DNA of 64,000 bases. Origin: Pseudomonas sp. MM211 (GTDB lineage: Bacteria; Pseudomonadota; Gammaproteobacteria; Pseudomonadales; Pseudomonadaceae). The notes beneath the pieces were generated by a model that searched no databases, was not told the origin of the DNA, and saw nothing but the letters and a program-made list of their open reading frames with translations. The DNA is taken from NCBI RefSeq assembly GCF_020386635.1, contig NZ_CP081942.1:930001-994000 (forward strand), given 5' to 3'. Below, in pieces: positions 1 to 64,000 of this stretch; within the stretch, counting starts at the first letter, position 1, and each line of letters begins with the position of its first letter. The translations under genes and the position numbers were made by a program.

Positions 1-15
1 GGGCATAATAGCGCC

Positions 16-330
16 TCTGTCGGTGTCCGTCGGCTACGTGGTACGTAGGCGCGGGCCTAAGAGGGAACACGATATAAAACGTGTTCAATATCTAGCGAGC
101 TAGAGCCATGCAAGGCAGAAAGGGGCGAGAAAGCGGAGTTTACGACTGTAAATGAGCATTTCGAGTCGCTTTCTAACGCAGCAGGGCCGACGCGCAGCAG
201 ATATTGAGCAGGTTTTCAGCCGTGGCTGCCCCCGCAACTGTAGCAGCGAGCGCATGTGCCAATCGCCACTGGGAAACCGGGAAGGCCGGTCACGCGCCAT
301 GACCTGCGAGCCAGGAGACCTGCCGACGGA
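16..330 (+). promoter_or_regulatory. Cobalamin (AdoCbl) riboswitch, split by a MITE-like insertion
   Basis: The leader of the cob operon carries the conserved pieces of a cobalamin riboswitch in order. A left half at 16-71 has the 5' strand of P1 (16-23) and the GGGAA core (63-67). A right half at 220-330 has the CCCCGCAACTGT core (near 230-241), the CACTGGG...CCGGGAAGGC arm (267-286) and the B12-box-like CCAGGAGACCTGCCG (311-325). P1 can close across the whole region: 16-23 pairs with 323-330 (seven Watson-Crick pairs and one G-U). CACG at 68-71 can pair with CGTG at 221-224 as the base of P5. A 141-bp inverted-repeat element (76-216) occupies the place of the P5 loop. L5 normally makes the kissing contact with L13 needed for control, so the switch may fold its core but respond poorly. 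Identification is firm; the functional effect is inference. Confidence 0.85.
76..216. mobile_element. MITE-like element inside the cobalamin riboswitch
   Basis: The ends are imperfect terminal inverted repeats: 76-92 (AAAACGTGTTCAATATC) is complementary to 200-216 at 15 of 17 positions. A small perfect palindrome, TCTAGC-GA-GCTAGA, lies at 91-104. No coding sequence of transposase size is present. It shares a 13-base identical core (95-107) and a 25-base block with one mismatch (174-198) with a shorter element at 51518-51599, which marks both as members of one family. No clear target duplication can be seen. As RNA the terminal repeats would fold into a long arm stacked on riboswitch P5. Confidence 0.7.
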
Positions 331-437
331 TTCAGTCGCATGTGCCCACACCGGGCGGGGTGTTCCGGTGATAGAAGCTCGTCCTTCTCTGGCCTATCCT
401 CGAACGGATGCCCATGTGACCCGACCCCGGTGATCCG

Positions 438-1793
438 TTGAAACAGGCTTTTTGCATTCCATCCCCTGCTGTTCGCCCCTCGGCCTGTCCGGGGTTGCTG
501 CGTATCGTGCAGGCGAAGGATGGCGGCATCTGCCGGATCAAGCTGGCCTGCGGGCGCCTCGATGCCACCGGAGCCGAGCGCATAGCCCAGGCCGCACAAC
601 GCCATGCAGGCGGCGTGATCGAAGCCACCAACCGCGCCAACCTGCAGATTCGCGGCATCCACGCCGGCAGTGAAGACGCATTGATCGGCGAGCTGCTGGC
701 CGCCGGCCTCGGCCCGCGCTCACCCGCTGCCGACGATGTGCGCAACCTGATGGTCAGCCCTGCGGCTGGCCTCGACCCGGCGGCGCTGGTCGACGTGTCG
801 CCACTGGCCGCACGCCTGCTGACGACCCTGGAGAACACTCCGCGCCTGCACGCGCTGTCGGCCAAGTTCGCCCTGCTGCTCGATGGCGGCGAACGCCTGG
901 CCATGCTCGAACACCCTCACGATATCTGGCTCAGCGCCCTGCCGCTGGAGGGCCACATCGGCTATGCGTTCGGTCTCGCCGGTTGCCCGCCACAAGCGCC
1001 TGGCGATGTGCCCGCGCTGGCCGTGGTGCCCGAGGCCCATGCCGATGAGCTGCTGCTGGCGCTGCTCGACCTGTTTCTTGAACTGGCCACGCCCGAGCAG
1101 ACACGCATGCGCCACCTGCTGGTCAGCCACCCGGCCGCCGAGCTGCTGCAGCGCCTGAAGGAGCGCCTGGGTGACGTGCTGCTGGGCGCGGATGACTGGC
1201 GACGCAGCCCGGCGGAGTCCCAGGCCCATATCGGTATCGGCGGCCAGCGCCAGCCTGGCCGCGTGTATGTCGGCGGCGTCCCTCCATTGGGCCGCCTCGA
1301 CGCCGAACAGCTGCTTGGGCTCGCCGCTCTGGCTAGGCGTCTGGGCGATGGCAGCCTGCGCATGACGCCCTGGCAGAGCGTGTTGCTGCCCAATGTTACC
1401 GAGGCCGATGCACAGGCAGCCCTCCAGGCGCTGGAGGGGCTCGGCCTGTTGGTCGACGCCGATGCGCCGCTGACACGGGTGATCGCCTGTACCGGCTCGA
1501 GCGGTTGTGCCAAAGGCCTGGCCGATACCAAGGCCGATGCCCGCCGCCTGGCCGAGATGCTGAAGACCCGCAGCCGGCTGGCGGGTATTCATCTCAGCGG
1601 CTGCAGCCGCTCCTGCGCCGCCGCTCACCCTGCGCCGGTGACCCTGCTGGCGGTAGCCGAGGGCCGCTACGACCTGTTCGCCCGCCAGGCGGACAGCACG
1701 AATTTCGGCGAGCCACTGGCCCGCCACCTGACACTCGACGAAGCCAGCGAGCTGCTGGCCTCGCTTCCCGATACCTGGAGTTTCACCCGATGA
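438..1793 (+). CDS. cobG: Precorrin-3B synthase CobG
   Basis: CobG is the iron-sulfur monooxygenase of the aerobic cobalamin pathway; it converts precorrin-3A to precorrin-3B with O2. The 451-residue product has the nitrite/sulfite-reductase ferredoxin-like fold. Four cysteines suited to the [4Fe-4S] centre are visible: C351 and C357 in CTGSSGC, and C389 and C393 in SGCSRSC. The frame opens with TTG at 438; a weaker choice would start inside the conserved RPSACPGLLRIV segment, so TTG is preferred. It is the first gene after the cobalamin riboswitch and overlaps cobH by four bases (ATGA), so the cob genes are probably co-transcribed and translationally coupled. Confidence 0.93.
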   Translation: MKQAFCIPSPAVRPSACPGLLRIVQAKDGGICRIKLACGRLDATGAERIAQAAQRHAGGVIEATNRANLQIRGIHAGSEDALIGELLAAGLGPRSPAADDVRNLMVSPAAGLDPAALVDVSPLAARLLTTLENTPRLHALSAKFALLLDGGERLAMLEHPHDIWLSALPLEGHIGYAFGLAGCPPQAPGDVPALAVVPEAHADELLLALLDLFLELATPEQTRMRHLLVSHPAAELLQRLKERLGDVLLGADDWRRSPAESQAHIGIGGQRQPGRVYVGGVPPLGRLDAEQLLGLAALARRLGDGSLRMTPWQSVLLPNVTEADAQAALQALEGLGLLVDADAPLTRVIACTGSSGCAKGLADTKADARRLAEMLKTRSRLAGIHLSGCSRSCAAAHPAPVTLLAVAEGRYDLFARQADSTNFGEPLARHLTLDEASELLASLPDTWSFTR

Positions 1794-2422
1794 CCGATTA
1801 CATCCGCGATGGTCAGGAGATCTATCGCCATTCCTTCTCCATCATCCGCGCCGAGGCCGACCTGAGCGCTATTCCGGCGGATCTCGAGAAGCTCGCGGTG
1901 CGGGTCATCCACGCTTGCGGCATGGTCGATGTGGTGCAGGATCTGCGCTTTTCCGCGGGTGCCGGTGCAGCCGGTCGCCAGGCCCTGGCCAATGGCGCGG
2001 CGATTCTCTGCGATGCGCGCATGGTCGCCGAAGGGGTGACCCGTGCGCGCCTGCAAGCGGCCAACCCGGTACTCTGCACCCTCAACGATGCCGGCGTGCC
2101 TGAGCTGGCCAAGAAGCTGGGCAACACCCGTTCGGCGGTGGCGCTGGAGCACTGGCGCGAGCATCTCGAAGGCTCGGTGGTGGTGATCGGCAACGCACCT
2201 ACCGCGCTGTTCTATCTGCTCGACATGCTGGCTGCGGGCGCGCCCAAGCCAGCGCTGATTCTCGGCTTCCCGGTGGGCTTCGTAGGCGCGGCGGAATCCA
2301 AGGATCTGCTCGCCAGCACCTTTGCCGAGCATGGCGTGCCCTACGTGATCGTCCAGGGCCGTCGGGGCGGTAGCGCCATGGCCGCCGCCGCGGTCAACGC
2401 CCTGGCCACGGAGGTCGAGTAA
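1790..2422 (+). CDS. cobH: Precorrin-8X methylmutase CobH
   Basis: CobH (precorrin isomerase) moves the C-11 methyl group of precorrin-8X to C-12 to give hydrogenobyrinate. The 210-residue protein has the usual length. The histidine in VIHACGM (residue 41) matches the family's catalytic histidine, and the glycine-rich [14 protein letters not shown] and [13 protein letters not shown] segments are typical. The ATG lies within the cobG stop (ATGA), and the stop overlaps the cobI start (TAATG), so it sits in the middle of a coupled operon. Confidence 0.95.
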
Positions 2423-3183
2423 TGAACGGTATGGACCGCCCCGGCAAAGGCCGCCTGCTGGGCCTGGGCGTAGGCCCGGGCGACCCCGAGCTGATCACCC
2501 TGAAGGCCCTGCGCCTGCTCAAGTCGTCACCCGTGGTCGGCTACTTCGTGGCCAAGGCCAAGGCCAATGTCGGCCAGGGCGGCAACGCCTTCGGCATCAT
2601 CGAAGGCCACCTGGACGACAGCCAGCAGCGCCTGCCACTGGTGTATCCGGTAACCACCGAAAAACTCGAACCGCCGCTGACTTACGAAGGCGTGATCAGC
2701 GACTTCTACGACACCTGTGCAGTGCAGATCGCCGAGCATCTGGACGCTGGTCGCGACGTGGCGGTGATTTGCGAAGGCGACCCGTTTTTCTACGGCTCCT
2801 ACATGTACCTGCATGACCGCCTGGCCGAGCGCTACGAGGCCCAGGTGATCCCCGGCGTGTGCTCGATGCTCGGCAGCGCGGCGGTGCTCGGCGTGCCGCT
2901 GGTGTACCGCAATCAGAGCTTGTCGGTGCTCTCCGGCGTGCTGCCCGAAGACGAGCTGCGCGAGCGCCTGCGTGATGCCGAAGCCGCCGTGGTGATGAAG
3001 CTGGGTCGCAACTTCGAGAAAGTCCGCCGCGTGCTGCAGGACCTTGGTTTGCACGACCGTGCTCACTACGTGGAACGGGCGACCATGGCCAACCAGCGCA
3101 TCGTGCCGCTGGATGAAGTCGAACCGATGGCCTCGCCGTATTTTTCAATGATCGTGGTGCCCGGTGAGAAGTGGCGCGGTTGA
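2422..3183 (+). CDS. cobI: Precorrin-2 C20-methyltransferase CobI
   Basis: CobI is a SAM-dependent tetrapyrrole methylase that methylates precorrin-2 at C-20 to form precorrin-3A, the substrate of CobG. The 253-residue product shows the class III methylase signatures: [16 protein letters not shown] near residues 12-28, [14 protein letters not shown] around residue 116, and [13 protein letters not shown] around residue 145. The start overlaps the cobH stop by one base. A REP-type palindrome (3219-3306) separates it from cobJ, the only sizeable gap in the operon. Confidence 0.95.
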
Positions 3184-3218
3184 ACCGAAACAGCTGTCTC
3201 GCAGTAAGCACCTTTTCC

Positions 3219-3306
3219 GTAGGAGCCAGCTTGCTGGCGATATCGATGGCCAAATCGATAGTTGTGTTGCGGGTCGGATCGCTTCGCCGGCAAGCCAGCT
3301 CCTACA
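3219..3306. repeat. REP-type palindrome between cobI and cobJ
   Basis: GTAGGAGCCAGCTTGCTGGCGAT at the left and ATCGCTTCGCCGGCAAGCCAGCTCCTAC at the right are inverted relatives, giving a long hairpin of the common Pseudomonas 'GTAGGAGC..GCTTGC' REP class. It lies inside the cob operon, where such palindromes often stabilise or partly terminate transcripts. Related palindromes of the same class occur at 31806-31865 and 37757-37800. Confidence 0.8.
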
Positions 3307-3351
3307 TGACTCCAGCGAACTCGCCTGCCTGTTCCTGACAGTGGATAAACC

Positions 3352-5016
3352 ATGATCTCTTCACCCGCCATCGTCATCCTCGGCACCTCTGCGCTGGCCA
3401 CTGCACGGCGCATCCAAGCACTTTATCCACAGGCCGTTATCCATGGCTTGCGTGAGCGGGTAGACGCCGACCAGGCCTACGACGACTTCGGCGACACCCT
3501 GCGCAACCTGTACCGCAGCGGCACGCCGATCATCGCCTTGTGCGCCGCTGGTATCGTCATTCGCAGCCTGGCGCCGCTGCTCGCCAGCAAAGGTGCCGAG
3601 CCACCGGTGCTGGCCGTGGCCGAAGACGCTAGCGCCGTGGTGCCGCTACTTGGCGGCCTGGGTGGCGTCAACCGCATGGCCAGGGAGATCGCCGCGACGC
3701 TGGAAACCAGCGCGGCCATCACCACCAGTGGCGAACTGCGCTTCGGCACCTGCCTGCTCGACCCGCCGAGCGGTTATGCCCTGGCCGACCTGGAGCAGGG
3801 CAAGCGCTTCGTCTCCGACCTGCTCGGCGGCGAAAGCCTGCGCATCGATGGCACCGCGCCGTGGCTGAACGAAGCCAGCCTGCCACTGGCCGAGGATGCC
3901 GGCCGTACCGTGCGGATCACCACCGAACAGCGCCCTGCGCAGGCTGACGAACTGCTGATCCATCCACGCACGCTGCTCGTTCTGGTCGACCAGGCAGATG
4001 ACCTTGCCGCGCCCATCCGCCAGGCATTCGAAGACTCGCGCCTAGCGCCGAAATCCCTGGCCGCCCTGCTAGCCCCCCAGGCGCTGATGGGTGACAAGCG
4101 CCTGACCCAGGTCGCCAGCGACCTCGCCGTACCGCTGCGCTTCGTCCGCGCTGACGATGGACTGCCACCTCGGGTGCATCACAGCGAAAACCTGCAGTTG
4201 CTGCAGGCCGACTCGCCTGAAGCGGCGCAAGGCATTGGCCGCCCCCGCGGTCGCCTGAGCGTGATCGGCCTGGGCCCCGGCGCCGCCGAGCACATGACCC
4301 CCGCGGTACGCCGCGCGCTGGACGAAGCCGAAGACCTGCTCGGCTACGAAACCTACGTGAAAATGGCCGAGCCGCTGCGCCCGGAACAGGTGCGCCACTG
4401 CAGCGACAACCGTGAAGAGCTGCAACGCGCCCGCCATGCCTTCGAACTGGCCGCCAGTGGCCGCCGCGTGGTGGTGATTTCCTCCGGCGACCCCGGCGTA
4501 TTCGCCATGGCAGCGGCGGTGCTGGAGGCTTTGGAAGAAGCGGGCGCACCGGTCGACTGGAACAGCGTCGAGCTGGAAATTCTGCCCGGTGTCTCCGCTG
4601 CCCTGGCCACTGCCGCCAAGGCCGGCGCGCCGCTGGGCCACGACTTCTGCCTGATCTCCCTGTCGGACAACCTCAAGCCCTGGGCAGTGATCGAAACCCG
4701 CCTCGACCATGCTGGCGCAGCGGATCTGGCGATGGCCTTCTACAACCCGATCTCCAAAGCCCGCCCCTGGCAGCTCGGCCGCGCCCTGGAAATCGTCCGC
4801 CAGCACCGCACGCCCGACACGGTGGTCGTGCTCGGCCGCGACATCGGCCGCCCCGCCGAAGCCCTGCGTGTACTCGGCCTTGGTGAACTGACGCCAGAGA
4901 TGGTCGACATGCGCACCCTGGTGATCATCGGCTCCAGCCAGACCCGCCGCTTCCCCCGAGGCGATGGCGGTGAGTGGGTGTACACGCCGCGCAGTTATCC
5001 ACAGCTGCAGCCGTAG
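3352..5016 (+). CDS. cobJ: CbiG-like/CobJ fusion, precorrin-3B C17-methyltransferase
   Basis: CobJ methylates precorrin-3B at C-17 with ring contraction to precorrin-4. At 554 residues the protein is about twice the length of a bare CobJ. The first roughly 290 residues resemble CbiG (an N-terminal Rossmann-like part with CAAGIVIRSLAPLL and TTSGELRFG, then a central linker). The C-terminal part from about residue 300 is the SAM methylase, with VIGLGPGAAEHMTP near 303 and ISSGDPGVFAMA near 377. Such CbiG-CobJ fusions are known in Pseudomonas. It follows cobI after a 168-bp gap that holds a REP palindrome. No further cob gene follows in this window, so later steps must be encoded elsewhere. Confidence 0.93.
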   Translation: MISSPAIVILGTSALATARRIQALYPQAVIHGLRERVDADQAYDDFGDTLRNLYRSGTPIIALCAAGIVIRSLAPLLASKGAEPPVLAVAEDASAVVPLLGGLGGVNRMAREIAATLETSAAITTSGELRFGTCLLDPPSGYALADLEQGKRFVSDLLGGESLRIDGTAPWLNEASLPLAEDAGRTVRITTEQRPAQADELLIHPRTLLVLVDQADDLAAPIRQAFEDSRLAPKSLAALLAPQALMGDKRLTQVASDLAVPLRFVRADDGLPPRVHHSENLQLLQADSPEAAQGIGRPRGRLSVIGLGPGAAEHMTPAVRRALDEAEDLLGYETYVKMAEPLRPEQVRHCSDNREELQRARHAFELAASGRRVVVISSGDPGVFAMAAAVLEALEEAGAPVDWNSVELEILPGVSAALATAAKAGAPLGHDFCLISLSDNLKPWAVIETRLDHAGAADLAMAFYNPISKARPWQLGRALEIVRQHRTPDTVVVLGRDIGRPAEALRVLGLGELTPEMVDMRTLVIIGSSQTRRFPRGDGGEWVYTPRSYPQLQP

Positions 5017-5128
5017 CAACGCGCGGGGTTTACACCAGCTTTACATCGGCCTGACGTCACCTTGCACAGGCCTCCCGATAATCGATCCTGCCCAACCATC
5101 TGGTCGGGCTGTCGATTCTCTGGAGCCC

Positions 5129-5653
5129 ATGATGAAAGCAAGTCTCCCCCGTACCGCCGTTGCCGCACTGTTGCTGGCGACGCTTTCCCTGAACGCGGTG
5201 GCTGGCCCCGGCGGGCCGGGTAGTGGCCCAGGGGGCCCAGGCGGATATCACGGGCATGGCGGCCCTGGGCCAGGCTGGGGCGGCCCGGGCCCGCGGCATG
5301 GTCATGGCCTGCCGGACTACGCCCGTGAGCTGTGGATCGGCAGCGCGCTGTACTTCGTCGCCGCCGGCAGCTACTACATGTGGAACGCCGACCGCAGGCA
5401 ATACATCGTGGTCGAGGCGCCGCCGGTAGCCGTGGCGGCCCCTGCGGCCAATTACAACGTGATCGCCTATCCAGCCCGCGGCCAGAACGCGGACTTGCAG
5501 GCCCGCGACCGCTACGAGTGTCACAGCTGGGCAGTCAGCCAGAGCGGTTTCGATCCGGCTACCGCCATCAGTGCACCCGCCCCCAGCGCCACCGACTACT
5601 ACCGGCGCGCCCTGGGTGCCTGCCTGAGTGGGCGTGGCTACAGCATCAATTGA
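5129..5653 (+). CDS. Small exported Gly/His-rich protein (DUF6515-like)
   Basis: The 174-residue product begins with a clear Sec signal peptide (basic start, hydrophobic core, cleavage after LNAVA near residue 24). A low-complexity stretch rich in Gly, Pro and His follows, with many GPG and HG units, then a hydrophobic patch (ALYFVAAGSYYMW) and a C-terminal region with two cysteines (YECHSW and GACLSG) that could form a disulfide. This pattern matches the DUF6515 family as I recall it. The double ATG at 5129/5132 fits the hydrophobic leader. It is a lone gene after cobJ, possibly envelope-associated; the histidines could bind metal, but that is speculation. Confidence 0.75.
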   Translation: MMKASLPRTAVAALLLATLSLNAVAGPGGPGSGPGGPGGYHGHGGPGPGWGGPGPRHGHGLPDYARELWIGSALYFVAAGSYYMWNADRRQYIVVEAPPVAVAAPAANYNVIAYPARGQNADLQARDRYECHSWAVSQSGFDPATAISAPAPSATDYYRRALGACLSGRGYSIN

Positions 5654-6652
5654 GCAGCGCCTTGAGGTCGTCGTAAAGCGCCTGGGGAATCTGTACGCCG
5701 TCGGTAAGGCTGCGGGCGCGGGCATCGTAGCGACGCTGCGAAGGCAGCCGCGCGCCCTGCCCTTCGATGCCCTCGAACAGCGCCTCGGCCCTTGCCAGGT
5801 GCTGATCGGCGGCCGCGCCGAGAAAGCGCTGTGGATCGAGGGCGATGATCAGCTCGCCGTGATACGGCGATGATTTGCTGCCCGCGTCATAGGCCAGGGA
5901 CTCGGCGCTGGTCAGGTCACCGATCAGCGGCCCGGCGATCAGCTCCACCATGGCGGCCAGCGCCGAGCCCTTGTGCCCGCCAAAGGTCAGCATGGCACCG
6001 TTCATGACCGCCTCGGCGTCGGTGCTCGACTGGCCGTCGGCATCGATGCCCCAGCCCTCCGGGATGGCCTTGCCGGCACGACGGTGCAGCTCGATATCGC
6101 CGCGGGCGATGGCGCTGGTGGCGAAATCGAAGATGAACGGGTGCTTGCCGGCGCGCGGCCAGCCAAAGGCGATAGGATTGGTGCCGAAGATCGGCTTGCT
6201 GCCACCGGCCGGAGCGACCCAGGCATGGGGCTGGGGTTACAGGCCAGGGCTACCAGCCCGGCCTCGGTGAGCGCTTCGATCTCCACCCACAATGCGGAGA
6301 AATGCACACAGCGGTTGATCGCCAGCGCGGCGATGCCGTTGGCCCTGGTTTTCTCCTCGAGCACTGGCAACCCGGCCTGGAAGGCCAGTTGCGAGAAGCC
6401 GCCGCGGGCATCCACGCGGACGATCGATGGCGCCTGGTCGATCACCTCGGGCTCGGCATCGGCCACCACCTTGCCGGCCTTGAGCGAGCTGACGCAGCCC
6501 AGCACACGGTACAAACCATGGGAGGCGCAGCCGTCGCGCTCGCCCGCCAGCACGGTGGCGGTCACGGCACGCGCCTGGGCCTCGCTGAACCCGTTATGGC
6601 GCATGATCGAAAGCGCCAGCTCTTCGGCTTCGGCCAGGGTCAGTCGAATCAT
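5646..6652 (-). pseudogene. Frameshifted Ldh-family (malate/L-lactate dehydrogenase type 2) oxidoreductase
   Basis: Two overlapping minus-strand frames together make one LDH2-family NAD(P)H oxidoreductase of about 335 residues, related to piperideine/pyrroline-2-carboxylate reductases (DpkA/LhpD type). The first frame (from 6652) carries the N-terminal part (RDGCASHGLYRV, NRCVHFSALW) and runs correctly to ACNPS near 6235. The sequence then continues in another frame with the expected PIFGTNPIAFGWPR and TFGGHKGSALA segments down to the stop at 5646. The break falls in a C-rich tract near 6225-6240 and fits loss of one base or gain of two. It could be true decay or a sequencing error. The gene stands alone; its 3' end overlaps the end of the preceding plus-strand gene by a few bases. 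Confidence 0.8.
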
Positions 6653-6785
6653 CTTCAGCTCCTTGTTTGCGGCGACCGCAGGGCCATATTGACGTTATAC
6701 AGTGAGACCTGAAGCAGCCGCTGGCTTGATGCCTTTGCTCCCGGCACATGACGAATTCAGCATAGCCCGATCAACACTGACATCG

Positions 6786-6822
6786 CCCGTAGCCTGGTGT
6801 TGAGCGCGGCGATACCCAGGAG
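6786..6822. repeat. Half copy of the GTAGCCTGGGTTGAGCGCAGCG palindrome
   Basis: CCGTAGCCTGGTGTTGAGCGCGGCGATACCCAGG resembles one arm of the palindromic repeat seen complete at 21879-21949 and partly at 43616. It lies in the 255-bp gap between the dehydrogenase remnant and the sigma-factor gene, which otherwise shows only the Fur-box candidate. Confidence 0.6.
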
Positions 6823-6873
6823 GCAGTCCAGCCACGCCTTTGTTTGCACGAGCCCAGGGTTACACTGATAGAA

Positions 6874-6892
6874 TGCGACGAATTCTCATTCC
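6874..6892 (+). promoter_or_regulatory. Candidate Fur box upstream of the ECF sigma gene
   Basis: The 19 bases AATGCGACGAATTCTCATT form an inverted repeat with outer AATG/CATT arms around a GAATTC centre, close to Pseudomonas Fur boxes. The site lies 16 bp before the GTG start of the iron-starvation sigma factor, where Fur-Fe2+ would block transcription. Assignment rests on pattern and context. Confidence 0.65.
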
Positions 6893-6907
6893 CACCGATC
6901 CTATCCC

Positions 6908-7444
6908 GTGCATTCGACCTCATCGGCACCCCACCAGCATCAGGCCATCGATCAGCTCTACAGCCACCACCACAGCTGGCTGCAGGGGTGGCTGCGCAAG
7001 CGCCTGGGCAATGCCGCCGATGCGGCGGATCTGGCCCAGGATACCTTCGTGCGCCTGCTCAGCAGTGCGCCTGGCGAGCCGCTGAACCTCACGACGCCAC
7101 GGGCCTATCTGGCCACCATCGCCAACCGTCTGACCATCAACCTCTACCGCCGCCGCTCGCTGGAGCACGCCTACCTGGCCGCGCTGGCGGAAATACCGGA
7201 AGAGTTGGCGCCATCGCTGGAACATCAGGCCCTGGTGCTCGAAGCCCTCGACGAGGTCGACCGGGTACTCGCCGTGCTGCCAGCCAAGGCCCGACAAGCG
7301 TTCCTGATGGCGCAGCTGGAAGGTTATACACAGGAAGAGATCGCCAGCCGGCTCGGCATCAGCGTGCGCTCGGTTCAGCGCCATCTGGCACGAGCCTTCG
7401 AGGAGTGCATCGTGCTCGCCAGCCTGGGCACCCAGCATGAGTGA
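6908..7444 (+). CDS. FecI-type ECF RNA polymerase sigma factor
   Basis: This 178-residue extracytoplasmic-function sigma factor belongs to the iron-starvation group that directs transcription of TonB-dependent receptor genes. Region 2 includes DLAQDTFVRLL at about residues 41-51 and YLATIANRL around 70. Region 4 carries the helix-turn-helix (YTQEEIASRLGISVRSVQRHL, about 138-158). The first usable start is GTG at 6908, just downstream of a Fur-box candidate. The gene overlaps the next gene, a FecR-like regulator, by 8 bp, and a siderophore receptor follows: the standard sigma/anti-sigma/receptor cell-surface signalling trio. Confidence 0.93.
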   Translation: MHSTSSAPHQHQAIDQLYSHHHSWLQGWLRKRLGNAADAADLAQDTFVRLLSSAPGEPLNLTTPRAYLATIANRLTINLYRRRSLEHAYLAALAEIPEELAPSLEHQALVLEALDEVDRVLAVLPAKARQAFLMAQLEGYTQEEIASRLGISVRSVQRHLARAFEECIVLASLGTQHE

Positions 7445-8405
7445 GTCGCCCATCGACCGGCGTGTCGCCCGTGAGGCGGCCGGCTGGTTCGTGCGCCTGC
7501 AGAACAGTGGCGCCAGCGCCGCCGAGCATGCTGCCTGCGCCGAGTGGCGGGCACGGAGCGTCGATCACGAACGAGCCTGGCAACTGGCCGAGCGTTTCAG
7601 CGGTCGCGCCCAGCAGCTTGCCGGAGGCGCCGCAAGAGCGGCACTGGAGCACCCGCGTAGCCTGGAGCGGCGACAGGTGCTCAAGACCCTTGCCCTGCTG
7701 ATCGCCGCCGCCCCGCTCGGCCTCGCCGCACACCACGGCCTGCCGTGGCGCGAATGGCAGGCGGACGAGCGCACCGCTACCGGTGAGCAGCGCACCCTGC
7801 GCCTGCCGGACGGCGGCCAGCTTCGCCTGAACACCGGTAGCGCGGTCGATATCGCCTATGACGACAGCGTGCGGCGCGTACGCCTGATCGCCGGTGAGAT
7901 GCTCGTCGAGGTGCCGCGCGAGCATGCCAGGCGGCCGTTCATCGTGGATACCGCCGAAGCGGAAATCGCCCTGCTCGGCAGCCGCTTTCTGGTGCGCCAA
8001 TACCCGCAAAGCACCTACCTCGCCGCGCTGGAGGGCGCTGTCGAAGTGCGTCCGCGGCTCTCACGAGGCGATGACGGCCTGCTGCGTCTGGCGGCCGGCC
8101 AGCAGACCTACGTCAACGCCCACACAGCAGAGCCCTCAGTGACACTGGCACAGCATCGTCTCGACTGGCTCAGTGGCGTGCTGCGCGCGGAAAAGATGCG
8201 CCTCGATGACTTCATCAGCGAGCTGGATCGTTATCGATCCGGCCTGCTGCGCTGCGATCCGGCGGTGGCCGGGCTGCTGATCTCCGGCGCCTTCCAGCTG
8301 CGCGACACCGACCAGATTCTCCGCGCCCTGAGCCAGACATTGCCAGTGAGCGTCCAGTACCGCACGGCCTATTGGGTGACCGTCACGGCGCGTACAAGCG
8401 CGTAA
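7437..8405 (+). CDS. FecR-like anti-sigma/sigma regulator
   Basis: FecR proteins sit in the inner membrane, hold the cognate sigma factor and release it when the receptor's signalling domain reports substrate. The 322-residue product has the cytoplasmic DUF4880-like head (AAGWFVRLQNSG, CAEWRARSVDHERAW, residues 10-50) and one membrane segment near residues 80-100 (VLKTLALLIAAAPLGLAA). The periplasmic FecR domain includes TGEQRTLRLPDGGQLRLNTGS and LLGSRFLVRQY, and the tail ends in a region similar to the STN domain of receptors. It starts inside the sigma-factor gene, so the two are coupled. Confidence 0.93.
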   Translation: MSESPIDRRVAREAAGWFVRLQNSGASAAEHAACAEWRARSVDHERAWQLAERFSGRAQQLAGGAARAALEHPRSLERRQVLKTLALLIAAAPLGLAAHHGLPWREWQADERTATGEQRTLRLPDGGQLRLNTGSAVDIAYDDSVRRVRLIAGEMLVEVPREHARRPFIVDTAEAEIALLGSRFLVRQYPQSTYLAALEGAVEVRPRLSRGDDGLLRLAAGQQTYVNAHTAEPSVTLAQHRLDWLSGVLRAEKMRLDDFISELDRYRSGLLRCDPAVAGLLISGAFQLRDTDQILRALSQTLPVSVQYRTAYWVTVTARTSA

Positions 8406-8484
8406 GAAGAATCATTGTCGTGTTTTATGAATGCTGCGTGTCCCTCCCGTAACCACATCATTCTCACAGGGCGGGGACGGAAAC

Positions 8485-10914
8485 ATGGCGACGACGCAGG
8501 GCATGCAACCACTGGCACGGGCGGTACACGCTGCCGCACTGGGTCTGATCATCGCAGGCGGCAGCCTGACTGCGGCCTCGCTGCAAGCCGCCGAGCAGGC
8601 AGCCCAACAGAGCCGTGCCTATCAGGTACCGGCCGGTAACCTCAGCAGTGCCCTTTCCGACTTCGCCAGTCAGGCAGGCATCACCCTGCCCATCGAACCG
8701 GGCCTGGTGGAAGGGTTACGCAGCCCGGGCCTGAACGCCGCCACCAGCGTGGAAGGCGGCCTGCGGCAACTGCTGCAGGGCACCGGTCTGCAGGCTGCAC
8801 CGCAGGGTAACGGCCTGTACCTGCTGACGCCGCAGGAAGCGGGCGCAAGCCTGGAGCTGGGCGCGACCAGCATCACCGGGCAAGGCCTGGCGTCGACCAC
8901 CGAGAACAGCGGCTCCTACACCACTGGCTCCATGCAGACGGCCACCAAACTGCCCCTGAGCCTGCGCGAAACGCCGCAGTCGGTCAGCGTGGTCACGCGC
9001 AAGCGCATGGACGACAAGGCCATGACCAGCATCAGTGACGTGATCCAGAGCACGCCGGGCATCTTCCTCAACGGCTCCGGCGGCGTCGGCCGTCCGAGTT
9101 TCAGTGCCCGTGGCTTCGACGTCGATAACATCATGTACGATGGTTTTCCCACCAGCTTCCTGACCTACCTGCCCAGCGGCGAAGCCAACCTGGCCATGTA
9201 TGACCGGGTGGAAATCGTCCGCGGTGCCACTGGCCTGGCCCAGGGCTCTGGCAGCCCCGCTGGCGCCATCAACCTGGTGCGCAAGCGTCCGACCCATGAA
9301 TTCCAGGGCACGCTCACCGGCAGTGCCGGCAGTTGGGACGATTACACCGGCACCCTGGATGTCGGCGGCCCGCTCAATGAAAACGGCACCCTGCGCGCCC
9401 GTACGGTGATCTCCCGGCAAGACGCCAAAAGCTTCCGTGATTCGGTCGAACACGATCACGACCTGTTCTACGGCGTGGTCGACGCCGACCTCAGCGACAG
9501 CACCACCCTGACGCTCGGAGCCTACCGGCAGAAGAACCATACCAACTACATCTGGGGCGGCTTGCCCATGGCCCGTGGCGGCGGTCATCTGGGACTGCCA
9601 CGGGACACCTTCCTGGGTCATGACTGGGAGTACTCGGACAACCGCACCACCGGCTACTTCGCCACTCTGGAGCACGCCTTCGCCAACGACTGGAAACTGC
9701 GCCTGGCCGCCATGCAGTCGAAAACCGACACCGACGTGCTGGCCTCTTCGGTATGGGAATACGACCGCCACTATCTGTGGACGGAAGCCATGGAACAGAA
9801 GGAAACCGGCTACGACCTGGCGCTCAGCGGCCCCTTCCAGCTGCTCGGGCAAGAGCACGACCTGACCCTAGGCGTCAGCAAGCGCCAGCTGGACTATCGT
9901 TCCGGCAAGGCCTGGAGCGATTTCATCGACGCGGGCAGCAACCCCTTCGAGTGGCACCCAGGTGCGCATGCCAAGCCGGACTACGTCACCGGCAGCTACG
10001 GCCTTCCAGAGACCACCACTCAGGACAGCGTCTACGCCAGCACCCGCCTGCGCCTGAGCGAACCACTGGCGCTGATTCTCGGCGGCCGTCTCGACTGGTA
10101 CGAACTCGAAGACCGCGAAAACAGCGAAGGTAACTACAAGGTCACCCGCAACCTGACCCGCTATGCCGGCCTGGTCTACGACCTGGATGCCAATCACTCG
10201 GCCTACGTCAGCTACACCGATATCTTCAAACCACAGAACAGCAAGGGCCTGGACAGCAAGGTGATCGCCCCGATAGTGGGTGAGAACTACGAAGTCGGCC
10301 TCAAGGGCGAATACTTTGGTGGCGCACTGAACGCCAGCCTGGCTGTTTTCCAAATCGACCAGAAGAATCGCGCCCAGGAGCTGACCGATTTCAAAGGGTG
10401 CGGCTCAGGCCCCGCCAGTGCCTGCTACGAGGCTTCCGGCCTGGTACGCAGCCGCGGCATCGACATGGAAATCCAGGGTGCCCTGACCGACAACTGGCAG
10501 CTCGCCGCCGGTTACACCTATACCCAGACCCAATACGTCAGCGACGCCAACGCAGCCCGGGAAGGCGAAGACTTCGACCGCAAGAAACCGCGCCAACTGT
10601 TCAAGCTGTCGACCCTCTACACCCTGCCCGGTGAGCTGCAGCGCTGGCGCATTGGCGGCGATGTCTACCAGCAGAGCCGCATCCGCACCTCGGGTGGCAC
10701 CGGTGCCAGCGCCTGGAAAAACCAGCAGGGTTCCTACACCGTGGTCGGCCTGGTGGCCGGGTACAAGGCCAGCGAACAGCTGGATCTGCAGGTCAACGTC
10801 AACAACCTGTTCGACCGTACCTACTACAGCAGCGTGGCCAACGGCGGTTGGAGCCCGTACGACATCTACGGCGACCCGCGTAATTTCAAGCTGACGGCGC
10901 GCTATAGCTTCTGA
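8485..10914 (+). CDS. TonB-dependent ferric-siderophore receptor with STN signalling domain
   Basis: An outer-membrane receptor of about 809 residues. ATG at 8485 is chosen because GGGGACGG precedes it and a signal peptide follows directly (cleavage after SLQAA). The STN secretin/TonB short N-terminal domain occupies about residues 40-100 (YQVPAGNLSSALSDFASQ), the plug about 130-260 (ETPQSVSVVTRKRM, RGFDVDNIMYDG, VEIVRGATGL), and a 22-strand barrel the rest, ending in Phe as expected (TARYSF). It resembles the FpvA/FhuE/FoxA group. The STN domain and the upstream FecI/FecR pair imply transcriptional signalling on ligand binding. The siderophore cannot be told from sequence; no biosynthesis genes are nearby, so a xenosiderophore is likely. 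Confidence 0.93.
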   Translation: MATTQGMQPLARAVHAAALGLIIAGGSLTAASLQAAEQAAQQSRAYQVPAGNLSSALSDFASQAGITLPIEPGLVEGLRSPGLNAATSVEGGLRQLLQGTGLQAAPQGNGLYLLTPQEAGASLELGATSITGQGLASTTENSGSYTTGSMQTATKLPLSLRETPQSVSVVTRKRMDDKAMTSISDVIQSTPGIFLNGSGGVGRPSFSARGFDVDNIMYDGFPTSFLTYLPSGEANLAMYDRVEIVRGATGLAQGSGSPAGAINLVRKRPTHEFQGTLTGSAGSWDDYTGTLDVGGPLNENGTLRARTVISRQDAKSFRDSVEHDHDLFYGVVDADLSDSTTLTLGAYRQKNHTNYIWGGLPMARGGGHLGLPRDTFLGHDWEYSDNRTTGYFATLEHAFANDWKLRLAAMQSKTDTDVLASSVWEYDRHYLWTEAMEQKETGYDLALSGPFQLLGQEHDLTLGVSKRQLDYRSGKAWSDFIDAGSNPFEWHPGAHAKPDYVTGSYGLPETTTQDSVYASTRLRLSEPLALILGGRLDWYELEDRENSEGNYKVTRNLTRYAGLVYDLDANHSAYVSYTDIFKPQNSKGLDSKVIAPIVGENYEVGLKGEYFGGALNASLAVFQIDQKNRAQELTDFKGCGSGPASACYEASGLVRSRGIDMEIQGALTDNWQLAAGYTYTQTQYVSDANAAREGEDFDRKKPRQLFKLSTLYTLPGELQRWRIGGDVYQQSRIRTSGGTGASAWKNQQGSYTVVGLVAGYKASEQLDLQVNVNNLFDRTYYSSVANGGWSPYDIYGDPRNFKLTARYSF

Positions 10915-10998
10915 GAAAGCAGCTCGCCAGCGAAGATCCAGGGAAGGACGAGGCAGACCGGCTGAATCACGGCGGAAGCGGTCATCGGGCGCTGCTGC

Positions 10999-11109
10999 TT
11001 TTGTGGGAGGGGCTTTAGCCGCGATTGTGCCTGTCTAGGCGTGAAGAGCTCGCGGCTAAAGCCCCTCCTACAAAAAGAAAGCTCTGCATCCACCGGCCGC
11101 TTCTGCCTT
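10999..11109. repeat. BIME-like palindrome, copy 1 (GGGGCTTTAGCCGCGA family)
   Basis: TTTTGTGGGAGGGGCTTTAGCCGCGA at the left and TCGCGGCTAAAGCCCCTCCTACAAAAAG at the right form an inverted pair. The segment 11046-11087 recurs in reverse complement, base for base (42 nt), at 28328-28369. Both copies are followed by a conserved ACCGGCCGCTTCTRCCTT tail (11092-11109 here). The rest of the 230-bp gap between the receptor gene and aroE shows nothing else. Confidence 0.85.
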
Positions 11110-11144
11110 GCTCCAGACGCAAAAACCGGCGGCGGGGCGTGGTG

Positions 11145-11966
11145 CTACGCAGCCAGTTGGCGGCGGAGCTCGGCCAGGACCGGTGCGCTGTCCGGACGTA
11201 CGCCGCGCCATAGGTGGAAGGCTTCCACGGCCTGCTCGACCAGCATGCCGAGGCCATCGAGAGTACGTGCAGCGCCCTGCTCCGTGGCCCAGCGATTGAA
11301 GGCGGTGGGCCCGGCGCCGTACATCATGTCGTAGCAGCAGGTATGGCCCGGCTGGATCAGGCTGGCGGCGATCGGTGGCAGCTCGCCGGACAGGCTGGCG
11401 GACGTGCCGTTGATGATTAGATCCACCGGCGCATCGATCCAGTCGAAACCACTAGCCACCACCGGGCCGAGGTCAGCGAACTGGCGGGCCAGTTGCTCGG
11501 CCTTTTCCACCGTGCGGTTAGCAATCACCAGGGTCTGCGGCTGCTGCGCCAAAAAAGGTTCGAGAATGCCGCGCACTGCACCACCGGCGCCGAGCAGCAG
11601 GATGCGCTTGCCGCGCAGGTCGATGCCGGCATTCACGGTCAGATCACGCACCAGGCCGGCACCGTCGGTGTTGTCACCGAGCAAGCTGCCATCCTCGAGC
11701 TTCTTCAGGGTATTCACCGCACCGGCACGGCGGGCGCGCTCAGTCAGGCTGTCGGCGAGGGCGTAGGCCTGCTCCTTGAACGGCACGGTCACGTTGCCGC
11801 CACGGCCCTCAGCGAAAAAGGCCCGGGCATAGCCTGCGAAATCATCCAGCGGCGCCAGCAGTGTTTCGTAGCTCAGCGCCTGGCCGGTCTGATCCGCGAA
11901 CAGGCGGTGGATCAGCGGCGACTTGCTGTGGCCGATGGGGTTGCCGAATACACCGTAGCGATCCAT
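11145..11966 (-). CDS. aroE: Shikimate dehydrogenase AroE
   Basis: AroE reduces 3-dehydroshikimate to shikimate with NADPH in aromatic amino-acid synthesis. ATG at 11966 gives the canonical opening [17 protein letters not shown] and 273 residues. [15 protein letters not shown] carries the catalytic lysine, [11 protein letters not shown] the dinucleotide-binding glycines, and [13 protein letters not shown] the substrate-side motif. A start six codons upstream is open but less likely. It follows hemF after 58 bp on the same strand, as in P. aeruginosa. Confidence 0.96.
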
Positions 11967-12024
11967 GAAAATTTCCGTGCGCAAAAGCCAAAGGCGGCAA
12001 GCCTGAAGCTTTTTGCGCCGACCT

Positions 12025-12996
<972 letters not shown>

Positions 12997-13130
12997 TCAC
13001 CGGGTATCGGCGCTCTGCAGTTGACGCCGGTCAACGACAGATGCGACGTTCGACCGCTGTAGAAAAAACCGTTCAACGCCCCGGTGGATTCGGGGTCTAT
13101 CTGCACTCACCTTCACGCAGGAGCAAGACG

Positions 13131-14108
13131 ATGGCCAAACGCATCCAGTTCAGCCGCCACGGTGGCCCCGAGGTACTCGAATACGTCGACTACCAGCCCG
13201 CCGCCCCTGGCCCCCACGAGGTGCGTGTGCACAACCAGGCCATCGGCCTGAATTTCATCGATACCTACTTTCGCAATGGTCTGTATGCGCCGCCTTCGCT
13301 GCCGTCCAGCCTGGGTACCGAGGGTGCCGGTTTCGTCGATGCGATCGGCTCCGAGGTTAAGGACTTCCAGGTCGGCGACCGCGTGGCCTACGCCACCGGG
13401 CCACTGGGTGGCTACAGCGAACTGCACGTGCTGCCAGCGGAAAAGCTGGTCAAGCTGCCCGACGCCATCAGCTTCGAACAGGCTGCAGCGGTTATGCTCA
13501 AGGGCCTGACCGTGCAGTACCTGCTGCGCCAGACCGCCGATTTGAAGAGCGGCGACATCATTCTGTTCCACGCTGCCGCAGGTGGCGTCGGCTCGTTCGC
13601 CTGCCAGTGGGCCAAGGCCCTGGGCGTCAAGCTGATCGGCACCGTGAGCTCTGCCAAGAAGGCCGAGCGCGCCCTGCAACAGGGCGCCTGGGCGACCATC
13701 GACTACAGCCATGAAAACGTTGCCCAGCGCGTGCTGGAGCTGACCGACGGCAAGAAATGCCCGGTGGTCTATGATGGCGTCGGTAAGGACACCTGGGAAA
13801 CCTCGCTCGACTGCGTGGCACCGCGCGGCCTGCTGGTCAGCTTCGGCAATGCGTCCGGCGCGGTGACCGGGGTCAATCTGGGCATCCTCTCGCAAAAGGG
13901 TTCGCTGTATGTCACCCGCCCAACCCTGGCCAGCTATGCCGACACGCCAAAGCACCTGCAGAAGATGGCCGATGAGCTGTTCGGCATGATCGCCAAGGGC
14001 AAACTCGACGTGGATATTGCCCAGCGTTATCCGCTCAGCGAGGCTGCTACGGCGCAGACGCTACTGAGTGACCGCAAGACCACCGGCTCGACCATTCTGT
14101 TGCCCTGA
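13131..14108 (+). CDS. qor: NADPH:quinone reductase Qor (zeta-crystallin type)
   Basis: A zinc-less medium-chain dehydrogenase/reductase of 325 residues that reduces quinones by one electron from NADPH. The N-terminal catalytic part has NQAIGLNFIDTYFRNGLY and LGTEGAGFVDAIG; the Rossmann part has HAAAGGVGSFACQWAKALG at about residues 145-163. Structural zinc cysteines are absent, as expected. ATG at 13131 follows a GCAGGAG ribosome site. It is divergent from hemF, the same arrangement as in P. aeruginosa. Confidence 0.93.
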   Translation: MAKRIQFSRHGGPEVLEYVDYQPAAPGPHEVRVHNQAIGLNFIDTYFRNGLYAPPSLPSSLGTEGAGFVDAIGSEVKDFQVGDRVAYATGPLGGYSELHVLPAEKLVKLPDAISFEQAAAVMLKGLTVQYLLRQTADLKSGDIILFHAAAGGVGSFACQWAKALGVKLIGTVSSAKKAERALQQGAWATIDYSHENVAQRVLELTDGKKCPVVYDGVGKDTWETSLDCVAPRGLLVSFGNASGAVTGVNLGILSQKGSLYVTRPTLASYADTPKHLQKMADELFGMIAKGKLDVDIAQRYPLSEAATAQTLLSDRKTTGSTILLP

Positions 14109-14210
14109 AACCCCGGCCATGGGATCTGTAGGGGTGGCATCGAATCGCTCCCTACGCTCAGCTTCAGGGGCGCTCTGCGTCCCCGCAAGCGAGCAATGAT
14201 GCGACCAATC

Positions 14211-14290
14211 GGTGGGCTGAAGCGGATCGCCGCCCGGCCCACCCTACAGGGCATGTGCGCGTGGCGTAGGGTGGGCTTTAGCCCACCAAA
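14211..14290. repeat. Palindromic repeat of the GTAGGGTGGGCTTTAGCCCACC family
   Basis: GGTGGGCTGAAGCG...GGCCCACCCTAC is followed by GTAGGGTGGGCTTTAGCCCACC, a double hairpin. A second copy with the same layout is at 40012-40073 and a diverged relative at 24402-24489. It fills most of the 229-bp gap between qor and tsaC and lies downstream of both convergent genes. Confidence 0.85.
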
Positions 14291-14337
14291 TCCAACGTCC
14301 GGGAGCATGAGAGAGAACGCGCCCGGGTGCTTTTTAA

Positions 14338-14895
14338 TCAGGCCGGGCGACGCACGTCGCCGGTCACCAGATCGCGAATCACGCTGGGGTTGCGGCGCCC
14401 GCCCAGGGCACCGCCCAGCACCGCGTCCAGCTGCCTTGGAAAGTATTGCTCAACCCGCAACCGCGAGCGCGCAGCCGGGCGGCCGGCGGGGTTCGCGGAG
14501 GTCGAGACCAATGGCCCGGTCAGGGCGCACAGCTCGCGTACCCGCGGGTGATCGCTAACCCGCAAGGCAACGCTGTCGTGCTCACCGGTGATCCACTCCG
14601 GCAGGCGATTCTGATGCGGTACCAGCCAGGTATTCGGGCCAGGCCAGGTGCTGGCCAGGCGGCCCTGCCAGAGCTCGGGCAGATCCTCGAGCAGGAAGTC
14701 GAACTGGCGGATGTTGTCGGCCACCAGAATCAGCCCCTTGCGCACGGGCCTTTCCTTCAGCGCCAGCAGGCGATCCACCGCCATTTCATCCCAGGGATCG
14801 CAGCCAAGCCCCCAGACCGCTTCGGTCGGATAGGCGATAACGCCCCCGGCACGAACCACACGCGCTGCCTGCTGAACCTGCCAACTGGTGATCAT
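14338..14895 (-). CDS. tsaC: L-threonylcarbamoyladenylate synthase TsaC (YrdC/RimN)
   Basis: TsaC makes threonylcarbamoyl-AMP from threonine, bicarbonate and ATP for the t6A37 modification of ANN-reading tRNAs. The 185-residue YrdC-domain protein opens with [22 protein letters not shown] and has [15 protein letters not shown] and [15 protein letters not shown], all typical. The ATG follows GGGGGAG. It is the third gene of the LysM-dprA-tsaC minus-strand run found in Pseudomonas. Confidence 0.95.
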
Positions 14896-14931
14896 GGATA
14901 TCTCCCCCGGAAAACACTGGGGCGCAGTGTA

Positions 14932-16047
14932 TTACGCCTTGCAGCCCACCCAAAGCCCGGCTTCGCAGGCAACGCGCCCGTCCAGCTCCAGCTCGGTCAA
15001 CGCGGCAAGCACCTCGGGCAGCGCCCAGCCACTGGAGTGGGCCAATGCTTCACTGCTGTGGGGCGCGGCGTGCAGCAACGCCAGCAGCGGGTGGGCTGGC
15101 GGCTGCGGGGCAGCCTCGGCAACCGCCAAATGCTCAGCACTGGATGCCTGCCAGCCGCGTAAAGCTTCGAGAATGTGGTCGATGCTTTCCACCAGGGTAG
15201 CGCCGTCACGAATCAACTGATGGCAACCCTTGGCGCCCGGATGATGAATGGAGCCGGGAATCGCATACACCTCGCGGCCCTGCTCTGCCGCGAGGCGCGC
15301 GGTGATCAACGAGCCGCTCGACGGGCTGGCTTCGACCACCAGCACGCCCAATGAAAGGCCGGAAATTATCCGATTTCTTCTCGGAAAGTTGCTGGCCTGG
15401 GGTGGACTATCCAGCGGCAGTTCCGAGACTAGTGCCCCGCCCCGCTCGATGATGTCCTGAGCCAGACGCTTGTGGCGGGCCGGATACAGGCACTGCAAAC
15501 CCGTACCGAGCACGGCGATGGTGTGCCCGCCGACATCCAGTGCGCCCTGATGCGCTGCGCCATCGATGCCCAGCGCCAGCCCGCTGGTGATCACGAAACC
15601 ACCACGGGCCAGACTGCGGGCGAAGCTGTGCGCAGTATCCAGGCCTGGCTTTGACGCCCGGCGGCTGCCGACCATGGCCAGTTGCGGGCGCTCCAGCAGC
15701 GCCGGGTCGCCGGCAACGAATAGCAACGGCGGCGCGTCGGGGATTTCTCCCAGCAAGGCAGGATAATGTGGGTCATCCCACATCAGCACCTGCTGACCCG
15801 GTATCTGCAACCACTCCAGACTCAGCCGCGCCCGCTCGCGCACCTGTGGGCTGCGCCGCGCCTCTGCACACGCCACGGGTAATCCAAGCGAGCGCCAGGC
15901 AGTCGCCGGCGCGCTCAGCGCAGCAGACGCGCTGTCGAACGCACTGAGCAGTTTGTGGAAACGCTTCGGCCCCAACTCCGGCAGACAATGCAGGCGCAGG
16001 CGGGCTTCAAGTTCGGCGGGAGACAATGCACGGGGGAATTGCGACAT
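14932..16047 (-). CDS. dprA: DNA-processing protein DprA (Smf)
   Basis: DprA binds incoming single-stranded DNA and loads RecA during natural transformation. The 371-residue protein has an N-terminal SAM/HhH-like part (LRLHCLPELGPKRFHKLL), the central Rossmann domain (MVGSRRASKPGLDTAHSFARSLA, SGLALGIDGAAHQGAL, SELPLDSPPQASNFPRRNRIISGLS, residues about 125-275) and a C-terminal winged-helix DML1-like domain. An AAGGA site precedes the ATG. Gene and neighbours match the Pseudomonas core order. Confidence 0.95.
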   Translation of the reverse strand: MSQFPRALSPAELEARLRLHCLPELGPKRFHKLLSAFDSASAALSAPATAWRSLGLPVACAEARRSPQVRERARLSLEWLQIPGQQVLMWDDPHYPALLGEIPDAPPLLFVAGDPALLERPQLAMVGSRRASKPGLDTAHSFARSLARGGFVITSGLALGIDGAAHQGALDVGGHTIAVLGTGLQCLYPARHKRLAQDIIERGGALVSELPLDSPPQASNFPRRNRIISGLSLGVLVVEASPSSGSLITARLAAEQGREVYAIPGSIHHPGAKGCHQLIRDGATLVESIDHILEALRGWQASSAEHLAVAEAAPQPPAHPLLALLHAAPHSSEALAHSSGWALPEVLAALTELELDGRVACEAGLWVGCKA

Positions 16048-16101
16048 GGCTGATCATCCTTGATCGGTCGCGCCGCCAAAGCGGCGGGAGTAGAAAACAC
16101 A

Positions 16102-16121
16102 AGCCCCGCAGAAGCGGGGCT
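16102..16121 (-). terminator. Hairpin between the LysM gene and dprA
   Basis: AGCCCCGC and GCGGGGCT form a perfect 8-bp stem with a 4-base loop, 10 bp past the stop of the LysM gene. Read on the minus strand it is followed by TTGTGTTTTC, a modest T-tract, so it may terminate or only attenuate before dprA. Confidence 0.65.
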
Positions 16122-16130
16122 GGTTTGATG

Positions 16131-17156
16131 TTACGGGTTGCGAACCTTGTCCATCACTGCCAACTGCCGCGAGGCATTGAGAACCATGCCGTAGCTGAGC
16201 TTCTCGTAGGTGCGGAACACCATCAGCAGACCGGCTCGCTCGTCAGGGATCTTCACCGACTCACCGGTAACCCGGTCACGCACGGTTTCGCCCGTCTTGT
16301 AGACGGCCAGCACGTTACCGATCTCCAGGCCGTCGCGGGCGCCCTTGTTCAGGGTGACCACGTCGAACTGACCGATCTGGCTGACGCCACGCGGCACATC
16401 GAGGATCAGGCCCTTGATTTCCGTGGTCGGCTCGCTGGGCATGAACGACGAGTTGATGGCCCGCTCTTCAGTAGCGAACAGACGGTCGCCGTTACGCACT
16501 TCCTGCGTGGTACGGGTCAGGTTGAGGGTACCGACGTTCTCTTCCTCGGCAACGATTTCACCGCCACCGATGTCATCGGCATTGATACCGAGGAATTCCT
16601 TGGTATCCGGATCCGTGTACGTCTTGCCCTGACGGAAGATGCCGTACACCGGCGCGTCCGGGTCGAAGCTACCGCGCGCGTAAACGCGGTCACCGGCACC
16701 ACTGACCACACGCTCGGCATTGCCGGCGACGATATAAGGTGCGCGCTGAAACTCTTCCGGGGTATCGACGATACGGTTCTTCAGCAGAAAGCTGTTGATC
16801 GCCTCCAGCGGAATGGTCGGAATGGCTTCAGCCATCGGCGTGCTGCGCACTTTCGGCGACAGCTTGATGGTGCCGCGCGATTCGCCACGACCGAGCATCA
16901 GACGCGGCTGACCGTCGATATAAACCAGACTCAGCAGGTCGCCCGGGTAGATCAGGTGCGGGTTTTCCACCTGCGGATTGGCGTGCCAGATTTCCGGCCA
17001 TTTCCAGGGCTGACGCAGAAACTTGCCGGAAATATCCCAGAGGGTATCGCCTTTCACGACCGTGTAACGGTCGGGGTGGCCTTCCTTGAGCTGCACCTCG
17101 GCGTGCGCCAGGCCGCTAGCAGCGACCAGCAACAGGGCGAGTAGTGATTTCCTCAT
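16131..17156 (-). CDS. Exported LysM-domain protein
   Basis: The 341-residue protein has a signal peptide (MRKSLLALLLVAASGLAHA), then one LysM peptidoglycan-binding domain at about residues 30-80 (YTVVKGDTLWDISGKFL, IWHANPQVENPHLIYPGDLLSLVY). The long C-terminal part has no motif I can assign. The homologue precedes dprA in Pseudomonas, and a periplasmic or cell-wall role is likely. A ribosome site AAAGGGA precedes the ATG. It is divergent from def. Confidence 0.88.
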   Translation of the reverse strand: MRKSLLALLLVAASGLAHAEVQLKEGHPDRYTVVKGDTLWDISGKFLRQPWKWPEIWHANPQVENPHLIYPGDLLSLVYIDGQPRLMLGRGESRGTIKLSPKVRSTPMAEAIPTIPLEAINSFLLKNRIVDTPEEFQRAPYIVAGNAERVVSGAGDRVYARGSFDPDAPVYGIFRQGKTYTDPDTKEFLGINADDIGGGEIVAEEENVGTLNLTRTTQEVRNGDRLFATEERAINSSFMPSEPTTEIKGLILDVPRGVSQIGQFDVVTLNKGARDGLEIGNVLAVYKTGETVRDRVTGESVKIPDERAGLLMVFRTYEKLSYGMVLNASRQLAVMDKVRNP

Positions 17157-17307
17157 GCGGTGAATCCCTTTATTATGTGGCTTCGCGTGAAGCGCCCTAG
17201 CGCCGCGACAGAACCCAGTAAAACCGCGGCGTGAAGCCGTTTTTCGATGCTGCCGCCATCTTAGCAGCGGATTTTGAATTTATTCCACAAGTGCATCACA
17301 AACGCAT

Positions 17308-17814
17308 ATGGCGATTTTAAACATCCTCGAATTTCCCGATCCACGCCTGCGTACCATCGCCAAACCGGTGGACGTGGTCGATGACGCCCTGCGCCAGCTG
17401 ATCGACGACATGTTCGAAACCATGTATGACGCCCCCGGTATCGGCCTCGCCGCGACCCAGGTGAACGTGCACAAGCGCGTGGTCGTCATGGATCTGTCCG
17501 AAGACAAGAGCGAACCGCTGGTGTTTATCAACCCGGCATTCGAATCGCTCACCGAGGAAATGGACCAGTACCAGGAAGGCTGCCTCTCGGTGCCCGGCTT
17601 CTACGAGAACGTCGACCGCCCGCAGAAAGTGAAGATCAACGCGCTGGATCGTGACGGAAAGCCGTTCGAAATGATCGCTGAAGGCCTGCTGGCCGTGTGC
17701 ATCCAGCACGAGTGCGATCACCTCAACGGCAAGCTGTTCGTCGACTACCTGTCTACGCTCAAGCGTGACCGCATCAAGAAGAAGCTGGAAAAGCTGCATC
17801 GCCAGCAAGATTGA
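17308..17814 (+). CDS. def: Peptide deformylase Def
   Basis: Def removes the formyl group from the N-terminal methionine of nascent proteins. The 168-residue enzyme has all three family motifs: GIGLAATQV (near 45-53), EGCLSVPG with the metal-binding cysteine (near 90) and QHECDHLNG with the HExxH metal site (near 132). No strong ribosome site is seen before the ATG. Fmt, which adds the formyl group, lies downstream, but a strong terminator-like hairpin stands between them. Confidence 0.97.
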
Positions 17815-17827
17815 TTGCATTCAACCC

Positions 17828-17857
17828 AAAGGCTTGCTTCGCGAGCCTTTTCTTTTT
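17828..17857 (+). terminator. Rho-independent terminator-like hairpin between def and fmt
   Basis: AAAGGCTTGC-TTC-GCGAGCCTTT can form a 10-bp stem (one G-U) followed by TCTTTTTC. It lies 14 bp after the def stop and about 50 bp before the fmt ATG, so it may partly uncouple the two genes. Confidence 0.7.
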
Positions 17858-17907
17858 CAGGTGAGACGCACGGCCAGGCCAGCGCTTCCCAGCAACCGCG
17901 AGACACC

Positions 17908-18849
17908 ATGACCGAAGCTCTGCGTATCGTATTCGCCGGCACCCCGGAATTCGCCGCCGCCCACCTCAAGGCGCTGCTCGACACGCCGCACCAGATCCTC
18001 GCGGTGTACACCCAACCGGATCGCCCTGCGGGCCGCGGGCAGAAACTGATGCCCAGCCCGGTCAAGCAGCTTGCCCTGGAACACGACATTCCCGTGCTGC
18101 AACCGCCGAGCCTGCGTGACGCCGCGGCACAGGCCGAGCTGGCCGCGCTGGCACCGGATCTGCTGGTGGTGGTCGCCTACGGGCTGATCCTGCCGCAGGT
18201 GGTGCTCGATATCCCGCGCTTCGGCTGCATCAACAGCCACGCGTCCCTGCTGCCCCGCTGGCGCGGCGCCGCGCCGATCCAGCGCGCGGTACAGGCTGGC
18301 GATGCAGAAAGTGGCGTCACCGTGATGCAGATGGAAGCCGGCCTGGATACCGGGCCGATGCTGCTCAAGGTACGTACGCCGATCACTGCCGACGACACCG
18401 GCGGTAGCCTGCATGATCGCCTCGCCGAGCTCGGCCCGCCTGCGGTGATTGAAGCCATCGCCGGTCTGGCCAGTGGCACCTTGATGGGTGAAGTGCAGGA
18501 TGATGCCCTGGCCAACTACGCCCACAAACTGAACAAGGACGAGGCGCGCCTCGACTGGGCACGCCCCGCCGAAGAGCTGGAACGGCTGATCCGCGCCTTC
18601 AACCCCTGGCCGATCTGCCACAGCACCCTGAACGAGGCGCCGCTCAAGGTGCTGGCCGGTAGCATCGGTGAGGGCCAGGGCCAGCCCGGTGAAATCCTCG
18701 CCGCCAGCAAGGACGGCCTGACCGTTGCCTGCGGTAACGGCGCCCTGCGGCTCACTCGCCTGCAATTACCCGGCGGCAAAGCGCTGAACTTCGCCGACCT
18801 GTACAACAGCCGCCGCGAGCAGTTCGCCGTCGGCACGGTGCTGGTATGA
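17908..18849 (+). CDS. fmt: Methionyl-tRNA formyltransferase Fmt
   Basis: Fmt formylates initiator Met-tRNA using 10-formyl-tetrahydrofolate. The 313-residue protein has the formyltransferase domain ([51 protein letters not shown] with the catalytic Asn/His, and [11 protein letters not shown]) and a C-terminal OB-fold-like domain. ATG at 17908 gives the standard beginning; the open frame extends further upstream without homology. It overlaps rsmB by four bases (ATGA). Confidence 0.97.
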
Positions 18850-20162
18850 ACCCCAGGCTGGCGGCCGCCCGCGCCCTGGCGACGGTACTCGAAGGCAAGG
18901 CCTCGCTGGGCAGCAGCTTGCCGCCGCTGCTCGACAAGGTCGAGGCACGCGACCGCGGCCTCGCCCAGGATCTGGCCTTCGGCGCAGCGCGCTGGCAGCC
19001 ACGCTTGGCGCTGATCGCCGACAAGCTACTGCGCAAACCCTTCAAGGATGGCGATCGCGACCTCGAAGCCCTGCTGCTGATCGGCCTCTATCAGCTGTTC
19101 TACACACGCATTCCCGCCCATGCGGCCATCGGCGAGACCGTCGGCTGCGTCGATAAGCTGAAGAAGACCTCGGCCAAGGGTCTGCTCAATGCCGTACTGC
19201 GCAACGCCCAGCGCGACAGCGAGAGCCTGATCAAAGAACTGGATCGCGACCCGGTGCTGCACACCGCGCATCCGCGCTGGCTGCAAAAACAGCTCAAGGC
19301 CTTCTGGCCCGAACACTGGCAGGCGATCTGCGCGGCCAATAACGCCCATCCGCCGCTAATCCTGCGGGTCAACCGTCGCCACGGCAGCCGTGATGAGTAT
19401 CTCGCCCGGCTGCGCCAGGCCGGCTTCGAAGCCGAGCCCTGTGTCTTCAGCCGCGATGGCATCCGCCTGCTGCAGGCCTGTGACGTGACCCTGCTGCCGG
19501 GCTTCGCCGAGGGCCACGTCAGCGTGCAGGACGAAGCCGCACAACTGGCCGCCGAGCTGCTGCAACTGGCGCCCGGCCAACGCGTACTGGACGCCTGCGC
19601 CGCTCCCGGTGGCAAGACCTGCCACCTGCTCGAGGCCGAGCCAGCGCTTACCGAAGTGGTTGCCGTGGATCTGGAAGCCAAGCGCCTGGTGCGCGTGCGC
19701 GAGAACCTCGACCGCCTGCAGCTCGATGCCACGCTGATCGCTGCCGATGGCCGCGATACGGCTGCCTGGTGGGACGGCAAGCCGTTCCAGCGCATCCTGC
19801 TCGATGCGCCCTGCTCGGCCACCGGTGTGATCCGTCGCCACCCGGACATCAAACTGACCCGTCAGCCCGACGACATCCCGGCCCTGGCCAAACTGCAGGG
19901 CGAACTGCTCGACGCGCTGTGGCCCACCCTGGAAGTCGGCGGCATGCTGCTCTACGCCACCTGCTCGACCCTGCCGACGGAAAATACCGAAGTTATCGGC
20001 GCGTTCCTCGAACGTACGCCAGGCGCCCGTGAACTCGACATTGCCGGCCCCTTCGGCCTGCAGCAGCCCCACGGCCGGCAACTGCTCGCCCAGCAGGACG
20101 GCCACGACGGTTTCTACTATGCCAAGCTGATCAAGATCGCAGCTGCTGGAGCAACCCGATGA
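18846..20162 (+). CDS. rsmB: 16S rRNA (cytosine-967-C5)-methyltransferase RsmB
   Basis: RsmB (Sun/Fmu) methylates C967 of 16S rRNA. The 438-residue protein has an N-terminal NusB-like domain ([26 protein letters not shown]) and a C-terminal SAM domain with [16 protein letters not shown] near residue 250 and the catalytic cysteines in [17 protein letters not shown] and [14 protein letters not shown]. It is coupled to fmt upstream and to trkA downstream by ATGA overlaps. Confidence 0.96.
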
Positions 20163-21532
20163 AGATCATCATCCTCGGCGCCGGCCAGGTCGGCGGCACG
20201 CTGGCCGAACACCTGGCCAGCGAAGCCAATGACATCACCGTGGTGGATACCGACGGTGATCGTCTGCGCGACCTTGGCGACCGCCTCGACATCCGTACCG
20301 TGCAGGGCAAGGGTTCGTTCCCGACCGTGCTGCGCCAGGCCGGTGCCGACGATGCCGACATGCTGGTGGCGGTGACCAACAGCGATGAAGTCAACATGAT
20401 CGCCTGCCAGGTCGCCTACACCCTGTTCCACACGCCGACGCGCATTGCCCGTGTCCGCGAAGCGGCCTACCTGACCCGCGAAGCGCTGTTCAACAATGAA
20501 GCGATCCCGGTCGACGTACTGATCAGCCCCGAGCAAGTCGTCACCAACTACATCAAGCGCCTGATCGAATACCCCGGCGCCCTGCAGGTCATCGACTTCG
20601 CTGGCGGCAAGGCGCAGTTGGTCGGGGTGAAGGCCTATTACGGCGGCCCGCTGGTCGGCCAGCAGCTCAAGCAGATCCGCGAGCACATGCCCAAGGTCGA
20701 CACCCGTGTAGCAGCAATCTTCCGTCGCGATCGGGCGATCATGCCCCAGGGCGATACGGTGATCGAAGCCGACGACGAAGTGTTCTTCATCGCCGCCAAG
20801 GCCGATATCCGTGCGGTAATGAGCGAGATGCGCCGCGCCGAGAACGAATACAAGCGCGTGGTGATCGCCGGCGGCGGGCATATCGGCGAACGCCTGGCCG
20901 AAGCCATCGAAAGCCGCTATCAGGTGAAGATCATCGAGATGAACCCGGCGCGCTGCCGCTACCTCTCGGAGAACCTGGAAAGCACCATCGTGCTGCAGGG
21001 CAGCTCCTCCGACCGCGACCTGCTGGTGGAAGAGAACATCAAGGACGCCGACATCTTCCTGGCCCTGACCAACGACGACGAAGCCAACATCATGTCCTCG
21101 CTGCTGGCCAAGCGCCTGGGTGCGCGCAAGGTGATGACGCTGATCAACAACCCGGCCTACGTCGACCTGATTCAGGGCGGCGAGATCGACATCGCCATCA
21201 GCCCGCAGCTGGCGACCATCGGCAGCCTGCTGACCCACGTGCGTCGTGGTGATATCGAAAGCGTGCACTCGCTGCGCCGCGGCGCCGCCGAAGCCCTCGA
21301 AGCCATCGCCCACGGCGACGCGCGCTCGAGCAAGGTGGTCGGCAAGGCCATCAAGGACATCTCGCTGCCACCGGGCACCACCATCGGCGCGATCATCCGC
21401 GACGAAGAAGTGCTGATCGCCCATGACGTGACGGTGATCGAATCCGGCGACCACGTGATCCTGTTCCTGATGGACAAGAAGCACATTCGCGACGTGGAAC
21501 GGCTGTTCCAGGTCGGTCTGACGTTCTTCTAA
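20159..21532 (+). CDS. trkA: Trk potassium-uptake regulator TrkA
   Basis: TrkA is the cytoplasmic NAD(H)-binding gating subunit of Trk K+ channels. The 457 residues contain two RCK repeats, each with an RCK-N Rossmann unit ([20 protein letters not shown] at the start; [18 protein letters not shown] near 237) and an RCK-C unit. It overlaps rsmB by four bases. The channel gene trkH is not in this window. Confidence 0.96.
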
Positions 21533-21544
21533 GGAGCCTCGACA

Positions 21545-21865
21545 ATGAGCACCGACGCACTGGAAAAGATGCTCGCCAAGGGTGTGGATAACTCGCTGCT
21601 GCGCTTCGGCCTGGGCAAGGGTTACCTGGATGCCGGCGAGGCCGCGAAGGCCGCCGAGCACCTGCAGCGCTGCGTGGAACACGACCCGCAGTATTCGGCC
21701 GCGTGGAAACTGCTCGGCAAAGCCCACCAGGCCGCCGGCAACCCGGACGCCGCCCGCAGCGCCTGGCAAAGCGGCCTGCAAGCCGCACAGGCCAAAGGCG
21801 ACAAGCAGGCGGAAAAGGAAATGAGCGTATTCCTGCGCAAGCTGGACAAGAACGCCAGCGCTTGA
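21545..21865 (+). CDS. Small tetratricopeptide-repeat protein
   Basis: A 106-residue cytoplasmic protein made almost wholly of TPR helices: LLRFGLGKGYLDAGEAAKAAEHLQ, then CVEHDPQYSAAWKLLGKAHQAAGNPDAARSAW, with the usual small and aromatic positions. No signal peptide or catalytic motif. It begins 12 bp after trkA, behind AAGGAG, so it probably belongs to the fmt-rsmB-trkA transcript. The partner protein is unknown. Confidence 0.85.
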   Translation: MSTDALEKMLAKGVDNSLLRFGLGKGYLDAGEAAKAAEHLQRCVEHDPQYSAAWKLLGKAHQAAGNPDAARSAWQSGLQAAQAKGDKQAEKEMSVFLRKLDKNASA

Positions 21866-21878
21866 ATCACGACGCCCC

Positions 21879-21949
21879 GTAGCCTGGGTTGAGCGCAGCG
21901 ATACCCAGGTACCTTTTCCCGGGTGTCGCTGCGCTCGACCCGGGCTACC
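21879..21949. repeat. Palindromic repeat, GTAGCCTGGGTTGAGCGCAGCG family
   Basis: GTAGCCTGGGTTGAGCGCAGCGATACCCAGG pairs with CCGGGTGTCGCTGCGCTCGACCCGGGCTAC. The two arms are themselves stem-forming. The repeat lies between the convergent TPR and LysR genes and could act as a bidirectional transcript end. Partial copies are at 6786 and 43616. Confidence 0.85.
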
Positions 21950-21968
21950 AAAAGCCATTGAGCCCCAG

Positions 21969-22868
21969 CTATTTGCGCGTCTGTACTTCCCTGGTCAGCA
22001 GATCGATAAAAGCCTGCGCCAGCGGCGAGCGCTCCTGGCGGCGCTTGACCAGCCATACCGCTGTGGTGGCATCGGCATCGATCAGGGTGCGGAACACCAC
22101 GCCATCGATGCGGATGCGTCGGAACGAGGCCGGCAGCACGGACACACCAAGGCCTGCGGCCACCAGCCCGATGATGGTCAATGCTTCGTGTGCCTCCTGG
22201 GTGATCCGCGGGCTGAACCCGGCCTGCCGCGCCAGGTTGAACAACTGGCCGTACAGGCCGCTGCCGTAACTACGCGGGAAGAACACGAAGGGCTCATCAG
22301 CCAGCTCCGCCAAGGCCAAGCCGCGATCCTGCTCGCCAGCCAGCGGATGCCCCGCATGCAGCAGCGCCACCAGCGGCTCGCTGAGCAGCTCCACCGCGTC
22401 CAGCTCGGCGGGCAGCTCCAGCGGGCGAATCATGCCAATCTGCAGTTTCTTTTCCAGCAGTGCCTGGCAGACCTGGCGGCTGGTCATTTCCTGCAGGTTG
22501 AGATGCACCGCTGGAAACGCCTGGCGAAAGGCGAACACCGCCCGCGGGATGATCGACACGAACGGCGCCGATGCGGTGAAACCGATCTGCAGCTCGCCGA
22601 TCTCACCCTGTTCGGCGCGGCGCACCACATCCACCGACTTGCTGACCTGGGCCAGGGTCTGGCGAGTCTCCTCGAGAAACAGTCGCCCGGCGTCGGTGAG
22701 CGCCACATGGCGGTTGCTGCGCTCGAACAGACGCACCCCGAGTTCCTGTTCCAGCGCCTGTATCTGCTGGCTCAGCGGTGGCTGGGAAATGCCCAGCAGC
22801 TCGGCGGCGCGGCCGAAATGCAGCTCTTCGGCAACGGCCACGAAGTAACGCAGATGACGCAGCTCCAT
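21969..22868 (-). CDS. LysR-family transcriptional regulator
   Basis: The 299-residue protein has the N-terminal LysR winged helix-turn-helix (MELRHLRYFVAVAEELHFGRAAELLGISQPPLSQQIQ, split here as MELRHLRYFVAVAEE and GRAAELLGISQPPLSQQ) and a two-lobe effector domain (LQIGFTASAPFVSIIPRA). It is divergent from an MFS transporter gene, the normal position for its regulator. The effector is unknown. The ATG at 22868 is standard for the family. Confidence 0.92.
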   Translation of the reverse strand: MELRHLRYFVAVAEELHFGRAAELLGISQPPLSQQIQALEQELGVRLFERSNRHVALTDAGRLFLEETRQTLAQVSKSVDVVRRAEQGEIGELQIGFTASAPFVSIIPRAVFAFRQAFPAVHLNLQEMTSRQVCQALLEKKLQIGMIRPLELPAELDAVELLSEPLVALLHAGHPLAGEQDRGLALAELADEPFVFFPRSYGSGLYGQLFNLARQAGFSPRITQEAHEALTIIGLVAAGLGVSVLPASFRRIRIDGVVFRTLIDADATTAVWLVKRRQERSPLAQAFIDLLTREVQTRK

Positions 22869-22891
22869 GAATCCTCCACAGGTCGTAAAAC

Positions 22892-22911
22892 ATATCGATC
22901 GTGTCGAATAT
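22892..22911. promoter_or_regulatory. Possible LysR operator between the regulator and the MFS gene
   Basis: ATATCGA-TCGTG-TCGAATAT is an imperfect inverted repeat in an AT-rich patch 24 bp upstream of the LysR start codon. LysR proteins usually bind such T-N11-A type dyads in the divergent promoter region. The call is tentative. Confidence 0.4.
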
Positions 22912-23044
22912 TATATTGGAAAGAACTTGCTCGCCTATTTATCCTTGTGACCATTCCCAATTACAAAAAACCAAGCCATGCCGGCATTCGCCTGCGCATA
23001 CGGCAGCGTTTCGCCTGGGAAAAATGAGTGTTCAAGAGGTAGTA

Positions 23045-24337
23045 ATGAGTCAGCCCGTTCCACACGCACCCAACGAGTGCGTTCCCGCCAACATTGAAGA
23101 GCCTGCTCCCCGCAGCCTTGTCGCAGAGCCTGTTTATATCCAGAAAGGCACCCGCGCCTTCCTGCGCACTATCCTCGCCATGTGTTCCGGTGGTTTCGCC
23201 ACTTTTGCTCTGCTCTATTGCGTGCAGCCGATGATGCCGATGTTGGCGCAGCAGTTCGATCTCAGCGCCGCGCAAAGCAGCCTGATCCTGTCCGTTTCCA
23301 CCATCACCCTCGCCGTGGGCCTATTGATAACCGGGCCGCTGTCCGATGCGCTCGGGCGCAAGCCGGTGATGGTCGTGTCGCTGCTCGCCGCCGCTGTGTT
23401 CACCGTCGGCAGCGCGCTGATGCCGACCTGGGAAGGCGTTCTGGTCATGCGCGCTCTGGTCGGCCTGGCCCTCAGCGGTCTGGCGGCCGTGGCCATGAGC
23501 TACCTGAGCGAAGAAATCGACCCGCTGCATCTGGGCCTGGCCATGGGCGTATATATCGGCGGTAACGCCATCGGTGGCATGAGCGGCCGCTTGCTCAGCG
23601 GCGTACTGGTGGACTTCATGTCCTGGCACGCGGTGCTGGGCACGCTCGGCGGCCTGGGCCTGTTGGCCGGTGGGCTGTTCTGGCGCCTGCTGCCCGAGTC
23701 GCGCAACTTCCGCCCCCGTTCGCTGCGCCCACGCAGCCTGCTGCAGGGTTACACCCTGCAGTTCCGCGACGCCGGCCTGCCGTGGCTGTTCCTGCAGGGC
23801 TTCCTGCTGATGGGCGCCTTCGTGACGATGTTCAACTACATCGGTTACCGCCTGATCGAAGCACCCTTCAAACTCGACCAGACCAGCATCGGCCTGCTCT
23901 CGGTGGTTTACCTGTCGGGCATCTACAGCTCCGCGCAAATCGGCGCCCTGGCTGACAAGCTGGGCCGTCGCAAGGTGCTCTGGGCGGTGATCGGCCTGAT
24001 GCTGGCCGGCCTGGTGCTGACGCTGTTCGACGTGCTGCCGGTAATCCTGGTCGGCATGCTGCTGTTCACCTTCGGCTTCTTCGGCGCCCACTCGGTGTCG
24101 AGCAGCTGGATCGGCCGCCGCGCCACTCAGGCGAAGGGCCAGGCATCGTCGCTGTACCTGTTCTGCTATTACCTGGGCTCCAGCGTCGCTGGCACCCTGG
24201 GCGGCGTGTTCTGGCAGGCTGGCGGCTGGGACAGCCTGGGCCTGTTCATCGGCTCGCTGTTGCTGGTCTCCCTGGCCGTAGCCCTGCATCTGTCGCGTCT
24301 GCAGGCATTGCCGATGGCGATTCAATCGCGGGGCTAA
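23045..24337 (+). CDS. MFS transporter (YnfM-like, 12 transmembrane segments)
   Basis: A major-facilitator membrane protein of 430 residues. An N-terminal cytoplasmic stretch of about 35 residues precedes twelve hydrophobic segments. Between TM2 and TM3 it has the MFS signature ITGPLSDALGRKPVM, repeated in the second half as GALADKLGRRKVL. It resembles the YnfM/arabinose-efflux group; the substrate cannot be predicted. ATG at 23045 is chosen for the AAGAGGT site before it; ATG at 23024 would add seven residues. It is paired with the divergent LysR gene. Confidence 0.88.
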   Translation: MSQPVPHAPNECVPANIEEPAPRSLVAEPVYIQKGTRAFLRTILAMCSGGFATFALLYCVQPMMPMLAQQFDLSAAQSSLILSVSTITLAVGLLITGPLSDALGRKPVMVVSLLAAAVFTVGSALMPTWEGVLVMRALVGLALSGLAAVAMSYLSEEIDPLHLGLAMGVYIGGNAIGGMSGRLLSGVLVDFMSWHAVLGTLGGLGLLAGGLFWRLLPESRNFRPRSLRPRSLLQGYTLQFRDAGLPWLFLQGFLLMGAFVTMFNYIGYRLIEAPFKLDQTSIGLLSVVYLSGIYSSAQIGALADKLGRRKVLWAVIGLMLAGLVLTLFDVLPVILVGMLLFTFGFFGAHSVSSSWIGRRATQAKGQASSLYLFCYYLGSSVAGTLGGVFWQAGGWDSLGLFIGSLLLVSLAVALHLSRLQALPMAIQSRG

Positions 24338-24350
24338 GCCGCACAAATGA

Positions 24351-24390
24351 AAACGCCGGCTACCTTCACAGGTCGCCGGCGTTTTTGTTT
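24351..24390 (+). terminator. Rho-independent terminator after the MFS gene
   Basis: AAACGCCGGC and GCCGGCGTTT form a 10-bp stem with a 14-base loop followed by TTGTTT, 14 bp past the stop codon. Confidence 0.85.
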
Positions 24391-24401
24391 GGGCCGTACA
24401 G

Positions 24402-24489
24402 GTAGGGTGGATGACGCTTTTTTCATCCACCAAGAGGGCGTGGCGGTGGATGGATGAAGCGTCGGCTACGCGCCCCGATCCACCCTACG
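24402..24489. repeat. Diverged GTAGGGTGGATGA...CATCCACCCTAC palindromic repeat
   Basis: GTAGGGTGGATGACGC at the left and GATCCACCCTAC at the right bracket inner inverted pieces (TTTCATCCACC, GGTGGATGGATGAAGCGTC). It belongs to the widespread 'GTAGGGTGG' class seen at 14211 and 40012. It fills the space between the MFS terminator and the end of the transaminase gene. Confidence 0.75.
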
Positions 24490-24496
24490 GATAGAC

Positions 24497-25873
24497 TCAA
24501 AGCACGTCGTTAGCGACTGCATCCACCGCCGCTTTGGCGATACTGACGACTTCATCGGCCTGCGCCTTGGTGAGGATCAACGGCGGCGCGAAACCAAGAA
24601 TGTCGCCGTGGGGCATGGCGCGAGCGATCATGCCGCGCTCCAGGCAGGCCGCCGACACTTTCGGCCCGACCTTGAGCACGGGGTCGAAGGGCGTGCGGGC
24701 GTCCTTGTCGGCCATGAACTCCAGCGCGGCGAGCATGCCGTCACCACGCACTTCACCGACCAGCGGATGTCCCTCGAACGTCTGGCGCAGTTGCGCGTTG
24801 AGGTAAGTGCCGACATCGGCAGCGTTGGCAGTGATGTTTTCCCGTTCGAGGATATCCAGGTTGGCCAGGGCTGCGGCGGCACAGATCGGATGGCCCGAGT
24901 AAGTCCAGCCGTGCCCCATGGCGCCGTCACGCGTCGAAGCGCTGTCGATCACGTTCCACACCTTCTCGCCGACGATCACTGCTGAAAGCGGCGCATAGGC
25001 ACTGGTCAGGCCTTTGGCGGTGGTCATCAAATCAGGCTTCATGCCATAGCGCTGGCTGCCCATCTTGTCGCCGAGGCGGCCGAAGGCGCAGACCACTTCG
25101 TCGGCGATCAGCAGGATGTCGTATTTGTCGAGCACCGCCTGGATCGCCTGCCAGTAGCCCTTGGGCGGCACGATGATGCCGCCGGTGCCCATCACCGGCT
25201 CGCCGATGAATGCCGCGACCGTGTCCGCACCTTCGGCAAGAATCAGCTTCTCCAGATCCTCGGCGCAATGGCGTACGAAGGCCGCTTCGTCCATGCCTGC
25301 CGGCGCCTTGTAGAAGTGCGGGCAGGCGGCGTGCTTGATGTCCGCTGCTGGCAGGTCGAAATGCTGATGGAAGGCAGCCAGGCCGGTAAGGCTGCCGGTC
25401 ATGATTCCCGAGCCGTGGTAGCCACGCTGGCGAGAGATGATCTTCTTCTTCAGCGGACGGCCGAGCACGTTGTTGTAGTAACGCACCAGTTTGATCTGGG
25501 TTTCGTTGGCATCGGAGCCGGAGAGGCCGTAATAGACCTTCTTCATGCCTGCCGGCGCCCAGTCGATGATGCGGCTGGACAGCTCGATGATCGCCTCGCT
25601 CGAGTGCCCCACATAGGTGTGGTAGTAGGCCAGCTCCTTGGCCTGCTTGTAGATCGCCTCGGCCACCTCGGTACGGCCGTAGCCGATGTTCACGCAGTAC
25701 AGCCCGGCGAAGGCATCGAGGTATTCGCGGCCCTGATGATCGCGGATGTGCACACCGGACGCGCCAGTGATGATCTTGCCTGGCAGCTCGCCGCTGGCAT
25801 GGTCATGGGCGTGGGTGGACGGGTGCATGAAATGGGCACGATCCTGTTCGAACAGCTTCTGGTAGTCGGTCAT
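24497..25873 (-). CDS. doeD: Class III PLP aminotransferase, candidate diaminobutyrate transaminase DoeD (Atf)
   Basis: The 458-residue protein is a class III (omega) aminotransferase: YYGLSGSDANETQIKL, PVMGTGGIIVPPKGYW, LIADEVVCAFGRLGDKMGS and the PLP lysine in TTAKGLTSAYAPLS (about residue 287). Taken alone it could be any omega-amino-acid:pyruvate transaminase (for example SpuC-like). Pairing with the aldehyde dehydrogenase upstream and closeness to asnC-eutE-eutD-eutC-eutB reproduce the order eutBCDE-asnC-ssd-atf known from Ruegeria pomeroyi. The likely job is therefore 2,4-diaminobutyrate to aspartate semialdehyde in ectoine breakdown. ATG at 25873 follows GGAG; an upstream ATG adds four codons. 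Confidence 0.8.
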   Translation of the reverse strand: MTDYQKLFEQDRAHFMHPSTHAHDHASGELPGKIITGASGVHIRDHQGREYLDAFAGLYCVNIGYGRTEVAEAIYKQAKELAYYHTYVGHSSEAIIELSSRIIDWAPAGMKKVYYGLSGSDANETQIKLVRYYNNVLGRPLKKKIISRQRGYHGSGIMTGSLTGLAAFHQHFDLPAADIKHAACPHFYKAPAGMDEAAFVRHCAEDLEKLILAEGADTVAAFIGEPVMGTGGIIVPPKGYWQAIQAVLDKYDILLIADEVVCAFGRLGDKMGSQRYGMKPDLMTTAKGLTSAYAPLSAVIVGEKVWNVIDSASTRDGAMGHGWTYSGHPICAAAALANLDILERENITANAADVGTYLNAQLRQTFEGHPLVGEVRGDGMLAALEFMADKDARTPFDPVLKVGPKVSAACLERGMIARAMPHGDILGFAPPLILTKAQADEVVSIAKAAVDAVANDVL

Positions 25874-25917
25874 GGCGATCTCCATCGGATTCAGAGTAGG
25901 TAGTCGGGGGCAGGGCG

Positions 25918-27381
25918 TCAGTAACGCTGGCCCTGATGGTGGATGCAGAAATACTTGGTCTCGACGAAGGCTTCGAAGCCGTCGCTGCCGCCTTCACGAC
26001 CCAGGCCGGAAGCCTTCATGCCGCCAAAGGGAATCGGGTGGCCGGTGAACTTGGTGCCGTTGACCGCGACCATAGCGTGCTCCAGCCGGCGGATCAGCGG
26101 CTGCACCACGTCCAGCCGGTTGGAACAGATGTAGGCGGCCAGCCCATATTCGGTGTCATTGGCCATGGCCACCGCCTCGTCCAGCGTGTCGAAGGCGCGC
26201 ACACCGGCGATGGGCGCAAAGTTCTCTTCACGATAGATGCGCATGGCGTCGGTGACATCCGCTAGCACCGTCGGCTGCCAGAACCAGCCGCCAAGAGCAT
26301 GGGGTTCGCCGCCAACCAGCAGGCGCGCGCCTTTCTCCAGGGCATCGGCGACCCGTTCGGCCGTTACATCCACGGCCGCCTGGTGCATCAGCGGGCCGAT
26401 TGCGTGACGATCCTCCAGGCCTGGGCCGACGCTCAAACCACGCACGGCCTTGGCGAAGCGCTTCAGGAAAGCCTCGTAGACGGGGCGCTGCACCAGGATA
26501 CGGTTGGCGGCGCAGCAATCCTGACCGGAGGTCTGGAACTTGGCATCCAGGGCGACCTGCACGGCGTGATCGAGATCGGCGTCGTCACAGACGATCAGCG
26601 GCGCGTTGCCACCCAGCTCCAGCGCCACCTTCTTCACATCCATAGCAGCAGCCTGCAGCACCAGCTTGCCGACCCGGGTCGAGCCGGTGAAGCTCACCGA
26701 GCGCACGCGAACGTCCCTGACCAACGTTTCCATGGCCATCTGCGGCTCACCGAGCAGCACATTGAACACGCCGGCGGGGAAGCCCGCCTCCTCGGCCAAC
26801 TGCGCCAGGGCGAAGGCGGAGTAGGGTGTTTCGTGGGCCGGCTTGACCACCACGGTGCAGCCCGCTGCCAGTGCGGCAGCGGCCTTGCGAGTAATCATCG
26901 CGCTAGGGAAATTCCACGGGGTGAGCAGGGCGCAGACGCCCACCGGCTCCTTCAACGTGCCGAGGTGAGCGCCGGGAATATGGCTGGGAATGGTCTGGCC
27001 ATAGAGGCGCCGCGCTTCTTCGGCGAACCAGGGAATGAAGCTGGCGGCATAGCGGATCTCGCCACGGGCCTCCGCCAGGGGTTTGCCCTGTTCCTCGCTG
27101 AGAATGCGCGCCAGATCTTCCTGATGCAGCAGGATCAGCTCGGCCCAGCGACGCAACAAAGCGCCGCGGTGTTCCAGGCTCTGCTCGCGCCAGGCGCCAA
27201 AGGCACGCTGGGCGGCATCCACGGCGGCGACGATCTGGGGCTGGCCGAGCATCGGCACATGGCCGATCACGCTGCCGTCGGCAGGATTTTGCACGGCAAC
27301 ACTGGAGCCGTCGTCACTGTGTACCCAGTGGCCATCGATGTAGCACAGCGATTTGAACAGCAGGGGATGGTCGAGGGGCAT
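25918..27381 (-). CDS. doeC: NAD(P)-dependent aldehyde dehydrogenase, candidate aspartate-semialdehyde dehydrogenase DoeC (Ssd)
   Basis: A 487-residue aldehyde dehydrogenase close to GabD. It has the cofactor site FTGSTRVGKLV, the general base glutamate in ALELGGNAP and the catalytic cysteine in TSGQDCCAANR (residues 289-290). GabD-type enzymes oxidise succinate semialdehyde; in ectoine catabolic clusters the same family member (DoeC/Ssd) is assigned to aspartate semialdehyde oxidation to aspartate. It lies 45 bp upstream of the transaminase on the same strand, so the two form an operon. GabD is the main alternative reading. Confidence 0.78.
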   Translation of the reverse strand: MPLDHPLLFKSLCYIDGHWVHSDDGSSVAVQNPADGSVIGHVPMLGQPQIVAAVDAAQRAFGAWREQSLEHRGALLRRWAELILLHQEDLARILSEEQGKPLAEARGEIRYAASFIPWFAEEARRLYGQTIPSHIPGAHLGTLKEPVGVCALLTPWNFPSAMITRKAAAALAAGCTVVVKPAHETPYSAFALAQLAEEAGFPAGVFNVLLGEPQMAMETLVRDVRVRSVSFTGSTRVGKLVLQAAAMDVKKVALELGGNAPLIVCDDADLDHAVQVALDAKFQTSGQDCCAANRILVQRPVYEAFLKRFAKAVRGLSVGPGLEDRHAIGPLMHQAAVDVTAERVADALEKGARLLVGGEPHALGGWFWQPTVLADVTDAMRIYREENFAPIAGVRAFDTLDEAVAMANDTEYGLAAYICSNRLDVVQPLIRRLEHAMVAVNGTKFTGHPIPFGGMKASGLGREGGSDGFEAFVETKYFCIHHQGQRY

Positions 27382-27513
27382 GGCGATGTCTCCGGGCCGG
27401 TGGGCATGGGAGACATGCTAGAGAAGGGCGGCCTGGGGTTTTTCCCAAGCCGGGGTGGCGCTACCGCAGTTTTTTCTGAAGACGCCGGGCAGGCAGCCGG
27501 TTTTTGCCGCGCG

Positions 27514-28164
27514 TCAGGTAGAAACGCTGCGCTGTGGCAGCCGCTTCACGATAGCGCCAAGCAGCACGCCATACAGCGGCACGAACAGCATCAGGCTGAC
27601 GGCCAGCTTGATCACGTAGTCGACCACGGCGATCTCCACCCAGTTGGCCGCCATGAAAGGGTCGCTGCTCTGCCAGAAGGCGATGGAGAAGAATGCCAGG
27701 GTATCCATGGCCTGGCCGAACACGCTGGAGGCTGCAGGAGCGACCCACCAATGCTTCAACCTGCGCAGGCGGTCGAACACCTGGATATCGAGCAGTTGCC
27801 CAAGCACGTAGGCCAGGAAGCTGGCCAGCGCGATGCGGAACACGAACAGATTGAATTCGCCGAGGGCCGCCACGCCGCCGAACGCCCCTTCGTGGAAGAG
27901 CACCGAGACGATATAGGACGCGACCAATGCCGGCACCATTACCCGGGCAATGACCACCCGCGCAGCGTGCTTGCCGATCAGCCTGACGGTCAGGTCGGTC
28001 GCCAGGAAGATGAACGGAAAGCTGAATGCGCCCCAGGTGGTGTGCCAGCCGAAAATGGTGATCGGCAGCTGCACCAGGTAGTTGCTGGCGATGATGATGA
28101 GGATGTGAAACGCGATCAGCGCAGCCAATACGGCGCGGCTGACCGATGCAGGAAGCAGGGTCAT
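27514..28164 (-). CDS. yhhQ: Queuosine-precursor (preQ0/preQ1) transporter YhhQ
   Basis: A 216-residue integral membrane protein of the VUT/QPTR family that imports queuosine precursors. About six hydrophobic segments are visible, with family blocks SNYLVQLPITIFGWHTTWGAFSF (here as SNYLVQLPI and WGAFSFPFIFLATDL) and the polar motif GQAMDTLAFFSIAFW. ATG at 28164 is chosen because GGA of a Shine-Dalgarno lies 7 bases upstream. A preQ1 riboswitch overlaps that site and supports the substrate. The gene interrupts the ectoine block and appears unrelated to it. Confidence 0.9.
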   Translation of the reverse strand: MTLLPASVSRAVLAALIAFHILIIIASNYLVQLPITIFGWHTTWGAFSFPFIFLATDLTVRLIGKHAARVVIARVMVPALVASYIVSVLFHEGAFGGVAALGEFNLFVFRIALASFLAYVLGQLLDIQVFDRLRRLKHWWVAPAASSVFGQAMDTLAFFSIAFWQSSDPFMAANWVEIAVVDYVIKLAVSLMLFVPLYGVLLGAIVKRLPQRSVST

Positions 28165-28170
28165 GGCATG

Positions 28171-28205
28171 TCCTTTTTCGTGAAATGGGGTTAGGGAACC
28201 CATTG
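28171..28205 (-). promoter_or_regulatory. preQ1-I riboswitch controlling yhhQ translation
   Basis: On the minus strand, AATGGG pairs with CCCATT (P1). The loop TTCCCTAA between them and the A-rich tail ACGAAAAAGGA complete the H-type pseudoknot of preQ1-I switches. The pattern closely follows the Thermoanaerobacter tengcongensis aptamer (UGGGU...UAACCCCA...AAGG). The pyrimidines of the loop can pair with the final GGA, which is also the Shine-Dalgarno of yhhQ, so preQ1 binding would shut translation. Recognised by eye, strengthened by the queuosine-precursor transporter it precedes. Confidence 0.82.
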
Positions 28206-28327
28206 CCGCGACCGACATGGCCACGAGCGGCGCGCAGTGTACCGCCTGCACCCACACCAGGACAGCCCGCCCGCCGGATGGCAGACGGCTTCATCGGTGG
28301 CGGCTTGGTGGCGATAGCGGACGGTGA

Positions 28328-28435
28328 GCAGAGCTTTCTTTTTGTAGGAGGGGCTTTAGCCGCGAGCTCTTTGCTCTTCAATAGAGCTCGCGGCTAAAGC
28401 CACTCCCACGAGATCGCGACCGGCCGCTTCTACCT
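28328..28435. repeat. BIME-like palindrome, copy 2 (GGGGCTTTAGCCGCGA family)
   Basis: Positions 28328-28369 are the exact reverse complement of 11046-11087 (42 nt). The opposite arm (GAGCTCGCGGCTAAAGCC) follows, then ACCGGCCGCTTCTACCTT (28418-28435), which matches the tail of copy 1 with one change. It occupies the gap between yhhQ and the NlpC/P60 gene. Confidence 0.85.
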
Positions 28436-28460
28436 TACAACAGTCGTTCCACCAGCTCCG

Positions 28461-29003
28461 TCAGCCGTTGCTGGCCAGCTGGGTTTCTTCCGGCATCACG
28501 CGGCGAGCCAGCTGGAAATGCTTTTTCCAGTAGCCGTCGCTGAGCTTGTCGATACGTACGTTGGTGCCGCGTCGTGGCGCGTGGATGAAGCGGTCGTTGC
28601 CCAGGTAGATGGCGACGTGATCGACGCTGCGCCCGCGGATGCGGAAGAACAGCAGGTCACCAGGCTCCAGATCGCCCTTGGCCACCTTAGGGCCATCGAC
28701 CCGGGACAGGGCGCGAGACGTACGTGGCAGTTCGAGGTCGTCGACCTTCTTGAACGCATAGTTGACCAGGCCGCTGCAGTCGAAACCACGCTCCAGGCTG
28801 GTACCGCCCCAGCGGTAGGGCGTGCCCAATGCAGTCATGGCTCGTTTGACCACGCTTTGCGCCGGCGTGTGCTCGACCTTGGCCGGCGGCACCACGCGGC
28901 TGCTGCCGTCCTGCAGATGAACACGAAAACTGGCGGAGGCATTACCAACAGCGGCGCAGCACAGGGCGCCACCGAGAAACAGAGAAAGGAAAAATTTATT
29001 CAA
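28461..29003 (-). CDS. NlpC/P60 (C40) cell-wall hydrolase
   Basis: About 180 residues with a signal peptide (NKFFLSLFLGG...GNASA) and a C-terminal NlpC/P60 domain. The catalytic cysteine is in RGFDCSGLVNYAF, the histidine in SVDHVAIYLG and the third residue in RFIHAPRRG. Such Spr-like enzymes cut murein peptide stems. The preferred start is TTG at 29003, behind AAGGTC and directly before the hydrophobic leader; a longer frame opens at 29114 but would bury the signal peptide. It stands alone. Confidence 0.85.
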   Translation of the reverse strand: MNKFFLSLFLGGALCCAAVGNASASFRVHLQDGSSRVVPPAKVEHTPAQSVVKRAMTALGTPYRWGGTSLERGFDCSGLVNYAFKKVDDLELPRTSRALSRVDGPKVAKGDLEPGDLLFFRIRGRSVDHVAIYLGNDRFIHAPRRGTNVRIDKLSDGYWKKHFQLARRVMPEETQLASNG

Positions 29004-29318
29004 CGTGATGACCTTGAAGATACCCAAGCCGCCGTGAATCCTTTCCTGAATCAGCCACTTGTAACATTGATGAAATAGAGAGGGGGCACTCCGCTCGTCC
29101 CGCAGGACGGACAAGTGAAATCGACAGCAAGTTCAATTTTTTCGCCAGCCCCTCGACCAGCGGTCATGCTGTTTAACAGTATGCATGGAGCCTGCTGTCC
29201 AACTGCTGAATGAATCCAGAGGATCGATACAGGCTTGCCGATTTTCAGCGCCAATTGGCTTGCACTGCCGTGCTGACGGCCCTAGGGTTACGGCTCCCCA
29301 TGCAAAAGGACGATGCCG
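29004..29318. other. 315-bp divergent intergenic region
   Basis: Space between the NlpC/P60 gene and the choline-binding-protein gene. It contains no open frame of note. A short palindrome, ACTGTTAAACAG on the minus strand (near 29168-29179), and an AT-rich patch at 29131-29145 are the only visible features; promoters for both genes must lie here but cannot be placed with confidence. Confidence 0.5.
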
Positions 29319-30245
29319 ATGAAGCCTCTGAAGACCGTGATCGCTGTCAGCCTGCTGGCCATGAGTGCCAGCTTCCACAGCCTGGCGGAAGACGCCAAAT
29401 GCGCCACTGTTAGCCTTGCCGACCCAGGCTGGAGCGACATCGCGGTCACCAACGGCATCGCCAGCCTGCTGCTCGACGGCCTCGGCTACAAACCGCAGAC
29501 CCGCACCTTGGCGGTGCCGATCATCTTCGCCGGTTTGCAGAAGGGGCAGGTCGATGTATTCCTCGGCAACTGGATGCCGGCCGGTCAGCACGACTACGAG
29601 CGCTACGTCACCAGCGGCCAGGTCGACAAGGTGGTGGAGAACCTCGGTGGCACCGAATACACCCTGGCCGTGCCGACCTATGCCTACGAAGAAGGCGTGC
29701 AGGACTTCAAGGATCTGAACAAATTCGCCGCGCGCTTCGGCAAGAAAATCTACGGCATCGGCTCCGGCTCACCGGCCAACGACTATATCCGCCAGATGAT
29801 CGCCAACAACGAATTCGACCTTGGCGACTGGGAGCTGGTCGAGTCCAGCGAGCAGGCCATGCTGGTGCAGGTCGGTCGGGCCGAGAAGCGCGGCCAGTTC
29901 GTGGTGTTCCTCGGCTGGACACCGCACCCGATGAACATCCAGTACGACATGCAGTACCTCAAGGGCGGCGAGAAATTCTTCGGCAGCACCGGCTCGGTCA
30001 ACACCCTGGCGCGCAAGGGCTACGTGGCCGAATGCCCGAATGTCGGCAAACTGCTGACCAACCTGAAGTTCACCCAGGAGATGGAGAACACCATCATGGA
30101 TCAGGTGCTGAACGGCAAGGTCGCCAATGCCACGGCCATCAAGACCTGGATCAAGGCCAACCCCGAGGTGCTCGATGGCTGGCTCGACGGCGTGACCACC
30201 CGAGACGGCGGGGACGCACTGCAAGCGGTAAAAGCCAAGCTGTAA
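29319..30245 (+). CDS. Choline/betaine ABC transporter substrate-binding protein (ChoX/CbcX/BetX-like)
   Basis: A periplasmic binding protein of about 308 residues with signal peptide (TVIAVSLLAMSASFHSLA) and the type II fold of OpuAC-like quaternary-amine binders. VSLADPGWSDIAVTNGIAS, VFLGNWMPAGQ and VFLGWTPHPMN place the tryptophans that form the choline cage. ATG at 29319 has AAAAGGA at good spacing; ATG at 29313 is too close. There are no permease or ATPase genes beside it, so it probably serves a shared transporter, as the orphan binding proteins CaiX and BetX do in P. aeruginosa. Confidence 0.88.
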   Translation: MKPLKTVIAVSLLAMSASFHSLAEDAKCATVSLADPGWSDIAVTNGIASLLLDGLGYKPQTRTLAVPIIFAGLQKGQVDVFLGNWMPAGQHDYERYVTSGQVDKVVENLGGTEYTLAVPTYAYEEGVQDFKDLNKFAARFGKKIYGIGSGSPANDYIRQMIANNEFDLGDWELVESSEQAMLVQVGRAEKRGQFVVFLGWTPHPMNIQYDMQYLKGGEKFFGSTGSVNTLARKGYVAECPNVGKLLTNLKFTQEMENTIMDQVLNGKVANATAIKTWIKANPEVLDGWLDGVTTRDGGDALQAVKAKL

Positions 30246-30252
30246 TTGCGCC

Positions 30253-30732
30253 TCACTCGTCGCCAAGCTCGGAAGGCGCGCCAGCGTTGTCCTGCTTGAT
30301 GGTCTTGGTGACGATGTAGGTGAAATAGCGCTCGATACCGAGGTCTTCCAGCAATAGCTGATCGACGAAACGCTGATAGTGATCGATGTCGCGGGCACGG
30401 ATCATGGCGATGTAGTCGACGCCGCCACCCGTGGCGTAGCAGAAGGCGACTTCCGGCGCCTCACCCAGGCGCTGCTCGAAACGCCGCATGTCCTGGGCGG
30501 TGTGGCGGGCGAGGGTGATTTCCACCAGCACCTGCTGGGTCTTGAACAGCGCGGCCCAGTCGATCTGCGCGCGATAGCCTTTGACCAGCCCGGCCGCCTC
30601 CAGCTTGCGCACACGCTCCCAGGCCGGGGTCACCGAAAGGTTTATCGCCTCGGCAAGCGCTGACTTGGTGATCCGCCCATCCTCGGAAAGGATGCGCAGG
30701 ATTTTCAGGTCGTAGCGATCGAGCTTGTGCAT
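30253..30732 (-). CDS. doeX: Lrp/AsnC-family regulator of the ectoine cluster (AsnC/DoeX)
   Basis: A 159-residue feast/famine regulator. The N-terminal helix-turn-helix is at about residues 5-60 (LDRYDLKILRILSEDGRITKSALA in part; LSVTPAWERVRKLEAAGLV) and the C-terminal RAM ligand/oligomer domain follows. It ends 8 bp from the choX-like gene, and its start codon lies 2 bp after the end of the deacetylase gene on the same strand. The position behind eutE matches asnC of marine ectoine clusters and doeX of Halomonas. Likely regulator of the catabolic genes; direction of control unknown. Confidence 0.85.
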   Translation of the reverse strand: MHKLDRYDLKILRILSEDGRITKSALAEAINLSVTPAWERVRKLEAAGLVKGYRAQIDWAALFKTQQVLVEITLARHTAQDMRRFEQRLGEAPEVAFCYATGGGVDYIAMIRARDIDHYQRFVDQLLLEDLGIERYFTYIVTKTIKQDNAGAPSELGDE

Positions 30733-30733
30733 A

Positions 30734-31735
30734 TCAGCCGACCACGTCAGCGATTACGGCAAGGGTGTCGCCGCCTTTCACCAGTCCCGGGAAATGCCGG
30801 GCTGCGAGCAGGCCGCTGCGCTTGGCGCGGTACTCGATGGCCGCTGCGCCGGTACGTCGGGCGCTATGTACCCGGGCAATCACCTGGCCTTTTTCCACAG
30901 CGTCGCCAAGGTCGCGGCACATCTCCAGCAGGCCATCATCTTCGCTGGCGACGAAGCAATCGCTGTCGGGCATATCGAGCATCACGGACTCGTGTGCCTC
31001 GATTTCTCCGGCCAGCAGGCCGAAATGGATCAGCAGGTTGCGCACGCCACGCTCGGCAATGGCCAGGCTCCTGGCCGTACTGCTGCCACCGCCGCCCAGC
31101 TCGGTGGTGACGAAAATCTTGCCCTGTTCCTCGGCGGCGGTGTCGTACATGCCCACCGCATCGAGCTCCAGCATGCGCATGCAGTAGGGCGCGGCGAAGG
31201 CGCGCATGCCAGCCTCGCAGGAGGCATCCTGGGTCTTGTCGGCCAGCACGTGGCAGGCAGCGAAAGGCAGGAAGTCCAGCGTCCTGCCGCCGGAATGGAT
31301 GTCTAGCACCACATCGGCCATGGGTAGCAGGGTGCGCTGAAAGTAGTCGGCGATCTTCTGCGTCACGGTGCCATCGGGCTTGCCGGGAAAGCTGCGGTTC
31401 AGATTGCCCTTGTCGATTGGCGAGGTGCGGGTACCGGCGTGCACGGCTGGCGTATTCATGAACGGCACAATGATGATCCGCCCGCTGACATCCTCGGCGC
31501 GCAGGGTCTGCGCCAGCTTGCTCAGGGCCAGCGGGCCTTCGTATTCGTCGCCGTGATTGCCGCCGGAGAACAGTGCCGTAGGGCCGCTGCCATTTTTCAC
31601 CACGGTAAGCGGAATCATCACCGCCCCCCAGGCAGAGTCATCACGGGAGTAGGGCAGCTTGAGGAAGCCATGCTGCACGCCGTCACGGTCGAAGTCGACG
31701 GTGGGGCTGATGGGGTTGTCGCGGAGTTGGGTCAT
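30734..31735 (-). CDS. doeB: N-alpha-acetyl-L-2,4-diaminobutyrate deacetylase DoeB (EutE)
   Basis: A zinc-dependent deacetylase of the succinylglutamate desuccinylase/aspartoacylase family, about 333 residues. Zinc ligands are visible in GGNHGDEYEG (His, Glu) and DIHSGGR (His). In ectoine catabolism it releases acetate from N-alpha-acetyl-diaminobutyrate made by DoeA, giving 2,4-diaminobutyrate. ATG at 31735 has TGGA nine bases upstream; ATG at 31744 is an alternative. It lies between doeA and the AsnC gene; a REP palindrome separates it from doeA. Confidence 0.9.
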   Translation of the reverse strand: MTQLRDNPISPTVDFDRDGVQHGFLKLPYSRDDSAWGAVMIPLTVVKNGSGPTALFSGGNHGDEYEGPLALSKLAQTLRAEDVSGRIIIVPFMNTPAVHAGTRTSPIDKGNLNRSFPGKPDGTVTQKIADYFQRTLLPMADVVLDIHSGGRTLDFLPFAACHVLADKTQDASCEAGMRAFAAPYCMRMLELDAVGMYDTAAEEQGKIFVTTELGGGGSSTARSLAIAERGVRNLLIHFGLLAGEIEAHESVMLDMPDSDCFVASEDDGLLEMCRDLGDAVEKGQVIARVHSARRTGAAAIEYRAKRSGLLAARHFPGLVKGGDTLAVIADVVG

Positions 31736-31805
31736 GAATGGCATCCAACATCGGGGTAAAAGGTTTGTGGAAAGGCTTCGCGGCGCCCCGCCGAGGAACG
31801 CCCCG

Positions 31806-31865
31806 CAGGAGCCGGCTTGCCGGCGATCTACTTTACGAAAGCATCGCCGGCAAGCCGGCTCCTAC
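31806..31865. repeat. REP palindrome between doeA and doeB
   Basis: 31808-31828 and 31842-31862 are perfectly complementary over 21 bp (GGAGCCGGCTTGCCGGCGAT type), with a 13-base loop. Same class as 3219-3306. It sits inside the catabolic operon. Confidence 0.85.
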
Positions 31866-31884
31866 CAGATAGAGGTATAGCCAG

Positions 31885-33075
31885 TCAGTCCTTCACGAAC
31901 AGCTTGCGCGGCACGTCGCAGAAGGTTTCCACGCCGCGGTCGGTGATCAGGATCGATTCGGTGATCTCCAGCCCCCAGTCGTCCAGCCACAGGCCCGGCA
32001 TGAAGTGGAAGGTCATCCCTGGCTGCAGCACGCTCTCGTCACTCGGCCGCAGGCTCATGGTGCGCTCGCCCCAGTCCGGTGGATAACTGATACCAATGGG
32101 GTAGCCGCAGCGGCTGTCCTTGTGGATGCCGAACTTCTCCAGCACCTTGAAAAACGCGCGGGCGATATCGCCGGTGGTGTTGCCCGGTTTGGCGGCCTCC
32201 AGGCCAGCCGCGATGCCTTCGACCACGGCCTTCTCGCCCTCGAGAAAATACTGGGGCGGCTTGCCCAGGTAAACGGTGCGCGACAGCGGGCAGTGATAGC
32301 GTTTGTAGCAACCGGCAATCTCGAAAAAGGTGCCGGCACCGCTGACCATCGGCGAGTCATCCCAGGTCAGGTGCGGGGCGCTGGCATCCGCGCCGGTGGG
32401 CAGCAGCGGCACGATGGCCGGGTAATCGCCGCCGTGCCCGTCGGCACCGAGGATGCCCGTGCGGTAGATTTCAGCGACCAACTCGTTCTTGCGCAAGCCC
32501 GGCTCGATCTTCTCGAAGATGGCGGCGTGCATCTTCTCGACGATCTTCGCCGCGATGCGCATGTAGCCGATTTCGGTGGACGACTTGATCGCCCGCTGCC
32601 AGTTGACCAGCGCGGTGGCGTCGATGAAACGCGCATTGCCCAGGTTGCGCTGCAGCGACCCATAGGCCGCAGCGCTGAAGTAGTAGTTGTCCAGTTCGAC
32701 ACCGATGCTGAGCCTGTCCCAGCCACGGGCAGCGATCACGTCCCTGGACAGATAATCCATCGGGTGCCGCTCGGTGGACTGCACGTAGTGATCGGGGTAA
32801 CCGATGATGTTCGCCTGCTCCATGAACACCGTGCGCTTGGCGCCATTGGCATCCTGGCCACGGCCAAACCACACAGGCTCGCCATCCAGCGCCAGCAACA
32901 CGCACTGGTGTACGTAGAACGACCAGCCGTCATAACCGGTCAGCCAGGCCATATTGGATGGATCGGTGACGATCAGCAGCTCGATGCCTTTGGCCTGCAT
33001 GGCACTGCGCGTCTTGGCGATACGCTGGGCGTACTCTTCCCGGCTGAAGGGAAGGTTGACGATGATTTCGGACAT
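31885..33075 (-). CDS. doeA: Ectoine hydrolase DoeA (EutD)
   Basis: A 396-residue member of the M24 'pita-bread' family with a creatinase-like N-terminal domain (about 1-160) and a C-terminal catalytic domain. It opens the ectoine ring to N-alpha-acetyl-2,4-diaminobutyrate. Typical blocks include NMAWLTGYDGWSFYVHQ, WFGRGQDANGAKRTV, GHGGDYPAIVPLLP and MTFHFMPGLWLDDWGLEITES. M24 relatives include Xaa-Pro peptidases, but the full cluster around it and these blocks support DoeA. It lies 28 bp after eutC on the same strand. Confidence 0.92.
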   Translation of the reverse strand: MSEIIVNLPFSREEYAQRIAKTRSAMQAKGIELLIVTDPSNMAWLTGYDGWSFYVHQCVLLALDGEPVWFGRGQDANGAKRTVFMEQANIIGYPDHYVQSTERHPMDYLSRDVIAARGWDRLSIGVELDNYYFSAAAYGSLQRNLGNARFIDATALVNWQRAIKSSTEIGYMRIAAKIVEKMHAAIFEKIEPGLRKNELVAEIYRTGILGADGHGGDYPAIVPLLPTGADASAPHLTWDDSPMVSGAGTFFEIAGCYKRYHCPLSRTVYLGKPPQYFLEGEKAVVEGIAAGLEAAKPGNTTGDIARAFFKVLEKFGIHKDSRCGYPIGISYPPDWGERTMSLRPSDESVLQPGMTFHFMPGLWLDDWGLEITESILITDRGVETFCDVPRKLFVKD

Positions 33076-33103
33076 TGCGGTTGCCCTCCAGGATGAAACG
33101 GAT

Positions 33104-34081
33104 TCAGGAATCGAAGGTGAAGCCCTTGCCAGCTGCGGTCGCCCGCTCGTAGGCGAGGTTGGCGATGGCAGTGTCCTGGGCGCCGGTGCCGGTGAGGTCG
33201 CACAGGGTGATCTGCTCGTTACTCAAGCGGCCGGGCCGTTGCCCGGCGATGACCTGGCCCAGCTCGGCGAATGTCTGTTGCGGGCCAAGCAGGCCGGCTT
33301 CGATGGCGTGATGCAGCTCGCCCAGGACTCGGGTCTGGGAAAGACGGTCGGCCACGTAAACGTCGACCTGCGCCAGCACGGCAGGCGCGATCTCGTTCTT
33401 GTGTTCGGCATCCGAGCCCATGGCGGTGATATGCAGGCCAGGGCGCAGGTGTTCGGGCAGGATCAGCGGTTCGCGGCTCGGCGTGGTGGTGATGGCGATA
33501 TCGGCGCCATCCAGCGCAGCCGCCATACTGTCGAACGCTCGGGCATCGTCCAGCTCGGCGGCCATGGCAGCAGCCTTGCTCGCGTCGCGAGCCCAGATGC
33601 GTACTTCGCGTACATCCCGCACCAGGCGCAGCGCCTGCAATTGCAGGCGGGCCTGCTCACCGGCGCCGAGAATGGCAACCACGCGGGCATCCTCGCGGGC
33701 CAGCCATTTGGCGGCCACGGCGCCAGCCGCAGCGGTGCGTACCGCAGTGAGGTAGCCGTTATCGAGCAGCAGGGCATCGGCCAGGCCGGTGTGCGCCGAG
33801 AACAACATCATCAAACCATTGAGGCTGGGCAGGCCGAGCCTGGGATTGTCGAAGAAACCCGGACTGACCTTGATGGCGAAGCGCGGTACGCCGGGCAGGT
33901 AGGCGGTCTTCACGTCCACTTCGCCGTTGTGCTCGGGGATGTCCAACCGCAGGATCGGCGGCATCGCCACCTCGGCCGTGGCCAGCAGGCGAAAGGCGTT
34001 TTCCACCACTGCCAGGCTGTCGGCATCGAGGCCGACGCAGTCGCGCAGGTCGGTCTGGTTGAGAATCAGAGTCTTGGCCAT
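33104..34081 (-). CDS. eutC: EutC, ornithine-cyclodeaminase-family protein of hydroxyectoine use
   Basis: A 325-residue ornithine cyclodeaminase/mu-crystallin family protein with the NAD-binding motif VAILGAGEQARLQLQAL near residue 135 and the substrate-side segment RFAIKVSPGFF. In Ruegeria and related clusters EutC is thought to act with EutB to turn hydroxyectoine into ectoine. It follows eutB after 9 bp and precedes doeA after 28 bp. The name rests on context as well as family. Confidence 0.85.
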   Translation of the reverse strand: MAKTLILNQTDLRDCVGLDADSLAVVENAFRLLATAEVAMPPILRLDIPEHNGEVDVKTAYLPGVPRFAIKVSPGFFDNPRLGLPSLNGLMMLFSAHTGLADALLLDNGYLTAVRTAAAGAVAAKWLAREDARVVAILGAGEQARLQLQALRLVRDVREVRIWARDASKAAAMAAELDDARAFDSMAAALDGADIAITTTPSREPLILPEHLRPGLHITAMGSDAEHKNEIAPAVLAQVDVYVADRLSQTRVLGELHHAIEAGLLGPQQTFAELGQVIAGQRPGRLSNEQITLCDLTGTGAQDTAIANLAYERATAAGKGFTFDS

Positions 34082-34090
34082 GGGGCTTCC

Positions 34091-35061
34091 TCAGGCGTGC
34101 GCGCCATTGAGCACGCGCAGGTGCTGGTCGATATCGATGTTGCGACCGCTGACCACCACGACCACCGACCACGAGGCTCGATCAGGCCTTCGAGCAGCGC
34201 GGCGATGCCCACCGCAGCGGCACCTTCCACCACCTGCCGTTCCTCGCGGTAGGCGTGGCGGATGCCCCGGGCGATGGCCGCTTCGTCGAGCAGATGCAGC
34301 TGATCGCACAGCTCGCGGGTCAGGCCAAAGGTGTAGCGGTTATCCAGGCCGATACCGCCACCGAGGGAATCCGCCAGGGTCGCCAGCTCTTCCACCTCCA
34401 TCGGCTGACCGGCCTGCAGGCTGGCGTGCATCGCCGCGCCCAGGCGCATGCTGATGCCGTGGGTGCGGATGGCTGGACTAGTGGCCTTGATCGCCAGCGC
34501 CACGCCGGCGAACAGACCGCCGCCGGAGAGCGGAACCAGTACGTCGCAAACGTCCGGGCACTGTTCGAGGATTTCCAGACCGAGGCTGCCCTGACCGGCG
34601 ATCACATGGGGGTGGTCGAACGGCGGAATGAACGTGGCGCCCTGGTCGCGGGCGATGCGCAGTGCTTCGAGCTGGGCATCATCCTGGCTGCGCCCGCTGA
34701 TCACCACCTCGGCCCCCAACTCGCGGATGGCGAGAACCTTGTTCGCCGGCACCAGTTCGGACAGGCACACAGTGGCCTTCACGCCAAGTTGCGACGCCGC
34801 GAATGCCAACGCTCTGCCATGGTTGCCGGTGGATGCGGTGACCACGCCCAGACGCTGCTGCTCGGCACTCAACTGCGCCACGGCATTGCTGGCCCCGCGC
34901 AGCTTGAAACTGCCGGTGGCCTGCTGCGACTCCAGCTTCAGCCACACCGGCACACCGAGCAGGCGGGTCAGTGAGGGCGAGGCTTCCAGCGGCGTCTGCC
35001 GAACCAGGCCGGCGATACGCTGGCGTGCCTGGAGCAGGTCGTCTAGGTGGATCGAAGGCAT
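34091..35061 (-). pseudogene. eutB: EutB, threonine-dehydratase-like enzyme, frameshifted near its C terminus
   Basis: A fold-type II PLP enzyme of about 323 residues assigned to hydroxyectoine dehydration. The PLP lysine is in GSFKLRGA, the phosphate loop is PLSGGGLFAGV, and TASTGNHGRALA is intact. Near 34165-34180 the reading frame breaks. It runs on as GRWSWWSAV and would end at 34066, inside eutC, while the expected ending VVVVVSGRNIDIDQHL continues in another frame to a stop at 34091-34093, 9 bp before eutC. One missing C in GGTCGG (for GGTCCGG) explains it. Only the last 20-25 residues are altered, so partial function is possible. Start ATG at 35061 has GGGGA upstream. A sequencing error cannot be excluded. 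Confidence 0.8.
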
Positions 35062-35121
35062 GGCGCGCATTCCCCGCTTGGTGTTTGCGACCGAGTGTAC
35101 GAGCGGAGAAATGCACCACCG

Positions 35122-35137
35122 AATGTACTAGGACGAT
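35122..35137 (+). promoter_or_regulatory. Candidate EnuR operator upstream of eutB
   Basis: AATGTACTAGGACGAT is a quasi-palindrome centred on CTAG, 61 bp upstream of the eutB start codon. It matches 13 of 16 positions with the reverse strand of 36719-36734, upstream of enuR. Two such sites in the two promoter regions of one regulon suggest the binding site of the MocR-type regulator encoded between them. Confidence 0.6.
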
Positions 35138-35260
35138 ATTTTTTCATACCGCCGCATTCGACTTTTCCACAGGGCTGCCATGCTGCTGACGAGCACGCCA
35201 GCAGGCCCTGGCAAGGCGCCAGTTCATCAGAAAACCGGCCCACGCAAGGGCGCTATCGGG

Positions 35261-36658
35261 CTAGAAATCGTGAATCTTCGGGTACTGCTCGAAGACTTCG
35301 CGGATGGTTTTCAGGCCCTTTTGCATCTGCGCCTCGCTGCATTCGGCGCCCACGCACAGGCGCACCGCACGGGGCCGTGGCATGCCGGGCGGCACGAAAG
35401 GATCGGGCAGCGTCAGAGCCACATGCTTACGGCGCAGCTCGCGCAGCAGGCTGTCCGGCTCCCAGTGCTCTGGCACCGCAAGCCAGGCATTCAGTGAATA
35501 GGCATGGTTGCGCAGCAGGTACTCGCCCAGCTCGGCCTCGACCAGCGACTGTCGATTGGCCAACAGTTGGCGCTGCATCTGCACCATCTCTTCGGCATGC
35601 CCGCCATTGATCCAGCGAGCAGCGATCTCGCCAAGCAGCGGCGTGGCCATCCAGCTGTTGACCCGCAGGATGCTCTCGGTGCGCAGCGCCAAGCGCTTGG
35701 GCATCGCCAGGTAACCGATACGCAAGCCGGCCAGCACCGACTTGGTCATGCTGGTGCAGTAGAACGACAACTCGGGCAGGTAATGGCTGATCGGCCGCGC
35801 TCGCTGCTGACCGGCTAGCAACGGGCCGTAGACGTCGTCCTCGATCACGTACACACCATAGCGACGCGCGATCTCGGCGATCTCCCGACGGCGTGCATCG
35901 GGCATCAGGCAACTGGTGGGGTTGTTCAGGTTCGGCGTACACACCAGGGCAGTGATGCGCTCGTTGCCACACATATCTTCGAAGTGCTCGGGATCGATGC
36001 CATGCTCATCCATCTCCAGGCCTTTGAGGGTAAAACCGAGCACCTGGGACGAGCCGATCACGCCGTGATCGGACAGCCCTTCGCAAAGCACCACATCGTC
36101 CGGTCCGGCCAGCGAGGCCAGGGCCAGGAAGATGCCGTGGGCCGCGCCGTTGGTGAGCAGCAGGTCGTCACGGGTGACGTCCAGGCCGAGCCGGGACAAC
36201 CAGCGCACCCCGGCGTCACGGTGGCTCTCGAAGCCGGCGATGGGGCGGAAGGCGCGAATCCATGGCTGATCCGATTCGGTCGCCAGCTCGCCGCACGTGG
36301 CCTGCCACAGGCGATCATGCTCCGCGGTGTGGACGATACGGGCGATGGAAAAATCCAGCAGCGCCTGTTCGCTGTGATCGAGCATCGAGGTGGCCACCCG
36401 CTCGCTGGTGCGCCGCGACACGAAGCTGCCACGGCCTACCTCGCAACGCACCCGACCCTGGCGTTCGAGTTCCTTGTAAGCGTTGGTTACCGTCTGCACG
36501 CTGATGCCCAACGCCTCGGAAACCTGCCGCTGCGGCGGCAGACGCTGGCCGTCGGTGAGGTTGCCCTGTTCGATATCGGCGGTGATCGCCTGCACCAGCG
36601 TCTTGTACTTGGACTCACCCTGGCGTGCGCTGCCCAGTGCCTGCTTCCAGTTGTGCAT
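35261..36658 (-). CDS. enuR: MocR-type GntR regulator EnuR of ectoine/hydroxyectoine catabolism
   Basis: A 465-residue MocR/GabR-type regulator. The GntR winged helix is at residues 15-80 (LTDGQRLPPQRQVSEALGIS in part, VTNAYKELERQGRV), followed by a class I aminotransferase-like domain with the PLP lysine at about residue 306 (TSMTKSVLAGLRIGY) and NNPTSCLMPDARR. EnuR in Ruegeria represses ectoine genes and is released by catabolic intermediates such as diaminobutyrate bound to PLP. The gene lies between eutB and the divergent ehu importer, exactly where EnuR is expected. Confidence 0.88.
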   Translation of the reverse strand: MHNWKQALGSARQGESKYKTLVQAITADIEQGNLTDGQRLPPQRQVSEALGISVQTVTNAYKELERQGRVRCEVGRGSFVSRRTSERVATSMLDHSEQALLDFSIARIVHTAEHDRLWQATCGELATESDQPWIRAFRPIAGFESHRDAGVRWLSRLGLDVTRDDLLLTNGAAHGIFLALASLAGPDDVVLCEGLSDHGVIGSSQVLGFTLKGLEMDEHGIDPEHFEDMCGNERITALVCTPNLNNPTSCLMPDARRREIAEIARRYGVYVIEDDVYGPLLAGQQRARPISHYLPELSFYCTSMTKSVLAGLRIGYLAMPKRLALRTESILRVNSWMATPLLGEIAARWINGGHAEEMVQMQRQLLANRQSLVEAELGEYLLRNHAYSLNAWLAVPEHWEPDSLLRELRRKHVALTLPDPFVPPGMPRPRAVRLCVGAECSEAQMQKGLKTIREVFEQYPKIHDF

Positions 36659-36718
36659 ACTGCTCCCGCGGGTTGGAGGCTGTTGGGTACAGCATCCCGC
36701 CTGTCAGCCTGGGATTCA

Positions 36719-36734
36719 ATTGTCCTAGTGCAAT
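36719..36734 (-). promoter_or_regulatory. Candidate EnuR operator between enuR and ehuB
   Basis: The plus-strand sequence ATTGTCCTAGTGCAAT is an inverted repeat (ATTG/CAAT arms, CTAG centre), 61 bp upstream of the enuR start. Its reverse complement matches the site before eutB at 13 of 16 positions. It could serve enuR autoregulation and ehuB control from the shared 250-bp divergent region, in which I see no other structure. Confidence 0.6.
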
Positions 36735-36908
36735 GCCACAGGCAAAAAGCCTTTTGTATGCTCGGGCTCAAGGGTGGAACCGGCGCTCGACGCGCCCAGA
36801 AAAATAGCGAATCCACCCGGGCCGCACGCGGCCAGATGCTCTTGAAAACCTGCCTCCTAACATAGCGCTCCGCTCCATCGAGCGGACTACAAGAAACAGG
36901 AGAATCAC

Positions 36909-37760
36909 ATGATAAGCAGCGTTATTCCTTCCACAGTGCGTCGCCTCACCATTGCCTGCGGCGTATTCGTCGCACTGGGTGCCACGGTCGCACAGGCCGC
37001 AGACACCCTGGAGAAGGTCAAGGAAAACAGCAGCGTGCGCATCGGCTACGCCAACGAAACGCCGTTCGCCTACACCGCGCTGGACGGCAGCGTCACCGGC
37101 GAGTCACCGGAAATCGTCAAGAAGATCTTCGAGAAGATGGGCGTGCAGACCATCAACCCGGTGCTCACCGAATGGGGCTCGCTGATCCCCGGCCTACGCG
37201 CCAGCCGCTTCGATCTGATCGCCGCCGGCATGTACATCACCCCGGAACGCTGCAAGCAGGTGCTGTTCACCGACCCGCATTACCAGTTGCCCGACACCCT
37301 GCTGACCAAGACCGGCAACCCGAAAAACCTGCACAGTTACGAAGACATCGCCAAGAGCGGCGCCAAGGTGGCGATCATGGCCGGCACGGTGAACCTCGGT
37401 TACGCCCGCGATGCCGGTATCACCGACGGGCAGATTCTCCAAGTACCGGACACCACTGCACAATTGCAGGCCGTACGCGCCGGTCGCGCCGACGCTGCCG
37501 TGGGCACGCAACTGACCATGAAGAACCTGGCCGAGAAGGGCGGCGACACGGTGGAAGCCATCGCCGACTTCAAGGATGACCCGTCCCACACCGGCTACGG
37601 TGCCCTGGCCTTCCGTCCCGAAGACAAGGCCTTTCGCGACGCGGTCAACGCCGAGCTGAAGAAGTGGATCGGCACCGACGAGCACCTGGCGACTGTCAAA
37701 CCGTTCGGCTTCGACAAGTCCAACATCACCGACAAGACCGCTGCCGAGCTCTGCCAGTAG
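36909..37760 (+). CDS. ehuB: Ectoine/hydroxyectoine ABC transporter substrate-binding protein EhuB
   Basis: A 283-residue periplasmic binding protein of the polar amino-acid family (SBP_bac_3). Signal peptide with cleavage after AQAA near residue 32, then VRIGYANETPFAYTALDGSVTGESPEIVKKI and ITPERCKQVLFTDPHY, both family blocks (cited in short form). EhuB gives the importer its affinity for ectoine and 5-hydroxyectoine. An AGGAGAA ribosome site precedes the ATG. It leads the ehuBCDA operon, divergent from enuR. Confidence 0.92.
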   Translation: MISSVIPSTVRRLTIACGVFVALGATVAQAADTLEKVKENSSVRIGYANETPFAYTALDGSVTGESPEIVKKIFEKMGVQTINPVLTEWGSLIPGLRASRFDLIAAGMYITPERCKQVLFTDPHYQLPDTLLTKTGNPKNLHSYEDIAKSGAKVAIMAGTVNLGYARDAGITDGQILQVPDTTAQLQAVRAGRADAAVGTQLTMKNLAEKGGDTVEAIADFKDDPSHTGYGALAFRPEDKAFRDAVNAELKKWIGTDEHLATVKPFGFDKSNITDKTAAELCQ

Positions 37761-37800
37761 GAGCGGGCGTGCCCGCGAGCGGCTTGCGCGGACGGGCAAT
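37757..37800. repeat. REP element between ehuB and ehuC
   Basis: GTAGGAGCGGGCGTGCCCGCGAGC begins at the ehuB stop codon, a classic Pseudomonas REP core, followed by a diverged second arm (GCTTGCGCGGACGGGCAATGC). Its place after the binding-protein gene fits the common use of such hairpins to keep binding-protein mRNA above permease mRNA. Confidence 0.8.
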
Positions 37801-37838
37801 GCATTTTCGAGTTTCCTTCGCCACATAGGACTGCATTG

Positions 37839-38498
37839 ATGGGCGATCTCCTCCCACTGTTGCTACAAGGCGCCTGGGTGACCGTACAGATCACCTTCTG
37901 GGGCTCGCTGCTGGCCGTCGTCTCGGCGGTAATCGCCGCGCTTGGCCGGCTTTCACCCATCGGCCCACTACGCTGGCTGGCCATCGCTTATATCGAAGTG
38001 TTCCGCGGCACCTCGTTGCTGGTGCAGCTGTTCTGGCTGTACTTCGTGCTGCCGATGCCGCCGTTCAACGTCGAGATGAGCGCCTACGCAGTGGCCATCG
38101 TCGGCCTCGGCCTGCACATCGGCGCCTATGGTGCGGAAGTGATGCGTGGCGCCATTCGCTCCGTGGCAAAGGGTCAGTACGAGGCGTGCCAGGCACTGAA
38201 CATGTCGCCCGCCAAGCGCTTCTACCGAATCATCTTGCCGCAGGCGCTGCTGGCGGCGATTCCTCCGGGCACCAACCTGCTCATCGAGCTGCTGAAAAAC
38301 ACCTCGCTGGTGTCGCTGATCACCCTGTCTGACCTGGCCTTCCGTGCTCGTCAGCTGGATCAGGCGACCTTCATGACCCTGGAAATCTTCGGCCTGGCGC
38401 TGCTGATGTACTTCGTCATGGCCCAGGCGATCAACCTGGGCATGCGCCGGCTGGAAAAACGCCTGGCCCGTGGCCGCATGCGCGGAGGCCTGTCATGA
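37839..38498 (+). CDS. ehuC: Ectoine/hydroxyectoine ABC transporter permease EhuC
   Basis: A 219-residue inner-membrane permease of the HisM/GlnP type with about five transmembrane segments. The EAA loop reads GAIRSVAKGQYEACQALNMSPAKRF (shortened: QYEACQALNMSP) followed by RIILPQAL. ATG at 37839 gives the natural hydrophobic start; a TTG one codon upstream is ignored. It overlaps ehuD by four bases (ATGA). Confidence 0.92.
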   Translation: MGDLLPLLLQGAWVTVQITFWGSLLAVVSAVIAALGRLSPIGPLRWLAIAYIEVFRGTSLLVQLFWLYFVLPMPPFNVEMSAYAVAIVGLGLHIGAYGAEVMRGAIRSVAKGQYEACQALNMSPAKRFYRIILPQALLAAIPPGTNLLIELLKNTSLVSLITLSDLAFRARQLDQATFMTLEIFGLALLMYFVMAQAINLGMRRLEKRLARGRMRGGLS

Positions 38499-39157
38499 AT
38501 TTCTTCGACTGGGCATTCGCCTGGAGCATCCTGCCGCAACTGCTGCAGGCCTCGCTCAATACCCTGCTGATCACCTTCGGTGGTTTCGCCATCGCCATCG
38601 TGTTGGGCCTGTTCTTGGCCATCGCACGGCGCAGCCGCAAGGTATGGCTATCCTGGCCAGCCACCGGGCTGATCGAGTTCATCCGCAGCACGCCACTGCT
38701 GATCCAGGTGTACTTCCTGTTCTACGTATTCCCCAATTACGGGCTCAACCTCACCGCTTTGCAGGCAGGCATTCTCGGTATCGCCCTGCATTACGCCTGC
38801 TACACCGCCGAGGTCTATCGCGCCGGCCTGGACGCCGTGCCGCGGGCGCAGTGGGAAGCGGTCACCGCACTCAATCTGTCGCCGCTGAGCGCCTACCGCA
38901 ACATCATCCTGCCCCAGGCGCTGCGACCGATCCTGCCGGCCCTGGGCAACTACCTGGTGGCAATGCTCAAGGACACCCCGGTGCTGTCAGCCATTACCGT
39001 GGTGGAAATCATGCAGCAGGCCAAGAACATTGGTTCGGAGAGTTTCCGCTACCTGGAGCCGATCACCATGGTTGGCCTGTTCTTTCTGTTGCTCAGCCTC
39101 GGCCTCGCCTGGTGCGTGCGCCGCCTCGAAGACCGTATGGAGGAGGCGCCACGATGA
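38495..39157 (+). CDS. ehuD: Ectoine/hydroxyectoine ABC transporter permease EhuD
   Basis: A 220-residue partner permease of EhuC, same HisQ/HisM-type fold. The EAA region is AQWEAVTALNLSPLSAYRNIILPQALRP (key part WEAVTALNLSP). About five membrane spans. It is coupled to ehuC upstream and to ehuA downstream by ATGA overlaps, so the three products are probably made in balance. Confidence 0.92.
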   Translation: MNFFDWAFAWSILPQLLQASLNTLLITFGGFAIAIVLGLFLAIARRSRKVWLSWPATGLIEFIRSTPLLIQVYFLFYVFPNYGLNLTALQAGILGIALHYACYTAEVYRAGLDAVPRAQWEAVTALNLSPLSAYRNIILPQALRPILPALGNYLVAMLKDTPVLSAITVVEIMQQAKNIGSESFRYLEPITMVGLFFLLLSLGLAWCVRRLEDRMEEAPR

Positions 39158-39978
39158 ACGCCCCGCATCTTTCCCCCAACGCTGCCGGAATTCCCGCCAT
39201 GTCACAGCCCATCGTACGTTTCACCGACGTGACCAAGCGCTACGGCAACCTGACCGTACTCAATCACCTGAACCTGGAAGTCGCCGCTGGCGAGAAGGTC
39301 GCCATCATCGGCCCCAGCGGCTCGGGAAAATCCACGCTGCTGCGGGCCCTGATGACCCTGGAAGACATCGACGAAGGGGTGATCGAAGTCGATGATCAGC
39401 CGCTGACTCATATGCCTGGCCGCGACGGCAGGCTGGTACGTGCCAGCGCCGGCCATCAGCGCAAGGTGCGCGGCAAGATCGGCATGGTGTTCCAGAGTTT
39501 CAACCTGTTCCCGCACATGAATGCCATGCAGAACGTCATCGAAGCGCCGGTACAGGTGCTCGGCATGAACAAGCGCGAAGCCAGCGAGCGCGCTCGGGAG
39601 CTGCTCGACATGGTCGGCCTGGGCGCCAAGCTCGAGCACTACCCGTCGCAGCTTTCCGGCGGCCAACAGCAGCGCGTTGCCATCGCTCGCGCCCTGGCCA
39701 TGCGCCCCAAGGTGATGCTGTTCGATGAAGTGACCTCGGCCCTCGATCCCGAGCTATGCGGCGAAGTGCTCAACGTCATCCGCCGTCTGGGCAGCGAGCA
39801 CAAGCTGACCATGCTGATGGTCACCCACCAAATGGGCTTTGCCCGCGAGTTCGCCGACCGCGTGTGCTTCTTCCACCAGGGCTGTATCCATGAACAGGGC
39901 ACCCCGGCCGAACTGTTCGGCAACCCGCAGCAGGAACGTACACAGAGCTTCCTCAGCGCAGTGAACGAGGCGCACTGA
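39154..39978 (+). CDS. ehuA: Ectoine/hydroxyectoine ABC transporter ATP-binding protein EhuA
   Basis: A 274-residue ABC ATPase of the amino-acid (HisP/GlnQ) group. Walker A IGPSGSGKST, Q-loop FQSFNLFPHM, signature LSGGQQQRVAIARAL, Walker B VMLFDEVTSALDP and switch histidine VTHQMGF are all intact. ATG at 39154 lies in the ehuD stop and has GGAGGAG upstream; an internal ATG fifteen codons in (MSQPIV) is another possibility. It ends the importer operon. Confidence 0.93.
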   Translation: MNAPHLSPNAAGIPAMSQPIVRFTDVTKRYGNLTVLNHLNLEVAAGEKVAIIGPSGSGKSTLLRALMTLEDIDEGVIEVDDQPLTHMPGRDGRLVRASAGHQRKVRGKIGMVFQSFNLFPHMNAMQNVIEAPVQVLGMNKREASERARELLDMVGLGAKLEHYPSQLSGGQQQRVAIARALAMRPKVMLFDEVTSALDPELCGEVLNVIRRLGSEHKLTMLMVTHQMGFAREFADRVCFFHQGCIHEQGTPAELFGNPQQERTQSFLSAVNEAH

Positions 39979-40011
39979 GGCCTTCTCAACGGGGCGGGGA
40001 CGAACCAAGCT

Positions 40012-40073
40012 GGTGGGCTGAAGCCCACCCTACGGGGGCGTACGCTAGGTAGGGTGGGCTTTAGCCCACCAAA
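40012..40073. repeat. GTAGGGTGGGCTTTAGCCCACC palindromic repeat, second copy
   Basis: GGTGGGCTGAAGCCCACCCTAC and GTAGGGTGGGCTTTAGCCCACC lie in tandem inverted form, same layout as 14211-14290. It is in the 211-bp gap between the convergent ehuA and DUF4198 genes. A degraded CATTCCCACGCAGGGCGTGAGG piece (40124-40147), related to the repeat at 43665-43780, follows. Confidence 0.85.
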
Positions 40074-40189
40074 TTTGCTGGTTAACCGGCGGCACTCAAC
40101 AGCGGAAGCGCAGCGTCCCAGAAGGCATTCCCACGCAGGGCGTGAGGAACGATCCGAGCCAGGGCCAGCCAATCGTTCTCGGCAAGGCC

Positions 40190-40825
40190 TTACTGGCGCG
40201 GCACTTCGAACGACAGGGTCGCCACGTGCACCACGCTGTCGTAGCGCTTGCCGTCGACGGTGGCGGCGCCGTTGACCTGGGCAGTCACTTCCAACACGTA
40301 GCGGGCAGGGAAGGAGGGGTCGAGGGTCACAACGCCTTCGGCATCCGGCTTGAGGGTGCGCGTCCACTGTTCGGAGGTGTAGACGTTGACCTGCGAGGCC
40401 GACACCACGGTGCCTTTCCAGTGCAGTTTGAAGGCATTGCCGTTGGGCTCGGTCGGCACTAGTTCCAGGTCATTGACCGCCTTGGTCTCGCTGCGCCCGG
40501 CCTTGGCTTCGTAGATCACCAGGTTGTCGCCTTCCGGCAACTTGGCACTGACGCGCAGATCACCCTGACCGCTATCGGCGATCGGGTAGGCGTCACCACT
40601 GGCGCGCAGCGCAGCGTTCTTGCCATCGGCCTGCTTGATGCTCGGCTCCAGCAGCTTGCCCAGGCTCAGCTGTTCGGTAGGCTGAAAGTCACTCAGGTAA
40701 GCCTTGGCTTGCGGGGCCGCGCCACGCTCGATCCACAGGTACTCGGCCTGGGCCACGGGCAGGGCCAAAGTAGTGCCCAGCAGCAGGGCAAGGGAAGCGG
40801 CGTGACGGCCACGGAACGGGGTCAT
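40190..40825 (-). CDS. Periplasmic DUF4198-like protein
   Basis: The 211-residue product has a signal peptide (ALLLGTTLALPVAQA) and the opening EYLWIERG..AKAYLSDF, then an Ig-like or carboxypeptidase-regulatory-like fold (LELVPTEPNGNAFKLHWKG, GVVTLDPSFPARYVLEV). This matches DUF4198 (NikM-like) proteins often found with PepSY and TonB-receptor genes and linked to metal uptake. A PepSY operon lies 4 kb away on the same strand. Its exact function is unknown. Confidence 0.75.
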   Translation of the reverse strand: MTPFRGRHAASLALLLGTTLALPVAQAEYLWIERGAAPQAKAYLSDFQPTEQLSLGKLLEPSIKQADGKNAALRASGDAYPIADSGQGDLRVSAKLPEGDNLVIYEAKAGRSETKAVNDLELVPTEPNGNAFKLHWKGTVVSASQVNVYTSEQWTRTLKPDAEGVVTLDPSFPARYVLEVTAQVNGAATVDGKRYDSVVHVATLSFEVPRQ

Positions 40826-40978
40826 GGGAACTCCTTTTCACGGGATTGAACAAGAAGCCCGACGCCAGCGACGGGCAAGAAAAGTGGTGGTTCATCTACA
40901 AAGACGGATAACTCGGAGAAAACCCGCACTCAGCGATGAAAAAAACACCACGACTCATTCAACAAGCGTGAAAGCAGC

Positions 40979-41000
40979 GTGCCCACGCAGAGGTGGGCAC
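40979..41000. repeat. Perfect 8-bp stem hairpin downstream of the PilZ gene
   Basis: GTGCCCAC-GCAGAG-GTGGGCAC forms a strong stem 25 bp past the PilZ stop. No T-tract follows on either strand, so it may be a transcript-stabilising or rho-assisted end rather than an intrinsic terminator. Confidence 0.5.
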
Positions 41001-41025
41001 GCAGGGAACTTGCAGCGCAAAGCAG

Positions 41026-41292
41026 TCAGTCGCGGACGAAGCGCAGCCCCACGCCATCGGGGTCGACGCGCATCACTTCCATTTCCAGGATCGGTGCTTC
41101 GAAGGGCATGTCCTGCACCTGACCGGTCACCCGCGTACCGAGCTCCAGCACCGCCAAATCCTCATGCCGGACGTAAACGCCGCCATCGGAAAGATCGCGA
41201 GTCTGGGCGACCAGCTCACCGAAACTCGGATGGCAGATCTTGATGCGGCACTTCATCGGTGTGCGGGGATACTGGCGCTGGTTGGCGGACAT
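41026..41292 (-). CDS. PilZ-domain protein
   Basis: An 88-residue single-domain PilZ protein. The c-di-GMP motif parts appear as RQYPRTPMKCRI (RxxxR-like) and the later DLSDGGVYVRHE (D/NxSxxG). Start at 41292 (MSANQRQ) gives the normal small-PilZ length; upstream frame lacks homology. It corresponds to PA0012 by position in P. aeruginosa, a c-di-GMP binder. It lies 98 bp after the acyltransferase gene on the same strand. Confidence 0.87.
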   Translation of the reverse strand: MSANQRQYPRTPMKCRIKICHPSFGELVAQTRDLSDGGVYVRHEDLAVLELGTRVTGQVQDMPFEAPILEMEVMRVDPDGVGLRFVRD

Positions 41293-41390
41293 GTCCTGAA
41301 CAGCCTCGTGCAAAAAGATTTGCCCTGTTAATAACTCAATTTTCTGCTTACGCCCAGCCCATCGGGCCTCATTGCGAGGCACCTTGGCTT

Positions 41391-42278
41391 TCAGTACCAG
41401 CGAGCCTCACCTTCAGGGCGCTTCTTGAAGCGTTTCATGCTCCACATGTACTGGCTGGGGTAAGCGCGCACGTACTTCTCCACCACGGCGCTCATCGCCG
41501 CCACGGCGGTGTAGGTGTCTTCGCTGTACATACCTTCCGGCGCGGCTTCAAGGATCACTTTGTAACCCGAACCATCCTCCAGACGCAGCGCATGCAGGAA
41601 CACGCCAACCGCCTTGTGCCCAACAAGCATGCCCGGCACGAACTTGCTGGTCAGCGCCACGGTGCCGCAGAAGGGCACGAACATCCCGGACGACAAGCTC
41701 GGCTCAGGGTCTGCGGGGATGCCAACGGAACCGCCCTTGCGGACTTCCTTGATGACGCTAAGGATGCCTTCCTTGGTCGACGGCGCCACGCGATTGCCCA
41801 GCTGCACGCGCTGCTCGCGGAGCAGATCATCCACAGCTTTGAGCTTTGGTGGGCGGTAGAAAATGATCGGTTTGCACTGCGAACAGTAGAAGTGGTTGAG
41901 CACTTCCCAGTTGCCCAGGTGGCTGGTGATGCCGACCACGCCCTTGCCAGAGGCGAGAGCGGCTTCGAGCACTTCTAGGCCCTCGACTTCACGCACCCGG
42001 GCCAGCGACTTGTGCGCCGGCCAGACCCAGGCGCAGGCGCTTTCGGTCAGCGTGCGACCAATGTCCATCAGGCTGCGGCCGACCAGCTTGTCGTGCTCGG
42101 CGGCAGTCAATTCAGGGAAGCATTTGGCCAGGTTGATGCGCACCACGTCGCGCGAGCCCGATGGCAGTTTCCACATCAGCCAGCCGATCATCGCGCCGAG
42201 CGACTGCACCGCACGCCATGGCAACAGGGCGAACAAGCGCAGGGAACCGACTACCAACGCGCCTTTGAGCTTTTCCAC
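41391..42278 (-). CDS. Lipid A late acyltransferase (LpxL/HtrB family)
   Basis: A 295-residue inner-membrane acyltransferase of the LpxL/LpxM (HtrB/MsbB) family, which adds secondary acyl chains to lipid A. One N-terminal hydrophobic segment, the catalytic HLGNWE motif near residue 120 (SHLGNWEVLNH) and the downstream GIPADPEPSLSSGMFVPFCG block are present. Pseudomonas carries more than one paralogue, and chain specificity cannot be read here. Its place next to tag and pilZ is conserved (PA0011). Confidence 0.9.
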   Translation of the reverse strand: MEKLKGALVVGSLRLFALLPWRAVQSLGAMIGWLMWKLPSGSRDVVRINLAKCFPELTAAEHDKLVGRSLMDIGRTLTESACAWVWPAHKSLARVREVEGLEVLEAALASGKGVVGITSHLGNWEVLNHFYCSQCKPIIFYRPPKLKAVDDLLREQRVQLGNRVAPSTKEGILSVIKEVRKGGSVGIPADPEPSLSSGMFVPFCGTVALTSKFVPGMLVGHKAVGVFLHALRLEDGSGYKVILEAAPEGMYSEDTYTAVAAMSAVVEKYVRAYPSQYMWSMKRFKKRPEGEARWY

Positions 42279-42366
42279 AAGCTGCTCCCGTCAGAAAAAG
42301 GGAGCGCATTGTAACCGCCTCGGACCAGCGTGGCTGTTACATACATGCGCAGAAACGAGGAGGCGT

Positions 42367-42981
42367 TCAGTAAAGCCTGGTCTTCAGGCGTTCCTGCAAC
42401 TCACGTTCATAGGCCTGCACATCGAATTGTGGATCCATGACCGCCTTGAGGATATCGCCTGCCGACGGCAGGCTGGAGCGTTCAACATGCCGCTCTGCCT
42501 CCCACAGGCCGGAGCGCACAACCGCCTTGGAACACTGAAAGTAGCAAGTGTCCACGCTGATACGCAGCACGCTACGCGGCAGCTTGCCTTGCGCCATGCA
42601 CTGTTCCAGCAGTGCCGGTTCTACAGAGATCGTGGCGCGACCGTTGACCCGAAAGCTCTCGCCGACCCCGGGAATCAGGAACAGCAGCGCCACGTGGGGG
42701 TCGTGGATGATATTGCGCAGGCTGTCGATGCGGTTGTTGCCCGGGCGATCCGGCAGCAGCAGGGTGCGCTCGTCGACAACCCGCACGAAGCCCGGCGCAT
42801 CGCCCCGCGGCGAGCAATCCAGCCCGTCGGGGCCGTGGGTGCCGAGCACCACGAAAGGCGACGCGGCGACCAGCGCCTGGTAGGGCTCGCTGAGGTAGGG
42901 GATTTCCTTGCGCAGCGAGCGCTCGTGGGCCTCGCCGTATAGCGCCTGCAGTTGTTCCAGAGTGTCGATGGTCGTACTCAA
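42367..42981 (-). CDS. PPOX-type FMN flavoprotein (pyridoxamine-phosphate-oxidase-like)
   Basis: A 204-residue split-barrel flavoprotein. PFVVLGTHGPDGLDCSPRGD and PDRPGNNRIDSLRNIIHDPHVALLFLIPG (cited briefly as PGNNRIDSLRNI) are the FMN-binding blocks of the MSMEG_1061-like group. Probably an oxidoreductase of unknown substrate, not the vitamin B6 enzyme PdxH. The ATG overlaps the tag stop by four bases, so it is coupled to tag. Confidence 0.8.
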   Translation of the reverse strand: MSTTIDTLEQLQALYGEAHERSLRKEIPYLSEPYQALVAASPFVVLGTHGPDGLDCSPRGDAPGFVRVVDERTLLLPDRPGNNRIDSLRNIIHDPHVALLFLIPGVGESFRVNGRATISVEPALLEQCMAQGKLPRSVLRISVDTCYFQCSKAVVRSGLWEAERHVERSSLPSAGDILKAVMDPQFDVQAYERELQERLKTRLY

Positions 42982-43541
42982 GGGCGTGCCTCCTGTTGCA
43001 ATTCTGCGTAGCGATCACAATCGCGGGTGTGATCCATGACCATGCCGGTGGCCTGCATGAAGGCATAGCAGATGGTCGATCCGACGAAAGTGAAACCGGC
43101 CTTCTTTAACGCCTTGCTCATGGCTTCGGCTTCGGGCGTCACCGCTGGCACATCTGCGCGCCCGCTGAAATGGTTGACCTTGGGCGTGCCGCCGACAAAC
43201 GACCAGAGCAGCGCCACCGGATCGTCGAGGCGCAGCCAGGCCTGAGCGTTCTTGCGCGCAGCCTGCAGCTTGAGACGATTGCGGATGATGCCGGGGCCCT
43301 GCATCAGGGTTTCGATGTAGTCATCGCTCATCGCCGCCAGACGCTCGGCATCGAAACCGAACAACACCTGACGATAGCGCTCGCGCTTCTTCAGCACGGT
43401 AATCCATGACAATCCGGCCTGGGCACCTTCGAGCAGCAGCATCTCGAACAAATGCTGTGGGTCGCGGGACGGCACGCCCCACTCTCTGTCGTGATAGGCC
43501 TGATAGAGCGGGTCGTCGTTACACCAGAAACAGCGAGGCAT
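42978..43541 (-). CDS. tag: DNA-3-methyladenine glycosylase I Tag
   Basis: Tag removes 3-methyladenine from alkylated DNA. The 187-residue protein starts MPRCFWCNDDPLYQAYHDREWG, holding the zinc cysteines and the tryptophan/tyrosine of the base pocket, with LEGAQAGLSWITVLKKRE and the C-terminal zinc histidines (MDHTRDCDRY). Position next to the HtrB-like gene agrees with P. aeruginosa. Confidence 0.95.
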   Translation of the reverse strand: MPRCFWCNDDPLYQAYHDREWGVPSRDPQHLFEMLLLEGAQAGLSWITVLKKRERYRQVLFGFDAERLAAMSDDYIETLMQGPGIIRNRLKLQAARKNAQAWLRLDDPVALLWSFVGGTPKVNHFSGRADVPAVTPEAEAMSKALKKAGFTFVGSTICYAFMQATGMVMDHTRDCDRYAELQQEARP

Positions 43542-43615
43542 GGCAGTCGGCTCGGCGATGGGCGAGGGCAGACTATAACCGGGGATCGATTACGAGTGAG
43601 CCAGCGCCGACTCTT

Positions 43616-43785
43616 GTAGCCTGGGTAGAGCGCAGCGAAATCCGGGAAGCAGTTGATCGTTCCCACGCTCTGCGTGGTAATGCATTGGCAGGACGCTCTG
43701 CGTCCGTACATCGTTATCCGAGCTCGCAAATCGTGGCGCGGAGCGCCACAGGATGAATGCCCACGCAGAGCGTGGGAACTATAGG
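43616..43785. repeat. Composite palindromic repeats between tag and the DUF3325 gene
   Basis: The 262-bp gap contains one arm of the GTAGCCTGGGTAGAGCGCAGCG family (43616-43646) followed by a second family: GTTCCCACGCTCTGCGTGG, a GGACGCTCTGCGTCC hairpin, GGCGCGGAGCGCC, and CCACGCAGAGCGTGGGAAC at the end. The outer pieces are inverted copies of each other. This is a common Pseudomonas intergenic repeat type. Confidence 0.8.
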
Positions 43786-43803
43786 CCCCTACACATCCGT
43801 CAC

Positions 43804-44625
43804 TCAGGATTCGCGTTCGAGAAACGCCGCCAGTTCGGGCGATACCTTGTCGATATCCACCGCCGCGTGATGCACGCTGCCGTCCTTGCCTTCCACGGTC
43901 AGCCACAGCTGATCGCTGAGTGTGGCCTTGGCGGGAATCTGGATTTCCACCCAGCGATCCCAGCGGTTGCCAGAAAACACCAGGCCCGCTGCACGCAGTG
44001 AACGTGGCTTGCGGATTTTCAGATAGGCCGCGCGGATCTGGTCATCGCAGGTTTCGCAGAAGCGTACTTCGAAGGCCTTGAACGGCGTGCCCAGCACACG
44101 GTGCGGCGCCTTGCGTTGCGCCTCGGCCAGAGTGAACGACCAAGGGCCGACCTGACCCTGCACGGCTTCATCGCTGTGCAGCGGTTTCGGCGAAGCACTG
44201 AGCAACAGGCCGACCACCGCCACGGGCACCAGCAGCAACACGCCGGTCGCCCCGCGGCGCATCCAGTGCAGGCGTTCGACGGGCTGTGCGACGAGACTCT
44301 CGACCACCTTAGGCTTCTTCTCGCGGCGTGGCGCGGCCTTGCCCGGTGACGGCTGCCATGGCCACCTTGGCAGGTAGAAAACCAACACGATACCGGCGAC
44401 CGACAACCAGCCCAGCCAGGCCGCCGCACCAACGCTCACGCCCCAGTGACTGAGGCTCAGGCCCAATGCCAGAGCCAAAAGCAACCAGCCTGCGGCGCGC
44501 AGTACCTGCATCCACAGCGGTGACAGCACGCGGCGCAGCAGATGCTTGCAGTGTTTTTCCATCGCCAACGCCAGGGCGATGAAGCCACCGAGGCTCGCCA
44601 GCAGAATGGAGAGATTCAGGCTCAT
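43804..44625 (-). CDS. DUF3325-like membrane protein with an added C-terminal domain
   Basis: A 273-residue protein. The first about 90 residues hold three hydrophobic segments and look like DUF3325 (ALAMEKHCKHLLRR, AAGWLLLALALGLSL). After a basic linker a fourth membrane segment near residue 125 leads to a C-terminal, probably periplasmic region of about 130 residues with a CETC pair. Free-standing DUF3325 proteins are about 100 residues, so this looks like a fusion. It overlaps the DUF3649 gene (ATGA) and belongs to a PepSY operon found near iron-uptake genes in Pseudomonas. Confidence 0.72.
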   Translation of the reverse strand: MSLNLSILLASLGGFIALALAMEKHCKHLLRRVLSPLWMQVLRAAGWLLLALALGLSLSHWGVSVGAAAWLGWLSVAGIVLVFYLPRWPWQPSPGKAAPRREKKPKVVESLVAQPVERLHWMRRGATGVLLLVPVAVVGLLLSASPKPLHSDEAVQGQVGPWSFTLAEAQRKAPHRVLGTPFKAFEVRFCETCDDQIRAAYLKIRKPRSLRAAGLVFSGNRWDRWVEIQIPAKATLSDQLWLTVEGKDGSVHHAAVDIDKVSPELAAFLERES

Positions 44626-44918
44626 GCCGCACCTCCCGATTGCAACACCCAGCACAGCAATGCGATCACCGCGGTGGGGATCAGCATGCCCAGCCAGGCA
44701 CGGGTCACGCTACGCACGCTGAACACCCAGATCACCGCCACCGCATACAGGGTAAAGCTGAGCATCGTGGCGGCCAGCACGGCCTGGCTTTTCGGCAGCG
44801 GCCAGACCAGCGACAACAACACGGTCAGCGCGGAGGTCAGGGCATAGCCACCCAGCGCCGCAGCCAGCACTCGCGAGACGACCAACCAACGATAACGCGC
44901 CATAGAACCTTCTTTCAT
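44622..44918 (-). CDS. DUF3649 membrane protein
   Basis: A 98-residue inner-membrane protein with about three hydrophobic segments (VLAAALGGYALTSALTVLL, AATMLSFTLYAVAVIWVF, LIPTAVIALLCWVL), typical of DUF3649. ATG at 44918 overlaps the PepSY stop and has AAGGAGG eight bases upstream; an internal ATG at 44903 is possible. Function unknown; always seen with PepSY/DUF3325 genes in iron-regulated loci. Confidence 0.8.
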   Translation of the reverse strand: MKEGSMARYRWLVVSRVLAAALGGYALTSALTVLLSLVWPLPKSQAVLAATMLSFTLYAVAVIWVFSVRSVTRAWLGMLIPTAVIALLCWVLQSGGAA

Positions 44919-46543
44919 GCCAGCGCCTCCTTGCCCGACAACGCAGCCGCCGCATCGGCCTTCAGCCAGCGGCGACGAATCTTCATGGCGCCATAGGCGA
45001 ACAGCGCGGCCAGGCCGAACATGCTCAGATCGAATCCGGCCAGCACCCAGTCACCCTCGACGAGGGTCACGCCCAGATGGCGGTCGGTAGTCAGGGCGTT
45101 GATCACAGGGATCAGCCCGTAGGCCGCCACCGCCATCCAGGCCATCTCCAGCCAGGCCTTTTTCAGCGGTCGCAGCGAGGCATAGAGGAACAGCCAGCCC
45201 CAGGTCAGGAACAGGCAGTGCATCTCCCAGTCCGCGCGATCACCCATGCCCACCGGCAACAGCCGGTTGGCCCAGAAGTAGGCGGCCACCGCCACCGGAA
45301 GCCCCACCAGGGTGCCGGCGTTGAGCACTTCCACGAGGCGCAGGCCGTAAGCGTCGAACAGCGCCGCAGCGTCGTTGCGCTTGAGGTGCTGATTGCGCCG
45401 CTTGACCGTCCACAGCACCAGCCCGGTACCGATCATCCCGCAGCCGAGCAGGCCGGCGATCAGGTACAGCCAGCGCAACCACCAGTCGGCGAACAATCCC
45501 TCATGCAAACCGATCAGCATGCGGTGGGTCTTGCCGGCGCCGTGGGTCTTGTCCGGATAGACCGTCGACTGGCCATCGGCAGCAGCAAAGCTCAGCATCA
45601 CCGGGTCATAGATGTTCACAGAGTCGCCGATGATCCGCTGCACGTCGACACGCGCTGGCTCGCCCTTCACCTGGCTGATGGTCAGGCTCGACACGCCGCG
45701 ATCGGGCCATTGCGCTTCAGCGCGCTGCACCAGTTCCTCGAGCGAGACCTGTGGCCGGCTGGCGGGCAGATGCTCGCGCTTGTCGCGGGCAAAGAGGTCA
45801 TCGAACAACGCGCGCTGCTGCAGGTTTCCGGTGCCATACACCGCGGCGGCACCGGCCGGCATGTAGTTGAAGACGAAGAAAATCAGGCCGCTGTAGGTGA
45901 TCATCAGGAAGAACGGCAGCGCCATCACGCTGATCACGTTGTGGGCATCCAACCAGGAACGCTGCCCCTTGCCAGGGCGGAAGGTGAAGAAGTCTTTGAA
46001 GATCTTCTTGTGGGTGATGACCCCGGTGAGAATCGCCAGCAGCATCAGCATGGTGCACACGCCGACGATGGTGATGCCCACGTTGTAGGGCATGTAATGC
46101 AGTATGTAGTGCATCTCGTACAGGGCGTCGCCACCACCGGTGGCGCGCGGCTCGACTTCCTGGCGCGGCAGGCCGGTCTCGGCGTTCAGCTCTTCACGAC
46201 CGCGCCGACCGAAATCATGACCACGCTCGGGCAGGTCTTCCCAGGCAATCGCCAGGCCCTGCTCGCCACGCGGGCGCAGCGAAGTATGCGGCAGGGTGAT
46301 AGTCCAGCTCTTGGCATTGCTGGCGACCTGCTCCAGGCGCTTGAGGCCGCGCTCGAGCATTTCGCTGCGCTCCACGCCCTCGACGCGTACCTGCAGCGGC
46401 CGCTCGGGCTGCATCCAGCGGGTGATCTCATCGTCCACGTAACCGGCAGTGCCGGTCACGAACACGAAAAACAGCACCCAGCCAACCACCAGCCCCGTCC
46501 AGGTATGCAGCCAGGCCATGGACTGGCGAAATCCCTCTTTCAT
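44915..46543 (-). CDS. PepSY-associated transmembrane protein
   Basis: About 542 residues with an N-terminal membrane span (SMAWLHTWTGLVVGWVLFFVFVTG), two PepSY-like periplasmic regions, further spans (ICTMLMLLAILTGVI-like, MALPFFLMITYSGLIFFVF) and a C-terminal multi-span part. His residues in HTWTG and HKKIFKDFFTFRPGKGQRSWLDAHN fit the PepSY_TM family, some members of which reduce ferric siderophores. ATG at 46543 gives the usual MKEGFRQSMAWLHTW start; the frame is open farther upstream without homology. First gene of the three-gene operon. Confidence 0.85.
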   Translation of the reverse strand: MKEGFRQSMAWLHTWTGLVVGWVLFFVFVTGTAGYVDDEITRWMQPERPLQVRVEGVERSEMLERGLKRLEQVASNAKSWTITLPHTSLRPRGEQGLAIAWEDLPERGHDFGRRGREELNAETGLPRQEVEPRATGGGDALYEMHYILHYMPYNVGITIVGVCTMLMLLAILTGVITHKKIFKDFFTFRPGKGQRSWLDAHNVISVMALPFFLMITYSGLIFFVFNYMPAGAAAVYGTGNLQQRALFDDLFARDKREHLPASRPQVSLEELVQRAEAQWPDRGVSSLTISQVKGEPARVDVQRIIGDSVNIYDPVMLSFAAADGQSTVYPDKTHGAGKTHRMLIGLHEGLFADWWLRWLYLIAGLLGCGMIGTGLVLWTVKRRNQHLKRNDAAALFDAYGLRLVEVLNAGTLVGLPVAVAAYFWANRLLPVGMGDRADWEMHCLFLTWGWLFLYASLRPLKKAWLEMAWMAVAAYGLIPVINALTTDRHLGVTLVEGDWVLAGFDLSMFGLAALFAYGAMKIRRRWLKADAAAALSGKEALA

Positions 46544-46899
46544 CGATACTACCCTGCTTATTGTCATGAACACGGCCAGACCGCCTGCGAGGCAGGCCTG
46601 CCACCGTGGTGCTGTCCGTAGATAAAATGATGCAGCCCTGCAAACGACACGAGCATCTGCGATGCCCGTAGGCAAAATCGCCACATCTCTAAGTAAGACG
46701 GACGAACGCAGGAAAACCGGCATTTTAACGCGACTGATTATTATTGGCAGGGTATTTCGTGCAGCTAGCTGCACTCGCCAGCAGAGTGCCACCGCCGGGG
46801 TGGTGCGTTGGTCTGTAGAGACGGCGCAGCATGCGGGCTGCGCCTTGCTTCGGGTATACTCCCCGGCTTTCTGTCGCAGCCCTAACAGGTGAATTTTTC
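46544..46899. other. 356-bp divergent region between the PepSY operon and glyQ
   Basis: No gene is seen. It holds a perfect 16-bp palindrome at 46759-46774, an AT-rich patch at 46735-46746 and a good -10-like TATACT at 46855-46860 that may serve glyQ (its -35 is weak). A GATAAAATGAT segment at 46621 gives only a poor match to a Fur box. Confidence 0.5.
46759..46774. promoter_or_regulatory. Perfect 16-bp palindrome GTGCAGCTAGCTGCAC
   Basis: All eight base pairs of the dyad match. It lies between the divergent PepSY operon and glyQ, 126 bp before the glyQ start and 216 bp before the PepSY start. Its length and lack of loop suit a dimeric DNA-binding protein rather than an RNA hairpin. The cognate protein is unknown. 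Confidence 0.45.
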
Positions 46900-47847
46900 G
46901 TGAGCCAGACAACGCCTGCCGTGCGCACCTTCCAGGACTTGATCCTCGCCCTGCAACAATACTGGGCCGAGCAAGGCTGTGTGGTATTGCAACCCTACGA
47001 TATGGAAGTAGGCGCCGGTACCTTCCACACCGCCACCTTCCTGCGTGCCATCGGCCCGGAAACCTGGAACGCCGCTTATGTGCAGCCTTCGCGTCGCCCG
47101 ACCGACGGCCGTTACGGTGAAAACCCCAATCGCCTGCAGCACTACTACCAGTTCCAGGTAGTACTCAAGCCGAATCCGGAGAACTTCCAGGAGCTGTACC
47201 TGGGTTCGCTGAAGGCCATCGGCATCGATCCGCTGGTGCACGATATCCGTTTCGTCGAAGACAACTGGGAATCGCCGACCCTCGGCGCCTGGGGTCTGGG
47301 CTGGGAAATCTGGCTCAACGGCATGGAAGTCACCCAGTTCACCTACTTCCAGCAAGTCGGCGGCATCGAGTGCTACCCGGTTACCGGTGAAATCACCTAT
47401 GGCCTCGAGCGCCTGGCCATGTACATCCAGGGCGTCGATTCGGTGTACGACCTGGTGTGGGCAGACGGCCAGTTCGGCAAGGTCACCTACGGCGACGTGT
47501 TCCACCAGAACGAGGTGGAGCAGTCGACCTACAACTTCGAACACGCCAACGTCGAGAAGCTGTTCGAGTTGTTCGATTTCTACGAGAGCGAAGCCAATCG
47601 TCTGATCGAGCTGGAACTGCCGCTACCGACCTACGAGATGGTGCTCAAGGCCTCGCATACCTTCAATTTGCTTGACGCGCGCCGCGCCATTTCGGTGACC
47701 GCACGTCAGCAGTACATCCTGCGCGTGCGCACCCTGGCCCGTGCCGTAGCCCAGAGTTATCTGCAGGCGCGCCGCAAACTCGGCTTCCCGCTCGCCGCCC
47801 CCGATCTGCGTGATGAAGTACTGGCCAAGCTGGAGGCAGCAGAATGA
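46900..47847 (+). CDS. glyQ: Glycyl-tRNA synthetase alpha subunit GlyQ
   Basis: GlyQ is the catalytic subunit of the tetrameric bacterial glycyl-tRNA synthetase. The 315-residue protein is near-identical in blocks such as [41 protein letters not shown] and [21 protein letters not shown] at 46900 is chosen because it gives the standard [13 protein letters not shown] beginning, with an AGGTG site upstream; the open frame begins earlier. Overlaps glyS by four bases. Confidence 0.97.
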
Positions 47848-49898
47848 GTGCACTCGATTTTCTGGTTGAACTGGGCACCGAAGAACTGCCACCCAAAGCC
47901 CTGAAAACCCTCGGCCAAGCCTTCCTGGCAGGTGTCGAAAAAGGCCTCAAGACTGCCGGCCTGAATTACAGCGGCGTGCGTTACTACGCCGCGCCGCGCC
48001 GCCTTGCGGTATTGGTCGAGCAACTCGCTACCCAGCAGCCGGATCGCACCGTCAACCTCGATGGCCCGCCGTTGCAGGCCGCCTTCGACGCCGACGGTAA
48101 CCCGACCCAGGCCGCCCTGGGCTTCGCCAAGAAGTGTGGCGTGGAGCTGGCCGAGATCGACCAGAGTGGGCCGAAGCTGAAGTTCAGCCAGCACATTGCC
48201 GGGCAGAACGCCGCGAGCCTGCTGCCGGGCATCGTGGAAACCTCGCTGAACGAGCTGCCGATTCCCAAGCGCATGCGCTGGGGTGCCCGCAAAACCGAGT
48301 TCGTCCGTCCGACCCAGTGGCTGATCATGCTGTTCGGTGATCAGGTGATCGATTGCGAAATCCTCGCCCAAAAGGCCGGCCGCGTATCGCGCGGGCACCG
48401 CTTCCATGCCAACCATGAAGTGCGCATTTCGGCACCTGCAATGTACGCCCAGGAGCTGCGCGCCGCCTACGTGATCGCCGACGCCACCGAGCGCCGCACG
48501 CTGATCGCCAAGCGCATCGAACAACTGGCTGCCGAGCAACAGGGCACCGCCATCGTGCCGCCCGCCCTGCTCGAGGAAGTCAGTGCCCTGGTCGAATGGC
48601 CGGTGCCGCTCGTGTGCTCCTTCGAGGAGCGCTTCCTGGCAGTGCCGCAGGAAGCCCTGATCACCACCATGCAGGACAACCAGAAGTACTTCTGCCTGCT
48701 GGACGCCAACGGCAAGCTGCTGCCGCGCTTCATCACCGTGGCCAACGTCGAGAGCAAAGACCCGGCGCAGATCGTTTCCGGTAACGAGAAGGTGGTGCGT
48801 CCACGTCTGACCGACGCCGAGTTCTTCTTCAAGCAGGACAAGAAGCAGAAGCTGGAAAGCTTCAACGGGCGCCTCGCCAATGTGGTCTTTCAGGCCCAGC
48901 TCGGCACCGTCTACGACAAAGCCCAGCGCATCTCGGCCCTCGCCGGCTTCATCGCCGAACGGATTGGCGGTGACGCCAAGCGTAGCGCCCGCGCCGGTTT
49001 GTTGAGCAAGTGCGACCTGGCCAGTGAAATGGTCGGTGAGTTCCCGGAAATGCAAGGCATCGCCGGTTACTACTACGCCCTGAACGACGGTGAGCCAGAA
49101 GACGTTGCCCAAGCGCTGAACGAGCAATACATGCCGCGCGGTGCCGGTGCTGAACTGCCGAGCACGCTGACTGGTGCTGCCGTAGCGCTGGCCGACAAGC
49201 TGGACACCCTGGTCGGTATCTTCGGTATCGGCATGCTGCCCACCGGCAGCAAGGATCCCTACGCCCTGCGTCGTGCGGCACTGGGCGTGCTGCGTATCCT
49301 GATCGAGAAAGGCCTGGATCTGGATCTCGGTGCCACCGTCGACTTCGCCGTGCGTCAGTACGGCGGCAAGATCAAGGCACAGGGTCTGGCGCCACAGGTG
49401 CTCGACTTCATCTTCGATCGCCTGCGTGCGCGTTACGAAGACGAAGGCGTGGATGTCTCCGTGTACCAGGCCGTGCGTGCGGTGAACCCGCTGTCGCCGC
49501 TGGACTTCGACCAGCGCGTACAGGCCGTTCAGGCTTTCCGCCAGCTGCCGGAAGCCGAGGCCCTGGCCGCCGCCAACAAGCGTGTGTCCAACCTGCTGGG
49601 CAAGGCCGACGGTCTGATCGCCACGAGCATCGAGGCGCATTACTTCGATACGCCGGCCGAGTTCACCCTCAACGCCGCCATCCAGCAGGCCGACAACGCC
49701 GTGCAACCGCTGGCCCAGGCGCGGCAGTATCGCGAAGCGCTGGCGCAGTTGGCCTCGCTGCGCAAACCGGTAGACGCCTTCTTTGAAGCGGTGCTGGTGA
49801 ATGCCGAAGACCCCAAGGTACGTGCCAACCGCTACGCGCTACTGGCGCGTCTGCGCGGGTTGTTCCTGGGCGTCGCCGATATCTCCGTGCTCGGCTAA
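47844..49898 (+). CDS. glyS: Glycyl-tRNA synthetase beta subunit GlyS
   Basis: The 684-residue beta subunit carries tRNA recognition and an HD-like domain plus a C-terminal anticodon-binding domain. It opens [19 protein letters not shown] and has [29 protein letters not shown] and [13 protein letters not shown]. It is coupled to glyQ by an ATGA overlap and complete in length. Confidence 0.97.
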
Positions 49899-49906
49899 AG
49901 CAGTCA

Positions 49907-49973
49907 CAAGCTGCACACCACAAGCTGCAAGTAGCAGCTTTGGTCTGCAGCTTGAGGCTTGGAGCTTGCAGCT
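49907..49973. repeat. CAAGCTGCAAG-type inverted repeats between glyS and gmhB
   Basis: The 75-bp gap is filled by inverted and direct copies of AAGCTGCAAG / CTTGCAGCT (for example CAAGCTGCAAGTAGCAGC and GGTCTGCAGCTTGAGGC). This is a common low-complexity intergenic repeat in pseudomonads that can fold into nested hairpins; it runs right up to the gmhB start codon, leaving GGAG inside it as the likely ribosome site. Confidence 0.65.
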
Positions 49974-50504
49974 ATGAAGCTGATCATTCTCGACCGCGAC
50001 GGCGTCATCAATCATGACTCCGACGCCTATATCAAAAGCCTCGACGAATGGATCCCGATCGCGGGCTCCATCGAGGCCATCGCCCGTCTGAGCAAAGCGG
50101 GCTGGACGGTGGCAGTGGCCACCAACCAATCCGGTATCGCCCGCGGTTACTACCCGCTGGCGGTGCTCGATTCCATGCACACGCGGCTGCGCGAGCTGGT
50201 GGCAGAGCAGGGCGGTGAAATCGGCCTGATCGTGCAATGCCCGCACGGACCGGATGACGGCTGCGATTGCCGCAAACCGAAACCCGGCATGCTGCTGCAG
50301 ATCGCCAAGTACTATGGTGTATCGCTGCAGGGCGTTTGGTTCGTCGGCGACAGCGGCAGTGACCTGCAAACCGCGCACGCCGTCGACTGTCAGCCCGTTT
50401 TGGTGAAAACCGGCAAGGGTGCTCGTACCCTGGCCAAGCCACTGCCAGCCGATACGCTGGTATTCGATGATCTGGCGGCGGTCGCCGCACAGCTTCTCAC
50501 TTGA
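49974..50504 (+). CDS. gmhB: D-glycero-beta-D-manno-heptose-1,7-bisphosphate 7-phosphatase GmhB
   Basis: A 176-residue HAD-superfamily phosphatase in ADP-heptose synthesis for LPS inner core. Motif I is ILDRDGVIN (the DxD nucleophile), motif II is VATNQSGIARGYY, the zinc loop is CPHGPDDGCDCRKP and motif IV is FVGDSGSDLQTA. Position between glyS and the acyltransferase matches PA0006 in P. aeruginosa. Confidence 0.94.
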   Translation: MKLIILDRDGVINHDSDAYIKSLDEWIPIAGSIEAIARLSKAGWTVAVATNQSGIARGYYPLAVLDSMHTRLRELVAEQGGEIGLIVQCPHGPDDGCDCRKPKPGMLLQIAKYYGVSLQGVWFVGDSGSDLQTAHAVDCQPVLVKTGKGARTLAKPLPADTLVFDDLAAVAAQLLT

Positions 50505-50539
50505 TAGCGCAGGCCAGGCCTGCAACGGTAATTGCTCAC

Positions 50540-51316
50540 ATGTCGACAGTGCAGTTCTTCAGAACCTTCCTCTTCTATCTGTTGCTGTCTTCCAGCTCGT
50601 TCGTCTGGTGCATCATCAGCGTGTTCGTCGCGCCGTTCCTGCCATTCCGGGCGCGTTATCGTTTCGTGGTGCAGAACTGGTGCCGCTGCGCCGTCTGGTT
50701 GGCCAAGGTGGTTGCTGGCATCCGCTACGAGATCAAGGGCCAGGAAAACATTCCCGATCAGCCCTGCGTGATCCTCGCCAAGCACCAGAGCACCTGGGAA
50801 ACCTTCTTCCTGTGTGCCTACTTCGAGCCGTTGAGCCAGGTGGTCAAACGCGAGTTGCTGTACGTGCCGTTCTTCGGCTGGGCGATGGCCATGCTCAAGC
50901 CGATCGCCATTGATCGCAGCAACCCCAAAGCCGCACTCAAGCAACTCGCCAGCCAGGGCCGCGCACGCCTGGAGCAGGGTGCCTGGGTACTGGTATTCCC
51001 GGAAGGCACACGCATTCCGGACGGCCAGATCGGCAAGTTTTCTCGCGGTGGCACCGCGTTGGCGGTTAACAGCAAGCTACCCGTACTGCCTGTCGCGCAT
51101 AACGCCGGGCAATTCTGGCCGAAGGAAGGCTGGGGCAAGAAGCCCGGCACCATACAGGTGATATTCGGCCCGCCGCTGTTTGCCGAAGGCGAAGGCCCAC
51201 GAGCGATTGCCAACCTCAACGACCGTGCTTTCGCGTGGGTCAGTCAGGCGCAGCAAGAACTCGGTGCACTCGATCCACAGAGCACCGCCGTAGAGACAGC
51301 CAACGATCTCGCCTGA
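50540..51316 (+). CDS. Lysophosphatidate (1-acyl-sn-glycerol-3-phosphate) acyltransferase, PlsC family
   Basis: A 258-residue membrane acyltransferase that forms phosphatidic acid from lysophosphatidate. N-terminal hydrophobic segments come first, then the catalytic motif as KHQSTWETFF (HX4E variant of HX4D) at about residue 87 and FPEGTRIPDG at about 155. ATG at 50540 follows the gmhB gene by 35 bp. It corresponds to PA0005 (lptA) in P. aeruginosa; that symbol is also used for an LPS-export gene, so none is given. A second PlsC-like gene is in the ynb-like operon. Confidence 0.9.
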   Translation: MSTVQFFRTFLFYLLLSSSSFVWCIISVFVAPFLPFRARYRFVVQNWCRCAVWLAKVVAGIRYEIKGQENIPDQPCVILAKHQSTWETFFLCAYFEPLSQVVKRELLYVPFFGWAMAMLKPIAIDRSNPKAALKQLASQGRARLEQGAWVLVFPEGTRIPDGQIGKFSRGGTALAVNSKLPVLPVAHNAGQFWPKEGWGKKPGTIQVIFGPPLFAEGEGPRAIANLNDRAFAWVSQAQQELGALDPQSTAVETANDLA

Positions 51317-51379
51317 GCCGTCACGATCTGTGGATAACCTGTTGAAGGTTTTATCCTAAAATTTAAATAGCCCTCTCAA

Positions 51380-51411
51380 GGTACTGATAAAACTGGATTT
51401 TTATCGGTACC
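51380..51411. promoter_or_regulatory. Inverted repeat GGTACTGATAAAA...TTTTATCGGTACC
   Basis: The arms 51380-51392 and 51399-51411 match at 12 of 13 positions around a 6-base centre. It is too AT-rich to be a strong terminator but suits a regulator-binding dyad upstream of the ynb-like operon; it could alternatively be a weak transcript end for the acyltransferase gene, whose stop is about 65 bp upstream. Confidence 0.45.
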
Positions 51412-51517
51412 TGAAATGTCGATAAATTGGGCATAAGTTTTCATGCGGCAACATGACAACCATCACGTTGGCGTATCGCTTAGTGGGTGCTCAACCGGCT
51501 AAGCTGGCGTCAATCCA

Positions 51518-51599
51518 AGAACCTGTTCAAGGTCTCGCGAGCTAGAGCCTGTTTTTAACGCAGCAGGGCCGATGCGCAGCGGGGCTTTGGGCAGGTTCT
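51518..51599. mobile_element. Short, internally deleted MITE-like element upstream of the ynb-like operon
   Basis: Ends AGAACCTGTTCAAGG (51518-51532) and CTTTGGGCAGGTTCT (51585-51599) are inverted, matching at 12 of 15. The 13 bases at 51537-51549 are identical to 95-107, and 51556-51580 match 174-198 with one change. The middle part of the longer copy is missing. It ends 29 bp before the first gene of the operon. Confidence 0.7.
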
Positions 51600-51628
51600 A
51601 AGAAACATGAAGGAATGGAGTTCCAAAC

Positions 51629-52249
51629 ATGCTTTCGATTTACCAGCTCAAACCCCGCTTTCAAAACCTGCTGCGCCCATTGGTGCAGCGCCTCTTCGAC
51701 CGTGGCGTGACCGCCAATCAGGTCACGCTGAGCGCTGCCATCGTGTCGGTGCTGATCGGCCTGCTACTCGCCATCTTTCCCGATCGCCTCTGGCTGTTCG
51801 CGCTGATCCCGCTGTGGATGCTGCTGCGTATGGCGCTCAACGCGGTGGACGGCATGCTCGCCCGTGAATTCGGCCAGCAGTCCACGCTCGGTGCGTACCT
51901 CAACGAACTCTGCGACGTGATTGCCGATGCCGCGCTGTTCCTGCCCTTCGCGCTGTCGCCCGGGGTTTCTCCCGTGCTGGTGGTGCTGTTGGTCATCGCC
52001 GCGCTGATCACCGAATACGCCGGCGTCATGGGCCCCATGGTCGGCGCCTCGCGCCGCTACGACGGCCCAATGGGCAAAAGCGATCGCGCCTTCTGCTTCG
52101 GCGTACTCGGTGCCGGTGTCGCCACCGCGCTGCTGCCACTGAGCTGGATAAATCCGATTCTGGCGGTCATCACCGCACTGCTGCTGTACACGCTATACAA
52201 CCGCGTACGCCAGGGTTTGGCGCAAGCGGCTTCCCCCACTGTGGAATAA
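51629..52249 (+). CDS. CDP-alcohol phosphatidyltransferase family protein (YnbA-like)
   Basis: A 206-residue integral membrane protein with about six hydrophobic segments. The CDP-alcohol phosphotransferase signature normally reads D-x2-DG-x2-AR-x8-G-x3-D-x3-D. Here it reads N-AV-DG-ML-AR-x8-G-AYL-N-ELC-D, so the first and third acidic residues are Asn. Catalysed chemistry would be transfer of a phosphatidyl group from CDP-diacylglycerol to an unknown alcohol, if the metal site still works. Length and layout resemble E. coli YnbA. It leads a six-gene operon and has GGAG upstream of the ATG. Confidence 0.82.
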   Translation: MLSIYQLKPRFQNLLRPLVQRLFDRGVTANQVTLSAAIVSVLIGLLLAIFPDRLWLFALIPLWMLLRMALNAVDGMLAREFGQQSTLGAYLNELCDVIADAALFLPFALSPGVSPVLVVLLVIAALITEYAGVMGPMVGASRRYDGPMGKSDRAFCFGVLGAGVATALLPLSWINPILAVITALLLYTLYNRVRQGLAQAASPTVE

Positions 52250-52259
52250 GGATGCTCCA

Positions 52260-54017
52260 ATGACAGAAGCTCGCTCGAATACCTTCACGACCCACGACGG
52301 CGTCAGCCTGTTCTACCGTCACTGGCCTGCTGTGGATGCACAGCCAGACTCGCCACGCCGCGCCATCGTCATGTTTCATCGCGGCCACGAACACGGCGGG
52401 CGCATGGCCCATCTGGTCGAGGAACTGGGCCTGCAGGGTTTCGACTTTTTCGCCTGGGACGCGCGCGGCCACGGCGAATCACCGGGCGCGCGCGGCGACA
52501 GTCCGAGCTTCGCCACCAGCGTGCGCGATGTGCAGACCTTCATCGATCACATCGCCAATACCCACGGCATCGATACCGCAGACATGGTGATACTGGCGCA
52601 AAGCGTCGGCGCGGTGATCATCTCTACTTGGGCACACGACTACGCCCCGAAGATCCGCGCGCTGGTGCTTGCCTCGCCAGCCTTCAAGGTCAAGCTGTAC
52701 GTACCGTTCGCACGGCCAGGGTTGAAGCTGATGCGCGCCTGGCGCGGCAATTTCTTCGTCAACAGCTACGTCAAAGCCAAGTTCCTCAGCCACGACCCGC
52801 AACGCATCGCCTCGTTCGACAACGACCCGCTGATCACCCGCGCCATTTCGGTGAACATGCTGCTGGGCCTGTACGACGCCGCCGAACGCGTGGTCGCCGA
52901 CGCGCAGGCGATCCAGATCCCCACCCAGTTGCTGATCTCCGGCAGCGATTTCGTGGTGCACCGCAAACCCCAGGAGCAGTTCTTCCATCGTCTGGGTAGC
53001 CTGGACAAGGAAATGCACATCCTCCCCGGGTTCTTCCACGACACCCTGGGCGAGCGTGATCGTTCCCATGCCCTCACGCGCATTCGCCGTTTCGTCCTGA
53101 AGACCTTCGAAGGGCCGCTGCAAAGGCCCTCTCTGCTGGATGCCGATCGTTTGGGCTGGAGTTGCGCCGAGGCCGAAGAACTGGCGGCGCCGCTGCCGAA
53201 AAACTCGCCTCGGGATCTTTACTGGCGCGCCACGCGGGCCAGCATGAGGCTCGGCAGCAGTGTGTCTGCGGGCGTGAAACTGGGCTTCGACACCGGTTTC
53301 GATTCCGGCAGTACCCTGGATTACGTGTACCGCAATACGCCCACCGGCAGCTCGCCAGTGGGCCGGCTGATCGATCGCAACTACCTGAACTCCATCGGCT
53401 GGCGGGGCATTCGTCAGCGCAAGGTGCACGCCGAAGAACTGCTGCGCCTGGCCATGGGTAAATTGCGTGAGCAGGATCGCCAGGTACGCATCGTCGATAT
53501 CGCTGCCGGCCACGGCCGCTATATCCTCGAGGCGCTGGAGCAGGGTACCGAAAAGCCCGACTCGATCCTGCTGCGTGACTACAGCGACATCAACGTGCGC
53601 GACGGTGCAGCGCTGATCGAGCAGAAGGGCCTGGGCAGCATCGCTCGCTTCGTCAAAGGCGATGCCTTCGACAAGGCCGACCTGGCTGCGCTGGATCCGA
53701 AGCCGACGCTGGCGGTAGTCTCCGGCCTCTATGAATTGTTCGGCAGCAACCAGATGATCGGCGACTCGCTGGCAGGCCTGGCGGCAGCCGTGGAAGAGGG
53801 CGGTTACCTGATCTATACCGGCCAGCCCTGGCACCCGCAGCTGGAGCTGATCGCCCGCGCGCTGACCAGCCACCGTGACGGCCAGGCCTGGGTGATGCGC
53901 CGCCGCAGTCAGGCAGAAATGGATCAGTTGGTGGAGGCTGCCGGCTTTCGCAAACTGACCCAGCGCATCGACGAGTGGGGCATCTTCAGCGTATCCCTGG
54001 CCCAGCGGGTGTCTTGA
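52260..54017 (+). CDS. Alpha/beta-hydrolase and SAM-methyltransferase fusion (YnbC-like)
   Basis: A 585-residue two-domain protein. Residues about 1-290 are a serine hydrolase like monoacylglycerol lipase: FHRGHEHGGRMA, WDARGHGESPG, nucleophile S115 in LAQSVGAV (GxSxG with Ala for the first Gly), an acid in SGSDFVVH and a histidine in GFFHDTLGE. Residues about 330-585 form a class I methyltransferase with motif I VRIVDIAAGHGRYIL and the partner block LRDYSDINVRDGAAL. No membrane span is obvious. E. coli YnbC has the same pairing as I recall. It could deacylate and methylate lipid-linked or soluble intermediates; substrates are unknown. Confidence 0.83.
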   Translation: MTEARSNTFTTHDGVSLFYRHWPAVDAQPDSPRRAIVMFHRGHEHGGRMAHLVEELGLQGFDFFAWDARGHGESPGARGDSPSFATSVRDVQTFIDHIANTHGIDTADMVILAQSVGAVIISTWAHDYAPKIRALVLASPAFKVKLYVPFARPGLKLMRAWRGNFFVNSYVKAKFLSHDPQRIASFDNDPLITRAISVNMLLGLYDAAERVVADAQAIQIPTQLLISGSDFVVHRKPQEQFFHRLGSLDKEMHILPGFFHDTLGERDRSHALTRIRRFVLKTFEGPLQRPSLLDADRLGWSCAEAEELAAPLPKNSPRDLYWRATRASMRLGSSVSAGVKLGFDTGFDSGSTLDYVYRNTPTGSSPVGRLIDRNYLNSIGWRGIRQRKVHAEELLRLAMGKLREQDRQVRIVDIAAGHGRYILEALEQGTEKPDSILLRDYSDINVRDGAALIEQKGLGSIARFVKGDAFDKADLAALDPKPTLAVVSGLYELFGSNQMIGDSLAGLAAAVEEGGYLIYTGQPWHPQLELIARALTSHRDGQAWVMRRRSQAEMDQLVEAAGFRKLTQRIDEWGIFSVSLAQRVS

Positions 54018-55366
54018 TGACGCCCGCCGCGGTCATCCGCGAGAGCGGGTTATGGAAGCGCGGCGTACTCTGGCTGCTACTGCTCGCGCCGCTGTTCTTC
54101 GGCACCTACGGCTTCGCCAACTGGTTCACCGGCCAGCGCGATGACGTCGGCAGCCTGGTATTCGCCTGGGAGCGGCAGATTCCCCTGTGGCCCTGGACGA
54201 TCATTCCCTACTGGTCGATCGACCTGCTCTACGGCCTGGCCTTCCTGCTGCCGGCTACCCGTTGTGCAGTGGATCGGCTCGGCTTGCGGCTGCTGACCGC
54301 TCAGGTGATCTGCATCAGCTGCTTCCTGCTCTGGCCGCTGCGTTTCACCTTCGACCGTCCGGCGCTGGACGGTTTGTTCGGGCTGATGTTCGACGTGCTG
54401 ATGGGTTTCGACAAACCCTTCAATCAGGCACCGTCGCTACACATCACCCTGCTGGTGGTGCTGTGGGCCTGCTTTGCCCATTCGGCGGTTGGTATATGGC
54501 GTGTTGTGTTGCACGTTTGGTTCGCTCTGATCGGCCTTTCGGTACTGACCACCTGGCAGCATCATTTCATCGACGTGCCGACTGGCATGCTCGCCGGCTT
54601 CCTGTGCCTGTGGCTATGGCCCAGCGAAGGGCGCAGCCCACTGTTCGCCTGGCGCCTGGCCCGTGATCCGCAGCGCTGGCGGCTGGCCTTGCGCTACGCC
54701 TTCGGTGCGGCGCTGTGCAGTGCGCTGGCGATGCACTTCGGTGGCTTCGCTCTATGGTTGCTGTGGCCGGCATTGTCGTTGCTGATGGTGGCGCTGAACT
54801 ACGCACTGTTCGATGCACAGGGTTTCCAAAAGCGTGCCGACGGTCGTCTCAGTGCTGCCAGCAATTGGCTGCTGGCCCCCTATCTGGCCGCCGCCTGGAT
54901 CAACTCGCGGGCCTGGACACGCAAGCACCCGCAACCCGACGAGGTAGCCGACGGCGTCTGGCTCGGACGCATTCCCGGACGGGGAGAAGAGCAGGCTTTT
55001 GCGGCAATCGCCGACCTGTGTGCCGAGTTGCCGTGCCGTGTTAAGGACAAACCCTACCGAGAGCTGGCCTGCCTCGATCTGATCGCCCCGAGCACCGCGC
55101 ATTGCCTGCAGGCGGCAGTGGCCATCGACGATCTTCGCCAGCACGGCCCCGTGTTGGTGTGCTGCGCACTGGGCTACTCACGTAGCGCTACCGCGATCGC
55201 CGCCTGGCTGTTGCACAGTGGCCGTTGCACGAGCGTCGCAGAGGCCGTTTCGCTGCTTCGCCAGGCCCGCCCACAGGCTGTGCTGGGAAACGCTCATTTA
55301 CAGGCGCTGGAGGGCATATTGAGCCAACCGGCGGCCATTTCGGGAGGCGCCTTGCATGGCCAGTGA
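54017..55366 (+). CDS. PAP2-like and dual-specificity phosphatase fusion membrane protein (YnbD-like)
   Basis: A 449-residue protein starting at ATG 54017, one base inside the previous stop (TGATG). The N-terminal half has about seven membrane spans with PAP2 parts APSLHITLL and TWQHHFIDVPTG. After a second hydrophobic group, the C-terminal about 130 residues are a dual-specificity phosphatase with the CX5R loop at C383-R389 (CALGYSRSA). Both modules can remove phosphate from lipids. The pairing is the hallmark of YnbD. In this operon it is the natural candidate to dephosphorylate a phosphatidyl-alcohol phosphate. Confidence 0.83.
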   Translation: MTPAAVIRESGLWKRGVLWLLLLAPLFFGTYGFANWFTGQRDDVGSLVFAWERQIPLWPWTIIPYWSIDLLYGLAFLLPATRCAVDRLGLRLLTAQVICISCFLLWPLRFTFDRPALDGLFGLMFDVLMGFDKPFNQAPSLHITLLVVLWACFAHSAVGIWRVVLHVWFALIGLSVLTTWQHHFIDVPTGMLAGFLCLWLWPSEGRSPLFAWRLARDPQRWRLALRYAFGAALCSALAMHFGGFALWLLWPALSLLMVALNYALFDAQGFQKRADGRLSAASNWLLAPYLAAAWINSRAWTRKHPQPDEVADGVWLGRIPGRGEEQAFAAIADLCAELPCRVKDKPYRELACLDLIAPSTAHCLQAAVAIDDLRQHGPVLVCCALGYSRSATAIAAWLLHSGRCTSVAEAVSLLRQARPQAVLGNAHLQALEGILSQPAAISGGALHGQ

Positions 55367-55814
55367 AATGCACCTGCAACTGGTCGCTGGACTGTTGCGC
55401 CGCGGCAAGGCCATCGACCATCTATCCAGCGCGTTGACCCTGCTGGCTCTGATCATTGGTCTAGGGCCTTTGCTTGGTTTCATGGCGCTCACCACGGGAG
55501 GCGCAGTGTGCGTACTTTTGCTGGTCTGCGGCCTGCTGCAAAAGTACTACGCCCTGCGGGTGGCCCTGGATGCCGAACTATTCAGCAGCCTCGCCGCGGC
55601 ACCTGAGCAACTCGACAGGCGCACTGCGGAACTCGATCAAGCGCTCCTCATGCTAGGCCGCAAGGTCAGCGACAGTTCGCGCTCCTGGCAACAACGCAGC
55701 CAAGGTGCACTGCGCCTGCTGCGGATGCAGATACTCTGGTTCAACTTGCAACTCCTCGTTGCCTTGGCGGCCATCGTGCTGATGCCATGGCTTTCACAGG
55801 TTCGATTCGGATAA
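55356..55814 (+). CDS. Small membrane protein of the ynb-like operon, unknown function
   Basis: A 152-residue protein with two adjacent hydrophobic segments at about residues 25-62 (LTLLALIIGLGPLLGFMAL, AVCVLLLVCGLL), a helical, charged middle (about 70-120) and one C-terminal span (LLVALAAIVLMPWL). I recognise no family. It overlaps the phosphatase gene by 11 bp and is followed 10 bp later by an acyltransferase gene, so it is part of the same transcript and may be an assembly partner. Confidence 0.78.
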   Translation: MASEMHLQLVAGLLRRGKAIDHLSSALTLLALIIGLGPLLGFMALTTGGAVCVLLLVCGLLQKYYALRVALDAELFSSLAAAPEQLDRRTAELDQALLMLGRKVSDSSRSWQQRSQGALRLLRMQILWFNLQLLVALAAIVLMPWLSQVRFG

Positions 55815-55824
55815 GGAAATATCC

Positions 55825-56445
55825 ATGCTTGCGTCCCTGGTCGCCTTTTTCATCACCTCCGGCGCGCGCCTGCTCACCGGTGCCCGGGCCCTGTGGCTCG
55901 GTAGTACCGCGCAGCCGGTGCAGCGCATCTACTACGCCAACCACAGCAGCCACGGCGACTTCGTGCTGCTCTGGGCGTCGCTGCCCGCCGAACTGCGCAA
56001 ACGCACCCGCCCGGTAGCCGGTTCGGATTACTGGATGAAGGGCACGCTGCGCAGCTTCCTGATCCAGCGGGTGTTCAATGGCGTGCTGGTCGACCGCCAA
56101 CGCAGCGACACCAGCGCCAATCCACTGCAGGCAATGATCGATGCGCTGGGCGAGGGCGATTCGCTGATCGTCTTCCCGGAAGGCACCCGCAACCTCGAGG
56201 ACGGCCTACTGCCATTCAAGAGCGGTCTCTACCACTTGGCCAAGGCGCGCCCGGACGTTGAAGTGATCCCCGTATGGATCGCCAACCTCAACCGGGTAAT
56301 GCCCAAAGGCCGAGCCCTGCCATTACCGCTGCTATGCACGCTGAATTTCGGCGCACCACTGGGCATGGGCGAAGAGGAGGGCAAAGACGCCTTCCTCGAA
56401 CGCGCGCGTAATTCCCTGCTGGCCCTGGCTCCCGAGGAGGTTTGA
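55825..56445 (+). CDS. PlsC-like 1-acylglycerol-3-phosphate acyltransferase of the ynb-like operon
   Basis: A 206-residue acyltransferase with NHSSHGDFVLL (HX4D) at about residue 39, the GSDYWMKG segment and FPEGTRNLEDGLLPFKSGLY near 116. It is shorter and quite different from the PlsC-like protein at 50540, so it is not a recent duplicate. It may make or remodel phosphatidic acid for the CDP-diacylglycerol synthase encoded by the next gene, one base away. Confidence 0.87.
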   Translation: MLASLVAFFITSGARLLTGARALWLGSTAQPVQRIYYANHSSHGDFVLLWASLPAELRKRTRPVAGSDYWMKGTLRSFLIQRVFNGVLVDRQRSDTSANPLQAMIDALGEGDSLIVFPEGTRNLEDGLLPFKSGLYHLAKARPDVEVIPVWIANLNRVMPKGRALPLPLLCTLNFGAPLGMGEEEGKDAFLERARNSLLALAPEEV

Positions 56446-56446
56446 G

Positions 56447-57379
56447 ATGGATCGCAATACCTTGCTGTTGTTCGCCGGCATTGGCGGCATCCTGCTCCTC
56501 GCCAGCCTGGTCGGCTGGCTGCTGAAACGACGCGCCGGCCCAGGCCCGCACGCGGTCATCGACAACCTCAACGCCCGCATCAATGCCTGGTGGGTGATGG
56601 TGCTGGTGATCGGCTTTGCCTTTCTGTTCGGCAATATCGGCGTGGTGGTGCTGTTCTACTGCGTGTCGTTCTATGCCCTGCGCGAGTTCATGACCCTGAC
56701 ACCAACGCGGCGCAGCGACTACCCCGCACTGATCGCCGCGTTCTACTTCGCGCTGCCGATGCAGTACTTGCTGATCGGTATCGGCTGGTACGGCCTGTTC
56801 GCCATCTTCATTCCGGTCTACCTGTTCCTGCTGCTGCCAATCCTGTCTTCGCTGGGTGGCGATACCACGCGCTTCCTGGAGCGTACCTCCAAGGTGCAGT
56901 GGGGGCTGATGATTGCCGTGTACTGCATATCCACCGTACCGGCGCTGCTGACCTTGGAGATCGCCGGCTACGAGGGCCGCAACCTGCTGTTGATCGCCTG
57001 GCTGGTGATTGTCGTGCAGATATCAGACGTGCTGCAGTACGTCTGCGGCAAGCTGGCCGGTAAACGCAAGATTGCCCCCAACCTGTCGCCGTCGAAGACC
57101 GTGGAGGGCTTCTTCGGTGGCGTGGCACTGGCCACTCTGATCGGCGCCTCGCTGTACTGGATCACCCCGTTCGCCTTCTGGCAGGCCGGCCTGTTCGCCT
57201 TGCTGGTGTGCCTGCTCGGCTTTGCCGGTGGCCTGGTGATGTCGGCGATCAAACGCGATCGCGGCGTGAAAGACTGGGGCCATATGATCGAAGGCCACGG
57301 CGGCATGCTCGACCGCCTCGACTCAGTGTGCTTCGCCGCCCCAGTGTTCTTCCATATGGTGCGCTACTGGTGGGCGTGA
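56447..57379 (+). CDS. Phosphatidate cytidylyltransferase family protein (CdsA/YnbB-like)
   Basis: A 310-residue membrane enzyme of the CDP-diacylglycerol synthase family with about eight spans. The signature region is complete: SDVLQYVCGKLAGKRKIAPNLSPSKTVEG (short form NLSPSKTVEGFFGG) and KRDRGVKDWGHMIEGHGGMLDRLDS (short form KDWGHMIEGHGGMLDRLDS) with the metal-binding aspartates. It would turn phosphatidate and CTP into CDP-diacylglycerol, the donor needed by the first gene's product. The housekeeping cdsA is normally next to uppS and bamA, so this is a second copy, as YnbB is in E. coli. Confidence 0.88.
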   Translation: MDRNTLLLFAGIGGILLLASLVGWLLKRRAGPGPHAVIDNLNARINAWWVMVLVIGFAFLFGNIGVVVLFYCVSFYALREFMTLTPTRRSDYPALIAAFYFALPMQYLLIGIGWYGLFAIFIPVYLFLLLPILSSLGGDTTRFLERTSKVQWGLMIAVYCISTVPALLTLEIAGYEGRNLLLIAWLVIVVQISDVLQYVCGKLAGKRKIAPNLSPSKTVEGFFGGVALATLIGASLYWITPFAFWQAGLFALLVCLLGFAGGLVMSAIKRDRGVKDWGHMIEGHGGMLDRLDSVCFAAPVFFHMVRYWWA

Positions 57380-57420
57380 AGGGCTCGCTTATCGATCAGT
57401 AAATAGCTGATTAATAATAA

Positions 57421-57447
57421 AAAACCCGGCTCAAGGCCGGGTTTTTT
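57421..57447. terminator. Bidirectional terminator between the ynb-like operon and gyrB
   Basis: AAAACCCGGC-TCAAG-GCCGGGTTTT (with short slips) forms a 9-10 bp stem flanked by A-run on the left and TTTTTT on the right, so it can end both converging transcripts. Confidence 0.9.
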
Positions 57448-57465
57448 ATGCACTACCGAATGACA

Positions 57466-60989
<3,524 letters not shown>

Positions 60990-61037
60990 GAAGCGGGCCG
61001 TCGTGGAGAAGGGCGAACAAATAGCACTGCCAGAAAC

Positions 61038-61096
61038 GAAATCAGCTTTGGATGTAGCGGGTCAGTGTCTGACCCGAACATACCAAAGCTGATTTC
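61038..61096. repeat. 59-bp hairpin between dnaN and recF
   Basis: GAAATCAGCTTTGG at the left is complementary to CCAAAGCTGATTTC at the right, and an inner CGGGTCAG-TGT-CTGACCCG stem (61058-61076) lies between them, giving a two-step cruciform-like hairpin. It has no clear T-tract. It may attenuate or process the dnaN-recF transcript or be a mobile palindrome. Confidence 0.75.
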
Positions 61097-61132
61097 AATA
61101 ACGCCTGGGTTGCCGATTAGCGGCAGCGCCAA

Positions 61133-62236
61133 TTACAGGCGCATCGGCATGACGACATAAGCGGAATCGTCATTGTCGGCTTCCTGCACCAGCGCACTGC
61201 TGTTGGAGTCAGACAAAATCAGACGTACCTGCTCGGTGGTCATCACGCCCAGCACATCGAGCAGATAGCTGACGTTGAAACCAATCTCCAGCGCGCCACC
61301 GTTGTACTCGACGGCAATTTCTTCTTCGGCTTCTTCCTGTTCCGGGTTGTTGGCCTGGATTTTCAGCAGGCCTGCAGCCAGTTGCAGACGAATGCCGCGG
61401 TACTTTTCGTTCGACAGAATTGCGGTGCGGCTGAAGGCTTCACGCAGACCCTGACGATCGGCAACGACCAGCTTGTCACCACCACGGGGCAACACGCGCT
61501 CGTAATCCGGGAACTTGCCGTCGACCAGCTTGGAGGTGAAGGTGAACTCGCCTGTGGTCGCACGAATATGGTGCTGACCCAGAACGATGCTGACGGTGCC
61601 ATCCTGCTCGGTAAGCAGACGGGCCAGTTCCAGAATGCCTTTACGCGGCACGATCACCTGGTGGCGCTCGACCTGCTCGATGCTGGCTTCCATGGAGCAC
61701 ATCGCCAGGCGATGGCCATCGGTGGCGACAGCGCGCAACACACCGGTCTGCACTTCCAGCAGCATGCCGTTGAGGTAGTAACGGACGTCCTGCTGGGCCA
61801 TGGCGAAGCTGGTGCGTTCGATCAGGCGACGCAGCTTGCTCTGCACCAGATCGAACGTCAGCGAACCCGGGCCTTCTTCGACGGTAGGGAAATCGTTGGC
61901 AGGCAAGGTGGACAGCGTAAAACGGCTGCGACCGGCCTTGACCAGCAGCTTCTGCTCGTCGACACGAATGTCGATCAGCGCGTCGGACGGCAGGCTCTTG
62001 CAGATATCCATCAGCTTGCGGGCCGGTACGGTGATTTCACCTGGCTCGGCAGCATCTTCCAGCGTCACACGCCCGACCAGCTCGACCTCAAGGTCAGTAC
62101 CGGTCAGCGACAACTGCTGGCCTTCGACGACCAGCAGAACATTGGAAAGAACCGGCAAGGTCTGTCGGCGTTCCACGACGCCGGCGACCAGTTGCAGGGG
62201 TTTCAACAGGGCTTCGCGTTGAATGGTGAAGTGCAT
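61133..62236 (-). CDS. dnaN: DNA polymerase III beta sliding clamp
   Basis: The 367-residue clamp with three repeated domains; starts MHFTIQREALLKPLQLVAGVVERR in the standard way (short form REALLKPLQLV) and ends VVMPMRL, the usual C terminus. Blocks TVPARKLMDICKSLP and DGHRLAMC are typical. Lies 35 bp after dnaA. Confidence 0.98.
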   Translation of the reverse strand: MHFTIQREALLKPLQLVAGVVERRQTLPVLSNVLLVVEGQQLSLTGTDLEVELVGRVTLEDAAEPGEITVPARKLMDICKSLPSDALIDIRVDEQKLLVKAGRSRFTLSTLPANDFPTVEEGPGSLTFDLVQSKLRRLIERTSFAMAQQDVRYYLNGMLLEVQTGVLRAVATDGHRLAMCSMEASIEQVERHQVIVPRKGILELARLLTEQDGTVSIVLGQHHIRATTGEFTFTSKLVDGKFPDYERVLPRGGDKLVVADRQGLREAFSRTAILSNEKYRGIRLQLAAGLLKIQANNPEQEEAEEEIAVEYNGGALEIGFNVSYLLDVLGVMTTEQVRLILSDSNSSALVQEADNDDSAYVVMPMRL

Positions 62237-62271
62237 GGTCTAGTCCCTTGCCTCGTGCGTGGAGTTGCGTA

Positions 62272-63771
62272 TCAAGTGGTCAGTGTACGCAGCAGATTCT
62301 TGTAATCCTCGCGAATATCCGCGTCGGACTCCCTAAGTTGAGCAATCTTACGACAGGCGTGCAATACCGTGGTGTGATCGCGGCCGCCGAAGGCCACACC
62401 GATTTCCGGCAGGCTGTGGTTGGTCAGTTCCTTGGACAACGCCATCGCCACCTGACGCGGCCTGGCAATGGATCGTGAACGGCGTTTGGACAACAGATCG
62501 GAGATCTTGATCTTGTAGTACTCGGCCGTAGTGCGCTGGATATTGTCGATGCTGACCAGCTTGTCCTGTAGGGCTAGCAGATCCTTCAGCGACTCACGAA
62601 TCAGCTCGATGGTGATATCGCGGCCCATAAAGTGCGAATGCGCGATCACGCGCTTCAACGCACCTTCCAGCTCACGCACGTTGGAGCGAATACGCTGGGC
62701 AATAAAGAACGCCGCATCATGGGGCAAATCGACTCTGGCCTGGTCGGCCTTTTTCATCAGAATCGCCACACGGGTTTCCAGCTCCGGCGGCTCGACCGCA
62801 ACGGTCAGGCCCCAGCCGAAGCGCGACTTCAGGCGCTCTTCCAGACCTTCAATCTCTTTCGGGTAACGGTCGCTGGTGAGAATCACCTGCTGGCCACCTT
62901 CAAGAAGCGCATTAAAGGTATGAAAGAATTCTTCCTGGGAGCGTTCCTTCTTGGCGAAGAACTGGATGTCATCGATCAGCAGCGCATCCACCGAACGGTA
63001 GAAACGCTTGAATTCGTTGATGGCGTTGAGCTGCAGCGCTTTGACCATGTCAGCCACGAAACGCTCGGAATGCAGGTAAACGACCTTGGCATTAGGGTTC
63101 TTTGCCAACAGGTGGTTACCCACCGCGTGCATCAAATGCGTCTTGCCGAGACCCACGCCCCCATAAAGGAAGAGCGGGTTGTAACCGTGCTTGGGATTGT
63201 CCGCTACCTGCCAGGCTGCAGCGCGAGCCAGCTGGTTCGACTTACCCTCAACGAAGTTGTCGAAGGTAAACGTCCGATTGAGGTAACTGGTGTGCTTAAG
63301 GCCACCCTCTACCTGCACATTGCGTTCATTACGAGCCGGGGCAACGCTGGATGCGGCGCCGGCCATGGAATCAAAGCTGGCTCGAGAAGGTTCGGACTGC
63401 GCCGGAGGTTTCGGCGGCGGTGCACTGACCTGCGGCGCGGGGGCAGACGGTGATGGGCTGCTGTAATTAGAAACCGGCAACGAAGGTGAAGCCGTCAGTA
63501 CAGCTCGCGGCGCGGAACTACGACGGCTGCCTATCAACAGCGATATGGCGGGCACCACACCCGATGCACGCTCACCAAGCAGCTCGAGCATACGGCTCAT
63601 GTACTTTTCATTGACCCAGTCGAGTACGAAACGATTAGGTGCGTAGACACGCAGCTCATCGCCTTCAGCTTCTACTTGTAGTGGACGGATCCAGGTGTTG
63701 AATTGCTGGGCAGGCAGTTCATCACGTAGAAGTTCTACGCACTGCTGCCAAAGTTCCACGGACACGGACAT
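62272..63771 (-). CDS. dnaA: Chromosomal replication initiator DnaA
   Basis: 499 residues. Domain I ([17 protein letters not shown]) is followed by a Pro/Ser-rich linker (about 90-165). The AAA+ domain has Walker [16 protein letters not shown] (near 205) and Walker [11 protein letters not shown], and the C-terminal DNA-binding domain carries the signature [15 protein letters not shown]. Origin-type sequence with DnaA boxes begins 60 bp upstream of its start. It is the promoter-proximal gene of the dnaA-dnaN-recF-gyrB group. Confidence 0.98.
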
Positions 63772-64000
63772 CCCCTGATCAAAAACGCTGAGTCAAAAAC
63801 AGCCGCTATTGTAGCCTCCGTAGCCCGAGTTATCCACATACGAAAGCCGTTCAGTACATGCCAAATCAACGCGTTACATGATGGATGAATAACTATAAAC
63901 CCTGTGGATAAAGCCCCCTGAGATCAGTGCGCAACCCTAGGGGAAACTCGGTGGATAATCGGCCTGTGGGTAAATAGCCCTTTCATCCCCAGCTTATACC
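63772..64000. other. Part of oriC (dnaA-rpmH side) with DnaA boxes
   Basis: Two perfect DnaA boxes (TTATCCACA at 63830-63838, TGTGGATAA at 63903-63911) and two one-mismatch boxes (63950-63958 and 63965-63973) lie within 145 bp upstream of dnaA. The spacing and AT content fit the conserved Pseudomonas origin between dnaA and rpmH. The right part of the origin is outside the window. Autoregulatory dnaA promoter elements should also be here. Confidence 0.85.

Follow-up and report, generated by a model that had tools for sequence, protein, structure and literature searches.

A gene cluster containing four genes (cobG, cobH, cobI and cobJ) is located at the start of the window, the whole stretch of 64,000 nucleotides of Pseudomonas sp. 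MM211 DNA that was analysed. Each gene has an NCBIfam match above the cut-off. The N-terminal part of CobJ shows a weak match to CbiG, with the CbiG models below their cut-off. The cluster comprises the following features:

about 430 nt at the window start, + strand: leader upstream of cobG, cobH, cobI and cobJ (window sequence)
438..1793, + strand: cobG, precorrin-3B synthase (TTG start as in the ORF list; NCBIfam TIGR02435)
1796..2422, start approximate, + strand: cobH, precorrin-8X methylmutase (NCBIfam NF006136)
2422..3183, + strand: cobI, precorrin-2 C(20)-methyltransferase (NCBIfam NF004647)
3352..5016, + strand: cobJ, precorrin-3B C(17)-methyltransferase (NCBIfam TIGR01466)

The segments AACGGAT (403-409) and ATCCGTT (433-439) could pair with each other, and the resulting hairpin would conceal the TTG start of cobG (438-440). 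Upstream of these segments, the leader contains a cobalamin riboswitch interrupted by a non-autonomous transposon (MITE), arranged as follows:

4..341, + strand: cobalamin (AdoCbl) riboswitch aptamer RF00174, MITE-interrupted (Infernal/cmscan, 101 bits, E 4.3e-24)
12..24, + strand: P1 5' strand (Rfam alignment; 17-24 all pair, 12, 14 and 15 unpaired)
25..56, + strand: P2 arm (25-30 pairs with 51-56, Rfam alignment)
57..67, + strand: J2/3, P3 5' strand (62-64) and J3/4, identical in all seven carriers of a P4 insert
68..71, + strand: P4 base, 5' strand, pairing with 221-224
74..76, + strand: left 3-bp place of the TNA target duplication, here ATA (family boundaries)
76..93, + strand: left terminal inverted repeat arm (repeat search; 89% complementary to 199-216)
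77..215, + strand: MITE of family A, 139 bp, in the tip of P4 (matches in the same genome; ends set by comparing copies)
199..216, + strand: right terminal inverted repeat arm (repeat search)
216..218, + strand: right TNA place, here TCA (family boundaries)
221..224, + strand: P4 base, 3' strand, pairing with 68-71
227..236, + strand: P5/L5 UGCCCCCGCA, one half of the L5-L13 kissing loop, intact (Rfam alignment; L5 consensus from excerpts of PMC10653944)
305..335, + strand: J6/3, B12 box AGCCAGGAGACCTGCC and P1 3' strand (Rfam mapping)
349..370, + strand: predicted P13 hairpin, stem 349-354/365-370 (read from the sequence)
355..364, + strand: predicted loop L13 GCGGGGTGTT, complementary to CCCCGC of L5

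A single cobalamin riboswitch match was found by Infernal at 4-341, where positions 1-189 of the RF00174 model are complete at 101 bits (gathering score, 31.5) and 142 nt of one arm are unmodelled. The match covers both sides of the insert, and the two aptamer halves lie in order around it, as the earlier note had proposed from the sequence. The claim that P1 pairs across the insert also stands: when the Rfam structure is mapped onto the window, P1 occupies 12-24/322-334 with standard pairs throughout 17-24/322-329, and positions 16 and 330 read as a U-A pair. The same mapping places P3 at 62-64/319-321 and P5 at 227-228/235-236. The pairing of 68-71 with 221-224 at the base of the interrupted arm was correctly described, but the arm had been labelled P5 and its loop, L5, considered lost. 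In the crystallised AdoCbl riboswitch, as given in excerpts of PMC4436661, the hairpin that follows GGGAA is GCCGG-UGCAAGU-CCGGC and the next hairpin holds GGUCCCGCC, and excerpts of PMC10653944 give UCCCG as the L5 consensus and place L13 in the expression platform. This hairpin order and the L5 consensus identify the interrupted arm as P4 and leave L5 (227-236) untouched; the helix numbering of the window was fitted to these excerpts by us.

The B12 box AGCCAGGAGACCTGCC and the CCC core of L5 GCTGCCCCCGCAAC are both present in the window riboswitch. The sequence GCGGGG (355-360) complements CCCCGC of L5 (230-235) in a predicted pairing read from the sequence, and we infer that the hairpin at 349-370 is P13/L13. 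Every one of the seven P4-insert carriers has the motif CGGGG at the place of L13, as do all 20 cobG leaders without an insert that were checked. The B12 box and the L5 and L13 motifs are present in all seven carriers; because the carrier leaders were collected via the L5 motif, L13 alone is an independent test of L5-L13 retention. With L5 and the predicted L13 intact, the reason previously given for expecting lost B12 control falls away. The GAAA/GCAA loop of the P6 extension was considered as L13 and rejected, since L13 belongs to the expression platform in the excerpts of PMC10653944. The 7-nt L4 of the crystallised member (UGCAAGU type) is absent in the window, where the MITE takes its place, and also in five relatives with a short P4; its absence is no bar to RF00174 membership because the model match stands. 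L4 has a docking role.

The insert belongs to a dispersed repeat with 42 matching rows in the same genome (query 72-220), some of which are pieces of one copy, so that its description as MITE-like holds. Queries with another copy gave 43 matching rows in genome G429 and 41 in genome G001, again including pieces. The aligned copies are imperfect palindromes, 139 bp in most well-delimited cases, with 17-bp ends GAACSTGTTCACGATCT and TNA outside both ends. Thirty copies were fetched from the window's genome and 20 tested; both ends were returned by the script for 16, with L007, L010, L015 and L017 poorly delimited, and identical TNA target duplications flank nine of the 20. At the window copy the flanks are ATA and TCA, which are not identical, and a target duplication is therefore not recognisable there. 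The element had been described as an inverted repeat of 141 bp at 76-216; the inverted repeat is present (89% complementary), whereas comparison with other copies sets its size at 139 bp (77-215). Longer relatives with the same ends (L210-L213) span 224-509 bp. A search for matching ends in 10 genomes returned only longer relatives, with no recognisable transposase gene in the five stretches fetched. As RNA, 68-224 folds as one continuous arm of -63.4 kcal/mol, compared with -40.0 +/- 3.4 kcal/mol for 200 shuffles (z -6.9), consistent with the proposal that the terminal repeats extend the arm. Over 119 nt (window 97-215), the element also has a match of 76.7% in Halomonas sp. PA16-9 (NZ_CP040452.1), with three places in that record, and the family A repeat may reach beyond Pseudomonas.

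The arrangement is most probably a tolerated MITE insertion in the P4 tip of a working cobG cobalamin riboswitch and one case of a repeated process. A 139-bp MITE entered the terminal loop of P4, probably in an ancestor of the species group. Being an imperfect palindrome, the element would give an RNA that folds back on itself and does no more than lengthen P4, and the strands of the four-way junction, L5 and the expression platform would meet as before. Corrinoid binding and repression of cobGHIJ by the switch are most probably retained, and the long arm would be a likely target for cutting by RNase III.

The insertion boundary is real, since five natural relatives without the insert (P. daroniae, P. 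flavescens, P. seleniipraecipitans, P. straminea and P. dryadis) show a short hairpin at its place, as a comparison with relatives had been expected to decide. By our own measure, P4 is 19-33 nt long in uninserted leaders. In the cobG tree, the window groups with P. flavescens, P. daroniae, P. seleniipraecipitans and P. dryadis, all with a short P4, and a sister group of seven carries the P4 MITE in all except P. straminea. A short P4 of the form AGCRGA-N4-TCTGC, whose tetraloop varies freely, is found in members of both subclades (L067, L068, L069 and L075); the form that the subclades share is AGCAGA-N4-TCTGC. Since the short P4 and the MITE P4 are each found in both subclades, the history requires losses or local exchange of P4. 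From the sequences compared, a single insertion in an ancestor, followed by loss or by local exchange of P4, fits best.

It is also possible, if rather doubtful, that the P4 insertions of the window and of the other subclade are separate events, or that P4 moved between species by local recombination. The presence of the short P4 in both subclades would suit this explanation, as would the identical P2 arms of PA27 and P. straminea, which differ in P4 (MITE in PA27, short in P. straminea). A common insertion is indicated by the arm variant TTCAATANCTAGCGAGCTAG, which, with one mismatch allowed, occurs once each in the window's genome (G000), G001 and G429, solely at the cobG riboswitch. In addition, the window has the P2 type of the subclade to which it belongs (identity of 1.00 to P. 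daroniae and 0.63 to G429), and other MITEs are also common to both subclades.

Adoption of the insert, with a longer P4 or RNase III processing tuning the switch and being kept by selection, is unlikely. The arms have 17-18 pairs in the six of seven carriers measured (the arm script could not delimit the remaining carrier, G34), compared with 8-15 pairs in 10 sequences at four other shared MITE loci. One arm pair changes from T-A (window and G429) through a G/A mismatch (PA27 and G34) to G-C (P. punonensis, URMO17 and P. argentinensis). RNase III cutting is known from Correia elements (excerpts of PMC10969869) and from 23S rRNA intervening sequences (excerpts of PMC4990558), which would suit an adopted arm. 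However, the arm duplexes of the riboswitch copies (-18.2 to -22.9 kcal/mol) are average among 61 genomic copies (mean -20.0, median -22.0), and matched arm changes are also found in unrelated genomic copies outside riboswitches (L006 and L014). Because non-riboswitch copies covary and the arm stability is average, the arm covariation is a hint only, and the paired arm changes between the window and G001 were rejected as proof of selection. Palindromes can also homogenise by template switching, which is a neutral alternative.

Slow evolution of the insert was likewise weighed as possible proof that it is selected: the carriers share 89% identity over the insert, compared with 73% at third codon positions. 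The identity between the window copy and that of G429 (0.89) is unremarkable beside the 0.80-0.945 of six comparisons at the four other shared MITE loci, one of which (L017-L313) is shared by one flank only; the pair L008-L305 was dropped as not orthologous. As orthologous MITEs elsewhere are about as conserved, the insert identity was rejected as evidence specific to the riboswitch.

The core of the riboswitch is strongly conserved among the seven carriers, which agrees with the earlier reading of a natural insertion in a riboswitch with its core kept. The mean pairwise identity is 100% for J2/3-J3/4 together with the P4 5' base, 98% for the P4 3' base to P5, 98% for J6/3 to the B12 box and 99% for P13. 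Lower values were obtained for the P6 extension (96%), the P1 5' strand with the promoter region (94%) and P2 (88%), and the comparison values are 73% for cobG third codon positions and 70% for upstream DNA. All 20 cobG leaders scanned (15 inserted and five uninserted) score above the Rfam cut-off. Enforcing the aptamer fold costs 4.1-14.0 kcal/mol over the unconstrained minimum in the seven carriers and 7.5-12.0 kcal/mol in the five short relatives used as the control; these values cover helices only, with 29-33 of 33 pairs enforceable. A constrained fold that also forces lonely pairs (-122.8 versus -159.7) makes the cost look larger. The ranges for carriers and short relatives indicate that the insert adds no visible secondary-structure cost. 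The aptamer was not obtained by minimum-energy folding of the whole leader, and the short relatives behave alike.

A broken switch with constitutive cobGHIJ expression, reached by a route other than L5, is unlikely. It could be argued from the 139-bp insert in the aptamer, from the replacement of L4 and from the Infernal scores of the P4-insert leaders (90.8-104.1 bits, window 101), which tend to be lower than the 102.4-117.8 bits reached by the five short relatives. The identity of the core segments (98-100%) against that of third codon positions, the B12 box and L13 motif in all seven carriers, and the lack of extra folding cost argue against it, and the natural loss of B12 repression suggested by the earlier note finds no support. 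Judged from core sequences and predicted folds, the switch core of the window probably survives, and control of the genes is most likely retained.

That the arm is simply a hairpin that has grown, or an artefact of assembly, can practically be dismissed: P4 length does vary naturally in uninserted leaders, but the dispersed matching rows, the terminal repeats with TNA duplications, and the same insert in other assemblies contradict an origin without a mobile element.

The insertion in the window is not a single oddity: in related species, further arms of the cobG riboswitch carry repeats of this family and of others. Named genomes were searched with CobG, and the best 80 of the 96 loci, ranked by how similar their CobG is to that of the window's genome, were examined; an L5 motif search found a riboswitch at 52 of them (40 Pseudomonadaceae and 12 Burkholderiales). 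Since this search is blind to switches broken at L5, all 28 motif-less loci were scanned with Rfam, giving four riboswitches and none at the other 24. The four are L107 (Pseudomonadaceae, of ordinary span), L125 (cut by a contig end), and L119 and L133 (Paraburkholderia). The window, L125 and the misparsed L137 were excluded, and 41 usable leaders of Pseudomonadaceae were obtained.

Recognised repeats of three families (A, B and C) were found in 15 of these 41 riboswitch-bearing cobG leaders of named Pseudomonadaceae, among the best 80 of 96 loci. The repeats are located in P2, J2/3, P4 or P6, as follows:

P4 inserts: L070, L072, L073, L074 and L076
P2 inserts: L077, L108, L109, L113 and L121
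J2/3 inserts: L126, L132, L134 and L146
P6 inserts: L087, and the second repeat of L134

Thirteen of the 15 inserted leaders match MITEs of the window's own genome, and the other two (L132 and L146) contain only repeat B. This repeat is also present in L134 and, with both strands counted, gave 23 matching rows in either of the two genomes searched for it. The leader L104 has a longer P2 with no match to these repeats. With 42 rows in 5.28 Mb, roughly 0.002 matches would be expected in a stretch of 210 nt, and roughly 0.014 if intergenic DNA, assumed to make up 12%, held every copy, compared with the observed 15 of 41; the 41 leaders are not independent, as five share the P4 event and three share the J2/3 B event.

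Genus-wide pattern scans (398 genomes each) found at least one P4 case and at least 10 P2 or J2/3 cases; these are lower bounds with edge effects, and the P4 scan missed the window's own copy. Some of the cases probably come from strains that are already among the named ones (G001 and URMO17WK12:I2, for instance, have leaders without a single difference in 900 bases). By our reading of site, family and orientation, at least eight distinct cases are present in cobG leaders:

Family A: P4; J2/3; P2 forward (2FG); P2 reversed (guineae, CC6-YY-74 and composti)
Families B and C: J2/3 B; P6 C (mendocina group); P2 C (otitidis); P6 C short (boanensis)

Two inserts at once, B in J2/3 and C in P6, occur in L134, L179, L180, L182 and L183. 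In leaders with J2/3 inserts and some with P2 inserts (L126, L132, L108 and others), the Infernal match to model positions 1-189 begins inside the insert, and the true 5' part (P1 and P2) is consequently misplaced in automated annotation. In the leader of Pseudomonas sp. 2FG (L077), the P2 MITE is accompanied by a further palindrome (CCCTGTGGATAACACC...) within the P6 extension. In three Paraburkholderia cobG leaders (L131, L135 and L137), the P2-P3 region is expanded by a palindrome of about 48 nt, part of which also matches eight places in six Burkholderia/Paraburkholderia records; by its sequence, this expansion may extend the insertion pattern to another order.

A total of 133 cobalamin riboswitches were found in 24 genomes, 11 of which were picked for a pattern-scan match and two of which (G000, the window's own genome, and G001) were already known carriers; about 109 are non-cobG if each genome has one cobG switch. 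Sixty-one stretches, chosen for long span or lower score, were compared, and the rest were taken as uninserted unread. Firm MITEs were identified in four non-cobG cobalamin riboswitches (L202, L264, L254 and L259). Tentative MITEs, none counted as firm, were found in three others, namely L203 (G145, at E 0.004) and L205 (G362) and L206 (G013), both with the look of a trimmed MITE by eye. Partial copies outside the aptamer (L206 and L216) and a copy about 80 bp upstream (L265) were not counted in the MITE comparison. A further copy, recognised by sequence only, lies in J2/3 of a cobG-type leader (L255, G145). At the same P6 site, between the same flanks, L202 (G099) and L264 (G305) have 128 and 158 nt and L205 has 24 nt, and the 24-nt form looks as if it had been trimmed by internal deletion.

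Fifty-nine MITE loci were scanned with Rfam: 29 of the 30 fetched from the window's genome (L001 was left out), 10 of 30 from G429 and 20 of 30 from G001. One structured RNA encloses a MITE among these loci, the rne-II (RNase E) leader of the window's genome (189.7 bits; L016 1393-1802, C1 about 4367569-4367978), in which a family A MITE lies in an apical loop with TGA on both sides. Four other Rfam matches (tRNA, SRP RNA, PrrF and gabT) adjoin a MITE and do not surround it.

Several comparable systems have been described. The 23S rRNA intervening sequences (e.g., Coxiella helix 45), which are cut by RNase III according to excerpts of PMC4990558, resemble the present case in that a palindromic insert in the hairpin tip of a structured RNA is tolerated. 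They differ in that the insert here is a multi-copy MITE in a regulatory mRNA leader, for which a long duplex is predicted, whereas RNase III cutting is known for the rRNA inserts. Correia elements are likewise MITEs within transcripts; the excerpts of PMC10969869 describe them in Neisseria mRNAs, with RNase III cutting at the terminal repeats in the reported cases, and this account, unlike ours, is not of a position inside a riboswitch aptamer. The same excerpts state that MITEs could conceivably form riboswitches. In the pneumococcal trp operon, a BOX element lies between two T-box leaders (excerpts of PMC3049150). Here, too, a repeat lies in a leader that contains riboswitches and apparently remains functional, but it is placed between two riboswitches and not in an aptamer helix. 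Compared with RF00174 itself, the window riboswitch has the full consensus, P1-P6, L5, the B12 box and a predicted P13/L13 upstream of cob genes, and differs in having a 139-bp transposon in place of a 7-nt loop at the tip of P4. A literature search, with most subscription journals outside its scope, turned up no MITE described within the aptamer of a riboswitch, and recurrent MITE insertion in riboswitch aptamers appears to be undescribed.

Returning to tolerated insertion as a repeated process, palindromic repeats of several families would insert into structured leader RNAs at their tips and outer junctions and be tolerated there, and internal deletion may later trim them to shorter helices. 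For cobalamin riboswitches and the rne-II leader together, there is perhaps an even chance that riboswitches grow peripheral helices from MITEs, which would be tolerated because they are self-folding and would later be trimmed, with long ones possibly cut by RNase III into a two-piece form. The inserted leaders are natural repeated experiments on riboswitch tolerance, in which P2, J2/3, P4 or the P6 extension has more than 100 additional nt, some leaders have two inserts, and the core motifs are unchanged. They could explain in concrete terms how large riboswitches came by their variable peripheral arms, and close relatives provide matched natural leaders with and without the insert. They also give warning that automated models can misplace the 5' part of inserted switches.

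Two further cobalamin riboswitches are located back to back in the window's genome, 71 bp apart, at C1:1070955-1071156 (- strand) and C1:1071228-1071407 (+ strand). The + strand riboswitch is 94% identical to window 218-324, which suggests a recent duplication or an exchange between riboswitches.
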